NCBI GenBank assembly: GCA_021838945.1
Contig: JAKCCH010000012.1
Location: 1-51,922 of the forward strand
Direction: 5' to 3'
Source: Actinomycetes bacterium
GTDB taxonomy: Bacteria > Actinomycetota > Acidimicrobiia > Acidimicrobiales > Bog-793
DNA: 51,922 bases
Both the position numbers and the translations under genes were made by a program. Positions 1 to 51,922 of the stretch are shown here, piece by piece (the first letter of the stretch is position 1; every line of letters starts with the position of its first letter). The notes beneath the pieces are model-generated. The model saw nothing but the letters and a program-made list of their open reading frames with translations, was not told where the DNA came from and did not search any database.

Positions 1-71
1 GTCGGCCGCAGCGTCGGGATGTCCGGCGCGTCGAGCGCCCGGCCGCGGCATTCGCCGCCGATGACACGCAT
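1..71 (-). CDS. rsmD: 16S rRNA (guanine966-N2)-methyltransferase RsmD, N-terminal fragment
   Basis: Only the first 23 codons lie in the window; the gene runs off the left edge. Reading the minus strand from the ATG at 71 gives MRVIGGECRGRALDAPDIP followed by TLRP, which is the standard RsmD opening (MRVIaGxxrGRxLxxP...RPT). RsmD methylates G966 of 16S rRNA during 30S assembly. It starts 29 nt after the recG stop on the same strand, and recG-rsmD adjacency is common in actinobacteria, so the two are probably co-transcribed. The catalytic domain is outside the window. Identification rests on the short N-terminal signature plus context. Confidence 0.8.
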   Translation of the reverse strand, partial: MRVIGGECRGRALDAPDIPTLRP

Positions 72-100
72 CGTCCCGGGCTCCCCGGCGGCGCTCGCGG

Positions 101-2344
101 TCAGCTCCGGAAGAGGTACTCGGCCTCGTCCGGCGACACGAGCGCTTGAACCTCTTCTTGCAGCAACGACTCGTGCTCCTCGTAAGCCGGGTCGTCCATG
201 ATCTCGGTCGCCACGCGCCGGGACTCGAGCACGAGGTCCCGGTGGTCGCGCAGGTTGGCCAGCTTCAAGTCGGTGCGCCCCTTCTGACGGGCGCCGAGGA
301 CGGTGCCTTCGCGCCTCAGCGCGAGGTCCTCCTCGGCGAGCTCGAAGCCGTTCTGCGTGCGGACCATGGCCTCGAGGCGGGCTGCAGCGGTGTCCGTCAC
401 GACATCGCCCGTCAGGAGGAAGCACGAGCTCGGCAAGTCCGACCGCCCGACGCGCCCGCGCAGCTGGTGCAGCTGCGCGATCCCGAAGCGATCGGCGTCC
501 TCGATGACCATCACCGTCGCGTTCGGCACGTCCACACCGACCTCGATGACCGTCGTCGACACGAGCACGTCGAGCTCGTGGTCCCGGAACGCCTGCATCA
601 CGGGCTCCTTCTCCTTCGGCGCCATCTGCCCGTGAAGGAGCCCGACCCTCGAGCCCCCGAGGGGACCGGAGGAGAGGCGCTCGTGCTCCTCGACGGCCGA
701 GCGCGGCGGGCGGCGCTCGCCATGCAGCTCCGCGGGATCGAGCAGCGCCCCCTTGTCGCCTGCGGCACCGCCGTCCTCCTCGTCGTCCTCGCCGGCGACG
801 GCATCGGGATCTTCCGGCTCCTCGTCGGCGGCCACCGCGCCTCCCCCGACGAGCGGGCACACGACGTATGCCTGCTGGCCGGCCGACACGGCCTCGAGCA
901 CGCGCTTCCAGGCCGTCTGCTCCCGCCGTTCGCCCTCGAGCCAGCGCGTCTCGATCGTCGTGCGGCCGGCCGGGAGCTCGTCGAGGGTCGTGTGGTCGAG
1001 GTCGCCGTAGACCGTCATGGCCGCCGTCCGGGGGATCGGCGTCGCCGTCATCACCAGCAGGTCCGGATCGAGCGACGCCTTCTCTGAGAGGGCAGCTCGC
1101 TGCTCCACGCCGAAACGGTGCTGCTCGTCGACGACGACGACGCCGAGCGCGGCGAAGTCGACCCCCTCGGAGATGAGGGCGTGAGTGCCGATCACGAGGT
1201 CGACCGAGCCTTGCGCGAGCCCGTCGAGGATGCGCCCACGGTCAGCGCCGGACGTCCTGTTCGTGAGCAGCTCCACTGTGAGGGGACGCTCTCCGCCGAG
1301 CCGGCCCGGGTCCGGCACGACGAGCCCCTCGAGCAGCCGCATGGCCGACAGGTGGTGCTGTTCGGCGAGCACCTCGGTCGGAACCATGAACGCGCCCTGG
1401 TACCCGCCTTCGATGCCGACCAGCAGAGCCGAGAGCGCCACGACCGTCTTCCCGGCCCCGACGTCGCCCTGCAGCAGCCGGTTCATGGGGTGTGGTGACG
1501 CCAGGTCCTCGGTGATCCTGGCGATCGCCTGGCGCTGCGCACCGGTCAGCTCGAACGGCAGGCGGTCGAGGTACTGCTGGAGGAGCACGCCCCCACTCCG
1601 GTGCGCGATCCCGTTCGACGAGGCGTCGGTGGCACGGCGGCGCGCCGCGAGCAACATCTGCAGGCGCAGCAACTCGTCGAAGGCGAGGCGCCGCCGGGCG
1701 GCATCCTTGTCCTCCAACGTCTCGGGCAGGTGGACGTCGTGGAATGCCGCAGTCCTCGGCAGGAGGCGAAGCTCGGCGCGGACCGGCCCGGGCAGCGGAT
1801 CCGCGAACTCCTTCGCCCGGTCGAGCGCCTCCTCGACGTAGCGACCGATCTCGAGCGACGACACGGCCGCCTTGCCCGACTGGCGGTAGATCGGGACGAT
1901 GCGCCCGGTCTGATCCCCGACGAGGTCGACGACAGGGTTCGCCATCTGCCGCTTTCCCCGGTAGACGGCGACCTTCCCGAACACTGTCACGATCTGCCCG
2001 GACGAAAAGCGTCTCGCCTGCCACGGCTGGTTGAAGAACGTGCACACGAGCGTTCCGGTGCCGTCGTGGACGAGGATCTCGGCGAGAAGGCGGCCGGTCC
2101 TGAAACGGCGGGAGCTGGAGCGAGACACCTCGGCCGTCACCACGGCCTCCTCACCCTCCGCGAGGTCGGCGATGTCCGACTGGTTGGTCCGATCGACGTA
2201 CTTGCGGGGGTAGTGCGTGAGGAGGTCGAGCACGCTCTCGATCCCGAGCTGCCGGAGGGCCGCCGCCTTGCGGGCGCTCACCTTCTCCAGCTCGGTGACG
2301 GGCAGCCGGCGGAGCTGCTCGAGGTGTCGTCCGGCGGGAGGCAC
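101..2344 (-). CDS. recG: ATP-dependent DNA helicase RecG
   Basis: A 747-residue superfamily 2 helicase that remodels stalled replication forks and Holliday junctions. An N-terminal wedge/OB region (about 1-200) is followed by the helicase core with Walker A GDVGAGKT (about 293-300), DEQH box (406-409), TATPIPRT (about 433-440), and the C-terminal GRVGRSD and QNGFELAEEDL segments typical of RecG. Between the two helicase lobes, after VVCPLV, is a long acidic insert of roughly 60 residues rich in D/E and A; such inserts occur in actinobacterial RecG. GTG start at 2344 lies 14 nt after the upstream DAK2 gene, with an AGCAGG-like ribosome site. Operon order is DAK2 gene - recG - rsmD. Confidence 0.95.
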   Translation of the reverse strand: MPPAGRHLEQLRRLPVTELEKVSARKAAALRQLGIESVLDLLTHYPRKYVDRTNQSDIADLAEGEEAVVTAEVSRSSSRRFRTGRLLAEILVHDGTGTLVCTFFNQPWQARRFSSGQIVTVFGKVAVYRGKRQMANPVVDLVGDQTGRIVPIYRQSGKAAVSSLEIGRYVEEALDRAKEFADPLPGPVRAELRLLPRTAAFHDVHLPETLEDKDAARRRLAFDELLRLQMLLAARRRATDASSNGIAHRSGGVLLQQYLDRLPFELTGAQRQAIARITEDLASPHPMNRLLQGDVGAGKTVVALSALLVGIEGGYQGAFMVPTEVLAEQHHLSAMRLLEGLVVPDPGRLGGERPLTVELLTNRTSGADRGRILDGLAQGSVDLVIGTHALISEGVDFAALGVVVVDEQHRFGVEQRAALSEKASLDPDLLVMTATPIPRTAAMTVYGDLDHTTLDELPAGRTTIETRWLEGERREQTAWKRVLEAVSAGQQAYVVCPLVGGGAVAADEEPEDPDAVAGEDDEEDGGAAGDKGALLDPAELHGERRPPRSAVEEHERLSSGPLGGSRVGLLHGQMAPKEKEPVMQAFRDHELDVLVSTTVIEVGVDVPNATVMVIEDADRFGIAQLHQLRGRVGRSDLPSSCFLLTGDVVTDTAAARLEAMVRTQNGFELAEEDLALRREGTVLGARQKGRTDLKLANLRDHRDLVLESRRVATEIMDDPAYEEHESLLQEEVQALVSPDEAEYLFRS

Positions 2345-2358
2345 GACCTGCTGCTCGG

Positions 2359-4074
2359 TTACTCAGTCGCGATGAGGTACGGGTACAGCGGCTGGCCCCC
2401 ATCGTGGATCTCGACGGAGACGCCGGGGCGGTTCTCGGTCAGCCATTCGGTGATGCGGCGGGTGTCGGCCGGTTTCGCGCCCTGCCCCTCGATGAGCGTC
2501 ACGATCTCGTGGCGCTCGGTGACGATGCGGTCGAGCAGCTCGCATGCGGCTTCGGCCGGGCCTGCGGCGACCACCTCGATCCCCCCGCGGGTGAGGCCGA
2601 TCCAGTCGCCCTCCTCGACGCGCCCCGCCGGGGTGTCGCTGTCGCGGATCGCTTGCGTCACCTCGCCCGCCACGACCCGGGCGGCGGCCGCCGACATGCC
2701 CGCCGCGTTGTCCGCCGCGGACGCCTCCGGGTCGTACTCGAGCAGCGCGGCGAAGCCCTCCTGGATGCCCGCCGTCGCCACCACCTGCGTCGGCTTCGAC
2801 GCCACCTCGGCCGCTTGGCGGGCGACGGCGAAGATGTTCTTGTTGTTCGGGAGGAGGACCACCTCCTTTGCTTGCACGTGCTCGATCATCTCGAGGATCT
2901 CGGCCGTCGACGGGTTCATGGACTGGCCGCCCGCGACGATGTGCCGCGCGCCGAGAGAGTGGAATATGCGCCGGATCCCGTCACCTGTCGCGACGGCGAT
3001 GACCGAGGTGGTCTGGGGCGGCCCTGTCTCCTCCGGCTCGGCGGCTCCGCCGAACTCCTCCGCCGCCCGCCGTACCCAGGACTCCTCCTCCACCTGCTCG
3101 AGGAGGTCGGTCACGCGGATGGAGCGGGGGCGACCGGCGTCGAGCGCCGCCTCGATGGCGCTGCCGATGTCGTTCGTGTGGATGTGGCAGTTCCAGAGCC
3201 CGTCGCCACCGACGACCACGATCGAGTCCCCGATGCCGGCCCAGACCTCCTTGAAGGCCGGCACGAGCTCGTCGGACGCCTCCAGGAAGTACATGACCTC
3301 GTAGCGGAGGTCACCCACGTTCTCGGCCTCCACCACCTCGTCGAAACCCCGCAGCTCCTCCTCCTCGCCCACCGACACGCTCACGCCGATCTCGCCTCGT
3401 TCGAGGTTGCGCGCCACCTGCGCGGGCAGCGGCAGTCGGGCGGGCATCGGTCTCCCGGAGATCTCGTGCACGAACGCGTCGAAGAGGAGGACCAGTCCGG
3501 CGCCGCCGGCGTCGACCACCCCCGCCTGCTGCAGCACGGCCAGCTGCTCGGGCGTGTGCGCGAGGGCTTCGACAGCGGCGTCCCGGGCGGTGCTCGCCAC
3601 CGTCGGGAGGTCGGCCCCGTCGGTCGTGGCCGCCCGCGACGCCTCTGCGGCGGCCGCCGCGACCGTGAGGATCGTCCCCTCCACCGGTCGCATGACACTG
3701 GCTCGGGCGGCCGTGTTCGCCTCCTCGAGGCCGGAGGCGAAGACGGCGGCTCCGATGCCGTCGGGCGCCGCGGCGAAGGCGTGCGAGAGGCCGCGGAGCA
3801 TCTGGCACAGGATGACGCCGGAGTTGCCCCGGGCGCCCATGAGCGAGCCGTGCGCGATGGCCTTGCAGACCGCGTCGAGGTCGTGCCCGTCGCGGACCTC
3901 GTCGAGCTCCCTCGTGACAGACTCGAGCGTGAGGTGCATGTTGGTCCCGGTGTCGCCGTCGGGGACCGGGTAGACGTTCAGGTGGTTGATCGTGTCCCGG
4001 TGTGCCGCGAGCGCTCCCTCGAACGCCGACATCACCCTCGCGAGCTCGGGAGCGCGCAGGCTCGTCCGGGTCAC
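2359..4074 (-). CDS. DAK2-domain protein of the YloV/FakA family
   Basis: About 571 residues. The N-terminal DAK2 (dihydroxyacetone-kinase L-like) domain carries NVYPVPDGDTGTNM, the Mg-ATP binding aspartate loop, and GARGNSGVILCQ. A long C-terminal part includes VVLLPNNKNIF and EGDWIGLTRGG, as in YloV/FakA. FakA is the ATP-binding subunit of bacterial fatty acid kinase and works with a DegV-type FakB; no FakB-like gene is in this window, so the substrate is inferred only. The open frame continues upstream to 4290 across the rpmB promoter, so I chose the GTG at 4074, which places the usual short stretch before the DAK2 domain. No clear Shine-Dalgarno precedes it. recG follows 14 nt downstream. 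Confidence 0.85.
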   Translation of the reverse strand: MTRTSLRAPELARVMSAFEGALAAHRDTINHLNVYPVPDGDTGTNMHLTLESVTRELDEVRDGHDLDAVCKAIAHGSLMGARGNSGVILCQMLRGLSHAFAAAPDGIGAAVFASGLEEANTAARASVMRPVEGTILTVAAAAAEASRAATTDGADLPTVASTARDAAVEALAHTPEQLAVLQQAGVVDAGGAGLVLLFDAFVHEISGRPMPARLPLPAQVARNLERGEIGVSVSVGEEEELRGFDEVVEAENVGDLRYEVMYFLEASDELVPAFKEVWAGIGDSIVVVGGDGLWNCHIHTNDIGSAIEAALDAGRPRSIRVTDLLEQVEEESWVRRAAEEFGGAAEPEETGPPQTTSVIAVATGDGIRRIFHSLGARHIVAGGQSMNPSTAEILEMIEHVQAKEVVLLPNNKNIFAVARQAAEVASKPTQVVATAGIQEGFAALLEYDPEASAADNAAGMSAAAARVVAGEVTQAIRDSDTPAGRVEEGDWIGLTRGGIEVVAAGPAEAACELLDRIVTERHEIVTLIEGQGAKPADTRRITEWLTENRPGVSVEIHDGGQPLYPYLIATE

Positions 4075-4120
4075 TCGTGGAGGTCCGATCGGGCGCGTCG
4101 GGACGACCTCATGGCGGAGG

Positions 4121-4130
4121 ATGGTAACCT
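4121..4130. promoter_or_regulatory. Overlapping divergent -10 elements between rpmB and the DAK2 gene
   Basis: The ten bases ATGGTAACCT hold a TAACCT -10-like hexamer for the plus strand (4125-4130, towards rpmB) and TACCAT for the minus strand (4126-4121, towards the DAK2 gene). Both match TANNNT. No convincing -35 hexamer is visible for either, as is common in actinobacteria. If both are used, RNA polymerase can bind in only one direction at a time. This is a motif match only. Confidence 0.35.
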
Positions 4131-4175
4131 CGTAGGCCGTTCCCGGCAGTTCCTGCGAATGGAGTGACGCGTCCG

Positions 4176-4391
4176 ATGGCAGCCGTGTGTGAAATCTGTG
4201 GCAAGCACCCCGGCTTCGGGATGAGCGTGTCGTTCTCGCACCGCCGCAACAAGCGGCGCTGGAACCCGAACATCCAGCGGACCCGGGCACTCGTCAACGG
4301 CACGCCGAAGCACATCCACGTGTGCACGGGTTGCCTGCGGGCCGGGAAGGTGACGAAGCCGCTGCGGCGCAAGGCCGGCCAGTCGGCCTGA
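4176..4391 (+). CDS. rpmB: 50S ribosomal protein L28
   Basis: A 71-residue L28 of the zinc-binding (C+) type. It opens [20 protein letters not shown] and keeps the [12 protein letters not shown] motif, with cysteine pairs CEIC near the start and CTGC near residue 50 as metal ligands. The ATG at 4176 is preceded by GGAG 11 nt upstream; a GTG at 4164 in the same frame would add four residues absent from L28 proteins. It is divergent from the DAK2 gene and convergent with thiL 17 nt away. The thiL / rpmB / DAK2 / recG neighbourhood is common in actinobacteria. Confidence 0.96.
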
Positions 4392-4408
4392 GCTTCAGCC
4401 GTCCGGAG

Positions 4409-5392
4409 TCACAGCGGGTGCACCCAGCCCCCGAGCGGAGCCGGCGCACCGCGTAGCGTCACGAGGGCGCCGTGCCCCTCCGGCGCTTCCCTGCACCGCC
4501 CGATCCTGATCGGCCTCTGCAGGCCTTCGCCGGCGAACGCCTCCTCGACGTCGAGGCCGGCGGGCGTGCTGAAGACGAGCTCGTAGTCCTCCCCGCCACC
4601 GAGCGCCAGCTCCTCGGTCGCGCCCGGAGCGACGGGGACATGCTCGAGGTCGATCGCGACCCCGGACTCCGCCGCAAGATGCCCAGCGTCGCGTACGAGC
4701 CCGTCGGAGACGTCGATCATCGCCGTCGCACCGAGCTCGGCGGCGAAGCGACCCTCGCGCGCACGGGCGCTCGGGCGCAGATAGGCACGGACGAGGGGAT
4801 CGCCGGTCGACACGGGTGCCGACGCCTCGGCGCGCCCTGCGCGCAACCTCGCGAGCCCCGCCGCCGAGGAGCCGAGCGCACCGGTGCACCAGACGACGTC
4901 GCCCACCGAGGCGCCCGAGCGCAGCACCGGCCCGGTGCCGGCCGTCTCGCCGAGGATGGCGACCGAGACGAAGACTGCCGGCCCGACAGAGAGGTCACCG
5001 CCGACGAGCGCGAGACCGTGATGGTCCGCCGACGCCATCAAGCCTGAGAAGAGGTCGTCGAGCGGCGTGCCAGGTGGTGCTCCGACACCGCAGACGGCGT
5101 GCGTCGGGATCCCTCCCATCGCCGCGATGTCGCTCACGTTGACTTCGAGCGACTTCCAGCCGACGTCCTCGAGCGAACCCAGCAGCAGGTCGAAGTGCAC
5201 GCCTTCGATCAGCACGTCGACGGCGAACAGGGCCTTGCCCCTCGCTGGGCGGAGGACCGCCGCGTCGTCGCCGAGATGGACCTCGCCCCTTCGCGGCACT
5301 CGGGTCGAGAGCGCGCCCCGCAGCCGCGCGAGCAACTCGTCCTCGCCGCGAGCAGCTCCAGGCAGAGGGCCCGCCGGCGGCCGGTCGGTCAT
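4409..5392 (-). CDS. thiL: Thiamine-monophosphate kinase
   Basis: A 327-residue ThiL, the last enzyme of thiamine diphosphate synthesis (TMP + ATP to TDP + ADP). The PurM-like fold motifs are present: GDDAAVL for metal binding near the N-terminus, SDIAAMGG, VGGDLSVGP, DVSDGL and GGGEDYEL near the C-terminus. The ATG at 5392 gives MTDRPPAG and a normal ThiL N-terminus; the frame extends 13 codons further without homology. No other thiamine gene and no TPP riboswitch is visible nearby. It is divergent from pckG across a 254-bp spacer. Confidence 0.93.
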   Translation of the reverse strand: MTDRPPAGPLPGAARGEDELLARLRGALSTRVPRRGEVHLGDDAAVLRPARGKALFAVDVLIEGVHFDLLLGSLEDVGWKSLEVNVSDIAAMGGIPTHAVCGVGAPPGTPLDDLFSGLMASADHHGLALVGGDLSVGPAVFVSVAILGETAGTGPVLRSGASVGDVVWCTGALGSSAAGLARLRAGRAEASAPVSTGDPLVRAYLRPSARAREGRFAAELGATAMIDVSDGLVRDAGHLAAESGVAIDLEHVPVAPGATEELALGGGEDYELVFSTPAGLDVEEAFAGEGLQRPIRIGRCREAPEGHGALVTLRGAPAPLGGWVHPL

Positions 5393-5535
5393 CGTTGCAC
5401 ACGCTCGCGCACAGGCGAAGGGTACCGGCACTCACCGCAGAGACCCCTGCTCGGGGGTCGAGCGGGCGTCCTCGCGGCACGGCACCAACCGCAGGCGTCG
5501 TGCGAGGTTGCCGAGGGTATGCGGGATAGGCGGAC

Positions 5536-5565
5536 TTGGGCACGACTCGGCGATGCGCGTACGAT
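5536..5565 (+). promoter_or_regulatory. Candidate promoter of pckG
   Basis: TTGGGC (5536-5541) and TACGAT (5560-5565) are separated by 18 bp, a fair match to a sigma-70-type promoter, 81 bp upstream of the pckG start. The rest of the 254-bp thiL/pckG spacer shows no gene and no clear riboswitch. Motif-based prediction only. Confidence 0.4.
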
Positions 5566-5646
5566 CGGGGCACGCTGTGCCGCGGCCCCCGCCACCCGCG
5601 GAGCTCGGGTCGCTGAGGACCCCGTGAGAAAGGATCGCTGCAGAAC

Positions 5647-7440
5647 ATGCCTCCGACGAGCAATGGCAAGCTTCTCGAGTGGGTCGACGAGGTCGCAGCC
5701 CTGACCCAGCCGGCACGGATCGAGTGGTGCGACGGCTCGGCGGACGAGTACGACCGGCTGACACGGCTGCTCGTTGACCAGGGCACGTTCACGAGGCTGT
5801 CGGAGGCCAAGCGCCCGAACTCGTACTGGTCCCACTCCGACGTCCGGGACGTCGCCCGCGTCGAGAGCCGGACGTACATCGCGTCGGCGAAGGAGGAGGA
5901 CGCCGGGCCGAACAACAACTGGATGGACCCGCACGAGCTGAGGGAGACGTTGAGGGGCCTGTTTCGGGGCAGCATGCGCGGGAGGACGATGTACGTCGTC
6001 CCGTTCTCGATGGGACCGCTCGGCTCGCCGATCGCGGAGATCGGCGTCGAGATCACGGACTCGGCGTACGTGGCGGTGAGCTTGCGGATCATGACCCGGA
6101 TGGGCCGTGGCGCTCTCGAGGTCCTCGGCGAGGACGGCGACTTCGTGCCCTGCCTCCACTCGGTCGGGGTGCCGCTCGAGGAGGGGCGGGCAGACGTCGC
6201 ATGGCCGTGCAACCCGGACAACCTCTACATCGCCCACTTCCCTGAGACGCGAGAGATCTGGTCCTTCGGGTCCGGCTACGGCGGCAACGCGCTGCTCGGG
6301 AAGAAGTGCTTCGCGCTGCGGATCGCGTCGGTCATGGCACGCGACGAGGGTTGGCTCGCCGAGCACATGCTGATCCTCAAGCTCACGTCGCCGGACGGCG
6401 AGGTCCGTTACGTCACGGGCGCCTTCCCCTCCGCCTGCGGCAAGACGAACCTCGCCATGCTCATCCCCACCATGCCGGGCTGGAAGGTCGAGACGATCGG
6501 CGACGACATCTGCTGGATGAAGGTCGGCCCGGACGGCATGTTGCGGGCGATCAACCCCGAGGCGGGTTTCTTCGGGGTTGCTCCCGGCACGAACATGGAG
6601 ACGAACCCGAACGCCATCCTCACCCTGGCAGCGAACTGCATCTTCACGAACACGGCGCTCACCGACGACGGCGACATCTGGTGGGAGGGGCTGACCGAGG
6701 ACCCGCCGGCTCACTGCACGAGCTGGACCGGCGAGGAGTGGACGCCTGCGAGCGACCAGCCGGCTGCGCACCCGAACTCCCGCTTCACGGTGCCCGCGAG
6801 CCAGGACCCGGCCATCGCCCCGGAGTGGGAGGACCCGTCCGGCGTCCCGATCTCCGCCATCCTCTTCGGTGGACGGCGCGCATCGGTCGTGCCGCTCGTG
6901 CACGAGAGCTACGACTGGGCGCACGGCGTGTTCATGGGGTCGATCATGGCCTCGGAGACGACCGCCGCCGCCGCCGGAGCGGTCGGGCACCTGCGGAGGG
7001 ACCCCTTTGCGATGCTCCCGTTCTGCGGCTACAACATGGCCGACTACTGGTCGCACTGGCTGTCGTTCCAGGAGCGCCTCGACGGCGACAAGCTCCCGAG
7101 GATCTTCTACGTGAACTGGTTCAGGAAGTCCTCCGACGGCCGTTGGCTCTGGCCCGGCTTCGGCGAGAACAGCCGTGTCCTCGAGTGGGTGTTCGAGCGC
7201 TGCGCCGGTCGTGGCGAGGCGGTCGAGTCGCCGATCGGGTACCTGCCGGCGAAAGGCGCCATCTCGACTGACGGCCTCGACGTCCCCCCCGAGGACATGG
7301 AGGAGGTTCTGCGGGTCGACACCGATGAGTGGCTCGCCGAGATCCCGCTCATCGAGGAGTACTACGCCCGCTTCGGTGACCGGGTGCCTCCGGCGCTCGT
7401 CAAGCAGCTCGAGGCGCTGGAGAACCGGCTCCGCGGTTGA
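5647..7440 (+). CDS. pckG: Phosphoenolpyruvate carboxykinase (GTP)
   Basis: A 597-residue GTP-type PEPCK converting oxaloacetate + GTP to PEP + CO2 + GDP, the entry step of gluconeogenesis. The kinase P-loop reads FPSACGKTN with Cys264 and Lys266, the hallmark of the GTP class. Other family blocks are visible: [39 protein letters not shown] near the guanine pocket and PFCGYNM. Length is normal (about 600). The ATG at 5647 follows AAAGGA about 13 nt upstream. It is transcribed alone and converges on the MFS gene 15 nt downstream with no obvious hairpin. It fits with the acetyl-CoA assimilation genes further on, because growth on C2 or ketone substrates needs PEPCK. Confidence 0.97.
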
Positions 7441-7455
7441 GCCGGGCTCGCCCGC

Positions 7456-8994
7456 TCAGCTGCCTGCGCGCCCACCCGACATCACCCGTCCCGGGCTGTG
7501 TCGGCCTCGGGCTCGGCTTGCGGCCCGAGCCGCCCGTGACTCCCGGGTCGACGGCACCCGCTCGGAGCGGCCGAGCGACCGCCTGAGAGAGAAGTGGAAG
7601 GCCGCCGCCACCGCGCAGGCCGTCGCGATGAGGATGTCCCCGGAACGCAGCGAGAAGCCGATCACCACCGCGACGACCCCGCACACCACCCACGCGAGCT
7701 GCAACTGCGTCTCGAAACGTGCGAACGCGCGCCCCAACGCCGCCGGTGGCACGTAGCGCTGCACGACCGAGTCGAAGGCCGGCTTGGCACCCGTCGTGCC
7801 CCATCCGACCACGAACGCGAGCAGCGGCTGCACGGCGAGCGACCCACCCCAGCCGGACAGCAGTCCAGCGAGCGCCACCCCGATGAGTGCTGAGGCGATG
7901 ATCTGCTGCTCGGACAGCGTCCGCCGGAGCCACGGCACGAGCAGCGACCCGAGCAGGCCGCCGACACCGCTCGCCACGATCACCGCGCCGTACCACCACG
8001 TGGCGGCCTGGAGCGAGCGGAGGGCGAAGGCGAGGAAGAAGGTCATGAACCCGAGGGCGCCGCGCAGCACGGTCATGGCGAGCAAGGCGACGGTGACCTC
8101 GGGAACGAACAGCGGCAGGCCGAGGCGCTGCCGCTCCGCCTTGACGTCGACCCGGGATCGACGCTCGAGGAGCTCGGCCACCGACAGGCGCCGGTCCGTC
8201 CCCGCGCCCTGTGCCGAGGCCGACCTCCGCCCGTAGATCAGACCGCCAGGGCCACCCGGCAGCGGTTCGGGAGCGGGTAGGGGCGCAGGACGAACCGGTC
8301 CGTGGAACGGACGCCCGTCCTCGGCCAGGCCCATCGGCTCGACCGGTCCGGGCAGCGTGCGGGTCTTCGGGAGCCGGGCCGCCGCGACGGCGGCCACGAG
8401 GAACACGAGGAAGTCGATGCGCAACACCCACGACGCTCCGAGCTGCAGGAACGCGATACCGATGGGCGAGATCGTGAACCCGGACAATCCCGCCAGCACA
8501 GCCAGCTTGGCGTTCGCCGAGGCGAGGTCGTCATCGCCGTTCGTCATCGTCGGGATCACCGCCGCCTTGCCGACGAGGTACAGCTTGGAGAGGACGAGGA
8601 AGCCGAAGGCCTCGGGGAAGAGCAGGAGTCCCTTGAGGTTGTCCGACATCGACAGCACCAGCAACGCGCTCCCGCCGCACGCGACAGCGATGCCCGCTCG
8701 CCGGGCAGTCGTCCCGCGGTCGATGAGGGGGCTGAGCGCAGGCGCCACGACCGCGAACGGTGCGATCGTGAGCAGGAGGTAGAGCAGGACCTTGTCCTTC
8801 GACTCGTGCGGCGAGACGGAGAAGAACAGGGAACCGGCGAGCGAGATGGTCACAAGCGTCGAGCCGGCCGAGAAGAGCGTGTGGACAAGGGCGAGCCGGC
8901 CGAAGGGCTGCGATTGGTCGAGAAGGTCGCGCAGCGCGGAGGTCAGCATCCTCGAGACTCGGGCCACTCTCCCGTTTCGCGCCACATTCGTCAT
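7456..8994 (-). CDS. MFS transporter
   Basis: A membrane protein of up to 512 residues with about 12 hydrophobic segments, divided by a charged cytoplasmic loop near residues 210-280 (RTLPGPVEP through ERQRLGLPLFVP). The overall layout is that of the major facilitator superfamily; substrate cannot be told. It resembles the large actinobacterial MFS proteins of unknown cargo. The start is uncertain: the first ATG (8994) has no Shine-Dalgarno site, and ATG at 8949 (MLTSALRDLL) is a possible alternative. Divergent from the Lrp-domain gene; convergent with pckG. Confidence 0.75.
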   Translation of the reverse strand: MTNVARNGRVARVSRMLTSALRDLLDQSQPFGRLALVHTLFSAGSTLVTISLAGSLFFSVSPHESKDKVLLYLLLTIAPFAVVAPALSPLIDRGTTARRAGIAVACGGSALLVLSMSDNLKGLLLFPEAFGFLVLSKLYLVGKAAVIPTMTNGDDDLASANAKLAVLAGLSGFTISPIGIAFLQLGASWVLRIDFLVFLVAAVAAARLPKTRTLPGPVEPMGLAEDGRPFHGPVRPAPLPAPEPLPGGPGGLIYGRRSASAQGAGTDRRLSVAELLERRSRVDVKAERQRLGLPLFVPEVTVALLAMTVLRGALGFMTFFLAFALRSLQAATWWYGAVIVASGVGGLLGSLLVPWLRRTLSEQQIIASALIGVALAGLLSGWGGSLAVQPLLAFVVGWGTTGAKPAFDSVVQRYVPPAALGRAFARFETQLQLAWVVCGVVAVVIGFSLRSGDILIATACAVAAAFHFSLRRSLGRSERVPSTRESRAARAASRARGRHSPGRVMSGGRAGS

Positions 8995-9050
8995 GGTAGG
9001 TGGCCGGTGTGACCACTACGATCTTCAGAAGGCGAACCCGGGAGGGACGA

Positions 9051-9287
9051 GTGTCCGTACGCGCTTACGTGCTGATTCAGACCGAGGTGGGCAAGGCGGC
9101 CTCCGTCGCGAGCAAGGTCGGCGAGATCCCCGGCGTGGTGCTCGCGGAGGACGTGACCGGGCCCTACGACGTCATCGTGCAGGCAGAGGCCGATTCGGTC
9201 GACGACCTCGGCAAGATGGTCGTGAGCCGTGTCCAGTTGATCGAAGGGATCACGCGCACGCTCACGTGCCCCGTCGTGCGTCTCTAG
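9051..9287 (+). CDS. Stand-alone Lrp/AsnC ligand-binding (RAM) domain protein
   Basis: 78 residues, MSVRAYVLIQTEVGKAASV... through TLTCPVVRL, matching the Lrp/AsnC effector-binding domain: an initial beta strand, GDYDVIV-like GPYDVIVQAEA, and a closing strand. There is no helix-turn-helix, so it cannot bind DNA alone. Such proteins form multimeric amino-acid-sensing rings and are common next to unrelated genes in actinobacteria. The GTG at 9051 is set by GGAGGG at 9041-9046; the frame is open upstream but lacks homology. A TACGAT -10-like hexamer lies at 9017-9022. It ends 4 nt from the convergent sufC stop. Confidence 0.8.
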   Translation: MSVRAYVLIQTEVGKAASVASKVGEIPGVVLAEDVTGPYDVIVQAEADSVDDLGKMVVSRVQLIEGITRTLTCPVVRL

Positions 9288-9291
9288 GGCC

Positions 9292-10074
9292 TCAGCTCTC
9301 GGCAGGACGCCCGTCGTCATCCCCGACGGTGCCATCGGGCTGCGCCCGGTAGCCGGCGTACCCCGTCGCCTCCAGCTCCGAGGCCAGCTCAGGCCCGCCG
9401 GTGCGGACGATGCGACCTTCCGAGAGGACGTGCACGACATCGGGATGGAGCACCGTCAACAGCCGCCGGTAGTGGGTGATGGCGATGACGCCGAGTGGCG
9501 GGTCCGACTCGTTGCTCGCCGCCTCGACCCGTCGTGCCACCTGCCGGAGCGCATCCACGTCGAGGCCCGAGTCGAGCTCGTCGAGCACGGCGAAACGGGG
9601 GTGGAGGACAGCGAGCTGGAGGGTCTCGTTGCGTTTCTTCTCGCCGCCCGAGAGGTCGACGTTCATGGGCCGGTCGAGGAGCAGGACCGGGATGCCGAGG
9701 CGCTCCCCCTCGGCCGCCATCCGCCCCTCGAGATCCGTCGTGTCGCCGCCGGCTGCCCGCAGCGCCTCGCGCAGCACCTCGGCGACGGGGACTCCCGGTA
9801 CCTCGATCGGGTATTGGAACGTGAGGAACAGCCCTGCTCGTGCCCGCTCGTCGACAGGCAGCCCGAGGAGCTCCGTCCCGTCGATGGTGACCGAGCCGGC
9901 GAGCACCTCGTAGCCGGGACGGCCCATGAGGACGTGGGCGAGCGTCGACTTGCCCGATCCGTTCGGGCCCATGACGGCGTGCGTCTCGCCGCTTCGCACC
10001 TCGAGGTCCACGCCGCGCAGGATCTCCCGCCCGGCCACGGCGGCACGAAGGCCTTCGATCCGGAGCACGCTCAC
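9292..10074 (-). CDS. sufC: Fe-S cluster assembly ATPase SufC
   Basis: A 260-residue ABC-type ATPase of the SufBC2D scaffold, which builds Fe-S clusters in the cytoplasm. Walker A GPNGSGKST, Q-loop FQYPIEVPGV, the SufC-specific signature LSGGEKKRNE and Walker B LDELDSGLD are all present, as is the ITHYRRLL H-motif. The GTG at 10074 overlaps the TGA of the Rieske gene by 4 nt (GTGA), showing translational coupling. It is last of the sufD-Rieske-sufC operon. SufS and SufU are not in the window. The C-terminal tail (GTVGDDDGRPAES) is acidic. Confidence 0.95.
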   Translation of the reverse strand: MSVLRIEGLRAAVAGREILRGVDLEVRSGETHAVMGPNGSGKSTLAHVLMGRPGYEVLAGSVTIDGTELLGLPVDERARAGLFLTFQYPIEVPGVPVAEVLREALRAAGGDTTDLEGRMAAEGERLGIPVLLLDRPMNVDLSGGEKKRNETLQLAVLHPRFAVLDELDSGLDVDALRQVARRVEAASNESDPPLGVIAITHYRRLLTVLHPDVVHVLSEGRIVRTGGPELASELEATGYAGYRAQPDGTVGDDDGRPAES

Positions 10075-10385
10075 GGCAGCTCCACGAACACGCCGCCGTC
10101 CTCGACAGAGACAGGGAAGACCGTCACCGGGCGGGTGGCCGGCAGGCTCTGCGGCTCCCCGTCGAGCAACGAGAACGTGCTCCCGTGGCGAAGGCACTCG
10201 ATCTCGCACAGATCCGGCCAGACGTCGCCCTCGGAGAGGGGATAGTCCTCGTGGGAGCAGTTGTCGATCACGGCGTGGTAGCCGCCTTCGCAGCGGGCGA
10301 GGGCGATCGCCGTTCCCGCGGCCTCGAAGCGCCGCACCGCGCCGACCTCGAGCTCGTCCTCTCCGCAGAGGCGTACGCGGCTCAT
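10071..10385 (-). CDS. Rieske [2Fe-2S] ferredoxin of the suf operon
   Basis: 104 residues. The two Rieske ligand boxes are clear: CSHEDYPL (C-x-H) near residue 43 and CLRHGSTF (C-x2-H) near residue 64. It is a soluble small ferredoxin of the type often found between sufD and sufC in actinobacteria, where it is frequently labelled as a dioxygenase ferredoxin subunit. A role as electron donor during cluster assembly is plausible but inferred. Its ATG (10385) overlaps the sufD stop (ATGA) and its stop overlaps the sufC start (GTGA), so the three genes are tightly coupled. Confidence 0.9.
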   Translation of the reverse strand: MSRVRLCGEDELEVGAVRRFEAAGTAIALARCEGGYHAVIDNCSHEDYPLSEGDVWPDLCEIECLRHGSTFSLLDGEPQSLPATRPVTVFPVSVEDGGVFVELP

Positions 10386-11737
10386 CTCACCTGCTCCTCG
10401 GTCACCCGGTGCACACGGCTGCGCACCTGTGCCGTGACGTGGTCGCGCACCGCAGGCTCGGTACGTTCCAGCAACTCCGAGAAGAAGCCGAGCAAGATCA
10501 AACGTTCCGCCACCGGCCTCGGAATGCCCCGTGACTCGAGGTAGAAGCGCTGCTCGGCGTCGATCGGCCCGACGGCCGAGGCGTGGCTGCAGCGGACGTC
10601 GTTCTCCTGGATGTCGAGGTTCGGGACGGAGTCGGCATGTGCACCCTCGGACAGCACGAGGTTGCGGTTGGTCTGGAAGGCGTTGGCGGCTCGCGCCCCA
10701 CGGCGCATGCGGATCATGCCGCTGTAGACCGAGCGCGAAGCGTCCCCGACGGCGCCCTTGAACACGAGGTCGCTCGTGGTGTGCGGGGCGGCATGCTCCT
10801 GCAGCGTGCGGAAGTCGTGCACTTGGCTGCCATCGCCGAGGTAGGCGGCGAGCAGCTCTGCCCTGCCGCCGGAACCCTCGAGGAGCGAGTCCGTCCTCGC
10901 CCGGGCGTACTCGCCTCCGAGTGAAGCCGTGAACCACTTGAGGCTCGCGTCGCGCCCGGCCCGAGCAGAGCCGTGGCCGATCTGCCACGTCGCCCGGCCG
11001 AGCTGCTGCACCGCCGAATACGACAGGCGCGCACCGTCCCCGACGGTCAGCTCCGTCCGCGGGATGACGAGCGCGGCACCCGGCCCGGAGACGAGCAGTT
11101 CGATGACCGTCGCCGACGCGCTCTCGCCGAGTGCGACCACGGTGCGCGGGAACAGCGCCGGCCCGTGCACGTCGTCCGCGTTGCCCTGCGCGAGCAGGTT
11201 CACGATCACGATCGGCCGCTCGACTTCGACGCCCTTCGGCACGTTCAGGACGACAGCGTCGGACGCGAACGCCTCGGCGAGGTCGTCGAAGGCGTCGGAG
11301 TCCTCGTCACCGTGCTGGAACTCTGCGCCGGCGATGCCGAGGAGCTCCTCGGCGCCCGGCAGCGTCGAGGCACGGCGCAACCGGACTCCGGCACGCTCGC
11401 ACTCCTCCGAGGCGCTCGTCTCGTGGACGTGGCCGTCGAGGACCAGCGCGAACCCGGAGCGGCCGCCGATCCGGTCGATCAGGGCATGGGCGAGCGCAGG
11501 CAGCTCGGGAAGCCCGGCAGAGGCGGCTGCACCATCGGTTGCGACGGGCGAGAAACGGCTCAGGTCGAGGTCGCCGATCCGGCTGTAGCGCCAGATCTCC
11601 TCTTCGCCGGTCGGGAGGGCGGCCGCGTGGTAGCGCTCGAGTGCCGCCGCACGCCTCTCACGCATCCAGTCCGGGCCGCCGAGTGCGCGAGAAGCCTCGG
11701 CGGAGAAGGCTGCGTCGCGTTGTTCCAGGCTGCTCAG
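10382..11737 (-). CDS. sufD: Fe-S cluster assembly protein SufD
   Basis: A beta-helix scaffold partner of SufB and SufC. Family blocks include NVPKGVEVERPIVIV, SYSAVQQLG, HDFRTLQEHAAPHTTSDL, VYSGMIRM and CSHASAVGPID near the C-terminus. The first ATG (11665) would begin at MRERRAAALERY, but codons just upstream read FSAEASRALGGPDW, which is the usual SufD N-terminal helix (F..E...AL...PxWxxERRxAA). No ATG, GTG or TTG exists in frame upstream; CTG at 11737 has AAGGAG (11753-11748) ten nt before it, giving about 451 residues. I therefore annotate CTG as the start and keep 11665 as the fallback. sufB lies 2.3 kb away. Confidence 0.9.
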   Translation of the reverse strand: MSSLEQRDAAFSAEASRALGGPDWMRERRAAALERYHAAALPTGEEEIWRYSRIGDLDLSRFSPVATDGAAASAGLPELPALAHALIDRIGGRSGFALVLDGHVHETSASEECERAGVRLRRASTLPGAEELLGIAGAEFQHGDEDSDAFDDLAEAFASDAVVLNVPKGVEVERPIVIVNLLAQGNADDVHGPALFPRTVVALGESASATVIELLVSGPGAALVIPRTELTVGDGARLSYSAVQQLGRATWQIGHGSARAGRDASLKWFTASLGGEYARARTDSLLEGSGGRAELLAAYLGDGSQVHDFRTLQEHAAPHTTSDLVFKGAVGDASRSVYSGMIRMRRGARAANAFQTNRNLVLSEGAHADSVPNLDIQENDVRCSHASAVGPIDAEQRFYLESRGIPRPVAERLILLGFFSELLERTEPAVRDHVTAQVRSRVHRVTEEQVR

Positions 11738-11747
11738 GGCGTGACAG

Positions 11748-11791
11748 CTCCTTCGTGAGGGGACAGGGTTCCGATCGGGCGGTGCATCCTA
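11748..11791 (-). promoter_or_regulatory. sufD -10 box and ribosome binding site
   Basis: On the minus strand TAGGAT (11791-11786) matches the TANNNT -10 consensus, and AAGGAG (11753-11748) is a near-perfect Shine-Dalgarno sequence. The ribosome site is 82 nt from the first ATG of sufD (11665), too far to serve it, but 10 nt from the in-frame CTG at 11737. This decides the start call. No -35 hexamer is evident. Confidence 0.5.
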
Positions 11792-11803
11792 CCGGCCGGC
11801 GGA

Positions 11804-12127
11804 CTAGCTGCGGGCGAAGCGCCGCCACCACCATCCCTCATCCCTCGCGTGGGCGTGGAAGTGGTCCGGGATCTGCCGCATCACTGGATCGACGCGCCAC
11901 GTCGTGCCCTCGAAGACCCGGCGAGCCACCTGCTCGAGCTGCCCGATCATGTGGCGGGCGTCGTCGTCGGGCGGAGTCGGGCCGTGCAGCTTCCACACGA
12001 CCATCGGCACTCCACAGACCTCGCAGTCGGCGATCCAGCAGATCTCGTCCTCGTGGTGCCATGTCGTCATGTGCGCGGCCTCACAGAGGTCGCAGGTCGG
12101 CTCGTTGTCGGCTGTGGGCGACGTCAC
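11804..12127 (-). CDS. Conserved small protein with two CxxC motifs
   Basis: 107 residues starting at GTG 12127. Two Cys pairs, CDLC near residue 12 and CEVC near residue 35, plus an HH pair (TTWHHEDEICW) suggest a small zinc- or metal-binding domain. The C-terminal half is rich in Trp, His and Arg (PDHFHAHARDEGWWWRRF). I do not recognise a named family; it reads as a conserved actinobacterial protein rather than a shadow frame, since composition and motif spacing are protein-like. It is divergent from the crotonase gene (27-nt spacer) and lies upstream of the sufD promoter on the same strand. Confidence 0.65.
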   Translation of the reverse strand: MTSPTADNEPTCDLCEAAHMTTWHHEDEICWIADCEVCGVPMVVWKLHGPTPPDDDARHMIGQLEQVARRVFEGTTWRVDPVMRQIPDHFHAHARDEGWWWRRFARS

Positions 12128-12154
12128 GACGCCAACGGTACGGTTGCGGGCACC

Positions 12155-13057
12155 ATGACCGACACTGAACAGCCAGCGGAGCCCGCAGAGGCCGCAGAGG
12201 CCGCAGAGGCCGCTCGGCTGCCCTACACCGTCCTTTCGGTCGAACGGGACAGCCACGTCGCCACGCTGTGGCTCGACCGGCCGGAGAAGCGCAACGCCAT
12301 GGGCATGCCCTTCTTCGCCGAGTTGCCCGAGGCGATGGCCGAGCTCGGGCGGGACCGGGACGTCCGCGCCATCGTGATCTCGGCGAGGGGACCGCACTTC
12401 AGCGTCGGGCTCGACCTCACGGCGCTGGCCGACGTCGGCGGCTCGCGCAACGGGGGCGACGGATCGTCCGCACCGGCACCGTCGCCGGCCGAGGTCGCCC
12501 GCCGGACGCACGCGGATGTGTTGCGCCTCCAGGCCGCCATCAGCTCGGCAGCCGAATGCCCCAAACCGGTCATCGCAGCCGTTCACGGCTACTGCATCGG
12601 CGGAGGCGTCGACCTCATCACGTCGTGCGACATCCGGGTGTGCTCAGCCGACGCCATCTTCTCCGTGCGTGAGACCCGCATGGCCATGGTCGCCGACATC
12701 GGCAGCCTCGCCCGGCTGCCGCTCGTGCTCCCCCTCGGACAGGTCGCCGAGCTCGTCTACACCGGCAAGGACATCGACGCCGAACGGGCGGAGAAGATCG
12801 GGCTCGTGAACCACGTGTTCGAGGACGCCGAGTCGGCGCTCGCGGGAGCCCGGGCACTGGCAGCCGAGATCGCCGCGAACTCGCCCCTCGCCGTCGAGGG
12901 AGCAAAGGCCGTGCTGTCCCAGGGGTACCGGTCTCAGGTGGAGCTGGCACAGCGTTTCGTCGCAGCTTGGAACGCCGGCCAGCTGCGCTCGCACGATCTC
13001 ACCGAAGCGGTGACCGCCTTCTTCGAGCGGCGCTCACCGGACTTCCAGGGCCGTTGA
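12155..13057 (+). CDS. Enoyl-CoA hydratase/isomerase, dienoyl-CoA isomerase (ECH1) type
   Basis: A 300-residue crotonase-fold enzyme. The oxyanion-hole blocks are GPHFSVGLDL and HGYCIGGGVDL. Asp153 (GGVD), Glu173 (VRETR) and Asp181 (VADIGSLARLP) sit where rat ECH1 has its three catalytic acids, so delta3,5-delta2,4-dienoyl-CoA isomerase activity, used in oxidation of unsaturated fatty acids with odd-position double bonds, is likely. The N-terminus holds a repetitive AEAAEAAEAA segment coded by GCAGAGGCC repeats (12185-12211), which is not part of the fold. ATG 12155 is the only start that fits. The acetyltransferase gene begins 2 nt after the stop. Confidence 0.85.
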   Translation: MTDTEQPAEPAEAAEAAEAARLPYTVLSVERDSHVATLWLDRPEKRNAMGMPFFAELPEAMAELGRDRDVRAIVISARGPHFSVGLDLTALADVGGSRNGGDGSSAPAPSPAEVARRTHADVLRLQAAISSAAECPKPVIAAVHGYCIGGGVDLITSCDIRVCSADAIFSVRETRMAMVADIGSLARLPLVLPLGQVAELVYTGKDIDAERAEKIGLVNHVFEDAESALAGARALAAEIAANSPLAVEGAKAVLSQGYRSQVELAQRFVAAWNAGQLRSHDLTEAVTAFFERRSPDFQGR

Positions 13058-13058
13058 C

Positions 13059-13604
13059 GTGGGCGCGCCGGCCGAGCAGGATCCCCTCGTGACCATCCGG
13101 CCCGTTCGGCCGGGCGAGCACGAGGGCGCGGGAGCCCTCGTCGTCGCTGCCTATGCAGCCCTGCCCGGCGGGCACTCCTCGCCGGACTACGAGCGCGAGC
13201 TCGCAGACGTCGCCCGCCGCTCGAAAGAGGCCGAGGTGCTCGTCGCAGTCGACCCGGACGACACGCTGCTCGGTTGCGTCACGTTCGTCCCCGACACGAC
13301 GTCGCCCTGGGCCGAACTCGTCGAGGAGGGCGAGTCGGCGATCCGGATGCTCGCGGTCGATCCGGCCTCGCAGGGACGAGGGATCGGCCGGCAGTTGCTC
13401 CGGATTTGCATCGACCGCGCGCGAGAGCGCGGCAGCGTCGGGCTCTTCCTCCACTCGACGCCCTGGATGGCGGCGGCGCACCACTTGTACGAGCAGGCGG
13501 GCTTCGTGCGGGTGCCGGAGCGGGATTGGCGACCCGTACCGGACGTGCCGTTGATGGCCTACCGGCTCGACCTCATGGCACCGGGCCGGGGCGGCCCCGC
13601 CTGA
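13059..13604 (+). CDS. GNAT-family N-acetyltransferase
   Basis: Up to 181 residues. The GNAT core is visible: VTIRPVRPGE opening strand, IRMLAVDPASQGRGIGRQLL as the acetyl-CoA binding motif A, and LYEQAGFVRVPERDW as motif B. The substrate is unknown. GTG 13059 lies immediately after the crotonase stop; an internal GTG at 13089 (VTIRPVRP) starts exactly at the domain edge and could be the real start. The gene is coupled to the crotonase gene and converges on the small Cys protein at 13639. Confidence 0.85.
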   Translation: MGAPAEQDPLVTIRPVRPGEHEGAGALVVAAYAALPGGHSSPDYERELADVARRSKEAEVLVAVDPDDTLLGCVTFVPDTTSPWAELVEEGESAIRMLAVDPASQGRGIGRQLLRICIDRARERGSVGLFLHSTPWMAAAHHLYEQAGFVRVPERDWRPVPDVPLMAYRLDLMAPGRGGPA

Positions 13605-13638
13605 GACTGGGGCACGGAGGTCTCTCGAGGACGGCGCG

Positions 13639-14001
13639 TCAGCTGCGGCGCCGTCTGAACCACTTGAAGCCTGCCGTGCTGCTCGCCCTAGCCTGCTCCT
13701 TGCGCTCGCGCTCACGCGCCTCGGTGATGGCGCTCGGCGCCGCTGCCTCGACGACCTCCTCCGCCTCCTCGAGCAGCGTCCCGATGTCGCCCTCGGGCTC
13801 GTCGGGCTCGTTCTCGACGGCCGGCTCGACGAGGTCGCCGTGCTGCCAGCCGGCGTCGGCGAGCCGGCGCTCGTAGCGCGGGCAGTCGTCGGGGCAGCGC
13901 CACGGAGCCTCCGGCGCGAGGTCGAGCACGCAGAAGCGAGCCACCTCTCCGGATGCGTACGTCCTCGACTGGAAGTGCTTGCACTCCTCGCGCATGGGCA
14001 T
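13639..14001 (-). CDS. Conserved Cys-containing protein downstream of sufB
   Basis: 120 residues. The N-terminal half carries four Cys (ECKHF, RFCVLDL, WRCPDDCPRYERR) spaced like a small metal- or cluster-binding domain. The middle is strongly acidic (about 60-90) and the C-terminus is basic (KEQARAS...FKWFRRRRS). I know no function for it; similar proteins appear as hypothetical in actinobacteria. The ATG at 14001 has AGGA about 9 nt upstream; ATG 13995 is an alternative. It follows sufB on the same strand after a 64-nt gap, so co-transcription with sufB is likely. Confidence 0.7.
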   Translation of the reverse strand: MPMREECKHFQSRTYASGEVARFCVLDLAPEAPWRCPDDCPRYERRLADAGWQHGDLVEPAVENEPDEPEGDIGTLLEEAEEVVEAAAPSAITEARERERKEQARASSTAGFKWFRRRRS

Positions 14002-14065
14002 TGAGGTCTGTCCTAGTCCTTGCCGCCGGACGTGATGCCAGCTGGTGAAGTTCCCGCGCCTCGGC

Positions 14066-15466
14066 TCAGCCGACTGCGCCGTCCATCTGGAGCTCGATCA
14101 GGCGGCTCCACTCGACCGCGTACTCCATCGGGAGGGTCCGTGTGACCGGCTCGATGAAGCCGTTGACGATCATGCCCATGGCCTGGTTCTCCGACAGGCC
14201 GCGGCTCATCAGGTAGAAGAGCTGGTCGTCGCCGATCTTCGACACGGTCGCCTCGTGACCGATCTCGGCGTCCCGCTCCTGCACCTCGATGTAGGGCTTC
14301 GTCTCGGACACCGAGTCCTCGTCGAGGATCAGCGCATCGCATCGCACGAACGACTTCGACCGCTTCGCACCTTCGTCCACGTGCACCTTGCCGCGGTAGG
14401 TGGCGTTCCCGCCGCCCTTCGAGATCGACTTCGAGATGATCGTCGACGTCGTCTCCGGCGCGCAGTGGATCATCTTCGCCCCGGTGTCCTGCTGCTGGCC
14501 CGGACCGGCGTACGCCACCGACAGCACTTCGCCCGACGCCTTCGGCCCCATCAGGTACACCGACGGGTACTTCATCGTGAGGCGTGAGCCGATGTTGCCG
14601 TCGATCCATTCGACATGGGCTTCGGCGTCGGCACGGGCTCGCTTCGTGACGAGGTTGTAGACGTTGTTCGACCAGTTCTGGATGGTCGTGTACGTGATCC
14701 GGCTGCCCGGCAGCGCCACGAGCTCGACCACGGCGGAGTGCAGCGAGTCGGTCGAGTACACCGGTGCGGAGCAACCCTCGACGTAGTGCACCTGGGCACC
14801 CTCGTCGGCGATGATGAGCGTCCGCTCGAACTGCCCCATGTTCTCGGCGTTGATGCGGAAGTAGGCCTGCAGCGGCATGTCCACCTTGACGCCGGGCGGG
14901 ACGTAGATGAACGAGCCGCCGGACCACACGGCCGAGTTGAGCGCGGCGAACTTGTTGTCGTTCGGCGGGATCACCTTTCCGAACCACTTGCGCAGGATGT
15001 CCGGGTGCTCGCGGACAGCCGTGTCCATGTCGGTGAACAGCACGCCCTGGCGCGCGAGGTCCTCCCGGTTGCGGTGGTAGACGACCTCGGATTCGTATTG
15101 CGCGGTGACACCTGCGAGGAACTTCCGCTCGGCCTCGGGGATGCCGAGCTTGTCGTAGGTGTTCTTCACCGACTCCGGGAGGTTCTCCCAGGCGCTCACC
15201 TGCTGCTCGATGGGCTTGATGTAGTAGTAGATGTCCTGGAAGTCGAGCTCCGGCATCTTCCTCGCAAACCACGGCACCATCGGCTTGCGCTCGAAGCGCT
15301 GCAGCGCGTTCAACCGGAACTTCAGCATCCACTCGGGCTCGTGCTTGATCGCCGACATCTCGCGGACGATCTCCTCGTTGAGCCCCTTGCGCGGCTTGAA
15401 CACATAGTCCTCGACGTCGCTCCACCCGAGCTGGTAGCGGCCGAGGTCAAGTTCCGTGGTTGCCAT
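14066..15466 (-). CDS. sufB: Fe-S cluster assembly protein SufB
   Basis: 466 residues with the full SufB layout: YVFKPRKGLNEEIVREMSA at the N-terminus, VPWFARKMPELDFQDIYYY, FIYVPPGVKVDMPLQAYFRI, YVEGCSAPVY (the conserved cluster-region Cys), THE-type segments around KMIHCAPETTSTIISKSISK, and RGLSENQAMGMIVNGFIEP at the C-terminus. SufB is the scaffold that receives persulfide sulfur from SufS/SufU and works with SufC and SufD. ATG 15466 gives MATTELDLGRYQLG; the longer open frame upstream crosses the promoter. Unusually, it is separated from sufD by 2.3 kb holding four other genes. Confidence 0.96.
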   Translation of the reverse strand: MATTELDLGRYQLGWSDVEDYVFKPRKGLNEEIVREMSAIKHEPEWMLKFRLNALQRFERKPMVPWFARKMPELDFQDIYYYIKPIEQQVSAWENLPESVKNTYDKLGIPEAERKFLAGVTAQYESEVVYHRNREDLARQGVLFTDMDTAVREHPDILRKWFGKVIPPNDNKFAALNSAVWSGGSFIYVPPGVKVDMPLQAYFRINAENMGQFERTLIIADEGAQVHYVEGCSAPVYSTDSLHSAVVELVALPGSRITYTTIQNWSNNVYNLVTKRARADAEAHVEWIDGNIGSRLTMKYPSVYLMGPKASGEVLSVAYAGPGQQQDTGAKMIHCAPETTSTIISKSISKGGGNATYRGKVHVDEGAKRSKSFVRCDALILDEDSVSETKPYIEVQERDAEIGHEATVSKIGDDQLFYLMSRGLSENQAMGMIVNGFIEPVTRTLPMEYAVEWSRLIELQMDGAVG

Positions 15467-15502
15467 CAGGCGATCTTCCCCTCTGCTGCGAGCCGAGTTT
15501 GC

Positions 15503-15517
15503 ACTACGTACATAGTA
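15503..15517 (-). promoter_or_regulatory. Palindrome overlapping the probable sufB -10 box
   Basis: ACTACGTACATAGT (15503-15516) is an inverted repeat with 6 of 7 base pairs matched. The minus-strand TACTAT (15517-15512), a good -10 box, overlaps one arm. The position, about 37-51 nt upstream of the sufB ATG, is where an Fe-S or redox repressor (SufR- or IscR-like) would act. It does not match the published IscR or mycobacterial SufR motifs that I know, so the regulator is unknown. Confidence 0.4.
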
Positions 15518-15602
15518 ACAACCTGACGGGCGGCGTCGATCGCGAAGGTGCTGCTCGCCCTGGCTTTCCTGAGGCGGTCGATCGACGTGACAAGCTGCCC
15601 GC

Positions 15603-17765
15603 GTGACCACGGAGGACTCAGAGACCACACTGCCCGTCGCCGAGCGCCGGCCCCATCACCTCACCGCCCACGGCGACACGCGCGTGGACGACTGGTACTG
15701 GGTCCGGGACCGCGACGATCCGGCCGTCATGCCGCTGCTCGAGGCCGAGAACGCCTACACGGCCGCCGCGACCGCACACCTCGACCCACTGGTCGATCAG
15801 GTCTACCGGGAGATCCTCGGCCACACCCAGCTGACGGACGTGTCCTACCCGGTGCCGAAGGGGAGCTGGGCCTACTACTCCCGCACGATCGAAGGAGCCG
15901 ACTACTCCGTCTTCTGCCGCCGACCGTTCGACGCGCCGCTCCCTGAGCCCGGCGACGGCAAGGACGACCCTCACGAGACGGTCCTCCTCGACGAGAACGA
16001 GCTCGCCCGCGGTCACGAGTACCTGGAGGTCGGAGACCGCGCGCTGACACGTGACCAGCGGCTCCTCGCTTACGCGGCGGACTTCACGGGATCAGAGCTC
16101 ATGACGATCCGGATCCGTGACATCGAGACCGGCAGGGACCTCGACGACGTGATCGAGGGCGCCTACTACGGGCTTGCCTTCGCGGCCGACAATGCCACGC
16201 TCTTCTACACCAGACCCGACGAGACGCGCCGGCCGTACCAGGTGTGGCGCCACCGCCTCGGCACGCCGCCCGAGGCGGACGAGCGGGTGTTCGAGGAGGA
16301 GGACGAGCGTTTCTTCGTGGGTGTCGACACGACGAAGGACGAGCGGTTCGTCGTGATCGAGGTCGAGAGCAGCATCACGAGCGAATGGCACTTCATCGCC
16401 GCCGCGACACCGGACGAGGCTCCACAGGTCGTGACACCCCGGCGCAACGATGTCCTGTACTCCATCGAGCACCACGAAGGCGAGTGGCTGATCCTCTCGA
16501 ACGACGGCGCCGAGAATTTCTCCCTGTGGCGGGCGCCTGTCGGCAACTCCTCGCGGGAGAGCTGGCGTCTCCTCGTGGCCGAGCGTGACGACGTCTTGCT
16601 CGAGCACCTCGACGTGATCGCCGGCCACGCCCTGATCGGCGAGCGCGGCCACGCCACGACGGCCGTGCGGGTCCTTCCGCTCGACGGCGGCGAACCGCGC
16701 CTCGTAGAAGCGCCGCCGGCAGGGACGGCGTTCCTCGCCCAGAACTGGCAGTTCTCGACCCCGGCGATCCGATACGAGACCTCGACGCTCGTCGAGCCGA
16801 CGACGTTGCACGAGCTCGACCTCGCCACAGGGCAGAGCCGCGCGCTCCGCCGCCTGCCGGTCCCGAACTACGAGCCGTCGGCCTATCGGACCGAACAGGC
16901 ATGGGCGAAGTCGGAGGACGGCACGGAGGTGCCGATCACCCTCGCGTGGCGGGCCGACCGCCCAAGCGGTCCCGGCCCCGCCCTCCTCTACGGCTACGGA
17001 GCCTACGGGTTGAGCACGGATCCGTCGTGGCGAGGGCACGGGCCGATCCACCCGCTCCTCGACCGAGGCGTGCTGGTCGTGATGGCCCATGTGAGAGGCG
17101 GGGAGGAGCTCGGGCGGCACTGGTACCTCGACGGCAAGCTCGACAAGAAACGCAACTCCTTCCAGGACTTCATCGCCGCCGCCCACTTCCTCGTGGAGGA
17201 GGGCTGGACGACGCGACAGCAGCTCGCTGCCAACGGGGCGAGCGCCGGCGGGCTGCTCATGGGCGCGTCCGTCAACCTCGACCCCGATGCGTTCGCGGCA
17301 GTCGTCGCCGAGGTCCCTTTCGTCGACTGCCTGACGACGACGCTCGACGCCTCACTCCCCCTCACGACGAACGAATGGGAAGAGTGGGGCGACCCGGTGT
17401 CGAGCGAGGACGCTTACCGCTGGATCAGGGAGTACTCCCCCTACGACAACGTGCAGGAGCGCCGGTATCCGCGGATGCTCGTCACGGGCGGCCTGACCGA
17501 TCCGCGCGTCGGCTACTTCGAGCCGGTGAAGTGGGTGCAGAAGCTTCGCTTGCTGAGCCCGGAGAGCTCCTCGGGCATCCTCCTCAGGATGGAGCTGTCA
17601 GCCGGCCACTTCGGGCCCTCCGGGCGCTACGACGCCTGGAAGCGCCGGGCCTTCCTGCTCGCCTTCGTGCTCGACGCAACGGGCGCGGCGGCCCGGGATG
17701 CCGACGGCCGCGGCGGGCGTCACGCCGACGACGGAGGCGTCGACGGGTTGAAGAGGACGTCGTAG
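15603..17765 (+). CDS. ptrB: Oligopeptidase B (prolyl oligopeptidase family S9A)
   Basis: A 720-residue serine peptidase that cleaves short peptides after basic residues. The N-terminal part is the seven-bladed propeller, starting DDWYWVRDRDDP. The C-terminal alpha/beta-hydrolase domain has nucleophile Ser547 in NGASAGG, Asp633 in GGLTDPRVGYFEP and His669 in SAGHFGPSGRYD; PVKWVQKLR is typical of oligopeptidase B. No signal peptide, so cytoplasmic. The GTG at 15603 is the first start before the conserved region. Its last 46 nt overlap the convergent membrane-protein gene, and those final codons (after ATGAAARD) are low-complexity and lie beyond the fold. Confidence 0.92.
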   Translation: MTTEDSETTLPVAERRPHHLTAHGDTRVDDWYWVRDRDDPAVMPLLEAENAYTAAATAHLDPLVDQVYREILGHTQLTDVSYPVPKGSWAYYSRTIEGADYSVFCRRPFDAPLPEPGDGKDDPHETVLLDENELARGHEYLEVGDRALTRDQRLLAYAADFTGSELMTIRIRDIETGRDLDDVIEGAYYGLAFAADNATLFYTRPDETRRPYQVWRHRLGTPPEADERVFEEEDERFFVGVDTTKDERFVVIEVESSITSEWHFIAAATPDEAPQVVTPRRNDVLYSIEHHEGEWLILSNDGAENFSLWRAPVGNSSRESWRLLVAERDDVLLEHLDVIAGHALIGERGHATTAVRVLPLDGGEPRLVEAPPAGTAFLAQNWQFSTPAIRYETSTLVEPTTLHELDLATGQSRALRRLPVPNYEPSAYRTEQAWAKSEDGTEVPITLAWRADRPSGPGPALLYGYGAYGLSTDPSWRGHGPIHPLLDRGVLVVMAHVRGGEELGRHWYLDGKLDKKRNSFQDFIAAAHFLVEEGWTTRQQLAANGASAGGLLMGASVNLDPDAFAAVVAEVPFVDCLTTTLDASLPLTTNEWEEWGDPVSSEDAYRWIREYSPYDNVQERRYPRMLVTGGLTDPRVGYFEPVKWVQKLRLLSPESSSGILLRMELSAGHFGPSGRYDAWKRRAFLLAFVLDATGAAARDADGRGGRHADDGGVDGLKRTS

Positions 17766-18805
17766 GGCTGGACGTAACCGGGCAGCCGGACCGGGAGGCC
17801 GTTCACCTTCACGCCGAGGTACTGAGGGGCGCCGATCCTGATGACGAGCGGTCCTGAGGCCTGGTAGGTGGCGCTCTGGCCGGGCGCGAGCGTCTCCTGC
17901 CAGACGTCGGGGCCGTTCAGGGTCTGCTGGATGCCGACCCAGCAGGCACTGCCCGTGTCGGTGAGGAGCACCGTGTACGTGCCCTTCGGGGCGACGAAGG
18001 CCACCTGCTGGGGGGACGTCGAGACCGGCACCAGCTCCGAAGGGGCCGTCGTGGTCGGCGCCTGCGTCGACGGCACCACCTTGGCGTGGTGCAACGGATG
18101 GTGGTGGTGCAATCCGGCCGCGGCGGGATGCGGCTTCTTTCCGAGCACGGTCACGCCGACGAGCACCAGCACGACGACGACGAGCACGGCTGCGGCGATG
18201 CTCATGACCCGGCCCATCGGGAGCCTCGTGAGTCGGCTGCTGTGCTCGAGCCGCTCTCGCGCGGGGGCGCCCGCGGGTGCGGTGTCGGGCGCGGACGCGG
18301 CGCCACTGGACAAAGACGCGGCGGCGGGAATCCGGGAGGTGGCGGTCGTGGGGGCGCCGGAGATGAGCGGGATCGCCGTCGTGCGCTGGGCCTCTTCCTG
18401 CGCCCGTTCGAAGGCGTCGCTGTCGTCGGCGAACTGAACAGGGACGTTCTCGATGCGCGGTCGCTCGAAGATCGAGGAAGGCACCGGGATGTGCGCCGGC
18501 TCTCCGTCTCCCGCGTCGGCCTCCGCCGTCTCGGCCGCCTCCGTCGCCTCCGAGGCGTGGCCGGACGAGAGCGGTGGAGCACTCGAAGGATGCTCGGCCC
18601 GGATGTAACCGTGCTCGGTGTCCTCTCGCCGCACCGGCCGGATCCGCGCCGCAGCGTCGCTGCGCCGCGTCACGTCGCCGAGCAGGTGGAGGGTGCGTTC
18701 GTAACTCTCCATCGACCGCCGCTCGGAGCGGGCGAGCCCGACGCGGGACCACACGACGGCGAGTGCGACTACAGCGATGAGCCCGATGATGACGAGGGCG
18801 GTCAT
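17720..18805 (-). CDS. Membrane protein with C-terminal DUF4115 (RodZ-like) domain
   Basis: 361 residues. A first membrane segment lies at about 2-20, a long acidic and low-complexity stretch (about 60-185, including EATEAAETAEADAGDG) follows, a second strong membrane segment lies at 201-222, and then a His-rich patch LHHHHPLHH (232-240). The last 95 residues (CWVGIQQTLNGPDVWQETLAPGQS to PGYVQPYDVLFNP) resemble DUF4115, the beta-sandwich found at the C-terminus of the cell-shape protein RodZ. No helix-turn-helix is present, unlike RodZ. The function is unknown. The 3' end overlaps the convergent oligopeptidase gene by 46 nt. Confidence 0.75.
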   Translation of the reverse strand: MTALVIIGLIAVVALAVVWSRVGLARSERRSMESYERTLHLLGDVTRRSDAAARIRPVRREDTEHGYIRAEHPSSAPPLSSGHASEATEAAETAEADAGDGEPAHIPVPSSIFERPRIENVPVQFADDSDAFERAQEEAQRTTAIPLISGAPTTATSRIPAAASLSSGAASAPDTAPAGAPARERLEHSSRLTRLPMGRVMSIAAAVLVVVVLVLVGVTVLGKKPHPAAAGLHHHHPLHHAKVVPSTQAPTTTAPSELVPVSTSPQQVAFVAPKGTYTVLLTDTGSACWVGIQQTLNGPDVWQETLAPGQSATYQASGPLVIRIGAPQYLGVKVNGLPVRLPGYVQPYDVLFNPSTPPSSA

Positions 18806-18915
18806 CGGCGATCAGTCGGTCCGGGGCTGCACGCCATGGCGCCGGCCTGTCTGCCGATGAACGCGAAATGCACGAACCCATTCAAGCGCCTCCGCGCCGG
18901 GGTTCGCGCCGCGAG

Positions 18916-19920
18916 TTACTGCAACTTGATGGAAAACCCCTCGGCTGCCATCACGACCGCGAAGTCGCCTGCCGCAAGACGCGTCGCCTCCGCCTCCATG
19001 CCGTCGAGCCACTCGTCGTCGTGGGTGGGGTCGTGGTGGAAGAGCGCGAGGCGCTTCGCCCCCGAGGCCCTGGCGACTTCGAGAGCGAACCCGACGGTGC
19101 TGTGGCCCCAGTGCCCCTTGACGGCGAATTCCTCGTCGGTGTACTGGGCGTCGTGGATCAACAAGTCCGCATCGGCGGCGAGCTCGCACACGGCCTCCGA
19201 CAGCCGCGGACCTCCTTCCTCGCCCGGGCCGCCACCGGGTCGGGAGCCCCGAGGCGCTTGGTGGTCGCTCAGATACGTGATGACGAACCCGCCGCACTGC
19301 ACTCGGTACCCGAGCGTCGGTCCCCGATGCGGGACCTCGCGGGCGAGCACGACGGCATCGCCGACCCTGATCGAATCGCCGTCGGAGACCGCCCGCCAGC
19401 GCAGCAAGGACGGCAGGTCATCGAGACCGACCGGAAAGTAGGGCGGCCGGACGAAGGCGGCGAAGCTGTGCTCGAGGGTCGTGGCGTCTTTGGAGGGACC
19501 GTAGATCGTGAGGAGGGTGCCCTGGCGGATCGCCGGCCCGAAGAACGGCAGCCCCTGCACGTGGTCGAAGTGGAGGTGGGTCACGAAGGCCGAGAGCTCG
19601 AGGAGCGCGGATCCGGCGTCCGCGCCGTGATGCATGTGCTCGTTCGCTGAAACAGCCCCTGCAGGTTCTCCAACTGCGGCGTCCAGCGGGTCGGGGAGGT
19701 CGTCGGGGGGCATTCCGCGAGACAGGCTGCGTCCCGGCAGGTACCGGGCGACGAGGTCCTCTCCGAGCAACCGGCTACCCGTGCCGAGATCGAGCACGAT
19801 GGGCGGCACGTCGTCGTCGGGTTGGATCGAGACGCAAGACGTCCCGCCGCCGTAGCGGCTCATCCTCGGATCCGAGCAGGGACACGAGCCCCGGACCCCG
19901 TGGAAGGTCACCGTCGGCAC
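18916..19920 (-). CDS. Metallo-beta-lactamase-fold hydrolase (cyclic phosphodiesterase-like)
   Basis: 334 residues. VPTVTFHGVRGSCPCSD and YGGGTSC open the protein as in PhnP / class II phosphodiesterase-like MBL enzymes. The metal motif is THLHFDH (His115, His117, Asp119, His120), with further His/Asp candidates at LSDHQ, HDAQY and GHSTV. An unusual insert of about 45 residues (62-108, rich in P, D and H) precedes the metal motif. The GTG at 19920 is preceded by GGGAGGA, so the longer upstream frame is not used. The substrate is unknown; phosphodiester hydrolysis is the family-based guess. 18806-18915 holds no gene. Confidence 0.82.
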   Translation of the reverse strand: MPTVTFHGVRGSCPCSDPRMSRYGGGTSCVSIQPDDDVPPIVLDLGTGSRLLGEDLVARYLPGRSLSRGMPPDDLPDPLDAAVGEPAGAVSANEHMHHGADAGSALLELSAFVTHLHFDHVQGLPFFGPAIRQGTLLTIYGPSKDATTLEHSFAAFVRPPYFPVGLDDLPSLLRWRAVSDGDSIRVGDAVVLAREVPHRGPTLGYRVQCGGFVITYLSDHQAPRGSRPGGGPGEEGGPRLSEAVCELAADADLLIHDAQYTDEEFAVKGHWGHSTVGFALEVARASGAKRLALFHHDPTHDDEWLDGMEAEATRLAAGDFAVVMAAEGFSIKLQ

Positions 19921-20037
19921 TCGTCCTCCCTCTCGCTTTCTTGGCCGGCGCCGCCAGATCGACGCTCCTCCCGGAACCCGTTGCACGGGCCGTCCCGGAA
20001 GCCCTCCCGGAAACGCGGTGAGGTGCAGGATAGTGCC

Positions 20038-20952
20038 ATGACGGCTGAGATCAGGGAGCGGAGCGCGCAAGTCGGTGAGGCGACCTTCGGGCTGCTCGAG
20101 TGCGGACCGGCGGACGGCCCACTCGTCATCTGCCTGCACGGCTTCCCGGACACCGCTTGGAGTTGGCGGCACTTGCTGCCGGAGCTGGCCGATGCGGGGT
20201 TCCGCGGAGTTGCGCCGTACCTGCGCGGCTATGCGCCCACGTCTCTCTCACCGGACGGGCGCTACCCGCTGGCGCGCCTCGTGAAGGACGTGATCCTGCT
20301 CCACGACCATTTCGGTGCACCGCCCGGTGCTTCACTCGTCGGGCACGACTGGGGTGCCGCGGTGTCGTACGGTGCGGCTGCACTCGCCCCGGAGCGCTTC
20401 CGGCGTGTCGTCGGGATGGCCGTGCCGCCGGCGGCGGCTTTCGTACAGGGTCTGTTGCGCTTCGAGCAATTGAGGCGATCCTTCTACGTCTTCTTCTTCC
20501 AGACGGCGTTCGCGGAGGGGGTGGTGGCGGCAGACGGGATGGCGTTTCTCGAGCGGTTGTGGGATGCGTGGTCGCCGGGTTACGACGCCACCGAGGACCT
20601 CGAGCGGGTGCGCACTTCACTCGGCACGCCGAAGAACCTGGCGGCCGCGATCGGCTACTACCGGGCGATGTTCGACTTCGGCGCGCCTTCCGAAGGGCTC
20701 GAGGCCGAGGTGGCCGCGTCGCTGGCGGCGGTCACGCAGCCGACGCTCTACCTCCACGGTCGGCGCGACGGATGCGTCGGTGTCGACACGATCGAGGATC
20801 CGGGCGTGATGGCGACCCTGTCCGGCCTGCTCGGGCCGGGATCGGAGGTGGCCGTGATCGACGAGGGCGGGCACTTCCTGCATCTGGAAGTCCCGGAGGT
20901 CGTGAACCCACGCGTGCTCGACTGGCTCCGGGATGGCGGCGGCGCGTCGTGA
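20038..20952 (+). CDS. Alpha/beta hydrolase, epoxide hydrolase-like
   Basis: 304 residues. The oxyanion-hole motif is HGFPDTAWSWR, the nucleophile Asp104 lies in GHDWGAA, the acid is probably Asp244 (GRRDGC) and the base is His279 (GGHFLHLE). An aspartate nucleophile with HGFP is the signature of soluble epoxide hydrolases and haloalkane dehalogenases; I favour the former, but the lid tyrosines were not assigned with certainty. ATG 20038 follows AGGA. The stop is only 2 bp before the first repeat of the operator-like array of the next gene, so the two are probably separately regulated. Confidence 0.85.
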   Translation: MTAEIRERSAQVGEATFGLLECGPADGPLVICLHGFPDTAWSWRHLLPELADAGFRGVAPYLRGYAPTSLSPDGRYPLARLVKDVILLHDHFGAPPGASLVGHDWGAAVSYGAAALAPERFRRVVGMAVPPAAAFVQGLLRFEQLRRSFYVFFFQTAFAEGVVAADGMAFLERLWDAWSPGYDATEDLERVRTSLGTPKNLAAAIGYYRAMFDFGAPSEGLEAEVAASLAAVTQPTLYLHGRRDGCVGVDTIEDPGVMATLSGLLGPGSEVAVIDEGGHFLHLEVPEVVNPRVLDWLRDGGGAS

Positions 20953-20954
20953 GA

Positions 20955-21029
20955 TGACGCTATTCGTGCGTCGGTATGACGGTTGACAGACGTCAGGCGT
21001 GATGTCATAGTGACGTCATGGAGCTGTCA
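20955..21029 (+). repeat. Phased array of TGACGTCA-like sites (candidate operator)
   Basis: Seven 8-bp elements sit at 20955, 20966, 20977, 20988, 21000, 21011 and 21022: TGACGCTA, GTGCGTCG, TGACGGTT, AGACGTCA, TGATGTCA, TGACGTCA and AGCTGTCA. Centre-to-centre spacing is 11, 11, 11, 12, 11 and 11 bp, close to one helical turn. Most contain TGACG or CGTCA; the sixth is a perfect palindrome. The array covers the -35, -10 and first codons of the ribbon-helix-helix gene. This is the geometry that tandem RHH dimers use on DNA, so autoregulation by that protein is the natural hypothesis. Confidence 0.65.
20983..21011 (+). promoter_or_regulatory. Strong promoter of the RHH-DUF4097 unit, leaderless
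   Basis: TTGACA (20983-20988, perfect -35) and CATAGT (21006-21011, -10-like) are separated by exactly 17 bp. The A of the ATG start (21018) is 7 nt after the -10 box, which is where transcription would begin, so the mRNA should be leaderless. No Shine-Dalgarno site lies between. It is the best promoter match I saw in the window. Confidence 0.7.
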
Positions 21030-21509
21030 CCCATCGTGGAGGGCATCAGCGAGGACCTGAGACGAGCCGGTGCCGTCGGCGGAGACGAGACCCGCCGAGT
21101 GGCGGAGGTGCTCGTGGCGAGCGTCGAGTCGTCCGTGCGCCTTCACCTCCTCGACGCGCTGCACGAAGCGGCCCGGGAGCTGTCCGAATCCGCCCCCGGC
21201 GCCCGCGTCGAGGTCCGGCTCGAAGGGCGGGACCCCGTCCTGTCCCTCGTGCCGGAGGCGAGCTCTGCCGGCGGAGCGGAGACGATCGACGCGGATCGCC
21301 TCGCCGAGTACATCGACGATGAGCTCGCCCGGCTCACGCTCCGCCTTCCCGAAGGCCTGAAAGGCCAGGTGGAGGGCGTGGCCGCCCGTGCCGGGGCGTC
21401 GATCAACTCCTGGATCGTCCAGGCGCTGGTTCACGCCCTCGAGCAGGGCAGCGTGCAACAGGCGAGCCGCCGGATGCCCCGGCGCATGACCGGATACGTC
21501 CGTGGTTGA
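21018..21509 (+). CDS. Ribbon-helix-helix (HicB C-terminal-like) protein
   Basis: 163 residues. The C-terminal third, LTLRLPEGLKGQVEGVAARAG followed by ASINSWIVQALVHAL (about 104-140), is a ribbon-helix-helix DNA-binding motif as in HicB or Arc-type regulators. The N-terminal 100 residues are helical, with a beta stretch ARVEVRLEGRDPVLSLV. There is no HicA-like toxin; the partner downstream is a DUF4097 protein, 14 nt away. Start ATG 21018 is at the predicted transcription start. Known families use this fold for autorepression, and the phased array over its own promoter supports that here. The pairing with DUF4097 is seen in other actinobacteria, but its role is not known to me. Confidence 0.8.
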   Translation: MELSPIVEGISEDLRRAGAVGGDETRRVAEVLVASVESSVRLHLLDALHEAARELSESAPGARVEVRLEGRDPVLSLVPEASSAGGAETIDADRLAEYIDDELARLTLRLPEGLKGQVEGVAARAGASINSWIVQALVHALEQGSVQQASRRMPRRMTGYVRG

Positions 21510-21523
21510 AAGGAGCAAGTGAG

Positions 21524-22306
21524 ATGGACTGGAACTTCGTCGCCGTCGGCCCCGTCGTTGCGACCGTCCAAGTGCCGGCCGGGCAGGTCGACCTCCATCC
21601 GGAGACCGACGGAGAGATCCGTGTGTCGCTCGAACCGGGATCGTCCTCGAACAGGGCGAGGGAGCTCGTCGCGGCGTCGCGGGTCACCTTCGAGTCCGGG
21701 CGCCTCGACGTGCACGTGCCGTCTCGCACGTTCAAGAACGCCGAGGTGCTCTGCACGGTGCGGCTCCCGGTCGGATCGTCTGTGACGGTCAGGACCGGCT
21801 CGGCGGACGTGCGCTGTGCGGGAACGGTCGGAGACTTCACCGCCACCGTGGCAAGCGGCGACGTCGACGTGGAGAACGTGGAAGGCGAGCTCTCGGTCAC
21901 GATTGCGAGCGGCGATCTTCGCTGCGAACGTGTCTCGAATCGCGCCCGCCTGCGCGGCGCCAGCGGCGACGTCACGATCGGGCAGGCGGGAGGTCCGGTC
22001 GAGCTCTCGGTCGCGAGCGGTGACATCGAGATCGGTGATGCGGCCGCCTCGGTGAAGGCAGACAACGCCTCCGGCGACGTGGAGATCCGGCGTGCCCACG
22101 AAGGCGAGATCAGGGCGAAGACCGCCTCGGGCGACATCACCGTCGGCGTGGCCTCCGGCGTAGGCGCCTACCTCGACGTGCGCAGCTTGAGCGGCGACAT
22201 GACTTGCACGCTGCCGTTCGACGAGAGCGAGCCGGGAGACGCCAAGCTGCGCATCATCTGCGAGAGCGTCAGCGGCGACGTGGCGATCGTGCCGGCCGGC
22301 ACCTGA
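21524..22306 (+). CDS. DUF4097-type beta-helix protein with SGD repeats
   Basis: 260 residues. After an N-terminal strand-rich segment, the body is a ladder of about ten short repeats centred on SGDV/SGDI (ASGDVDVENVEG, ASGDLRCERV, ASGDVTIGQAG, ASGDIEIGDA and so on), one turn per 17-20 residues, as in DUF4097 beta-solenoids often called putative adhesins. It has no signal peptide, membrane segment or lipobox, so it should stay in the cytoplasm. ATG 21524 has AAGGAG at 21510-21515, spaced 8 nt. It is in an operon with the RHH gene. A scaffold or partner that controls the RHH protein is possible but speculative. Confidence 0.85.
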   Translation: MDWNFVAVGPVVATVQVPAGQVDLHPETDGEIRVSLEPGSSSNRARELVAASRVTFESGRLDVHVPSRTFKNAEVLCTVRLPVGSSVTVRTGSADVRCAGTVGDFTATVASGDVDVENVEGELSVTIASGDLRCERVSNRARLRGASGDVTIGQAGGPVELSVASGDIEIGDAAASVKADNASGDVEIRRAHEGEIRAKTASGDITVGVASGVGAYLDVRSLSGDMTCTLPFDESEPGDAKLRIICESVSGDVAIVPAGT

Positions 22307-22352
22307 CCAGCTACAGCACCAGGCGACCCGCTGCGCCTGCACGGGCAGGGCC

Positions 22353-22374
22353 GGCCACAGCACGAGCTGTGGCC
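22353..22374 (+). terminator. Hairpin after the DUF4097 gene
   Basis: GGCCACAGC / GCTGTGGCC form a perfect 9-bp stem with an ACGA loop, 46 nt after the DUF4097 stop. There is no U-tract, as usual for high-GC intrinsic terminators. It is symmetrical and may also stop the opposite strand. Confidence 0.6.
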
Positions 22375-22423
22375 GTGGCCGGATCGGCTCTCAGCACGAG
22401 TCCTTCCAGAGCCCTGCACCGCT

Positions 22424-22443
22424 AGCCCGGGGAGAGCCGGGCT
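22424..22443. terminator. Second hairpin between DUF4097 and the mutY relic
   Basis: AGCCCGG / CCGGGCT form a 7-bp stem with a GGAGAG loop. It lies downstream of the minus-strand mutY relic and of the plus-strand DUF4097 gene, so it can serve either. The stretch 22307-22506 otherwise holds nothing I can call a gene. Confidence 0.45.
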
Positions 22444-22506
22444 CCCCCTCGGCGTGGCAGCGTAGTGACTGAGACTTCGTCATGACAATAGGAATGACCA
22501 GGGCCG

Positions 22507-22901
22507 TCAGCTGCCTCGCTCGACGTGGCCCGTGCTCGACGGTCCCGCAGCCTGCGAACCGGCGATCCGGTAGCCGTCCGGCACCGGCTCGAGCAGCCCG
22601 TGCGTCACGAGGACGACCGATGCCCGGCAGGGACTCGAGATCCTCGCGCTCGCTCGGGATGCAGCCGCCGTGACGCTCGACGATCTCGGCCGCGGCTCGC
22701 TGCAGCGCGACGGCGCGGCGCGGATAACCGAGCCCGGACCACAGCACGAGGACCTCGGTGAGGGGAGCCGACGCGAGCGCCGCTGGGTCGGCCCACGGGT
22801 CGCCCGCCAACGGCGGCATCCGCCACGGCAGGCCGTCGCGCTCGGCTCTCACCTCCGAGCTCCGCCACCACTCGACGACGGTCGCGGCGGCGGCGTGCTC
22901 A
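22507..22901 (-). pseudogene. mutY relic (A/G-specific adenine glycosylase) with two internal deletions
   Basis: The minus strand encodes VVEWWRSSEVRAERDGLPWR and then DPWA, directly followed by DPAALASAPLTEVLVLWSGLGYPRR to LESLPGIG, and then, in another frame from about 22618, VLVTHGLLEPVPDGYRIAGS before a stop at 22507. These match the start, middle and very end of actinobacterial MutY in order. The first gap removes the SExMLQQT segment with the catalytic Glu. The second removes the catalytic Asp region, the 4Fe-4S cysteines and most of the C-terminal domain, and shifts the frame. It begins at the mch stop with no clear start codon. It cannot encode a working glycosylase. Confidence 0.75.
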
Positions 22902-23408
22902 GTCCCAGGCGTTCTCGTACGGCCGCCGTCGGACCGGCAATGCGTCACGCTTCCAGACGAGGAGCTTGCGGCGGAAGTAGCAGACCTCGTCCCCGTGCTG
23001 GTTGAAGCCCTTCGTCTCGACTGTCACGACGCCCCGGTCCGGCTTCGACTTCGACTCGACCACGTCGAGCACCCTTGTCTCGGCGTAGATCGTGTCGCCG
23101 TGGAACGTCGGCTTCTTGTGCTGGAGGGACTCGACCTCGAGGTTGGCGATGCACGACCCCGACACGTCCGGCACGCTCATCCCGAGCACGAGGGAGTAAA
23201 CGAGGTTGCCCACCACGACGTTGCGTCCCTGCGGCGTGTCGTTCTCCGCGTACCAGGCATCCGTGTGCAGCGGGTGGTGGTTCATCGTGATCATGCAGAA
23301 GAGGTGGTCGTCGTACTCGGTCACCGTCTTGCCCGGCCAGTGCCGGTAGACGTCCCCGACGACGAAGTCCTCGAGAGCACGCCCGAAGGGGCGCTCGTGG
23401 GCGGTCAT
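22899..23408 (-). CDS. mch: MaoC-type mesaconyl-CoA hydratase (beta-methylmalyl-CoA dehydratase)
   Basis: 169 residues with a hot-dog fold. The hydratase motif TMNHHPLHTD supplies Asn43 and His48 at the usual catalytic positions. The opening FGRALEDFVVGDVYRHWPGKTVTEYDDHLFC and the block VVGNLVYSLVLGMSVPDVSG are those of the MaoC protein in actinobacterial ethylmalonyl-CoA gene sets. Expected reaction: mesaconyl-CoA + H2O to (2R,3S)-beta-methylmalyl-CoA. The assignment gains weight from mcd and mcl within 6 kb. It follows the 23416 gene by 7 nt on the same strand. A generic enoyl-CoA hydratase is the alternative. Confidence 0.8.
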   Translation of the reverse strand: MTAHERPFGRALEDFVVGDVYRHWPGKTVTEYDDHLFCMITMNHHPLHTDAWYAENDTPQGRNVVVGNLVYSLVLGMSVPDVSGSCIANLEVESLQHKKPTFHGDTIYAETRVLDVVESKSKPDRGVVTVETKGFNQHGDEVCYFRRKLLVWKRDALPVRRRPYENAWD

Positions 23409-23415
23409 GGGGCGG

Positions 23416-23865
23416 TCACTCTTCTTCGGGGAGATCGCGCTTGTCGCGGGCCTCCCGGGTCGAGAAGGCGAGCACCCAGTCGGGAGCCGACTCCCCGTCG
23501 ATGGTCAGGCGCCACGTGAACCTGGTGCCCGGCGGTAGGGGCAGGGGGCCGAAGTTGACGGCCAGCGCGACGTCGATGGGACTTCCCTCGGGCACCGTGC
23601 CGGGTCGACCCACCTCGAAGTCGCCGCGTACCTCCATCGGCTTCGGTCCGTCGGGCGTCTCGACGAGCACGGGCTGGCCGTCCTCGTCCACGAGGTACAG
23701 CTCCCAGTGATGAGGAGATCCCGCCTCGGTCCAGTCGACGTCGATCTTGAGCGCCACTGCAGACGGCATCGGGTCCGGGCCGACGAGGCTCCAGCCACCG
23801 CCCAGGATGTAGAGCTTTCCGTCGGCGACCTGGGCAGCGTCGCAGAGGAGCATCGTCACACGCAC
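23416..23865 (-). CDS. Conserved actinobacterial protein (DUF6941-like)
   Basis: 149 residues, beginning MRVTMLLCDAAQVADGKLYILGGGWSL and rich in beta strands (WELYLVDEDGQPV, FTWRLTIDGES). I recognise the pattern from small actinobacterial proteins of unknown function, probably DUF6941, but cannot confirm the family. The GTG at 23865 is chosen because homology begins there; GTG 23859 and ATG 23853 are alternatives. It is 7 nt upstream of the MaoC gene, in the same operon, and divergent from the methyltransferase gene (18-nt spacer). No catalytic motif is visible. Confidence 0.65.
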   Translation of the reverse strand: MRVTMLLCDAAQVADGKLYILGGGWSLVGPDPMPSAVALKIDVDWTEAGSPHHWELYLVDEDGQPVLVETPDGPKPMEVRGDFEVGRPGTVPEGSPIDVALAVNFGPLPLPPGTRFTWRLTIDGESAPDWVLAFSTREARDKRDLPEEE

Positions 23866-23883
23866 GGCGACAAGATATCGGCC

Positions 23884-24600
23884 GTGACCGAGCTCGGGCT
23901 CCGCAACGACGTCTACCGGCGACCGCTCGCGACGGCGCTCGAGCGCCTCGACCTCGGCGAGGGATGGCGGTGCGTCGATGTCGGCGCGGGAGGCGGCGAC
24001 GTGTCCGTGGCGCTCGCCCAGCTGACCGGGCGCGACGGACGCGTGTACGCGGTCGACTCGGACCCTTTCGCGCGAGACGAGACGGCGCAGGCTGCCGCCG
24101 CTGCCGGCGAGGCTCAGGTGATCGCCCTGACCCAGGCGGCAGAGGACCTCGTGTTGCCCGAGCGCGTCGAGGTGGCGTACTGCCGCTTCTTGCTGATGCA
24201 CGTCATCGACCCCCTGCGAGTGCTCCGCCGGATGGTCGCCGTCGTGACCGAAGGCGGCTTCGTGGTCGCTCAGGAGCCGATCACCTCGGCTGGGCGCGTC
24301 GCTGGGACGCCCCTCTCGATGCCGGATGCCCGCAACCCCGACGTCGGGGCGGTCCTGCCCGCGCTTGTCAGGGATGCCGGCCTCGAGCTCGTCGACGCCT
24401 GGGCGGAGGCACCGGCAGGAGCCGGCCCGGGACCAGTGGCGGACTACCTCGAAAGCCTCACGGAGGTGGACCCCGGCGACGACCCGATCGTGCTTCCTCC
24501 GCTCGTGACGGTGATCGGGCGCCGCTCGGCCGAACGGGCACCGTCCGCAGACCCGTCAGTAACCTCTGCCGATGGCCCCGAACCCTTCCGGCACCGTTGA
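23884..24600 (+). CDS. Class I SAM-dependent methyltransferase
   Basis: 238 residues. The SAM-binding motif I is WRCVDVGAGGGDVSVAL, followed by the acidic loop YAVDSD and a VEVAYCRFLLMHVIDP motif similar to motif III/IV. The substrate is unknown. GTG 23884 gives the N-terminus MTELGLRNDVYRRPL; upstream in-frame sequence overlaps the divergent gene. The last 29 nt overlap mcd in a different frame, so the two are co-transcribed. The C-terminal tail (after TVIGRRSAERAP) is unconserved-looking. Confidence 0.78.
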   Translation: MTELGLRNDVYRRPLATALERLDLGEGWRCVDVGAGGGDVSVALAQLTGRDGRVYAVDSDPFARDETAQAAAAAGEAQVIALTQAAEDLVLPERVEVAYCRFLLMHVIDPLRVLRRMVAVVTEGGFVVAQEPITSAGRVAGTPLSMPDARNPDVGAVLPALVRDAGLELVDAWAEAPAGAGPGPVADYLESLTEVDPGDDPIVLPPLVTVIGRRSAERAPSADPSVTSADGPEPFRHR

Positions 24601-26236
24601 TCAGGCTGCGCTCGCCGACCTCGCGCCGGCGAAGGCGGCTCTCGATCTCGCATCCGATCTCGTAGCCGGGACGGCGCGCCGGCTCGCCAGGATCAGCGAC
24701 GGCGGCAAGCTCCTCGACGACCACCAAGTCCTCGCTTACGACCTCGCCCACGCCACGGCGGGCATCGAGACCGCCCGAGCCGCCCTGCGCTACGGGGCGC
24801 AGGGCGAGACGGAGGCCCGGCTCGCGGCCATCTTCGTCGCCGACGTCGTGGCGGACATCGTCGCCCGCACCGTCGGGCGCGAGCGCGACTGGGGAGCCGA
24901 GCCCGGTTGGCACGAGGAGGCGTCCTCGTGGTTGTCGCTCGCCCGTTCGCCCGGCGCCGTGGCCTCGGTGGCCGAGACTCCGGGGCCGCTCCACCTCGAC
25001 CCCGACTTCGAGCTCGTGCGCGAGACGTTCCGGCGCTTCGCCGAGGACCAGATCGCGCCGAGGGCCGAGCACATCCACCGCGAGAACGACGACATCCCCG
25101 AGGACATCATCGAGGGGCTCGCTGACATGGGAGGCTTCGGGCTGTCCGTTCCGGAGGAATACGGCGGCTTCGCCTCGGGCGGCGAGCACGACTACCTCGG
25201 CATGGTCGTGGCCACCGAGGAGCTGTCGCGCGGCTCGCTCGGGGCGGGCGGTGCTCTCATCACCCGCCCGGAGATCCTGACGCGAGCCATCGTGAACGGA
25301 GGGACCGAAGAGCAGCGCCGGCGCCTGCTGCCCCGCATCGCCTCCGCCGAGCTCATGGTGGCGGTCGCTGTCACCGAGCCGGATTTCGGCTCCGACGTCG
25401 CCAACCTCACCGTGACTGCCTCGCCGGCTGACGGCGACGGGTACGTCGTGAACGGGGTGAAGACATGGTGCACCTTTGCCGCGCGTGCCGACGTCCTGAT
25501 GCTCCTCGCCCGCACCGACCCGGACCGATCCAAGGGCCACCGCGGCCTTTCTCTCTTCGTCGTCCCGAAACCCCGGTCCGACTCGCGCGGCTTCGTGCTC
25601 GTCCAGGACGACTCCACCGAGGGGCGCCCGGGCGCCCTCGGCCCCGGCAAGCTCGAGGGCCGCCCGATCGACACGCTCGGCTACCGCGGGATGCACTCCT
25701 ACGAGCTCGCCTTCGACAACTGGTGGGTCGCCGAAGAGAACCTGATCGGGGGCGAGGAGGGGAAGGGGAAGGGTTTCTACCTGCAGATGGCGGGGTTCGA
25801 GAACGGGCGCCTTCAGACTGCAGCACGGGCCCTCGGAGTCATGCAGGCCGCCTACGAGGCTGCCCTGTCGTACGCGCGGGCGCGGCGTGTGTTCGGCCAC
25901 CCGATCATCGACTACCAGCTGACACGGGCGAAGCTCGGCCGGATGGCGTCGATGATCCAGGCGAGCCGCCAGTTCGCCTACGAGGTCGGCTCGATGATGG
26001 CCCGGGGAGAAGGCTCGATGGAGGCCTCGATGGTGAAGGCGTACGTCTGCAGGGCGGCCGAGTGGGTCTCACGCGAGGCGATGCAGATCCACGGCGGAAT
26101 GGGGTACGCCGAGGAATTCCCAGTGAGTCGGCTCTTCGTCGACGCCCGGGTCCTCTCGATCTTCGAGGGGGCGGACGAGACCCTGTGCCTCAAGGTGATC
26201 GCACGCCGGCTGGTCGAGCAGGCTCTGGACACCTGA
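24572..26236 (+). CDS. mcd: (2S)-methylsuccinyl-CoA dehydrogenase
   Basis: 554 residues, longer than ordinary acyl-CoA dehydrogenases (about 380) because of a 140-residue N-terminal extension (LAPAKAALDLASDLVAGTARR, KLLDDHQVLAYDLAHA) that is characteristic of Mcd. The flavoprotein core follows: VAVTEPDFGSDVANL for FAD/substrate binding, QIHGGMGYAEEFPVSR, and the catalytic Glu532 in SIFEGADE. Mcd oxidises (2S)-methylsuccinyl-CoA to mesaconyl-CoA and passes electrons to ETF. Its product is the substrate of the MaoC hydratase encoded at 22899. ATG 24572 lies inside the methyltransferase gene. It converges on the VOC gene after 16 nt. Confidence 0.9.
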   Translation: MAPNPSGTVDQAALADLAPAKAALDLASDLVAGTARRLARISDGGKLLDDHQVLAYDLAHATAGIETARAALRYGAQGETEARLAAIFVADVVADIVARTVGRERDWGAEPGWHEEASSWLSLARSPGAVASVAETPGPLHLDPDFELVRETFRRFAEDQIAPRAEHIHRENDDIPEDIIEGLADMGGFGLSVPEEYGGFASGGEHDYLGMVVATEELSRGSLGAGGALITRPEILTRAIVNGGTEEQRRRLLPRIASAELMVAVAVTEPDFGSDVANLTVTASPADGDGYVVNGVKTWCTFAARADVLMLLARTDPDRSKGHRGLSLFVVPKPRSDSRGFVLVQDDSTEGRPGALGPGKLEGRPIDTLGYRGMHSYELAFDNWWVAEENLIGGEEGKGKGFYLQMAGFENGRLQTAARALGVMQAAYEAALSYARARRVFGHPIIDYQLTRAKLGRMASMIQASRQFAYEVGSMMARGEGSMEASMVKAYVCRAAEWVSREAMQIHGGMGYAEEFPVSRLFVDARVLSIFEGADETLCLKVIARRLVEQALDT

Positions 26237-26252
26237 ATCCGGGCCGAGGGTT

Positions 26253-26693
26253 TCACGGCGAGACGCAGAACTCGTTTCCCTCGGGATCCGCCAGCGTCAC
26301 CCACCTGTGCGGCCCCTGCGTGCCCTCGTGGAGAAACGTGGCCCCGGACTCCCTCAACCGGTCGACCACCTCGGTCAAGTCGTCTTCGCCGATCCGGAGA
26401 TCTAGGTGGACCCGGTTCTTCGACGTCTTCGGTTCCGGAACGAGTTGGAAGAGGAGTCTCGGGGCCGCCTCGAGTCCATCGGGGTGCCTGATCGCGGCTC
26501 CCTCCTTCCACACGAGCTCACCGCGATGGCGCGTCGTGTCATCCTCGGTCGCATAGCCCTCGGCGATCATCCTCTCGATGAAGGCTTCGTCGCTCGGCTC
26601 CACCTCCCAGCCGAGCGCGGTCGCCCACCAATCCGCCATCTCGTGCGGCCGAGCCGAGTCGACGGTGACCTGGAACGTGTAAGACATTCGCAT
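26253..26693 (-). CDS. VOC-family (glyoxalase-like) protein
   Basis: 146 residues. Two beta-alpha-beta-beta-beta modules are visible, with TFQVTVDSARPHEMADWWATALGW at the start of the first and RVHLDLRIGEDDL / WVTLADPEGNEFCV in the second. The final PEGNEFCV is the usual VOC metal-site strand, with Glu. The role is unknown; such proteins include lyases and drug-binding proteins. ATG 26693 or 26687 could start it. It lies 9 nt after the cyclase-like gene on the same strand. Confidence 0.8.
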   Translation of the reverse strand: MRMSYTFQVTVDSARPHEMADWWATALGWEVEPSDEAFIERMIAEGYATEDDTTRHRGELVWKEGAAIRHPDGLEAAPRLLFQLVPEPKTSKNRVHLDLRIGEDDLTEVVDRLRESGATFLHEGTQGPHRWVTLADPEGNEFCVSP

Positions 26694-26702
26694 ACTCGAC
26701 GT

Positions 26703-27680
26703 TCAGGGTCTCCTAGAGCGGTCCCACCAGGTGAGCACGCGCATGGCCCGCAGCGTCACCCACCGCGACTGCTCCCCTGCTCTCTCGTCCATGTCGAACC
26801 ACGTCCGCCCCGGCAGGCTCCGGTCGAGAAGCCAGGTCCCGTCCTCGCGCTGCTTCGAGCGGACGTGGTCCACCGCTTCCTCGAGCCTCGGGTCCGGCGC
26901 TGTGCCCGTGAGGCCGGCCTCATCGCGGAAGTAGGTCAAGGCGCGGAGGACGTCGTAGTACCAGCGGGTCGGGTACAGGAGCTGCAGGAACAGCTCGTCC
27001 GCCGGTTCTCCTGTGCTGAGGCGCCGGAACAGGTGGCGCTCGAGGAGATACTCCTCGCCGCTCCGACGTGCCGCCCGGGACCCGGGCGTGCCACCGGTGG
27101 CTCGCTCGTACTCGAGCAGGCCTTCGAGGACGCTGATCGTGGAGGCGAACGACGACCGAGTCGAGCCGTTCGCCCTCTCGCAGTTCCAACCGCCGTCGTC
27201 GAGTCGCTCACCGACCAGCCTGTCGACGATCTTCGACACGTCGACTCCGAAGTACGCGCCCTCGGCGACCGTCCGGCCGTTGATGCACTCCTCGACTTCA
27301 CCCTCCCAGTAGGGCTCGCCGTCATGTTCCCAACGGGCGTTGGCTCCGATCAGCTCGACTGCTCGCTTGGCTCGCTCAGTGGAAGGATCGAGGCCGAAGT
27401 CACGAAGCTGTGCCAGCGCGTACATCGTGGCGGTCCAGGGCTGTCCGACCGCGTCCCACTCGCTCGTCGTGAAGTCCTGCGGGAAGCACGCGCCGCCCGC
27501 CCAGCGCCCGTCATCGTCCTCATGAGCGAGCAACCGGGCGCCCCAGCCCTCCGTCTCGACCTTCGCCCGCTCCGTACTCCATTCGGGCTCCGGCGCGTCG
27601 AGCAGGTCGCGCATCACCTGCCAGCGGATCGAAGGGTCGGAGTCGAGGAGCCAGGCGATCGGCCTGTCGGACACAGCCAT
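26703..27680 (-). CDS. Squalene-cyclase/prenyltransferase-fold protein of unknown role
   Basis: 325 residues of repeated alpha-alpha hairpins, typical of the terpene cyclase/prenyltransferase barrel: DDDGRWAGG, GLDPSTERAKRAVELI, RLDDGGWNCERANG, KQREDGTWLLDR resemble QW-like repeats. There is no DxDD or other cyclase acid motif, so catalysis is doubtful. The N-terminus MAVSDRPIAWLLDSDPSIRWQVMRDLL is conserved in actinobacterial proteins of this kind. ATG 27680 is chosen; GTG 27698 is an alternative. It is probably co-transcribed with the VOC gene. Confidence 0.75.
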   Translation of the reverse strand: MAVSDRPIAWLLDSDPSIRWQVMRDLLDAPEPEWSTERAKVETEGWGARLLAHEDDDGRWAGGACFPQDFTTSEWDAVGQPWTATMYALAQLRDFGLDPSTERAKRAVELIGANARWEHDGEPYWEGEVEECINGRTVAEGAYFGVDVSKIVDRLVGERLDDGGWNCERANGSTRSSFASTISVLEGLLEYERATGGTPGSRAARRSGEEYLLERHLFRRLSTGEPADELFLQLLYPTRWYYDVLRALTYFRDEAGLTGTAPDPRLEEAVDHVRSKQREDGTWLLDRSLPGRTWFDMDERAGEQSRWVTLRAMRVLTWWDRSRRP

Positions 27681-27804
27681 GAACGCGACGGTACTCACCC
27701 GCTGTCGCCCGCGCCGTGGCCTTTGGGTCGGCGCGACACCCTGAACGCGCCGGCACCCGCCGGACAGACCCGGCGGGCGCCGCAGACGACGAGAGACGTG
27801 ACCG

Positions 27805-28050
27805 TCAGATGGTCTGGCGGTCCTGCACGACCCGCTCGGCCGAACCATCCGGCCGCTGGATGTAGGTGTCCTGGCGGCGCATGCGCCTCGGCATCTCGAA
27901 GATCAGCCCGACGATGAAGCCGACGGCGCCGACGATCATCAAGATGATGCCGATCGTCCCCCAGTTCGCGTGCTGATTCGGGGCGTATACGGCGAAACGG
28001 AGAATCGCTCCGACCGCGATGAGGAGAAGCCCAACTCCGACTCCAGCCAT
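27805..28050 (-). CDS. Small two-helix membrane protein (DUF6458-like)
   Basis: 81 residues. Two membrane segments, GVGVGLLLIAVGAILRFAVY and IGIILMIVGAVGFIVGLIFE, are followed by an arginine-rich tail (MPRRMRRQDTYIQRPDGSAERVV). The layout matches the small actinobacterial proteins annotated DUF6458. ATG 28050 has AGGAGG upstream at slightly long spacing. The function is unknown. It is 124 nt from the next gene on either strand. Confidence 0.75.
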   Translation of the reverse strand: MAGVGVGLLLIAVGAILRFAVYAPNQHANWGTIGIILMIVGAVGFIVGLIFEMPRRMRRQDTYIQRPDGSAERVVQDRQTI

Positions 28051-28230
28051 TGTGGTTCTGCCCTCCTGGCAAATCGACCCGTGGTCTCCGGGTGCCTTCC
28101 ACGAAGAGGAGTACCCCGGCAGCGGACCTGTCATTCAGGCTCTTTCACGCTCGACCTGCTCGACAGCTTGAACGCGAAGCGGCCCTCCTTCGGTCCTCTC
28201 GGGCCGGCGGACGGCCGCCGTCGAATGTTG

Positions 28231-28260
28231 CCGGGTGGCTGAGGGGGGAGAGCCACCCGG
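28231..28260 (-). terminator. Perfect 10-bp hairpin downstream of the mcl-SRPBCC genes
   Basis: CCGGGTGGCT / AGCCACCCGG form a perfect 10-bp stem around a 10-nt loop, 121 nt past the stop of the SRPBCC gene. It would end transcripts coming from mcl. No U-tract follows. The remainder of 28051-28380 shows no gene. Confidence 0.6.
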
Positions 28261-28380
28261 CGGATCAGGCGATCAGCTGAGGATCGGCCTGTCTTGCGTC
28301 GGACTCTAGAGAAGGACCGACCTGGGCAACAGGGCCGAAAGTCACAAGCGACCGGCGGGCTGCACCAGTCGCGAGAGGCC

Positions 28381-28827
28381 TCAGCCGAGGCTCTTCGCGT
28401 ACTGCTCGAGCCGGTTGAGCTCGTCCTCGTAGATCTTGCGCAAGGCCATCGGGGCGAACAGCTTCTCGAAGAAGCCGCCGACGCCCCCGGCGCCGTCCCA
28501 GGACGTCTCGATCCGCACCCTGCTCTGAGCGCCGGCCGGGATGACGGTGAAGGTGGTGGCGAGGGAGGAGTTGGCGTCCGTCTCCCGCAGGACACGTCCC
28601 GGCTCGGGCTCGGACACGGCCATCCGGTACGAGCGGGTACGGCCTCCCGCTGTCACCGAGTACGTGATGACGGTTCCGGCACCGACACCCCCCTCTTCGA
28701 CGGTGAAGTCGGAGAAGTTGCCGGGCAGGAAGTTGGCGTGGTGATCACGCATGTCTGCGAGGCACCGGTAGACCGTCTCCGACGGCGCATCGACGAGCCG
28801 TTCGGCGGCGACGTTGACCTTGGACAT
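28381..28827 (-). CDS. SRPBCC (START/Bet v1-like) family protein
   Basis: 148 residues, opening MSKVNVAAERLVDAPSETVYRCL, the standard beta1-alpha1 start of polyketide-cyclase/Bet v1-like lipid-binding proteins, and closing with a long amphipathic helix (LFAPMALRKIYEDELNRLEQYAK). The ligand is unknown. It starts 14 nt after the mcl stop, so is co-transcribed with it. A direct role in the ethylmalonyl-CoA pathway is not known. Confidence 0.82.
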   Translation of the reverse strand: MSKVNVAAERLVDAPSETVYRCLADMRDHHANFLPGNFSDFTVEEGGVGAGTVITYSVTAGGRTRSYRMAVSEPEPGRVLRETDANSSLATTFTVIPAGAQSRVRIETSWDGAGGVGGFFEKLFAPMALRKIYEDELNRLEQYAKSLG

Positions 28828-28841
28828 CTGCCGGAACCGGC

Positions 28842-29780
28842 TCAGGGCTCGGACCGCTCGAGGCCGGCGCGCTCGCCGCGGGTGACGAACTTGATCGCCA
28901 TCTTCCGGCTGGCCTCGTCGATCATCTCGTCGCCGAACATGACTGCACCCTTGCGCTCATTCTCCGTCGCCTCCTTGTAGGCGTCGAGGATCGCCCACGC
29001 GTGGTCGAACTGGTCCTGCGTCGGCGAGAAGATCTCGTTGAGGATCGTGACCTGATCGGGGTGGAGCGCCCACTTGCCGTCGTAGCCGAGCACCCGGGTC
29101 CGCTGGCAGAAGTCACGGAACGCGTCCGGCTCGCGCACCTTGAGAAACGGCCCGTCGATCACCTGCAACCCGTTCGCCCGCCCGGCCATGAGGATCTTCG
29201 AGAAGACGTAGTGGAAGTGGTCGCCGGGATACTCGGGGATCTGCACCCCGCCTGTCAGCACCGGCATCTCCATGGAGGCGGCGAAGTCGGCCGGCCCGAA
29301 GATGATCGCCTCCATCCGCGGCGAAGCGGCGCAGATCTCTTCCACGTTGATGAGTCCGCGCGTCGTCTCGATCTGCGCCTCGATCCCGATGTGGCCCTGA
29401 CCCAGACCGACGTTCTGCTCGATCTGGGTGAGGAGCAGGTCGAGCGCCACCACCTCGGCCGCGCTCTGCACCTTCGGGAGCATGACCTCGTCGAGCCGCT
29501 CGCCAGCGCTCGACACCACCTCGATCACGTCGCCGTACGTCCACTTCGTGTCCCAGGCGTTCACGCGCACGCACAGCACCCGGTCGTCCCAAGGCAGCTC
29601 ACGGACCGCTTTCGCCACCTTCTGCCGGGCCTCGACCTTCTCGAGCGGTGCGACGCTGTCCTCGAGGTCGAGGAAGGTCATGTCGGCCGGCACACTCGGC
29701 GCCTTCTCCAGGAACCGTTCGCTCGAGCCAGGGACCGAGAGGCAGCTTCGCCGAGGCATGGCGCGGGTTCGGGCGGACAT
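28842..29780 (-). CDS. mcl: Beta-methylmalyl-CoA / L-malyl-CoA lyase (HpcH/HpaI-CitE family)
   Basis: 312 residues. RRSCLSVPGSSERFLEKA, TFLDLEDSVAP, GIEAQIETTRGL (Glu138) and FGPADFAASM (Asp165) match the TIM-barrel CitE-like lyases; the acids sit at the Mg-binding positions. Very similar sequence in Streptomyces is encoded with mcd, mch and crotonyl-CoA reductase. Expected reactions: beta-methylmalyl-CoA to glyoxylate + propionyl-CoA, and glyoxylate + acetyl-CoA to malyl-CoA. ATG 29780 gives MSARTRAMPRRSCL; ATG 29759 is an alternative. The 113-nt gap upstream to the dienelactone hydrolase gene may hold its promoter, but none is clear. Confidence 0.85.
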   Translation of the reverse strand: MSARTRAMPRRSCLSVPGSSERFLEKAPSVPADMTFLDLEDSVAPLEKVEARQKVAKAVRELPWDDRVLCVRVNAWDTKWTYGDVIEVVSSAGERLDEVMLPKVQSAAEVVALDLLLTQIEQNVGLGQGHIGIEAQIETTRGLINVEEICAASPRMEAIIFGPADFAASMEMPVLTGGVQIPEYPGDHFHYVFSKILMAGRANGLQVIDGPFLKVREPDAFRDFCQRTRVLGYDGKWALHPDQVTILNEIFSPTQDQFDHAWAILDAYKEATENERKGAVMFGDEMIDEASRKMAIKFVTRGERAGLERSEP

Positions 29781-29893
29781 GGGTGGAATCTTCGCATCGG
29801 AGGGTCCGAAGGGGCCAAACGGTGCGGGCCGCCTGGGCCGTCGCGGGGCCTCGCCCGTCCGCCGAGCCGTTGCCCGCGGGCAGGGCGAAAGGC

Positions 29894-30577
29894 TCAGCCG
29901 AGACGCGAGCGAAAGAAGTCGATCGTCCGCTGCCAGGCGACGGCGGAGGCCTCCTCCGCGTACACCTCGGGTCGCGTGTCGTTGAAGAAGGCGTGCTCGG
30001 TCCCCGGGTAGATGTGGAGGGTCACGTCGGAGTTGCCGGACTCGTGCAACTGCCGCTCGAGCTCGTGCACGACCTCCGCATTCGCCCAGTCGTCCTTCTC
30101 GGCATAGTGACCGAGGACTGCGCCTGTGATGGAGGCGTAGTCGGGCTGCACGCCCGGCCACGGGACCGCTCCGTAGAACGGGACGACGGCTCTCACGGCG
30201 TCGTTGCGCTGAGCAGCGAGCACGAGAGCGAGCCCACCTCCCATGCAGAAGCCGACCACGCCGACACCGTCACCGTCACTCCGCTCGTCGACTGCGTCGA
30301 CAGCGCCCGACATGTCCTTCGCCGCCTGCTCCAACTGCATCGCCATCATCTCCTTGCCCGCCTCGTCGGGCTCGGCGGTCTTCTTGCCGTGATAGAGATC
30401 TGGCGCAAGAGCGACAAAGCCGGCTCCGGCGAAGCGCTCGCAGACATCCTTGATGTGGTCCACCAGCCCCCACCACTCCTGGATCACCACGACACCAGGT
30501 CCAGATCCACTGCTCGGGGTAGCGAGGTAGCCCTCGCCGGTGGAGCCGTTGCTCGGGAACTCGATCATCTCACCCAT
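29894..30577 (-). CDS. Dienelactone hydrolase family protein
   Basis: 227 residues. The triad is Cys111 (GFCMGGG), Asp162 (AEKDDW) and His195 (GTEHAFF), and Glu34 (QEWWGL) is the acid that activates the Cys in true dienelactone hydrolases. The family hydrolyses dienelactone in chlorocatechol breakdown, but many members act on other esters and lactones. No aromatic pathway genes are near, so the substrate is open. Start ATG 30577. It follows the fumC-partner gene by 57 nt on the same strand. Confidence 0.88.
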   Translation of the reverse strand: MGEMIEFPSNGSTGEGYLATPSSGSGPGVVVIQEWWGLVDHIKDVCERFAGAGFVALAPDLYHGKKTAEPDEAGKEMMAMQLEQAAKDMSGAVDAVDERSDGDGVGVVGFCMGGGLALVLAAQRNDAVRAVVPFYGAVPWPGVQPDYASITGAVLGHYAEKDDWANAEVVHELERQLHESGNSDVTLHIYPGTEHAFFNDTRPEVYAEEASAVAWQRTIDFFRSRLG

Positions 30578-30634
30578 GGCGCTGCACGCTATCTGTGCCC
30601 ATCGCCTGGTGATACGCGCCGGGGCGCAGGATCA

Positions 30635-31429
30635 CTACGCGAAACGGTGCACCAGCTCCATTCCGGGCGGGCACGCCACGCGGGCGAGTACCGGCTCGAT
30701 CTCTCCCTGACCGCTCTCGTCGACAGCCCACGCGAACAGATCGGGCTCGAGCAGCTCGAGATCTTCTCCCGTGAGCTCTGCTGCGAAGTCGGCCAACCCC
30801 TGCGGCAGCACGACCCCCGTGCCGAGGAGAGCCCACACCGGCACGCCCATCTCCACCGCCATCTCGACAGCGGCACCGCTGGCCGGCTCGACGAGCAGAC
30901 CCGAGACCGAGGCAAGGCAGGGTTCGACGAGCAGCGCCGACGCACCTTCGAGCGCCCGTTCCGCCTCCCCGCCCTCCCAGCTCGTGAGGTCGTCGACGAC
31001 CGTGCCGAGCTCGCGCGTGGCGTGACGCAGCCATGAGTAGTCGGCGACGAGTCGCAGGTGGTAGGTCCCACGGCGTGCGAGCGCCTGCCGGACCAGGTCG
31101 ACCGGAGCCGTCGCCACGAGAACGTCCGAGGAGGTGAACGACGCTCGAAGCGCGTCCGCCACGCGATCGGGCACGGTGTCGGACATCAATGTCGCCGTCA
31201 CGGTCTGCGCCGTCTCGTAGGGATCGCCGGAAGGAAGCATGTGGGCGCACACCCACCACAACGGGCCACAACCCGGGTGACGCTCGACGAGGCGCCGGCT
31301 GGCGGTGAGCACGGCGGCGGGATCCGCGGCGCCGAGCTCGCCGAGTGTCCACGCCGCCTCGGTCGCGATGGTCGTGGCGGACTCACCCTCGGCACGCGCG
31401 ATCCAGCGGAGGCGCTCGATCGGGTGCAC
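30635..31429 (-). CDS. Conserved protein with eIF2B-like fold, coupled to fumC
   Basis: 264 residues, beginning MHPIERLRWIARAEGESATTIATEAAWTLGEL. The central HPGCGPLWWVCAHML and the C-terminal Rossmann-like half (ALLVEPCLASVSGLLVEPASG, then GVPVWALLGTGVVLP) recall the eIF2B/5-methylthioribose-1-phosphate isomerase superfamily, but the catalytic Cys/Asp pair is not evident. I do not know its function. GTG 31429 lies 2 nt after the fumC stop, so the two are translated as a unit. Proteins of this kind appear in other actinobacteria. Confidence 0.65.
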   Translation of the reverse strand: MHPIERLRWIARAEGESATTIATEAAWTLGELGAADPAAVLTASRRLVERHPGCGPLWWVCAHMLPSGDPYETAQTVTATLMSDTVPDRVADALRASFTSSDVLVATAPVDLVRQALARRGTYHLRLVADYSWLRHATRELGTVVDDLTSWEGGEAERALEGASALLVEPCLASVSGLLVEPASGAAVEMAVEMGVPVWALLGTGVVLPQGLADFAAELTGEDLELLEPDLFAWAVDESGQGEIEPVLARVACPPGMELVHRFA

Positions 31430-31431
31430 GG

Positions 31432-32868
31432 TCAGCGAACGATCCCTCCGCGTGTCATCGCGAGGACATCGAGCGCTCTGTCGACCTCGTCCTCGGACAA
31501 CAACCCCCGCTCCAGCACGACCGCGCGCAGGTCCTTTCCTTCGGCGAGCGCCTGCTTCACCACTTTCGCCGCCTCCTCGTAACCGATGTAGGGATTGAGC
31601 GAGGTGACGATCGAGGGCGACGAGAGGGCGTAACTGCGGCAGCGCTCCTCGTCGGCCTCGATCCCCGCGACGCACTTCTCCGCGAGCGCGCGCGAGACGG
31701 CTGCCAACAGCCGGATCGACTCGAGCAGGTTGCGTCCGATGACAGGCAGCATGACGTTGAGCTCGAAGTTGCCCGCCGAGCCGCCGAATGCGACTGCGGC
31801 ATCGTTGCCGACAACCTGGGCGACCACCTGGCAGACGGCCTCGGGGACGACCGGGTTCACCTTGCCCGGCATGATCGACGATCCGGGCTGCAGGTCCGGC
31901 AAGTGGATCTCCGCCAGCCCGCAGCGCGGCCCGGAGGACATCCATCGCAGGTCGTTCGCGATCTTGTAGAGCGAGAGGGCGATCGTCCGCAGCATGCCCG
32001 ACACCTCGACGAGGCCGTCTCGCGCACCCTGGGCCTCGAAGTGGTCGCGGGCTTCGGTGAGCGGCAGGCCGGTCGAGGAGGCGAGCCGGCCGATGACGGC
32101 CGGCGCGAACTCCTTCGGCGCGTTGAGCCCCGTCCCGACGGCCGTTCCCCCGAGCGGTAGCTCGGCCACTCGCGGCATAGCCGCCTCGAGGCGCTCGATG
32201 CCGTTCTCGACCGCCGCCGCGTAACCGCCGAACTCCTGGCCGAGCGTGACGGGCGTGGCGTCCATGAGATGGGTCCGGCCCGACTTCACGACTTCGGCGA
32301 ATGCCGCCGCCCGCTCGGAGAGAGCCCCCGCCAGCCCCCTCAGCCCCGGGATGAGGTCGCCGACGATCTCGCGGGCCGCAGCCAGGTGGATGGCCGAGGG
32401 GAAGACGTCGTTCGAGGACTGAGACGCGTTCGGCTCGTCGTTCGGGCGGATCTCCCGTCCCAACCGCTCGCCGGCGAGGCTGGCGAGTACCTCGTTCATG
32501 TTCATGTTCGTGGACGTGCCCGAGCCCGTCTGGAACGTGTCGATCGGGAACTGGTCGGCGTGCTCGCCGGCGGCGATCTCTGCTGCGGCGGACTCGATCG
32601 CATCGGCGACGTCGGGCGGTATCGTCCCGAGGTCCGCGTTCACCCTGGCGGCAGCGCCCTTGATGAGAGCGAGCGCCTCGATGAGCGCCTGCTCCACCGG
32701 CCGGCCCGAGATCGGGAAGTTCTGAACCGCCCGCTGCGTCTGCGCACCCCATCGGGCGGCCGCAGGCACCTTCACCTCGCCCATCGAGTCGTGCTCGACC
32801 CGCCACTGCGTCTCCTCGCCGTGCGCAGCGGCAGAGGTACCGGCATCAGAGGGCGGAGAGGTGGTCAT
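31432..32868 (-). CDS. fumC: Class II fumarate hydratase
   Basis: 478 residues, oxygen-stable Fe-S-free fumarase (fumarate + H2O to L-malate). Signature blocks: [46 protein letters not shown] and the superfamily loop [11 protein letters not shown] carrying the catalytic Ser. Length is normal. ATG 32868 gives a short unconserved leader ([16 protein letters not shown]). The downstream gene starts 2 nt after the stop. The upstream 234-bp spacer is shared with the divergent NlpC/P60 gene. Confidence 0.96.
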
Positions 32869-32955
32869 GCCCGCAAACTAATGCCGCCGTCGGGGGGCGG
32901 GCGCAAGTGCTGCGCCTTCACAGGTTCACGAGACCAGGTCGCAGGTGGTGCACGT

Positions 32956-32973
32956 CAGAACGCCGACGTTCTG
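32956..32973. promoter_or_regulatory. Inverted repeat in the fumC / NlpC intergenic region
   Basis: CAGAACG-CCGA-CGTTCTG is a perfect 7-bp inverted repeat. A second GTTCT copy follows at about 32983 (ACAGTTCTCACG) and a related GGTTCACGAG lies at about 32922. The spacing GAAC-N6-GTTC differs from the actinobacterial LexA box (GAAC-N4-GTTC). It may be an operator for fumC; the regulator is unknown. The spacer 32869-33102 shows no gene. Confidence 0.35.
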
Positions 32974-33126
32974 TAAATCGACAGTTCTCACGACACCAAC
33001 GGAAAGGCGCGCCGAGGCTGAGAAAGCCGTTTTGTTGCAAGGTGTTACGGTGAGATGACACTTCTGCGCAAGTGATCGTTTAACCTTGCGCCCTCCAGGG
33101 AGTTGTGGCTAGCTTCTCGACCCATT

Positions 33127-34302
33127 GTGAGACCTGCTGAGGCAAGCCTCGCGGCCGCACGGACCCACGGGTTGACTCGGATCCTCGGCGCGATCGAGGG
33201 GCGCAGACGACGCCTCGCCCTCGTCGCCTTCTCGAGCGCCTCCCTCGTCGTGGGAATCGCTGTGCCCGCCGGGCTGGCGAACGCGTCGGCGGCCGCCGAT
33301 CCCGTCGCCTCGCTCCAGCAGCGGGCCAATGCGCTCGCGGCGGAGATCCAAACCGACTACGCGAAGCTCCAGGTGCTCGACGAGGGCTACAACCAGGCCC
33401 ACGAGCGCGTCCAGCAGCTGCAGCAGGCCGTGGACGCAGCGACGAAAGCGATCGGTCGAGCCCATGCGAGGCTCATGAGCGACAAGGCTCGCCTGCGCAT
33501 CGTTGCGATCGATGCATACGTGACGGGCAACTCGTCTCCCGGCCTCTCCATGCTCCTCGGCAGCAGCTCGCAGCAGCTGCCGATGCAGCAGGCGTACTAC
33601 TCGGCCGCATCCGGCGACCTCTCGGCTACAGAGGCGCTGGTGGAGACGGCGGCGCACGATCTGGCCGGCCATCGCGTCACCCTCCTCAGCGATCAGCGCG
33701 CAGCCGCCTCGGCCGAGAAGAGGATCGCCTCCGAGCGTGCGCAGGCCGAGCGGATCACCTCTCAGCTGGAGAGCGAGCTTGCCACGGTGAAGGGCAACCT
33801 CGCCCGTGCCGTCGCCGCCGCCGAGCAGCAGAGGGCGCTCCAGGAGCTCGCCGCCGCTCAGGCAGCGGCCCTCGCCAAGCAGCAGCAGGCCAACCAGCCC
33901 CCAGTTGCCCCGCCGCCCCCGCCGGCCGTGGGCGGCGGTTCCGGGGCTGTCGCCGTACGGGCGGCAGAGTCCCAGCTCGGAGTGCCGTACGTGTGGGGCG
34001 GTGCGACGCCGGGAGTGGGTTTCGACTGCTCGGGCCTCACGATGTGGTCATGGGGCCAGGCAGGCGTCAGCCTTGCTCACGGTGCCACGGAGCAGTACTA
34101 CGAGATCGCCCACGTCTCGATGTCGGCGCTGCAGCCGGGAGACCTGATCTTCTACGGCGACGCCGGCTACCTGTATCACGTTGTCATGTACGTGGGTTCC
34201 GGCCCGTACGGCTCCGACACCGTCATCCAGGCCCAGAACACCGGCACGAACGTCATGTTCACGCCGATCCCACCGGGCGCCTACGGAGCCGGCAGGCCGT
34301 AG
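33127..34302 (+). CDS. Secreted NlpC/P60 peptidoglycan hydrolase
   Basis: 391 residues from GTG 33127 (TTG 33103 is also possible; neither has a good ribosome site). RRRR followed by a hydrophobic run ending GLANASAAADP is a signal peptide. A long coiled-coil region (about 60-250, Ala/Gln-rich) precedes a Pro-rich hinge and the NlpC/P60 domain: Cys301 in GFDCSGLTMW, His in YLYHVVMYVG and a polar third residue in IQAQNTGT. It should cut D-glutamyl-meso-DAP peptide bonds, as RipA-type enzymes do in cell separation. The coiled coil is probably autoinhibitory or a docking site, by analogy. Confidence 0.88.
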   Translation: MRPAEASLAAARTHGLTRILGAIEGRRRRLALVAFSSASLVVGIAVPAGLANASAAADPVASLQQRANALAAEIQTDYAKLQVLDEGYNQAHERVQQLQQAVDAATKAIGRAHARLMSDKARLRIVAIDAYVTGNSSPGLSMLLGSSSQQLPMQQAYYSAASGDLSATEALVETAAHDLAGHRVTLLSDQRAAASAEKRIASERAQAERITSQLESELATVKGNLARAVAAAEQQRALQELAAAQAAALAKQQQANQPPVAPPPPPAVGGGSGAVAVRAAESQLGVPYVWGGATPGVGFDCSGLTMWSWGQAGVSLAHGATEQYYEIAHVSMSALQPGDLIFYGDAGYLYHVVMYVGSGPYGSDTVIQAQNTGTNVMFTPIPPGAYGAGRP

Positions 34303-34352
34303 CGCCCGGCCGCCGGCAGCCGGCGCGCACCTGGGACCTAATCTCGGCCTCC

Positions 34353-35333
34353 ATGCGGGCTGCCGTCGTCGAATCGGGAACGATCAGGACTGCCGAGCGA
34401 CCGGACCCGGTCCCGGGCGAAGGTGAGTTGCTCGTGAAGGTCGAGGCGGCGGGCATCAACGCCGCCGACCTTCTCCAGAAGGCGGGCTTCTATCCGGCAC
34501 CCGCAGGTTCGCCCCCCGACATCCCCGGGCTCGAGCTCGCCGGCGCCGTCGTGGCCACCGGGTCCGGGCCGACTCGGTTCGCCGAGGGTGACCGGGTGAT
34601 GGGCGTCGTCGCAGGGGGGGCGCAGTCCGAGCTGTGCCTCCTCGCCGATGCAACCGCGCTCCCGGTCCCAGACCACCTCGGCTGGGCTGAAGCAGGCGGC
34701 TTCCCGGAAGTGTTCACGACCGCCCACGACGCCTTGTTCACGCAGTGCCGGCTTGAGGCGGGTGAGCGCCTGCTCGTGACCGGCGCCGCCGGTGGGGTCG
34801 GCCTCGCAGCAGTCCAGCTGGGACACAGGCGAGGCGCTCAGGTGGTCGCGAGCGTCCGCAACGCCGACCTCCGCCCCGCAGTCGCGCGGTTCGGCGCCGA
34901 CGAGGTCGTCGACCCGGCTGACGAGGGCGACCACGGCCCGTACGACGTCATCATCGAGCTGGTCGGCGCAGGCAGCTTCCCGGCGCACCTCAGCTCGCTC
35001 GCAATCGGCGGCCGCATCGTCTTCATCGGCGTCACCGGCACGGGAGCCACAGCTGAACTCGACGCACGCCTGGTGATGCAGCGAAGAGCCGTCGTGCGGG
35101 GGTCCACGCTGCGCTCCCGGTCGCTCGAGGAGAAGGCGACGGCCGCCCGCGCGGTGGAGGGGGATGCCCTCGGCTGGCTCGAGACGGGGGCCATCACGGT
35201 GCCGGTCGCCGCGACGTACCCGCTCGCCGCGGTGGCGGAGGCCTACGACCGCTTCGCGGCGGGCCGCAAGCTCGGGAAAGTCGTCCTCCTCGTGGCCGGC
35301 ACGGGCGATGGCGAGGGGGGCGCCGTCACATGA
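34353..35333 (+). CDS. NAD(P)H-quinone oxidoreductase / zinc-free MDR
   Basis: 326 residues of the medium-chain dehydrogenase/reductase family. GroES-like N-terminal half with AAGINAADLLQKAGFYP, then the nucleotide motif TGAAGGVGLAAVQLG. No structural or catalytic zinc ligands are seen, as in quinone oxidoreductases (PIG3/QOR type). It lacks the extra domains of crotonyl-CoA carboxylase/reductase (usual length about 430-450), so it is not the missing Ccr. ATG 34353; the stop overlaps the acetoacetyl-CoA synthetase start (ATGA), indicating an operon. Confidence 0.85.
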   Translation: MRAAVVESGTIRTAERPDPVPGEGELLVKVEAAGINAADLLQKAGFYPAPAGSPPDIPGLELAGAVVATGSGPTRFAEGDRVMGVVAGGAQSELCLLADATALPVPDHLGWAEAGGFPEVFTTAHDALFTQCRLEAGERLLVTGAAGGVGLAAVQLGHRRGAQVVASVRNADLRPAVARFGADEVVDPADEGDHGPYDVIIELVGAGSFPAHLSSLAIGGRIVFIGVTGTGATAELDARLVMQRRAVVRGSTLRSRSLEEKATAARAVEGDALGWLETGAITVPVAATYPLAAVAEAYDRFAAGRKLGKVVLLVAGTGDGEGGAVT

Positions 35334-37315
35334 CGCTCTATGCCGAGGTGAGCGAAGGGACGCTGCTGTACGAGCCGGGGAGGGAGAGGGTCGAGGGCTC
35401 GAACCTCTCACGTTTCTCGCGCTCGGTGCGAGAGCACGTCGGGATCCCGGTCGCCGCGCCCGACTACGAGACCCTCTGGACATGGTCCGTCGAGGACCTC
35501 GCCGGCTTCTGGTCAGAGCTCGCCGACTTCGCCGGGATCCCGTTCCGAGCCGAGGCGACCGACATCGTCACGGTCGAGCCGGGCAAGGCCGAAGGAGCGG
35601 TCTGGTTCGCCGGTGCCGAGCTCAACTACGTGGACCTCGTGCTGCGACAGGACCGGGATGCTCTCGCCGTGATCGCCACCGACGAGTCCGGCGCCCGGGA
35701 AGAGCTCACCTACGGCGACTTGCTCGGCCGCGTCGCTCGGGCTCGCGCTGGTCTCGCCTCCCTCGGAATCGGGCTCGGCGACCGGGTGGCCGCCGTGCTG
35801 CCGAACGGCGTCGGCGCCGTGGTGTCGTTCCTCGCGACCGCCAGCCTCGGCGCGGTCTGGTCGAGCTGTGCTCCCGAGTTCGGGGCCGCCTCCCTGGTCG
35901 ACCGCTTCCAGCAGGTGGAGCCGAGAGTGTTGATCGCCGCCACCTCCTACCGTTATGGCGGGAAGGACTACGACCTCGAACCGAAGATTTCCGCCCTTGC
36001 CCGGACGCTCGGAGCGTCAACCACGATCACGACGTACGAAGGCATCCTGCAGGCAGGTCCGGCCTCGGCCACCGAGCCCGCGACCGCCTCTGTTCCGTTC
36101 GGCCACCCGCTCTGGGTCCTCTACTCCTCAGGCACCACCGGGCTCCCGAAGGCCATCGTCCACAGCCATGGCGGCATCGTGCTCGAACACCTGAAGGCGT
36201 TGTCCTTGCACGGGGACCTCGGTCCGGGCGAGCGCTTCTTCTGGTTCTCCACCACTGGCTGGATGATGTGGAACTACCTGGTCGGAGGCCTCCTGATCGG
36301 CGCCACCATCGTCCTTTACGACGGCAGCCCCGTGCACCCGGACCCGATGGCCCTCTGGCGGATGGCGGCGCGTGAGGGGATCACCTTCTTCGGCACGAGC
36401 GCGCCTTTCATCGAATCGTGTCGCAAGCAGGGTCTCCGCCCTCGACGCGAGGCGGGACTCGACCTCTCGCGGCTCCGCACGATCGGGTCGACGGGGGCGC
36501 CCCTGCCCCCGGAGGGCTTCGCCTGGGCGTCGAGGGAGATCGGCGAGGACGTCCTCGTCGGCTCGGTCTCGGGCGGTACCGACCTCTGCACGGCGTTCCT
36601 CACGTCCTGTCCGTGGCTCCCGGTGCACGCCGGCGAGCTGCAGTGCGCCTCCCTCGGGTCCCGGGTCGAAGCCTTCACCGAGGGCGGCGAGGCCGTGGTG
36701 GGAGACGTGGGCGAGCTCGTCATCACCACACCCATGCCCTCGATGCCGGTCGCGCTCTGGGGCGACGAGGACGGCGTTCGTCTCCACGAGGCCTACTTCG
36801 CTCACTATCCCGGCGTGTGGCGTCATGGCGACTGGGTGAAGCGGACGCCGCGGGGGAGTTACATCGTGTACGGACGGTCTGATGCGACCTTGAACCGAGG
36901 CGGTGTCCGCATGGGCACGGCGGAGTTCTACCGGACCGTCGACACGCTGCCCGGCATCGCCGACAGCCTCGTGATCGACACGAGCGAGCTCGGGCGCGAG
37001 GGTCAGCTCGTGCTGCTCGTAGTCCCGGCCGGATCCGGCGAGCCGGGCGAGTCGGGCGAGCGCCCTGACCTCGCCGAGCTCGAGGCGCAAGTGCGGGCGG
37101 CGCTGCGCGAGCAGGTCTCCCCCCGGCACGTGCCGGACCGCGTCATCGCGGTGAGAGCCCTCCCGCGCACGCTGAACGGGAAGAAGGTCGAAGTGCCGAT
37201 TCGACGGATCCTGCTCGGCACACCCGTCGAACGAGCCGTCTCGCACGACGCTCTCGCTGATCCGGCCGCGCTCGACGAGGTGCTCGCCGAACTTCGCGAC
37301 GCCGGGCTGCTCTGA
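35330..37315 (+). CDS. aacS: Acetoacetyl-CoA synthetase
   Basis: 661 residues, ANL superfamily. The N-terminal block (LTWTWSVEDLAGFWSELADF-type) is ETLWTWSVEDLAGFW here, the P-loop is LYSSGTTGLPKA, and the adenylate motifs are STTGWMMWNY and YGRSDATLNRGGVRMGT. These match acetoacetate-CoA ligases rather than acetyl-CoA synthetases, and the length fits (about 650). Reaction: acetoacetate + CoA + ATP to acetoacetyl-CoA + AMP + PPi, which feeds ketone bodies or polyhydroxybutyrate products to acetyl-CoA. In an operon with the upstream oxidoreductase. Confidence 0.93.
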   Translation: MTLYAEVSEGTLLYEPGRERVEGSNLSRFSRSVREHVGIPVAAPDYETLWTWSVEDLAGFWSELADFAGIPFRAEATDIVTVEPGKAEGAVWFAGAELNYVDLVLRQDRDALAVIATDESGAREELTYGDLLGRVARARAGLASLGIGLGDRVAAVLPNGVGAVVSFLATASLGAVWSSCAPEFGAASLVDRFQQVEPRVLIAATSYRYGGKDYDLEPKISALARTLGASTTITTYEGILQAGPASATEPATASVPFGHPLWVLYSSGTTGLPKAIVHSHGGIVLEHLKALSLHGDLGPGERFFWFSTTGWMMWNYLVGGLLIGATIVLYDGSPVHPDPMALWRMAAREGITFFGTSAPFIESCRKQGLRPRREAGLDLSRLRTIGSTGAPLPPEGFAWASREIGEDVLVGSVSGGTDLCTAFLTSCPWLPVHAGELQCASLGSRVEAFTEGGEAVVGDVGELVITTPMPSMPVALWGDEDGVRLHEAYFAHYPGVWRHGDWVKRTPRGSYIVYGRSDATLNRGGVRMGTAEFYRTVDTLPGIADSLVIDTSELGREGQLVLLVVPAGSGEPGESGERPDLAELEAQVRAALREQVSPRHVPDRVIAVRALPRTLNGKKVEVPIRRILLGTPVERAVSHDALADPAALDEVLAELRDAGLL

Positions 37316-37444
37316 CTCGGCGCCGCCTCCGCAGCGCGCACTCACCCAGCTACGGGGTTACCGCGTCCCCGGAATATTTCACGTATCAAAACGTTAGCTT
37401 GCTGGACGACCACCGCCAGGTTGAGCCGAGGAGGTGAGAGAACG

Positions 37445-38014
37445 ATGGTCACAACACGGGAGGAGCTGGTCCAGCGGGTGTTCGCCATGCGCCCGGTCCT
37501 CCACCGCCGGTTCGGCGAGGAGCTGAACCGTGAGCTCCACGACGAGCTCCAGCACGTGACGATCAACCAGCTCTCCGTGCTCCAGCACCTTCAGGAGGGC
37601 GCCAAGTCGATGCGGGAGCTCGCCAAGACCCTCGGCTTCAGCGAGAGCTCGGCCACCGCCACGGCCGACCGGCTCGTGCGCGAGGGGCTCGTGGAGCGGT
37701 TGGACGACCCGGGCGACAGGCGCGTCGTCCTGCTCGCGCTCACCACGGAGGGATGTACCTTCGTGGAGCGCGTCCAGGAGGCCGTCACCCGCAAGACCTC
37801 CCGCATGTTGAACGCCCTCTCGGACCGGCAGCTCGTCGAGTTCGTGGAGATCTGCCAGACGATGCTCGCCGCCTACGAGGCCGACGAGTGCCCGCACGCC
37901 GCAGCCCCGCACGCCGCAGCCCCGCACGCCGCAGCCCCGCACGCCGCAGCCCCGCACGCCGCAGCCCCGCACATGACCCCGCAAGACGCAACCCAGCAAG
38001 GAGTCGCTAGATGA
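37445..38014 (+). CDS. MarR-family regulator with His-rich repeat tail
   Basis: 189 residues. Winged helix-turn-helix: VTINQLSVLQHLQEGAKSM, ELAKTLGFSESSATATADRLVREGLVERL, and the wing DDPGDRRVVLLALTTEG. After the MarR domain the protein ends in five copies of PHAAA coded by a perfect 15-bp tandem repeat (37891-37972). ATG 37445 has GAGGAGG upstream. The stop overlaps the start of the DHA2 transporter gene (ATGA), so it most likely represses that pump and responds to its substrates. The AT-rich stretch 37372-37400 upstream is the probable promoter/operator, though hexamers are not clear. Confidence 0.9.
   Translation: MVTTREELVQRVFAMRPVLHRRFGEELNRELHDELQHVTINQLSVLQHLQEGAKSMRELAKTLGFSESSATATADRLVREGLVERLDDPGDRRVVLLALTTEGCTFVERVQEAVTRKTSRMLNALSDRQLVEFVEICQTMLAAYEADECPHAAAPHAAAPHAAAPHAAAPHAAAPHMTPQDATQQGVAR
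37891..37972 (+). repeat. 15-bp perfect tandem repeat in the marR coding sequence
   Basis: Five identical units of CCCGCACGCCGCAGC starting at 37891, 37906, 37921, 37936 and 37951, plus a 7-bp partial unit. They keep the reading frame and encode PHAAA repeats. Perfect identity, including silent positions, indicates recent slippage expansion; copy number is expected to vary between strains. Confidence 0.95.
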
Positions 38015-39651
38015 GCCACACCGAGGTGGCGACCCCGGTCGCGATGGACGCCCACGAAGAGCCGGAAATGACGCATCGCCAGATCCTCGTCGTCTTCTCC
38101 GGGCTGATGCTCGGGCTCTTCCTCGCCGCGCTCGACCAGTCGGTCGTCTCGACCGCGCTCCCGACGATCGCGGGCGACTTCCACGGTCTGAACCGTCTCA
38201 CCTGGGTTGTGACGGCATACCTGCTCACCTCCACAGCTTCTGCACCGCTCTATGGCAAGATCTCCGACCTCTACGGCCGGAAGCGCATCTTCCAGTTCGC
38301 CATCGTCGTGTTCCTCGGCGCCTCCGCGCTCGCAGGGCTCAGTCAGAACATGAACGAGCTCATCATCTTCCGCGGCCTACAGGGCCTCGGCGCAGGCGGG
38401 CTCATGGTCCTCGCCATGTCGATCGTCGGCGACATCGTGCCGCCTTCGGAGCGTGGTCGGTACCAGGGCTACTTCGGTGCCGTGTTCGGGGTCTCGAGCG
38501 TGGCCGGACCGCTCATCGGCGGTTTCCTCGTCGAGTCCATCTCCTGGCGCTGGATCTTCTACATCAACCTGCCCATCGGGGCTGCCGCCCTTGTCGTCAC
38601 CTCGATCGTCCTCAAGGACAGGGGCGAGCGCAGGCAGCACGCCATCGACTACTTCGGCGCTCTGCTGCTCGTAGCGGGCGTGTCGGCGCTGCTTCTCGTG
38701 ACGACGCTCGGCGGGTCCCCGAGCGGCTACGGCTACCCATGGGGATCGTGGCAGATCATCACGATGATCGTCGCAGGCGTCACGTTGATCGCCGCCTTCA
38801 TCTTCCGGGAGATGCGGGCGCCGGAACCGATCGTCCCCATGCACCTGTTCCGCAAGAGGGTGTTCACGGCTTCGAACGCGGCGGGCTTCGTCATCGGCGT
38901 CGCGATGTTCGGCGCCATCATCTACCTGCCGGTCTACCTGCAAGTCGTGAAGGGCGTCTCGCCGACGATCTCGGGGCTCGAGCTCCTGCCGCTCATGGTC
39001 GGGATCCTCGGCGCATCGATCTCGGCCGGTCAGATCATCACCCGGCGCGGCCGCTACAAGATGTTCCCCGTCGCGGGGACGGCCATCACGACGGTCGCGA
39101 TGGGCCTCCTCACGTTCCTGAGCGCGACGTCGAGCTACCTCGAGATCTCGGCGTTTCTGTTCATCATGGGCATCGGCATGGGTCTCGTCATGCAGGTGCT
39201 CGTCCTCGCGGTGCAGAACGGGGTGGACTACAAGGACCTTGGGACGGCAACGTCGCTCAGCAACTTCTTCCGCTCGATGGGCGGCGCCTTCGGCACCGCC
39301 ATCCTCGGCGCGGTGCTGACGGACAGGCTCGACGGGAACCTCCTCGCAGCCCTGCCCGCTGCGGCACGGCCGCACATCGGTCAGATCAGCCGGCTCATCG
39401 TCGGCAGCCCGAAGAGCCTGAAGCTTCTGCCGGCACCGATCCACACCGCCGCCATCCAGGCCTACGTGCACTCGATCGACACGGTCTTCATCGTGGCCAC
39501 GCCGATCGTGTTCCTCGCCTTCATCGCCGCCCTCGCGATGCCGGAGATCAAGCTCCGCTCCACCGTGCGGACCCGTTCGGCTCCGCCGGGCGAGGCGACA
39601 CCCCCCTCGGCCGAGATGGAGGCTCCTGCGGCCGATCCTCTGGTCGTCTGA
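38011..39651 (+). CDS. DHA2-family (14-TM) MFS multidrug efflux transporter
   Basis: 546 residues with about 14 membrane segments. Family motifs: LDQSVVSTALPTIAGDF (motif D1), GKISDLYGRKR (motif A), GVSSVAGPLIGGFLVESISWRWIFYINLPIG (motif C followed by the DHA2 WRWIFxxNxP block). Proton-driven export of drugs or dyes is the family role. It is coupled to the MarR gene by an ATGA overlap and ends at a hairpin 13 nt downstream. The TetR gene follows as a separate unit. Confidence 0.93.
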   Translation: MSHTEVATPVAMDAHEEPEMTHRQILVVFSGLMLGLFLAALDQSVVSTALPTIAGDFHGLNRLTWVVTAYLLTSTASAPLYGKISDLYGRKRIFQFAIVVFLGASALAGLSQNMNELIIFRGLQGLGAGGLMVLAMSIVGDIVPPSERGRYQGYFGAVFGVSSVAGPLIGGFLVESISWRWIFYINLPIGAAALVVTSIVLKDRGERRQHAIDYFGALLLVAGVSALLLVTTLGGSPSGYGYPWGSWQIITMIVAGVTLIAAFIFREMRAPEPIVPMHLFRKRVFTASNAAGFVIGVAMFGAIIYLPVYLQVVKGVSPTISGLELLPLMVGILGASISAGQIITRRGRYKMFPVAGTAITTVAMGLLTFLSATSSYLEISAFLFIMGIGMGLVMQVLVLAVQNGVDYKDLGTATSLSNFFRSMGGAFGTAILGAVLTDRLDGNLLAALPAAARPHIGQISRLIVGSPKSLKLLPAPIHTAAIQAYVHSIDTVFIVATPIVFLAFIAALAMPEIKLRSTVRTRSAPPGEATPPSAEMEAPAADPLVV

Positions 39652-39664
39652 AGCTCGGGCGACC

Positions 39665-39679
39665 CCGGGGGCGCCCCGG
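39665..39679 (+). terminator. GC hairpin after the efflux pump gene
   Basis: CCGGGG / CCCCGG with a GCG loop, 13 nt after the stop at 39651. A compact 6-bp GC stem with no U-tract; a plausible terminator for the MarR-DHA2 operon. The 146-bp spacer otherwise carries only a TACACT -10-like hexamer (39743-39748) before the TetR gene. Confidence 0.5.
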
Positions 39680-39798
39680 AACACCGGCAGAACATGTGTC
39701 AGCGGAGTGGCGTATTCCGGCCGATTCGAGCCTGAGCAGCGATACACTCGCAACCGGCTGGCATTCCACCTTCATCCACCTCCAGCCCTGACAAGGGG

Positions 39799-40458
39799 GT
39801 GATCCCGACGCCTGCACCTGCAGGACACGTTGTCGCCGAGGCAGAAGAAGACGAGGAATTCGACGGTCGCCGCCTGCGTGCGGCTCGGAACCGTGATGCA
39901 GTCGTCTCGGCTGTCCTCGACATCATCCGCGAGCAAGGCGGTGAGCCCATCCCGGGCGCTGCCGAGGTGGCGGAGCGCGCCGGCGTCTCCGAGCGGACGG
40001 TCTTCCGCCACTTCGCGGATCTCGACTCGCTGTTCCTCGCCGCCGCCACGCACCAGCGCCCGGTCCTCACCTCGTACCTGAGCCAGCGGCCAGACGCCAA
40101 GGAGCTCGACAAGCGGATCGCCGCCATCGTGCGCCTGCGGGCCAGGATGTACGAGGAGATCGGCGCCATCCGCCGCGTCGCCGTGCGGCTTGCCGAAGCT
40201 CACGATTCCCTTGCCAGAGTCGTGAGAGAGGCAAACCAGGCAGAGCGCGAGCAGCTCGCCGACGTCTTTGCTCCCGAGCTGAAGCAGGCTGGTCGCGAGA
40301 AGGCGATCGTCCTCGACCAGCTCGAGCTCGTCACGAGCTGGGGCAGCTGGGACACGCTGCGCGGCGAGCTCGTCGGTTCCACCGACCGGGCACGCAAGAT
40401 CATGACCACGATGATGACCACGGTGCTCGCGCCGTACACCCGTCGCTCCCGCCGCTGA
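39799..40458 (+). CDS. TetR-family transcriptional regulator
   Basis: 219 residues. The helix-turn-helix reads PGAAEVAERAGVSERTVFRHFADLDSLF (about 53-80). It has an unusually long acidic N-terminal arm (AEAEEDEEFDGRRLR) before the DNA-binding domain. The C-terminal ligand domain has no recognisable class. GTG 39799 is the only start available in frame but has its AAGGGGG directly against it, so translation may be leaderless or weak. It may add a second control on the upstream DHA2 pump; this is only inference from position. Confidence 0.85.
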   Translation: MIPTPAPAGHVVAEAEEDEEFDGRRLRAARNRDAVVSAVLDIIREQGGEPIPGAAEVAERAGVSERTVFRHFADLDSLFLAAATHQRPVLTSYLSQRPDAKELDKRIAAIVRLRARMYEEIGAIRRVAVRLAEAHDSLARVVREANQAEREQLADVFAPELKQAGREKAIVLDQLELVTSWGSWDTLRGELVGSTDRARKIMTTMMTTVLAPYTRRSRR

Positions 40459-40558
40459 CACACCCAAGTACTGACGGCTTCGCTGCCTACCAGTCAGCCT
40501 TCAGACAAGTCCTTCGAAGAGGACCACGGCGCCGAGTTCGCACGCGTCGTCGCCGCGT

Positions 40559-41083
40559 TCATCCGCGCCACTCCCTGAGGGCGATCTCGCAGGCCTCGCC
40601 GAACCACGGCGCATAACCCTGCGCCGGCCCAGCGCATGCGACGGCATCGGGCTCGACGAAACGCCAGTCCTCCACCTCGTCCGGATCCGGCTGCAGCACG
40701 CTCGCCGTGATGAGGCCCACGAAGACGTGGTCGAGCTCGTGCTCGACGAGGCCGCTCACCGGGTCGACGGCCCGATAGATGAACGAGCCTGCCGGCCGCA
40801 GCGAGCACTCGAGGCCGAGCTCCTCGAGCACGCGGCGTTCTGCCGAGGAGCGCAGGTCCTCGCCCGGGCCGGGATGTGAGCAGCAGGCGTTGGCCCAGAT
40901 CCCGGGGAAGTGGTACTTCAGAACGGAACGCTGCTGAACGAGCATCAACCCGTCTTGCCGGAAGAGGAAGACCGAGAAGGCGAGGTGCAGCAGTCCCGGC
41001 GCCTCGTGAGCCGCCCGCTTCTCGGACACCCCGACGGCGGTCCCGGCCTCGTCGACGAGCACGACCTCGTTGCGATGCGGCAC
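40559..41083 (-). CDS. idi: Isopentenyl-diphosphate delta-isomerase, type I
   Basis: 174 residues, interconverting IPP and DMAPP for isoprenoid synthesis. The Nudix-type fold has NACCSHP (catalytic Cys68), AERRVLEELG, and EHELDHVF with Glu114 and Glu116 at the metal/catalytic positions. Length matches the family (about 180). ATG 41083. It is transcribed alone, diverging from the 41143 gene over 59 bp. The region 40459-40558 downstream shows no gene. Confidence 0.95.
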   Translation of the reverse strand: MPHRNEVVLVDEAGTAVGVSEKRAAHEAPGLLHLAFSVFLFRQDGLMLVQQRSVLKYHFPGIWANACCSHPGPGEDLRSSAERRVLEELGLECSLRPAGSFIYRAVDPVSGLVEHELDHVFVGLITASVLQPDPDEVEDWRFVEPDAVACAGPAQGYAPWFGEACEIALREWRG

Positions 41084-41142
41084 GAACGGCGATCGTACCG
41101 GTGCCGTTACCGTCGAGTCAGGCAGCGCCCTGACGCAGATGC

Positions 41143-41886
41143 ATGAACGGAGGCCCCGGCACGGTGCTCGACGAACTCGCCGCTCGGCTCGCCACGCCCG
41201 TCGGCGACCTGCCGTCGAACGTCATGTTGGACAGGGCGACGTACGAGTACGGGAGCGAGCTCGGTTTCGACGGGCTCGACTTCTACGTCTGCGGTCGGGG
41301 CGGGGCGCTCGGTGAAGTCGACGCGGGCGTTGTGGCGGCCGCCCTCGTCTACTTCAACCCTGCGATGATCCGGGAACGCTGGGATCGCGGCATGCAAGTC
41401 ATGGGCGCCCGCAAGGCAGCGGAGAGCTTCGCCGGCCGCCTTCATGCCTGGGCCCGCGACCACCTCGCCGAGGACCAGGACTACGAGCGGCTGGCCGAGC
41501 TCCTCGGGATCGTCGTGTCAGCGGCGAGCCCGGCGGGTGCACCGCTGTTCGCCGGATGGCTGACACTTCCCGAACCCGTCGAGCCGGCCGAGCTGATGAT
41601 GCACCGGCTGAACGTTCTGCGCGAGCTGCGGGGTGCCATGCACGCTTGCGCCGTGCTCGCGGCCGGGCTCGACCCGCTCGTTGCGGTCCTGATCAAGACG
41701 CCTTTCATGGCCGGGATCTTCGGCTGGCACGAGCCGTACCCGGAGGTCGATCTTGCTCGTGACGCCTGGGCGGAGGCGGAAGCTGCGACCAACCGGGCCG
41801 TGGGGCGCGTGCTCGCGGTGCTCGACGAGGGGCAGCGCGAGGAGCTCGCCTGCCGGCTCGAGCACGCGCACTCCGGGGTGCACTGA
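41143..41886 (+). CDS. SCO6745-like conserved protein
   Basis: 247 residues, wholly helical in character. The block FDGLDFYVCGRGGALGEVDAGVVAAALVYFNPAMIRERWDRG resembles the SCO6745 family of actinobacterial proteins of unknown function (FYFAGRGG..LG.VDA.VV.A...FNP). The C-terminal half is rich in Ala, Glu and His. No catalytic motif is clear. ATG 41143. A 90-nt gap separates it from the aldo/keto reductase gene. Confidence 0.7.
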   Translation: MNGGPGTVLDELAARLATPVGDLPSNVMLDRATYEYGSELGFDGLDFYVCGRGGALGEVDAGVVAAALVYFNPAMIRERWDRGMQVMGARKAAESFAGRLHAWARDHLAEDQDYERLAELLGIVVSAASPAGAPLFAGWLTLPEPVEPAELMMHRLNVLRELRGAMHACAVLAAGLDPLVAVLIKTPFMAGIFGWHEPYPEVDLARDAWAEAEAATNRAVGRVLAVLDEGQREELACRLEHAHSGVH

Positions 41887-41976
41887 GCCCGTCGCCGGTG
41901 CCGTGTCGGAGCTCGGGCAACCCAAGCACAAGCAGTAGGCAAGCATCAGGAATCGGCAGAAAGGACCAGCACTGAG

Positions 41977-42936
41977 ATGGAGTATCGACGCCTCGGCCGG
42001 GCCGGGATCAAGGTCAGCGTGCTCTCGTTCGGCTCATGGGTGACGTTCGGACCTCAGCTCGACGACGATCGTGCGCTTGCGTGCATGCAGGCTGCTCACG
42101 ACGCCGGCGTCAACTTCTTCGACAACGCCGAGGCATACGCCGGAGGCCAGTCCGAGGTCATCATGGGCCGCGTCGTCAACAAGCTCGGGTGGCCGCGTAG
42201 CAGCTACGTCGTGTCGACGAAGCTCTACTGGGGCCTCTCCCGAGACGTCAACATGACGAACACGCTGAACCGGAAGTACCTCATGCAGGGGATCGACGGA
42301 TCGCTCGAGCGCCTCGGCCTCGACTTCGTCGACCTGTTGTTCTGCCACCGGCCCGACCCGGAGACTCCGATCGAGGAGACGGTCTGGGCGATGCACGACA
42401 TCGTCTCGGCCGGGAAGGCGCTCTACTGGGGCACCTCGGAGTGGTCCGGAGGGGAGATCATCGAGGCGTTCGACGTCGCCGAACGGTACGGCCTGCGCAA
42501 GCCCGTCGTGGAGCAGCCGGAGTACAACCTGCTCGCCCGCGCCCGCGTCGAGCAAGAGTACGCCCCGATCATCGAGCGGCACGGGATCGGCCTCACGACC
42601 TGGAGCCCCCTCGCCTCCGGCCAGCTCACGGGCAAGTACCTCGACGGCATCCCCGAGGGGAGCCGCGGCGCGCTGAAGGGCTACGAATGGCTCCGGGACG
42701 AGCTCACCGACGAGGTGAGGAACGCCAAGGTCCGCGCCCTCAACGATGTCGCCGGCTCGCTCGGGTGCTCGCTCGCTCAGCTCGCCATCGCCTGGTGCGC
42801 GCACAACCCCAACGTCTCGACGGTGATCACCGGTGCCAGCCGCCCCGAACAGGTGGCCGAGAACATGGCCGCCCTCGACGTGCTCGACCGGTTGGACGAG
42901 GAGACGCTCGGCCGGATCGACGAGATCACCCGCTGA
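41977..42936 (+). CDS. Aldo/keto reductase, K-channel beta-subunit-like (AKR6/14)
   Basis: 319 residues, TIM-barrel NADPH oxidoreductase. The tetrad is Asp49 and Tyr54 (FFDNAEAY), Lys82 (STKLYWG) and His124 (FCHRPDP). The opening [30 protein letters not shown] and the late [13 protein letters not shown] for NADP binding match the Kv-beta/YghZ group. Physiological substrate is unknown; such enzymes reduce aldehydes including methylglyoxal. ATG 41977 with AAGGA upstream at about 10 nt. Confidence 0.92.
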
Positions 42937-42990
42937 CCGAGCTGTGAAACAGCCGAGCGGCTGCGGAGGCCCCTCGGCCCGACCAACCGC

Positions 42991-44088
42991 TCACCCGCTG
43001 GCGGGCACCGCCTTCAGCCGGCCCGCGCCTTTCGTAGCGTCTGCCGCCCCTTCGGCAGGCGCGGCAGGCTCCGCAGACCCCGCAGAGGCGGCAGACCCCG
43101 CAGACGCGGCAGCACCGGCGGCACCCGCCGTCCCGCTCCCGAGATCCTGAGCAGCCGGCTCCACCGACCACCCGAGCCCGACGGCGACCTCCCGGGCCCG
43201 ATCGAACACGGCGCGCCATTCGCTTCGCCTCGCCGCCAGAGCGCTGTGCTCGGCGGCGAGCGCGACCTCCACCGCCACGAGCATGTCACTCCCACCGCCG
43301 CCTCCTCGGGCCACCCGCCCACGGCGCGACGGCTCCTGCTTCAGCAGCTCGAGCCACTGCACGGCGCGCGAGCCGTCGTTCAACTCCCCGAGCACCTTCT
43401 GGACCTTCGCGATCCGGCGCGACAGCTTGTCCAGATCGCCAGAGGTCAAAGGCGCGGCGATCTCGGCGGCGTAGCGGGCACGCTTCGAGAGGATGCGGAG
43501 GTGGTGGAGCTCGTCGTCACGCGGCGCCATCGACAACTCCCTGACCGCCTCCTCGAGCTCCTCCCAGCGCCGGCGCACCTCCGGGAGGAGGACGCCGACG
43601 GCGGGCTCTGCCGCGCAGGACTTCTTCACCGGCGGCGCCGCCGCCGCCGTGCCGAGCCGCTCGAGCAACCGGCGGTAGCGCGTCGAGCGCATGGCCACGA
43701 TCGCGTCGGCGAATGCCTCCTGGCGGTCGATCGCGCAACTGCGGAGCACGGCCGCCGTCGCGCCCTCCGGGGCGCCGGTGCAGTCCTGCTCGAGGCGCTC
43801 GGAGAGCACGTCGAGGTCACGGACGCTCCCGAGCAGGGTCCCGAGCCATCGAAGGTCCTCGACGAGCGGGTCAAGCTCCGCACGCCGGATCGCCTTCCGG
43901 AAGGTCCGCAGCTGCGAGCGCATCCGACGGCAGGCGACCCTCGCCTGGTGGACGCCTTCTGGGTCGACGTCCTCGCGGACGATGGGTTCGTTCTCGAGGA
44001 GCCGGGCGAGATCGTCCGAGATCGCGCTGCGGATCACCCGGATCGTCGTGATCGTGTCACGGCCCCCGTAGCCGGCTGATGCTGCCAT
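42991..44088 (-). CDS. CHAD-domain protein
   Basis: 365 residues. The CHAD helical bundle carries conserved His/Arg motifs VHQARVACRRMRSQLRTFR, VRDLDVL and ELHHLRILSKRARYAAE, which bind polyphosphate. No CYTH domain is attached. The last 50 residues (GTAGAAGAAASAGSAASAG...) are low-complexity, coded by 9-bp GCAGAnnCC repeats (43055-43117). ATG 44088 is preferred; ATG 44130 adds an unconserved leader. It is divergent from the ABC-F gene. A role in polyphosphate granule binding is family-based inference. Confidence 0.88.
   Translation of the reverse strand: MAASAGYGGRDTITTIRVIRSAISDDLARLLENEPIVREDVDPEGVHQARVACRRMRSQLRTFRKAIRRAELDPLVEDLRWLGTLLGSVRDLDVLSERLEQDCTGAPEGATAAVLRSCAIDRQEAFADAIVAMRSTRYRRLLERLGTAAAAPPVKKSCAAEPAVGVLLPEVRRRWEELEEAVRELSMAPRDDELHHLRILSKRARYAAEIAAPLTSGDLDKLSRRIAKVQKVLGELNDGSRAVQWLELLKQEPSRRGRVARGGGGGSDMLVAVEVALAAEHSALAARRSEWRAVFDRAREVAVGLGWSVEPAAQDLGSGTAGAAGAAASAGSAASAGSAEPAAPAEGAADATKGAGRLKAVPASG
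43055..43117. repeat. 9-bp repeat array in the CHAD gene tail
   Basis: Seven units of 9 bp on the plus strand: GCAGGCGCG, GCAGGCTCC, GCAGACCCC, GCAGAGGCG, GCAGACCCC, GCAGACGCG, GCAGCACCG. The gene is on the other strand, so the units encode Ala/Ser/Gly-rich tripeptides. A similar 9-bp iteration appears in the crotonase gene (12185-12211) and in the PatA-like gene (46275-46301). Confidence 0.85.
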
Positions 44089-44183
44089 GCCACCAGTCTT
44101 CCCGCTCCGGCGCCTTGATGCGGCCGGCACGCCACGGCCGGGCAGTGCACCTCCCGGCGGGGACGTCGGCCATACTGGTCTCG

Positions 44184-45857
44184 ATGGGCCACATCGACGT
44201 GAACGGCGTGGCCCTCTCTCTCCCCGACGGGCGGCCGCTCCTCGGCGACATCTCGTTCAAGGTGGACGACGGCTCGATCACGGCGCTCGTCGGCCCGAAC
44301 GGCTCGGGCAAGACGACGCTCGTCCGGATGATCGCCGCTGCCGGCGGATCACCGCTCTCCGGTGAGACGCTGCCGCCCGACGCCGGGTCGATCTCCGTCT
44401 CCGGCTCTCTCGGGGTGATGCCCCAGTTCATCGGCCAGATCCGCGACGACTCCACAGTGCGCGACCTGCTCGTGTCCATCTCCTCGGCGACGATCCGCCG
44501 CGCGGCGGCCAGCTTGGCCGAGTCCGAGCGCCAGCTCGCGGCGGCAGGCACGGACGAGCGACGCCAGATCGCGTACGCGCATGCCATCGCCGACTGGGGC
44601 GACCTCGGTGGCTACGACGCCGAGGTCGTGTGGGACAAGGCGACGACCGAGGCGATCGGGCTCCCGTTCGCCGAAGCGTCGATGCGCCTCGTCCGCTCTC
44701 TCTCCGGCGGCGAGCAGAAGCGCCTCGTCCTCCACACCTTCCTCTCCTCCCCCACCGACGTCCTCGTGCTCGACGAGCCGGACAACTACCTCGACGTCCC
44801 GGGGAAGGAGTGGCTGGAGGACGCTCTCTCGCGGACCCGGAAGACGGTCCTGTTCATCTCGCACGACCGCGAGCTGCTCCGCCGCACCGCCACACGGGTC
44901 GTGACGCTCGAGCTGACGGCGGCCGGGTCGACGGCGTGGGTGCACGGCAGCACCTATGTCACCTACCACGAGGCACGGGAGGAGCGACTCGACCGGCTGG
45001 AGGAGTTGCACCGGCGCTGGGACGAGGAGCATGCCCGGCTCAAGGCATTCGTCGTCGAGATGCGCCAGAAGGCGTCGTACAACGACGACTTCGCCTCGAA
45101 GTTGAGCAACGCTTTGCACCGGCTCGAGCGTTTCGAGGTGGCGGGGCCGCCCGAGGCGATCCCGCGGCCTCAGCGCATCTCGATGCGGCTCGCCGGAGGG
45201 CGGACCGGTAAGCGGGTGCTGACCTGTGCCGCGCTCGCACTCGACCGGCTCACCGAGCCCTTCGACCTCGAGGTGCTCCACGGCGAGCGCGTGGCGGTGC
45301 TCGGGCCGAACGGGACCGGGAAGTCCCAGTTCTTCCGCCTGATCGGAGGTGATCGCGTTGCCCACTCGGGTGAGCTGCGCCTCGGCGCGAGGGTGGTCCC
45401 GGGCCACTTCGCCCAGACGCACGAGCACCCCGAGCTCGACGGCCGGACCCTCGCCGAGATCCTCTGGAAGGACTTCGACCTCCCCTTGCCACGGGCCATG
45501 CCGGCGCTCGGGCGGTACGAGCTGTCCCGGGCGCGCGACCAGCGCTTCGAAACGCTCTCCGGCGGCCAACAGGCGCGGCTACAGATCCTCGCTCTCGAGT
45601 TGTCCGGGGCGACCCTGCTGCTGCTCGACGAGCCGACCGACAACCTCGACGTCGAGTCTGCCGAGGCACTCGAGGCGGGGCTGGACGGCTACGAGGGCAC
45701 GGTGCTCACTGTGACGCACGACCGGTACTTCGTGCGGAACTTCGATCGTTTCTTGCTGTTCTGCAGCGACGGCCGGGTCGTCGAGACCCCCGAGGCGGTC
45801 TTCGACGAGGGGCGGCTGGAGCGAGCGGCGCGGACCCGCCGGCGTCAGGCCACCTGA
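44184..45857 (+). CDS. ABC-F family ATPase
   Basis: 557 residues, two ABC ATPase domains and no membrane segment. First domain: GPNGSGKTT, signature LSGGEQKRL, Walker B LVLDEPDNYLD. A linker (about 260-320, DRLEELHRRWDEEHARLKAFV) joins it to the second domain: GPNGTGKSQ, LSGGQQARL, LLLDEPTDNLD. ABC-F proteins bind ribosomes to relieve stalling or antibiotic block. The first Walker B reads DEPDNYLD instead of the usual DEPTNHLD, and the second walker A is followed by Q in place of S/T, so it belongs to a divergent actinobacterial branch. ATG 44184. It converges on the PatA-like gene after 26 nt. Confidence 0.88.
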   Translation: MGHIDVNGVALSLPDGRPLLGDISFKVDDGSITALVGPNGSGKTTLVRMIAAAGGSPLSGETLPPDAGSISVSGSLGVMPQFIGQIRDDSTVRDLLVSISSATIRRAAASLAESERQLAAAGTDERRQIAYAHAIADWGDLGGYDAEVVWDKATTEAIGLPFAEASMRLVRSLSGGEQKRLVLHTFLSSPTDVLVLDEPDNYLDVPGKEWLEDALSRTRKTVLFISHDRELLRRTATRVVTLELTAAGSTAWVHGSTYVTYHEAREERLDRLEELHRRWDEEHARLKAFVVEMRQKASYNDDFASKLSNALHRLERFEVAGPPEAIPRPQRISMRLAGGRTGKRVLTCAALALDRLTEPFDLEVLHGERVAVLGPNGTGKSQFFRLIGGDRVAHSGELRLGARVVPGHFAQTHEHPELDGRTLAEILWKDFDLPLPRAMPALGRYELSRARDQRFETLSGGQQARLQILALELSGATLLLLDEPTDNLDVESAEALEAGLDGYEGTVLTVTHDRYFVRNFDRFLLFCSDGRVVETPEAVFDEGRLERAARTRRRQAT

Positions 45858-45883
45858 GCCCGCCCTCCGACGCCACCCCAACC

Positions 45884-48424
45884 TCAGCGCATTCGCCGCC
45901 TCCGGAGCGCGGGCTCCGGCGACACCGAACGCGCGGTCACCGAGGCGCCGCCGACCGAGACGCCTGCGCCCCCGGACGCGGCCGACACCACAGGGTCGAG
46001 CTCGAGACGAGCGATCTCGGGGAGATCCTCGCCCATCCGTGCGATGCAACTCAGCAGTCGGGCGATGGCGTGGAAGTCGGCCGGCACCGGTGGCGCCTCG
46101 AGCACAGTGACAGCCTTGATCGACCGGATCATCGACTCGGCCTCCTGCTCGGTGAGAGGTGCCAGCCGGAGCGAGCGGTCGCCGAAGACGTCGGACGCGA
46201 GCCCGGCCAGGCCGACGCTCACGACCGGCCCGAATAGGGGGTCCTCCACGAGCCGGATGCTGACCGGTGGAGCCGTGTCTGCCGGGCCTGCCGAGTCTGC
46301 CGGGACAGGCGGCTCGTCCGTCCTGAGCGGGACACCGTAGGCAGCAAGGAGCGCCGCCGTGGCCTCTTCGGTGAGCTCGACGCCGTCGGAGTTGCCCGGC
46401 TCCTGCTCCAGCGCCGCGCGCAGGACGGCCCTGGCGGCTGCCACATCCCATGGACCGGCTCCCTCAGCCGGCTCGGCGCCTCCCCCGAGCTCGGCCTCGC
46501 GCCTCCACGCCGCGTACGGCACGACCTTGGCGAGCGCCCGGGCCGCCGACTCCGGGTAGCGGAACCACGGGACCGGCCGGTCGGCTGTCCGGAACGCCTC
46601 GAGGGTGACGTCGGTGGCGAGGAAGTTCGCCACGACCGGCTTGCCGTGGGCCCCGGCCACGCGGGCCACTTCGGCAGCGACGCCTTCGGCTTCGCTCGCG
46701 AGTGGTGGGGTGAAGATGGCGATGGCGGCGTCGATGCCGCCATCGCCGAGGAGGATGTCGAGAGCCCGCCCGTACTCCTCCGCCGAGGCCGCCGGGCTGC
46801 AGTCGACCGGGTTCCTCACCGCCGCCTCCGCGCCGAGCGCCTCACGGAGGATCTCCTGTGTCCGGTCGGACAGCACCGGCACGCGGAGGCCCCGTGCCTC
46901 GCAGGCATCCGCAGCGAGGACACTCGGTCCGCCCGCGTTGCCGAGGATGGCGATGCGGTCCCCGGCGGGGAGCGGCTGGTGGTGCACCACCTCGGCCACG
47001 TCGAACAGCTCCTCGAGCGTGTCCACCCGGATCACGCCGGCCTGGCCGAAGAGTGCGTCGACGACCTCGTCGGGCGCCTCACCGGTCGCTGCGGTGTGCA
47101 CGGCGGTGCCGCGCAGCCCGGCGACGGAGCGACCCGCCTTCACCGCGATGATCGGCCGCCGCCTGGCGACGCGACGGGCGATACGCCTGAAGTGCCGGGG
47201 GTTCCCGAAGGACTCGAGGTAGAGGAGGATCACGTCCGTCCCGGGATCTCGCTCCCAGTAGCGGATGAGGTCGTTGCTGCTCACGTCCGCCTTGTTGCCC
47301 ATCGACACGAAGCTCGAGATCCCGAGACCCCTCCGGCTCGCCTCCCCCAGGATCGCGACACCGAGGCCGCCCGACTGCGAGCAGAAGGCGATGCGCCCGC
47401 GGACCGGGGCCACCGGTGCGAACGTCGCGTCGAGGCGGACGTGCTCGGCCGTGTTGATGACGCCCATGCAGTTCGGGCCGACGAGGCGCATGCCGTGACG
47501 CCGCGCAGACGACACGATCCTGCGCTCGGCCTCGGCTCCCTCCGGGCCGATCTCTGCGAAACCGGCGGATACGACGACGAGGCCTCCGCAGCCGGCCTCG
47601 CCGCACTCCTCCACGACCGTGGGCACGCTCGCGGCGGGCACGGCGATCACCGCCAGGTCGACGTGGCCGGGAACCTCGGCCATCGAGGGATACGCCTGCA
47701 ACCCGAGCACCTCGGGCGCGCTCGGGTGGACGGGGTAGACAGGTCCGGTGAACCCTCCGGCGAGCAGGTTCGCGACGAGCTCGTTGCCGATCGTCCTCCG
47801 CCGAGGAGAGGCCCCGATGACCGCCACCGAGGTGGGCTCGAGGATCCGTGCGATGGACCGGGCGGCGGCGGCGGAGTCACGTGACTCGACCTTCTCGGCA
47901 TAGGAGGGAACGGGGTCGAGTCGCATCGTGACGCGGATGACCCCCGAGTCGAAACGGGCGCTCTCGACGAGCCCGACCTCCCGGAAGACACCGAGCATCT
48001 TCGAGTTCTCGGGGAGCGTGTCAGCGATGAAGGTCGAGACGCCGCGGGCGAGGGCAGCCGACGCGAGGTGCTCGAGCAGCACCGTTCCGAGCCCTCGCCC
48101 CTGCTGGTCGTCGCGCACCGTGAACGCGACCTCGGCCTCGTTCTCGTCCCCGAGCCGGTCGTAACGAGCGACCGCCACGAGCTCGCCCTCGACGAACGCC
48201 ACGATCGCGAGCCGGCGGTCGTAGTCGACGTTCGTGAAGTGGCGGACCTCGGCGTCGGTGAGCTGCCCGCGCGGCGAGAAGAAGCGCAAGTACACCGTCT
48301 CTGCCGACAGCCGCTCGGAGAGCGACCGGAGCGCCCCGGCGTCCTCGGGCACGATCGGGCGAAGCTGTGCCACGCGCCCGTCGGCCAGCAGCACCTCGGA
48401 CTCGAGATCGGTGGGGTAGGTCAT
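45884..48424 (-). CDS. GNAT - acyl-CoA synthetase (NDP-forming)-like fusion, PatA type, degraded ATP-grasp
   Basis: 846 residues. N-terminal GNAT domain (about 18-170, DDQQGRGLGTVLLEHL), then the CoA-binding domain (TSVAVIGASPRRRTIGNELV, 198-217), succinyl-CoA synthetase-like domains with His443 in AVHTAA at the phospho-His position, and a C-terminal ATP-grasp remnant. The remnant starts LTEEATAALLAAYGVPL (685-700), passes through a 20-residue A/D/P linker and resumes at LVEDPLFGPVVSVGLAG (725), so about 100 residues holding the ATP-binding Lys and HKSDVGGV-type loop are missing. Fusions of this kind acetylate lysines of acyl-CoA synthetases; this one probably senses acyl-CoA rather than making ATP or acetyl-CoA. 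Other fusions (SlPatA) have GNAT at the C-terminus. Confidence 0.85.
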   Translation of the reverse strand: MTYPTDLESEVLLADGRVAQLRPIVPEDAGALRSLSERLSAETVYLRFFSPRGQLTDAEVRHFTNVDYDRRLAIVAFVEGELVAVARYDRLGDENEAEVAFTVRDDQQGRGLGTVLLEHLASAALARGVSTFIADTLPENSKMLGVFREVGLVESARFDSGVIRVTMRLDPVPSYAEKVESRDSAAAARSIARILEPTSVAVIGASPRRRTIGNELVANLLAGGFTGPVYPVHPSAPEVLGLQAYPSMAEVPGHVDLAVIAVPAASVPTVVEECGEAGCGGLVVVSAGFAEIGPEGAEAERRIVSSARRHGMRLVGPNCMGVINTAEHVRLDATFAPVAPVRGRIAFCSQSGGLGVAILGEASRRGLGISSFVSMGNKADVSSNDLIRYWERDPGTDVILLYLESFGNPRHFRRIARRVARRRPIIAVKAGRSVAGLRGTAVHTAATGEAPDEVVDALFGQAGVIRVDTLEELFDVAEVVHHQPLPAGDRIAILGNAGGPSVLAADACEARGLRVPVLSDRTQEILREALGAEAAVRNPVDCSPAASAEEYGRALDILLGDGGIDAAIAIFTPPLASEAEGVAAEVARVAGAHGKPVVANFLATDVTLEAFRTADRPVPWFRYPESAARALAKVVPYAAWRREAELGGGAEPAEGAGPWDVAAARAVLRAALEQEPGNSDGVELTEEATAALLAAYGVPLRTDEPPVPADSAGPADTAPPVSIRLVEDPLFGPVVSVGLAGLASDVFGDRSLRLAPLTEQEAESMIRSIKAVTVLEAPPVPADFHAIARLLSCIARMGEDLPEIARLELDPVVSAASGGAGVSVGGASVTARSVSPEPALRRRRMR

Positions 48425-48471
48425 GTGGATGGCCGGCTCGGCGGGTCCTGGGATTCAGCCCGTTCAGCCGT

Positions 48472-49320
48472 TCAACCGGCGGCGGCCGTGCTCCGGATCG
48501 TGCCGATGCCTTCGATCGTGCTCTCGATCACGTCGCCGGGCCGGAGGAAGCGGTCGTGCACCCACCCGACGCCCGCGGGCGTGCCGGTGAAGATGACGTC
48601 ACCGGGCAGGAGCGGTACCACCGCGCACAGCTCCTCGATGATGAGCGGGACCGGGAAGACCATCTCGCTCGTCCGGCTGGACTGCATCACCTCGCCGTTG
48701 ACGCTGCAGGAGAGGGCAAGGTCGTCCGGCTCGGTCAGCTCGTCCGGCGTGACGAGCCACGGCCCGATCGGACCGAAACCGGGGTACGACTTCCCCATCG
48801 CGTACTGCCCTCCGGCCGCTCTCTGCAAGATCCGTTCGGAGAAGTCGTTGCCGACGCACACTCCGGCGACGTGGCTCCACGCCTCCCAGTCGGCGATCCT
48901 GTGCGCCGGCCGCCCCATCACGACGACGAGCTCGACCTCGTGGTCGACGTGGCCGCCGGGCGGAAGCAGCAACTCCTCGAAACCCCCCGTGATGCAGGTC
49001 GGGTACTTCGTGAACACGGCGAGGCGCTCGGGCAGGCTCGCGCTCGTCTCCGCCGCATGGTCCCGGTAGTTGAGGCCGATGCCGAAGACCTGCCGCGGGA
49101 AGGGTGCCGGCGAAAGCAGCTCGAGCTCGTTCACCTCGATCGGGGGGAGCCGGTCCGGATCGGGCTCGTAGCCAGCCGCCCAGCCGAGGAATTCCTCCCA
49201 GCGGTCGTAGATCGCCTGCGGATCAGGGCCGAAGCGCTCCTCCGACGCCTTCTCGACGTCGATGCCGCCCTCGCCGGTGACGATCGTCGCACGTCCGAGC
49301 ACGTTCGCCAGCACCGTCAC
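48472..49320 (-). CDS. Fumarylacetoacetate hydrolase-family protein
   Basis: 282 residues. FGIGLNYRDHAAET, DHEVELVVVMGRPA (Glu-x-Glu metal ligands), GVCVGNDFSER and GDVIFTGTPAGVGW match the FAH superfamily (acylpyruvases, hydratases, decarboxylases). GTG 49320 gives MTVLANVLGRATIV; an AAAGGACGAGG ribosome site lies just upstream. It follows 48 nt upstream of the PatA-like gene on the same strand. The exact substrate cannot be told. Confidence 0.87.
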   Translation of the reverse strand: MTVLANVLGRATIVTGEGGIDVEKASEERFGPDPQAIYDRWEEFLGWAAGYEPDPDRLPPIEVNELELLSPAPFPRQVFGIGLNYRDHAAETSASLPERLAVFTKYPTCITGGFEELLLPPGGHVDHEVELVVVMGRPAHRIADWEAWSHVAGVCVGNDFSERILQRAAGGQYAMGKSYPGFGPIGPWLVTPDELTEPDDLALSCSVNGEVMQSSRTSEMVFPVPLIIEELCAVVPLLPGDVIFTGTPAGVGWVHDRFLRPGDVIESTIEGIGTIRSTAAAG

Positions 49321-49478
49321 GGGCCTCGTCCTTTCGTCGCGCCGTCTTCCCCTACCCTGGTGACCGTAGTCCGAGGTGGTGGCTCCCCCGGCCACCTGCG
49401 AGAGGCGTGCCGCCCAGCTGTGTCCATCTCCGTACGGCGCGCACCTGCACGAAGGCTCGGCCTGCGAGGATCGATGAG

Positions 49479-51380
49479 ATGCCCGGAATGACCGGAATGA
49501 ACAGCCGCCTGTCGGCGAACAACCCCACGGTCGTGGCAGCGTTCCACTCCGCCCTCTTCCACCAGGGTCTCATCGTGCTCGGGCTGCTCGTTCTCGTCGT
49601 GATCACCTGGAGCCTCATGCGCGCGGCGACGCTGCGTGCCGTGCTGTCGGGTGAGAGCCCGGAGGTCCTGCGAGCGGCGGCAGGCGGGCCCGAGCCGCTC
49701 GCGCGCCGTCTCCTCAGGATCGGGATCGCGCTCTTCTGGATCCTCGACGGGCTGCTGCAGGCGCAGTCGTCGATGCCCCTAGGGCTGATCAGCCGGGTCG
49801 TGCAGCCGTCAGCCGCCACATCGCCCACGTGGGTGCAGCACCTCGTGGGCTCAGCCGGGACGATCTGGAACGACCATCCCATAACCGCCGCGACCGCCAC
49901 GGTCTGGATCCAACTCGGGATCGGCCTGCTGCTGCTGTTCGCGCCGAGGGTCTCCTGGTCCCGGCTCGCCGGCATGGCCAGCCTGTGCTGGGGACTGGTC
50001 GTGTGGGTGCTCGGCGAGAGCTTCGGCGGGATCCTCGGAGCGGGAAGCTCGTGGCTGTTCGGGCTGCCGGGCGCCGTGTTCTTCTACTGCATCGCGAGCG
50101 TCCTGCTCGTCGTGCCGGAGCGGGTGTTCGCCGATCGCCGCCTAGGTCGCGCGGTCTGCTCGGTCATGGGCCTGTACTTCCTCGGCATGGCGCTGCTGCA
50201 GGCATGGCCAGGGCGCGGCTTCTGGCAGGCCGGCAGGCAGAACGCGCTCTCGTCCATGGTGACGGCCATGGCGGCCACGCCGCAGCCCGGGACGTTCTCG
50301 TCGCTCGTGCGGTCCTTCGGCGCCTTTGACGCTCGGCATGGGTTCGCTGTCAATCTGGCGCTGGTCATCCTGCTCGCTGTCGTCGGAGCCGCGCTGCTCG
50401 TGGCACGGCCGCGCCTCATGAAGTGGGCGATCGTCCTCGCCGCGGTCGTGTGCCTCGCCGACTGGGTGCTCGTGCAGGACCTCGGCGTCTTCGGCGGCGT
50501 GGGCACGGACCCGAACAGCATGCCCCCGATGCTCCTGCTCGTGATCGCCGGGTACGTGCAGCTGGTGCGGCCGGCCGTGCCCGTCGCGGTGCCTGCCGCC
50601 ACTTCTTTCGCAGCGGCGGTCAAGCCTGGCGCTGTCGCACCAGCCCCTGTTCTCAACGGGGGCGGGGCGTCCCGAGAAGGGCCGCTCCCCCGCCTCAGCC
50701 GCCGCATTCGCCAGGCGCCGACGTACTCCATGCGACTGTTCGCCGGGCTGGCGTCGCTCGCCGTCATCGCGCTCGGAGCGGTGCCGATGGCCGTCGCGGC
50801 CGTGAGCCCGAACGCCGACACCATCGTGTCCCAGGCGATCGACGGGGCGCCGGACGCGGTGGACTTCGCGGCGCCTCGTTTCTCGCTCGAGAACCAGTAC
50901 GGCCGGAGGGTCACGCTCGCGAGCCTGCACTCGAAGACCGTCGTGCTCACGTTCCTCGACCCGGTGTGCACCGTCGACTGCCCGATCATCGCCCAAGAGA
51001 TGAAACAGGCCGACAAGATGCTCGGGTCGAGCGCCCGGCGGGTCGTGCTCGTGGCCGTCGTGGCCAACCCGATCTTCCGGTCGGTGTCCGCCACTCAGGC
51101 GTTCGACCGCGCGGAGGGGATGGCGCACCTCGCGAACTGGCTCTACTTGACGGGATCGGCCAGGCAGCTCCGGCAGACCTGGAGGCACTTCGGAGAAGAG
51201 GTGGCCGTCGTGCCCGGCGGATCGATGATCGCCCACAACGACATCGTCTGGGTGATCGACGGGAGCGGGCGGACCCGGTTCATCCTGAACAGCGATCCCG
51301 GCCCGGGCACCGCGGCCTCGAAGTCGTCGTTCGCGGCGGTCCTCGTGAGCTCCGTCGACAAGGTGCTGGCCTCGCGTTGA
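49479..51380 (+). CDS. Membrane protein fused to a C-terminal SCO1/redoxin domain
   Basis: 633 residues from ATG 49479 (GAGG upstream; longer frame unsupported). The first 400 residues contain about eight or more membrane segments, the first at LIVLGLLVLVVITWSLM; a 50-residue hydrophilic linker and one more membrane segment (LAVIALGAVPMAVAAV) follow. The last 130 residues form a thioredoxin-like SCO1 domain: FLDPVCTVDCPII with Cys497 and Cys501 (CxxxC, as in Sco1) and His586 (IAHNDIVW), the copper ligands. Sco1 delivers copper to cytochrome oxidase. A fusion to a polytopic membrane domain suggests import or transfer of copper at the membrane, but this is inferred. It overlaps the next gene by 4 nt (TTGA). 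Confidence 0.8.
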   Translation: MPGMTGMNSRLSANNPTVVAAFHSALFHQGLIVLGLLVLVVITWSLMRAATLRAVLSGESPEVLRAAAGGPEPLARRLLRIGIALFWILDGLLQAQSSMPLGLISRVVQPSAATSPTWVQHLVGSAGTIWNDHPITAATATVWIQLGIGLLLLFAPRVSWSRLAGMASLCWGLVVWVLGESFGGILGAGSSWLFGLPGAVFFYCIASVLLVVPERVFADRRLGRAVCSVMGLYFLGMALLQAWPGRGFWQAGRQNALSSMVTAMAATPQPGTFSSLVRSFGAFDARHGFAVNLALVILLAVVGAALLVARPRLMKWAIVLAAVVCLADWVLVQDLGVFGGVGTDPNSMPPMLLLVIAGYVQLVRPAVPVAVPAATSFAAAVKPGAVAPAPVLNGGGASREGPLPRLSRRIRQAPTYSMRLFAGLASLAVIALGAVPMAVAAVSPNADTIVSQAIDGAPDAVDFAAPRFSLENQYGRRVTLASLHSKTVVLTFLDPVCTVDCPIIAQEMKQADKMLGSSARRVVLVAVVANPIFRSVSATQAFDRAEGMAHLANWLYLTGSARQLRQTWRHFGEEVAVVPGGSMIAHNDIVWVIDGSGRTRFILNSDPGPGTAASKSSFAAVLVSSVDKVLASR

Positions 51381-51922
51381 CTCGCAAGGTCCACGGTCGC
51401 TCCGCGCGAGCCAGCATGCCGGCGCCCGTGCTGTCGTCGGCTCTGGCCTCGGTGTCGGCACTCCTGCTGGCCGCCTGCGGTGCCGCGAGCGGAACAGGCA
51501 CACATCCCAGCGAGGTCGCCTCGGCCGGTGCAGGGTTTCCCATCGCCACGTCCTCGGGCTCGGGTGCCACCTCCTGGGTGGTCGTCCCGATGGGCGACGT
51601 CGGCACGCTGCGGAACACCTTCTGGCAGCTGTTCGTCGACCGGAACGGCCACGGGTTGCTCCGCCTCGCGACGCCACCCGGCGTCGCCGACAACGGCGGG
51701 CTCGTCGTGAGCGGCGGTGCCGGGCGGCGAGGGTTGCAGGTCGGTGTCTTCACGAGTCAGTTGCTCGGCTTCTCCCCCATCGCTGCGAGCCAGGACGGCG
51801 GGCTCCACTGGTCCGGCTCCGTGCTGCCCGGGGAGCTCACGCCGGTCCCGGATGCGTTGTCGGCGGCGAGCGCCGGACCGGCGACGGCGCTCCTCGGACG
51901 CGACGGCGCCCGTGTCCTCGAT
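51377..51922 (+). CDS. Lipoprotein, partial (runs off the right edge)
   Basis: 182 residues in the window, no stop. TTG 51377 overlaps the previous stop (TTGA) and gives MTRKVHGRSARAS with the positive charges a signal peptide needs; ATG 51416 is an alternative. A hydrophobic run ALASVSALLLAAC puts the lipobox Cys at 34 (LAAC). The rest contains FWQLFVDRNGHGLLRLATP and GLQVGVFTSQLLGFSPIAAS, a beta-rich extracellular domain I cannot name (possibly a sialidase/WD-like repeat fold, from SQDGGLHWSGS, which resembles an Asp-box). Placement after the SCO1 fusion suggests a copper or oxidase-assembly link. Confidence 0.78.
   Translation, partial: MTRKVHGRSARASMPAPVLSSALASVSALLLAACGAASGTGTHPSEVASAGAGFPIATSSGSGATSWVVVPMGDVGTLRNTFWQLFVDRNGHGLLRLATPPGVADNGGLVVSGGAGRRGLQVGVFTSQLLGFSPIAASQDGGLHWSGSVLPGELTPVPDALSAASAGPATALLGRDGARVLD

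Follow-up and report, generated by a model that had tools for sequence, protein, structure and literature searches.

An Array of 8-bp Palindromes at a Probably Leaderless Promoter as the Very Probable Autoregulatory Operator of an Arc-like Ribbon-Helix-Helix Repressor in Actinomycetota

Introduction

The closest described systems to the one reported here are the ribbon-helix-helix (RHH) regulators of the Arc, Mnt and AmrZ type and the methionine regulator MetJ. Dimers of Arc are placed about one turn of DNA (11 bp) apart. MetJ contacts its DNA via Lys23 and Thr25, and its met boxes abut, at a pitch of 8 bp. The residues Gln9, Asn11 and Arg13 of the Arc strand read the DNA (PMC12645479), AmrZ is an RHH protein that represses its own gene (PMC3325190), and the met box of MetJ is AGACGTCT (PMC4239095). 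In addition, an actinobacterial operon consisting of an RHH factor, a Toastrack protein, an ABC ATPase and a permease appears in the relevant part of the PSP survey (PMC11237479), where Toastrack is proposed as an assembler of sub-membrane signalling complexes; as presented in that part, the operon comes without a described operator, autoregulation or specificity code. The open-access literature searched, outside of which most subscription papers lie, contained no description of the operator or the specificity code reported below, and yielded nothing on the Asn-class site or on leaderless RHH genes.

The DNA analysed here, referred to as the window, is a stretch of 51,922 bp (52 kb) from an Actinomycetes bacterium. 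It encodes an RHH protein for which Arc of phage P22 (Pfam PF03869) is the best Pfam family, and residues Gln9, Asn11 and Arg13 of Arc align with its residues R105, T107 and R109. Unlike the regulators of the Arc/Mnt/AmrZ type, this protein carries its RHH domain at the C-terminus, behind a conserved helical domain, and each site at its promoter is a complete palindrome of 8 bp, the arrays consisting of at least three such sites and extending into the start codon. The met box and the palindrome found here, TGACGTCA, have a GACGTC core in common and both occur in tandem, although the pitch is 8 bp in the former case and 11 bp in the latter. Thr25 of MetJ is at the equivalent place, so that a pairing of Thr with the A of GAC would amount to one solution shared by both proteins. 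MetJ was absent among the Pfam and PDB sequence matches of the RHH protein.

Array and Promoter in the Window

Seven 8-bp elements, none of them assigned to a strand, start at 20955, 20966, 20977, 20988, 21000, 21011 and 21022, with spacings of 11, 11, 11, 12, 11 and 11 bp, as originally described. Three are strong and constitute the core: elements 4 (20988–20995, AGACGTCA) and 5 (21000–21007, TGATGTCA) match TGACGTCA at 7 of 8 letters, and element 6 (21011–21018) is TGACGTCA itself (8/8), the perfect palindrome that had been claimed for the sixth copy, with the A of the ATG as its last base. Element 1 (20955–20962, TGACGCTA, 6/8) is fair and accessory. The remaining ones are weak: element 2 (20966–20973, GTGCGTCG, 4/8), which may also be called decayed, element 3 (20977–20984, TGACGGTT, 5/8), which overlaps the -35 hexamer, and element 7 (21022–21029, AGCTGTCA, 5/8), which lies within codons 2–4. 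With three strong, one fair and three weak elements, the original count of seven sites was generous. The description of these elements as half-palindromes has to be replaced, as they are whole palindromes, which is what would be expected with one dimer each.

The promoter, on the plus strand, is composed of a TTGACA -35 hexamer (20983–20988), 17 bp of spacer, a CATAGT -10 hexamer (21006–21011), which bridges the 3 bp that separate element 5 from element 6, and a further 6 bp before the ATG; both hexamers and the spacer had been read correctly. The predicted transcription start is the first base of this ATG (21018, plus strand), 7 nt past the -10, in a layout that is conserved. A -10-like signal about 10–12 bp before the start codon has been used to recognise leaderless genes (PMC3160421), and here CATAGT is found at -12 to -7, likewise conserved. 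The position of the -10 and the conserved layout argue for the leaderless start that had been proposed.

Over the whole window, the maximum score of a seven-element chain at a pitch of 11–12 bp (42 out of 56) is located at 20955. Dinucleotide shuffles gave a mean of 31.8 and a maximum of 36, with none of 300 reaching 42, and chains at other pitches in the real sequence of the window scored 31–36. The three-element core scored 22 out of 24, a value that was reached in none of 100 shuffles. The array is real, and not a product of chance. A reading of the array as an RNA structure was dropped because Rfam and tRNA scans of the window returned no matches.

Conservation among Orthologues

About 200 usable promoters were obtained from 1,997 genome searches, a number that includes repeats. 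The same 8-bp palindromes, at the same pitch of 11 bp, were identified at orthologous RHH genes across Actinomycetota, where their usual positions relative to an ATG predicted to be leaderless are -29/-30, -18 and -7. The comparison of orthologous promoters, which had been suggested as a check of the motif and its phasing, revealed both to be conserved. Among 97 relatives, the six closest orthologues all present TTGA ... TGATGTCATRGTGACRTC-ATG in the same place against the start codon (6/6), and the more distant ones present an equal layout in other letters. The promoters fall into two classes, named here after a residue of the RHH strand (see below). In the Asn class, elements are present at -29 (61/68), -18 (63/68) and -7 (62/68). 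In the Thr/Ser class they are present at -30/-29 in 36 of the 61 promoters, at -18 in 42 and at -7 in 43, with 18–19 more displaced by 3 bp (18 for -18). The register of element 2 (-52/-51) is filled in 25 of these 61. An element over codons 2–4, as originally described at 21022, was found in 15 of the 61, mainly in the window's own family.

Distances between elements peak at 11, 22, 33 and 44 bp. For the Thr/Ser class, the numbers of pairs at these distances were 117, 71, 38 and 32, compared to 0.8, 0.5, 0.5 and 0.4 in letter shuffles, and the excess at 11 bp is about hundredfold. The promoter hexamers are conserved as well: among 126 promoters, 117 have the TTG of a -35 located 16–18 bp upstream of the -10, and within the -10 itself position 2 is always A (100%) and position 6 nearly always T (98%). 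The first base of the -10 is C in nearly all, because the CA of the palindrome occupies that base.

The original proposal of an RHH operator with one-turn phasing and autoregulation was supported as far as motif and phasing are concerned, both being conserved and the motif covarying with the DNA-reading residue; only three of the elements, however, are widely conserved. In a narrower version of the proposal, only two or three sites matter, bound by a pair or trio of Arc-like dimers, the upstream ones are accessory or decayed, and no extended filament of the kind originally suggested is formed. We consider this version slightly better than an even bet, and its probability overlaps that of the preferred explanation (autoregulation by the RHH protein), which does not depend on a filament. 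In its favour, the core positions are near-universal and those upstream of the -35, such as the register of element 1, differ among orthologues, and the longest in-phase chain is three in 78 of 146 promoters and four in the window. On the other hand, in-phase chains of at least four elements are present in 41 of the 146 promoters and in none of the letter shuffles, so that part of the family does keep longer arrays.

The three-element pattern, with at most two mismatches, was found in 12 of 14 genomes searched, in each of these at the RHH promoter; in one of them (G040) the array is located ahead of a small ORF that precedes the RHH gene. Only one extra match outside RHH promoters, a weak one, was found in these 14 genomes (in G010). 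The two-element dyad occurs in the window's own genome as one perfect copy, here, and one copy with one mismatch elsewhere. Since array matches sit nearly only at the RHH promoter, the operator looks dedicated to its own gene. The one-mismatch dyad (TGACGTCATGATGACAGCA, G000 C20:22655–22673, L132) was considered as a further target and rejected; it is located downstream of a KdpF-like ORF and has no clear promoter.

Some loci (L012, L037, L041, L055, L064 and L066) seemed to lack an array, yet it is present 100–250 bp further up, in several cases before a small ORF. At L012, L041, L055 and L037, the array is separated from the RHH gene by a small ORF of roughly 45–50 codons, and it therefore adjoins the start of that ORF. 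At L008 (G023:C9) the operator adjoins ATT, and not ATG, at the start of the RHH gene, which suggests that the start codon is a rare one or that the assembly is in error here.

Residue 107 and the Operator Letters

In every orthologue aligned over the strand, this reads R-x-[T/S/N/A]-x-R. The middle residue, encoded in the window by codon 107 (Thr; 21336–21338, plus strand), follows a simple rule: Thr or Ser occurs with TGAYRTCA, and Asn with TGGYRCCA. Among 129 promoters, 63 of the 64 with Thr, Ser or Ala had T at position 6 of the element, and 62 of the 65 with Asn had C there (Fisher 6e-32, a significance inflated by relatedness). Because of this inflation, three further tests were performed, based on (i) a ranking of protein columns, (ii) held-out loci and (iii) contrasts on a tree.

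As for the first, no other column of the protein had as much mutual information with the operator letter as column 107, or left as few misfits. Three loci in or beside the Asn clade (L019, L050 and L151) carry TGACGTCA and have T, T and S, respectively, at residue 107, while keeping the residues of the Asn clade at most other top-ranked columns. Two paralogues from one genome differ accordingly, L150 (Asn) being associated with TGGTGCCA and L151 (Ser) with TGACGTCA; in L151, element 2 is TGGCGCTA and the other three are TGACGTCA, and its assignment to the A-type was set by hand once and later by majority count. For the second test the rule was fixed first and then applied to newly fetched loci, where Asn proteins had G-type elements in 24 of 24 cases, and Thr/Ser proteins had A-type elements in 48 of 55, with four ties and three G-type. 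Mixed elements (TGACGCCA, TGGTGTCA) accompany some Thr/Ser proteins, and two Ala proteins (L056, L057), too few for judging the rule, adjoin TGATATCA. The rule agrees with 197 of the 202 promoters for which a clear call could be made.

For the third test, greedy disjoint contrasts were drawn on a tree of 95 rows, built with the strand masked, in which many inner branches are weakly supported. Residue 107 changes eight times on this tree, and on the best tree mostly 6–7 independent pairs changed in the same way and none in the opposite one. Strongly supported branches alone retain two independent switches, and for this reason the covariation does not reach significance on the strict phylogenetic test.

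These results bear on a different scenario, in which another, unlinked regulator binds the conserved sites and the RHH protein is merely one of its targets. We regard this as very improbable, given that, of all columns of the RHH protein encoded immediately downstream, the one in the recognition strand predicts the operator letters best, that paralogues in one genome and independent contrasts follow residue 107, and that the sites are almost confined to the RHH promoter.

RHH Protein and its Operon

The RHH gene (21018–21509, plus strand) encodes a predicted Arc-like regulator of 163 aa, as indicated by its Pfam Arc match (E = 9.9e-6; 25.8 bits, above the curated cut-off of 20.4), by the alignment and by an AlphaFold2 model (pLDDT 84). 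It is composed of a helical N-terminal domain (residues 1–80) and an RHH domain (about 103–145) with the strand R105-L-T107-L-R109, followed by predicted helices at 112–124 and 129–143; the strand itself is unformed in the monomer model. A fold search gave no significant match: the PDB fold matches of highest probability (0.82) were the RHH structures CdbA and AtaR, but with E above 1, and the N-terminal helical domain was left without a confident known fold. The latter showed a weak PDB sequence match to MSMEG_5817 (E 0.075), and the nearest solved sequences to the protein are AmrZ and Arc. Binding of DNA as a dimer via a two-stranded sheet is supported indirectly, through the covariation of residue and operator.

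A conserved tail, RRxTGY/WxxG (RRxTGYVxG), follows a variable linker at the C-terminus (window about 21465–21506) and is possibly a partner-binding motif. Of 395 genomes sampled from the Streptomyces class, 138 contain a member of the gene family, and the phage collection contained no relatives. The nearest named relatives are from an Acidimicrobiaceae and other Actinomycetes metagenome assemblies.

The gene located 14 bp downstream (21524–22306, plus strand) encodes a DUF4097 or "Toastrack" protein of 260 aa (Pfam DUF4097, E = 1.5e-19; 70.8 bits versus a cut-off of 22.9) and has its own Shine-Dalgarno sequence, AAGGAG, at 21510. The upstream neighbour in the window, an alpha/beta hydrolase, ends just upstream. 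In 101 of 105 loci, the gene downstream of the RHH gene encodes a DUF4097 homologue, and in Streptomyces these two genes are followed by an ABC ATPase and a permease. The Streptomyces loci thus match the operon as it appears in the relevant part of the PSP survey, while the copy in the window has the RHH and Toastrack genes only. From the same part of that survey (PMC11237479), a role of Toastrack in envelope stress may be supposed. At L183 (G408), an MFS transporter-like ORF (4323–6062, minus strand) overlaps or follows the DUF4097 gene, in a lineage without the ABC pair of Streptomyces, so the transporter partner may vary between lineages.

In several Streptomyces plasmid records (e.g., NZ_CP030074.1, NZ_CP108416.1) the RHH gene is annotated as "toxin-antitoxin system HicB family antitoxin". 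Together with the fact that autoregulation is common among RHH antitoxins, this could point to a HicAB-type antitoxin and to the array as a toxin-antitoxin operator, an explanation to which we give hardly any weight. The Pfam HicB score (19.3 bits) is below the cut-off of 21, the partner is the DUF4097 gene in nearly all loci, with the ABC genes behind it in Streptomyces, and no HicA-type neighbour was seen in the annotated Streptomyces neighbourhoods. Given the low profile score and the lack of a HicA-type partner there, the name "HicB antitoxin" is probably misleading. That the repeats arose by chance, or as a by-product of promoter and start-codon constraints, can be dismissed despite the overlap of the -35, -10 and ATG with the elements (TTGACA, CATAGT, TCATG), in view of the shuffle tests, of an 11-bp periodicity that extends past the promoter hexamers, and of the fact that a change of residue 107 is accompanied by a change in the class of the letters, with the promoter unchanged.

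Proposed Mechanism

The array is very probably the autoregulatory operator of the Arc-like RHH repressor encoded at 21018–21509, the site at which the gene switches itself off, because orthologous promoters throughout Actinomycetota retain it and its letters vary together with one amino acid predicted to contact DNA. We propose that the RHH protein binds the array physically, represses the promoter and may do so cooperatively. One dimer would occupy each 8-bp palindrome and reach into the major groove with a two-stranded sheet, to which each chain contributes R105-x-T107-x-R109, and successive dimers, 11 bp apart, would share one side of the DNA. The dimers at the three core elements would cover the spacer between -35 and -10, the -10 and the ATG, and would therefore block RNA polymerase. 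This would repress the leaderless RHH gene together with the DUF4097 (Toastrack) gene and, in Streptomyces, the ABC transporter pair too. The middle strand residue would set the specificity, Thr or Ser with A:T at positions 3/6 and Asn with G:C. The inducing signal may be perceived by the helical domain at the N-terminus, or by way of the Toastrack partner at the membrane.

If correct, this explanation would turn a large and mostly uncharacterised actinobacterial family, often labelled as antitoxin, into a defined repressor–operator system whose site, target operon and specificity residue are predicted. DNA recognition by RHH proteins and the cooperativity of arrays can be tested directly on about two hundred naturally occurring protein–operator pairs, in which a single residue does the switching, and the operator may serve as a handle on the signal answered by the Toastrack/ABC operon.

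Second Array in Streptomycetaceae

The window does not contain a second array at a pitch of 10 bp. Such an array was identified in 49 Streptomycetaceae promoters (group f83), in which further elements, spaced at a pitch of 10 bp and not 11, occupy the region from -100 to -260. These promoters contain 94 pairs at 10 bp, compared to 1.6 in shuffled sequences, 67 at 20 bp and 40 at 30 bp. This second array may be an auxiliary or nucleation operator. A wider picture can be drawn tentatively, and we consider it somewhat less likely than not: a phylum-wide family of self-repressing RHH proteins with a natural one-residue code for the third base (Thr/Ser for A:T, Asn for G:C) and extended arrays on one face of the DNA, in which the 10-bp array of the Streptomycetaceae would serve the 11-bp array at the promoter as a site of nucleation or looping. 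At L124, L108, L113, L110, L142 and other Streptomycetaceae loci, the second array is TGGYRCCA-like, keeps strictly to the 10-bp pitch and is located at -100 to -260 from the RHH ATG, and at L124 it consists of seven elements in a row.
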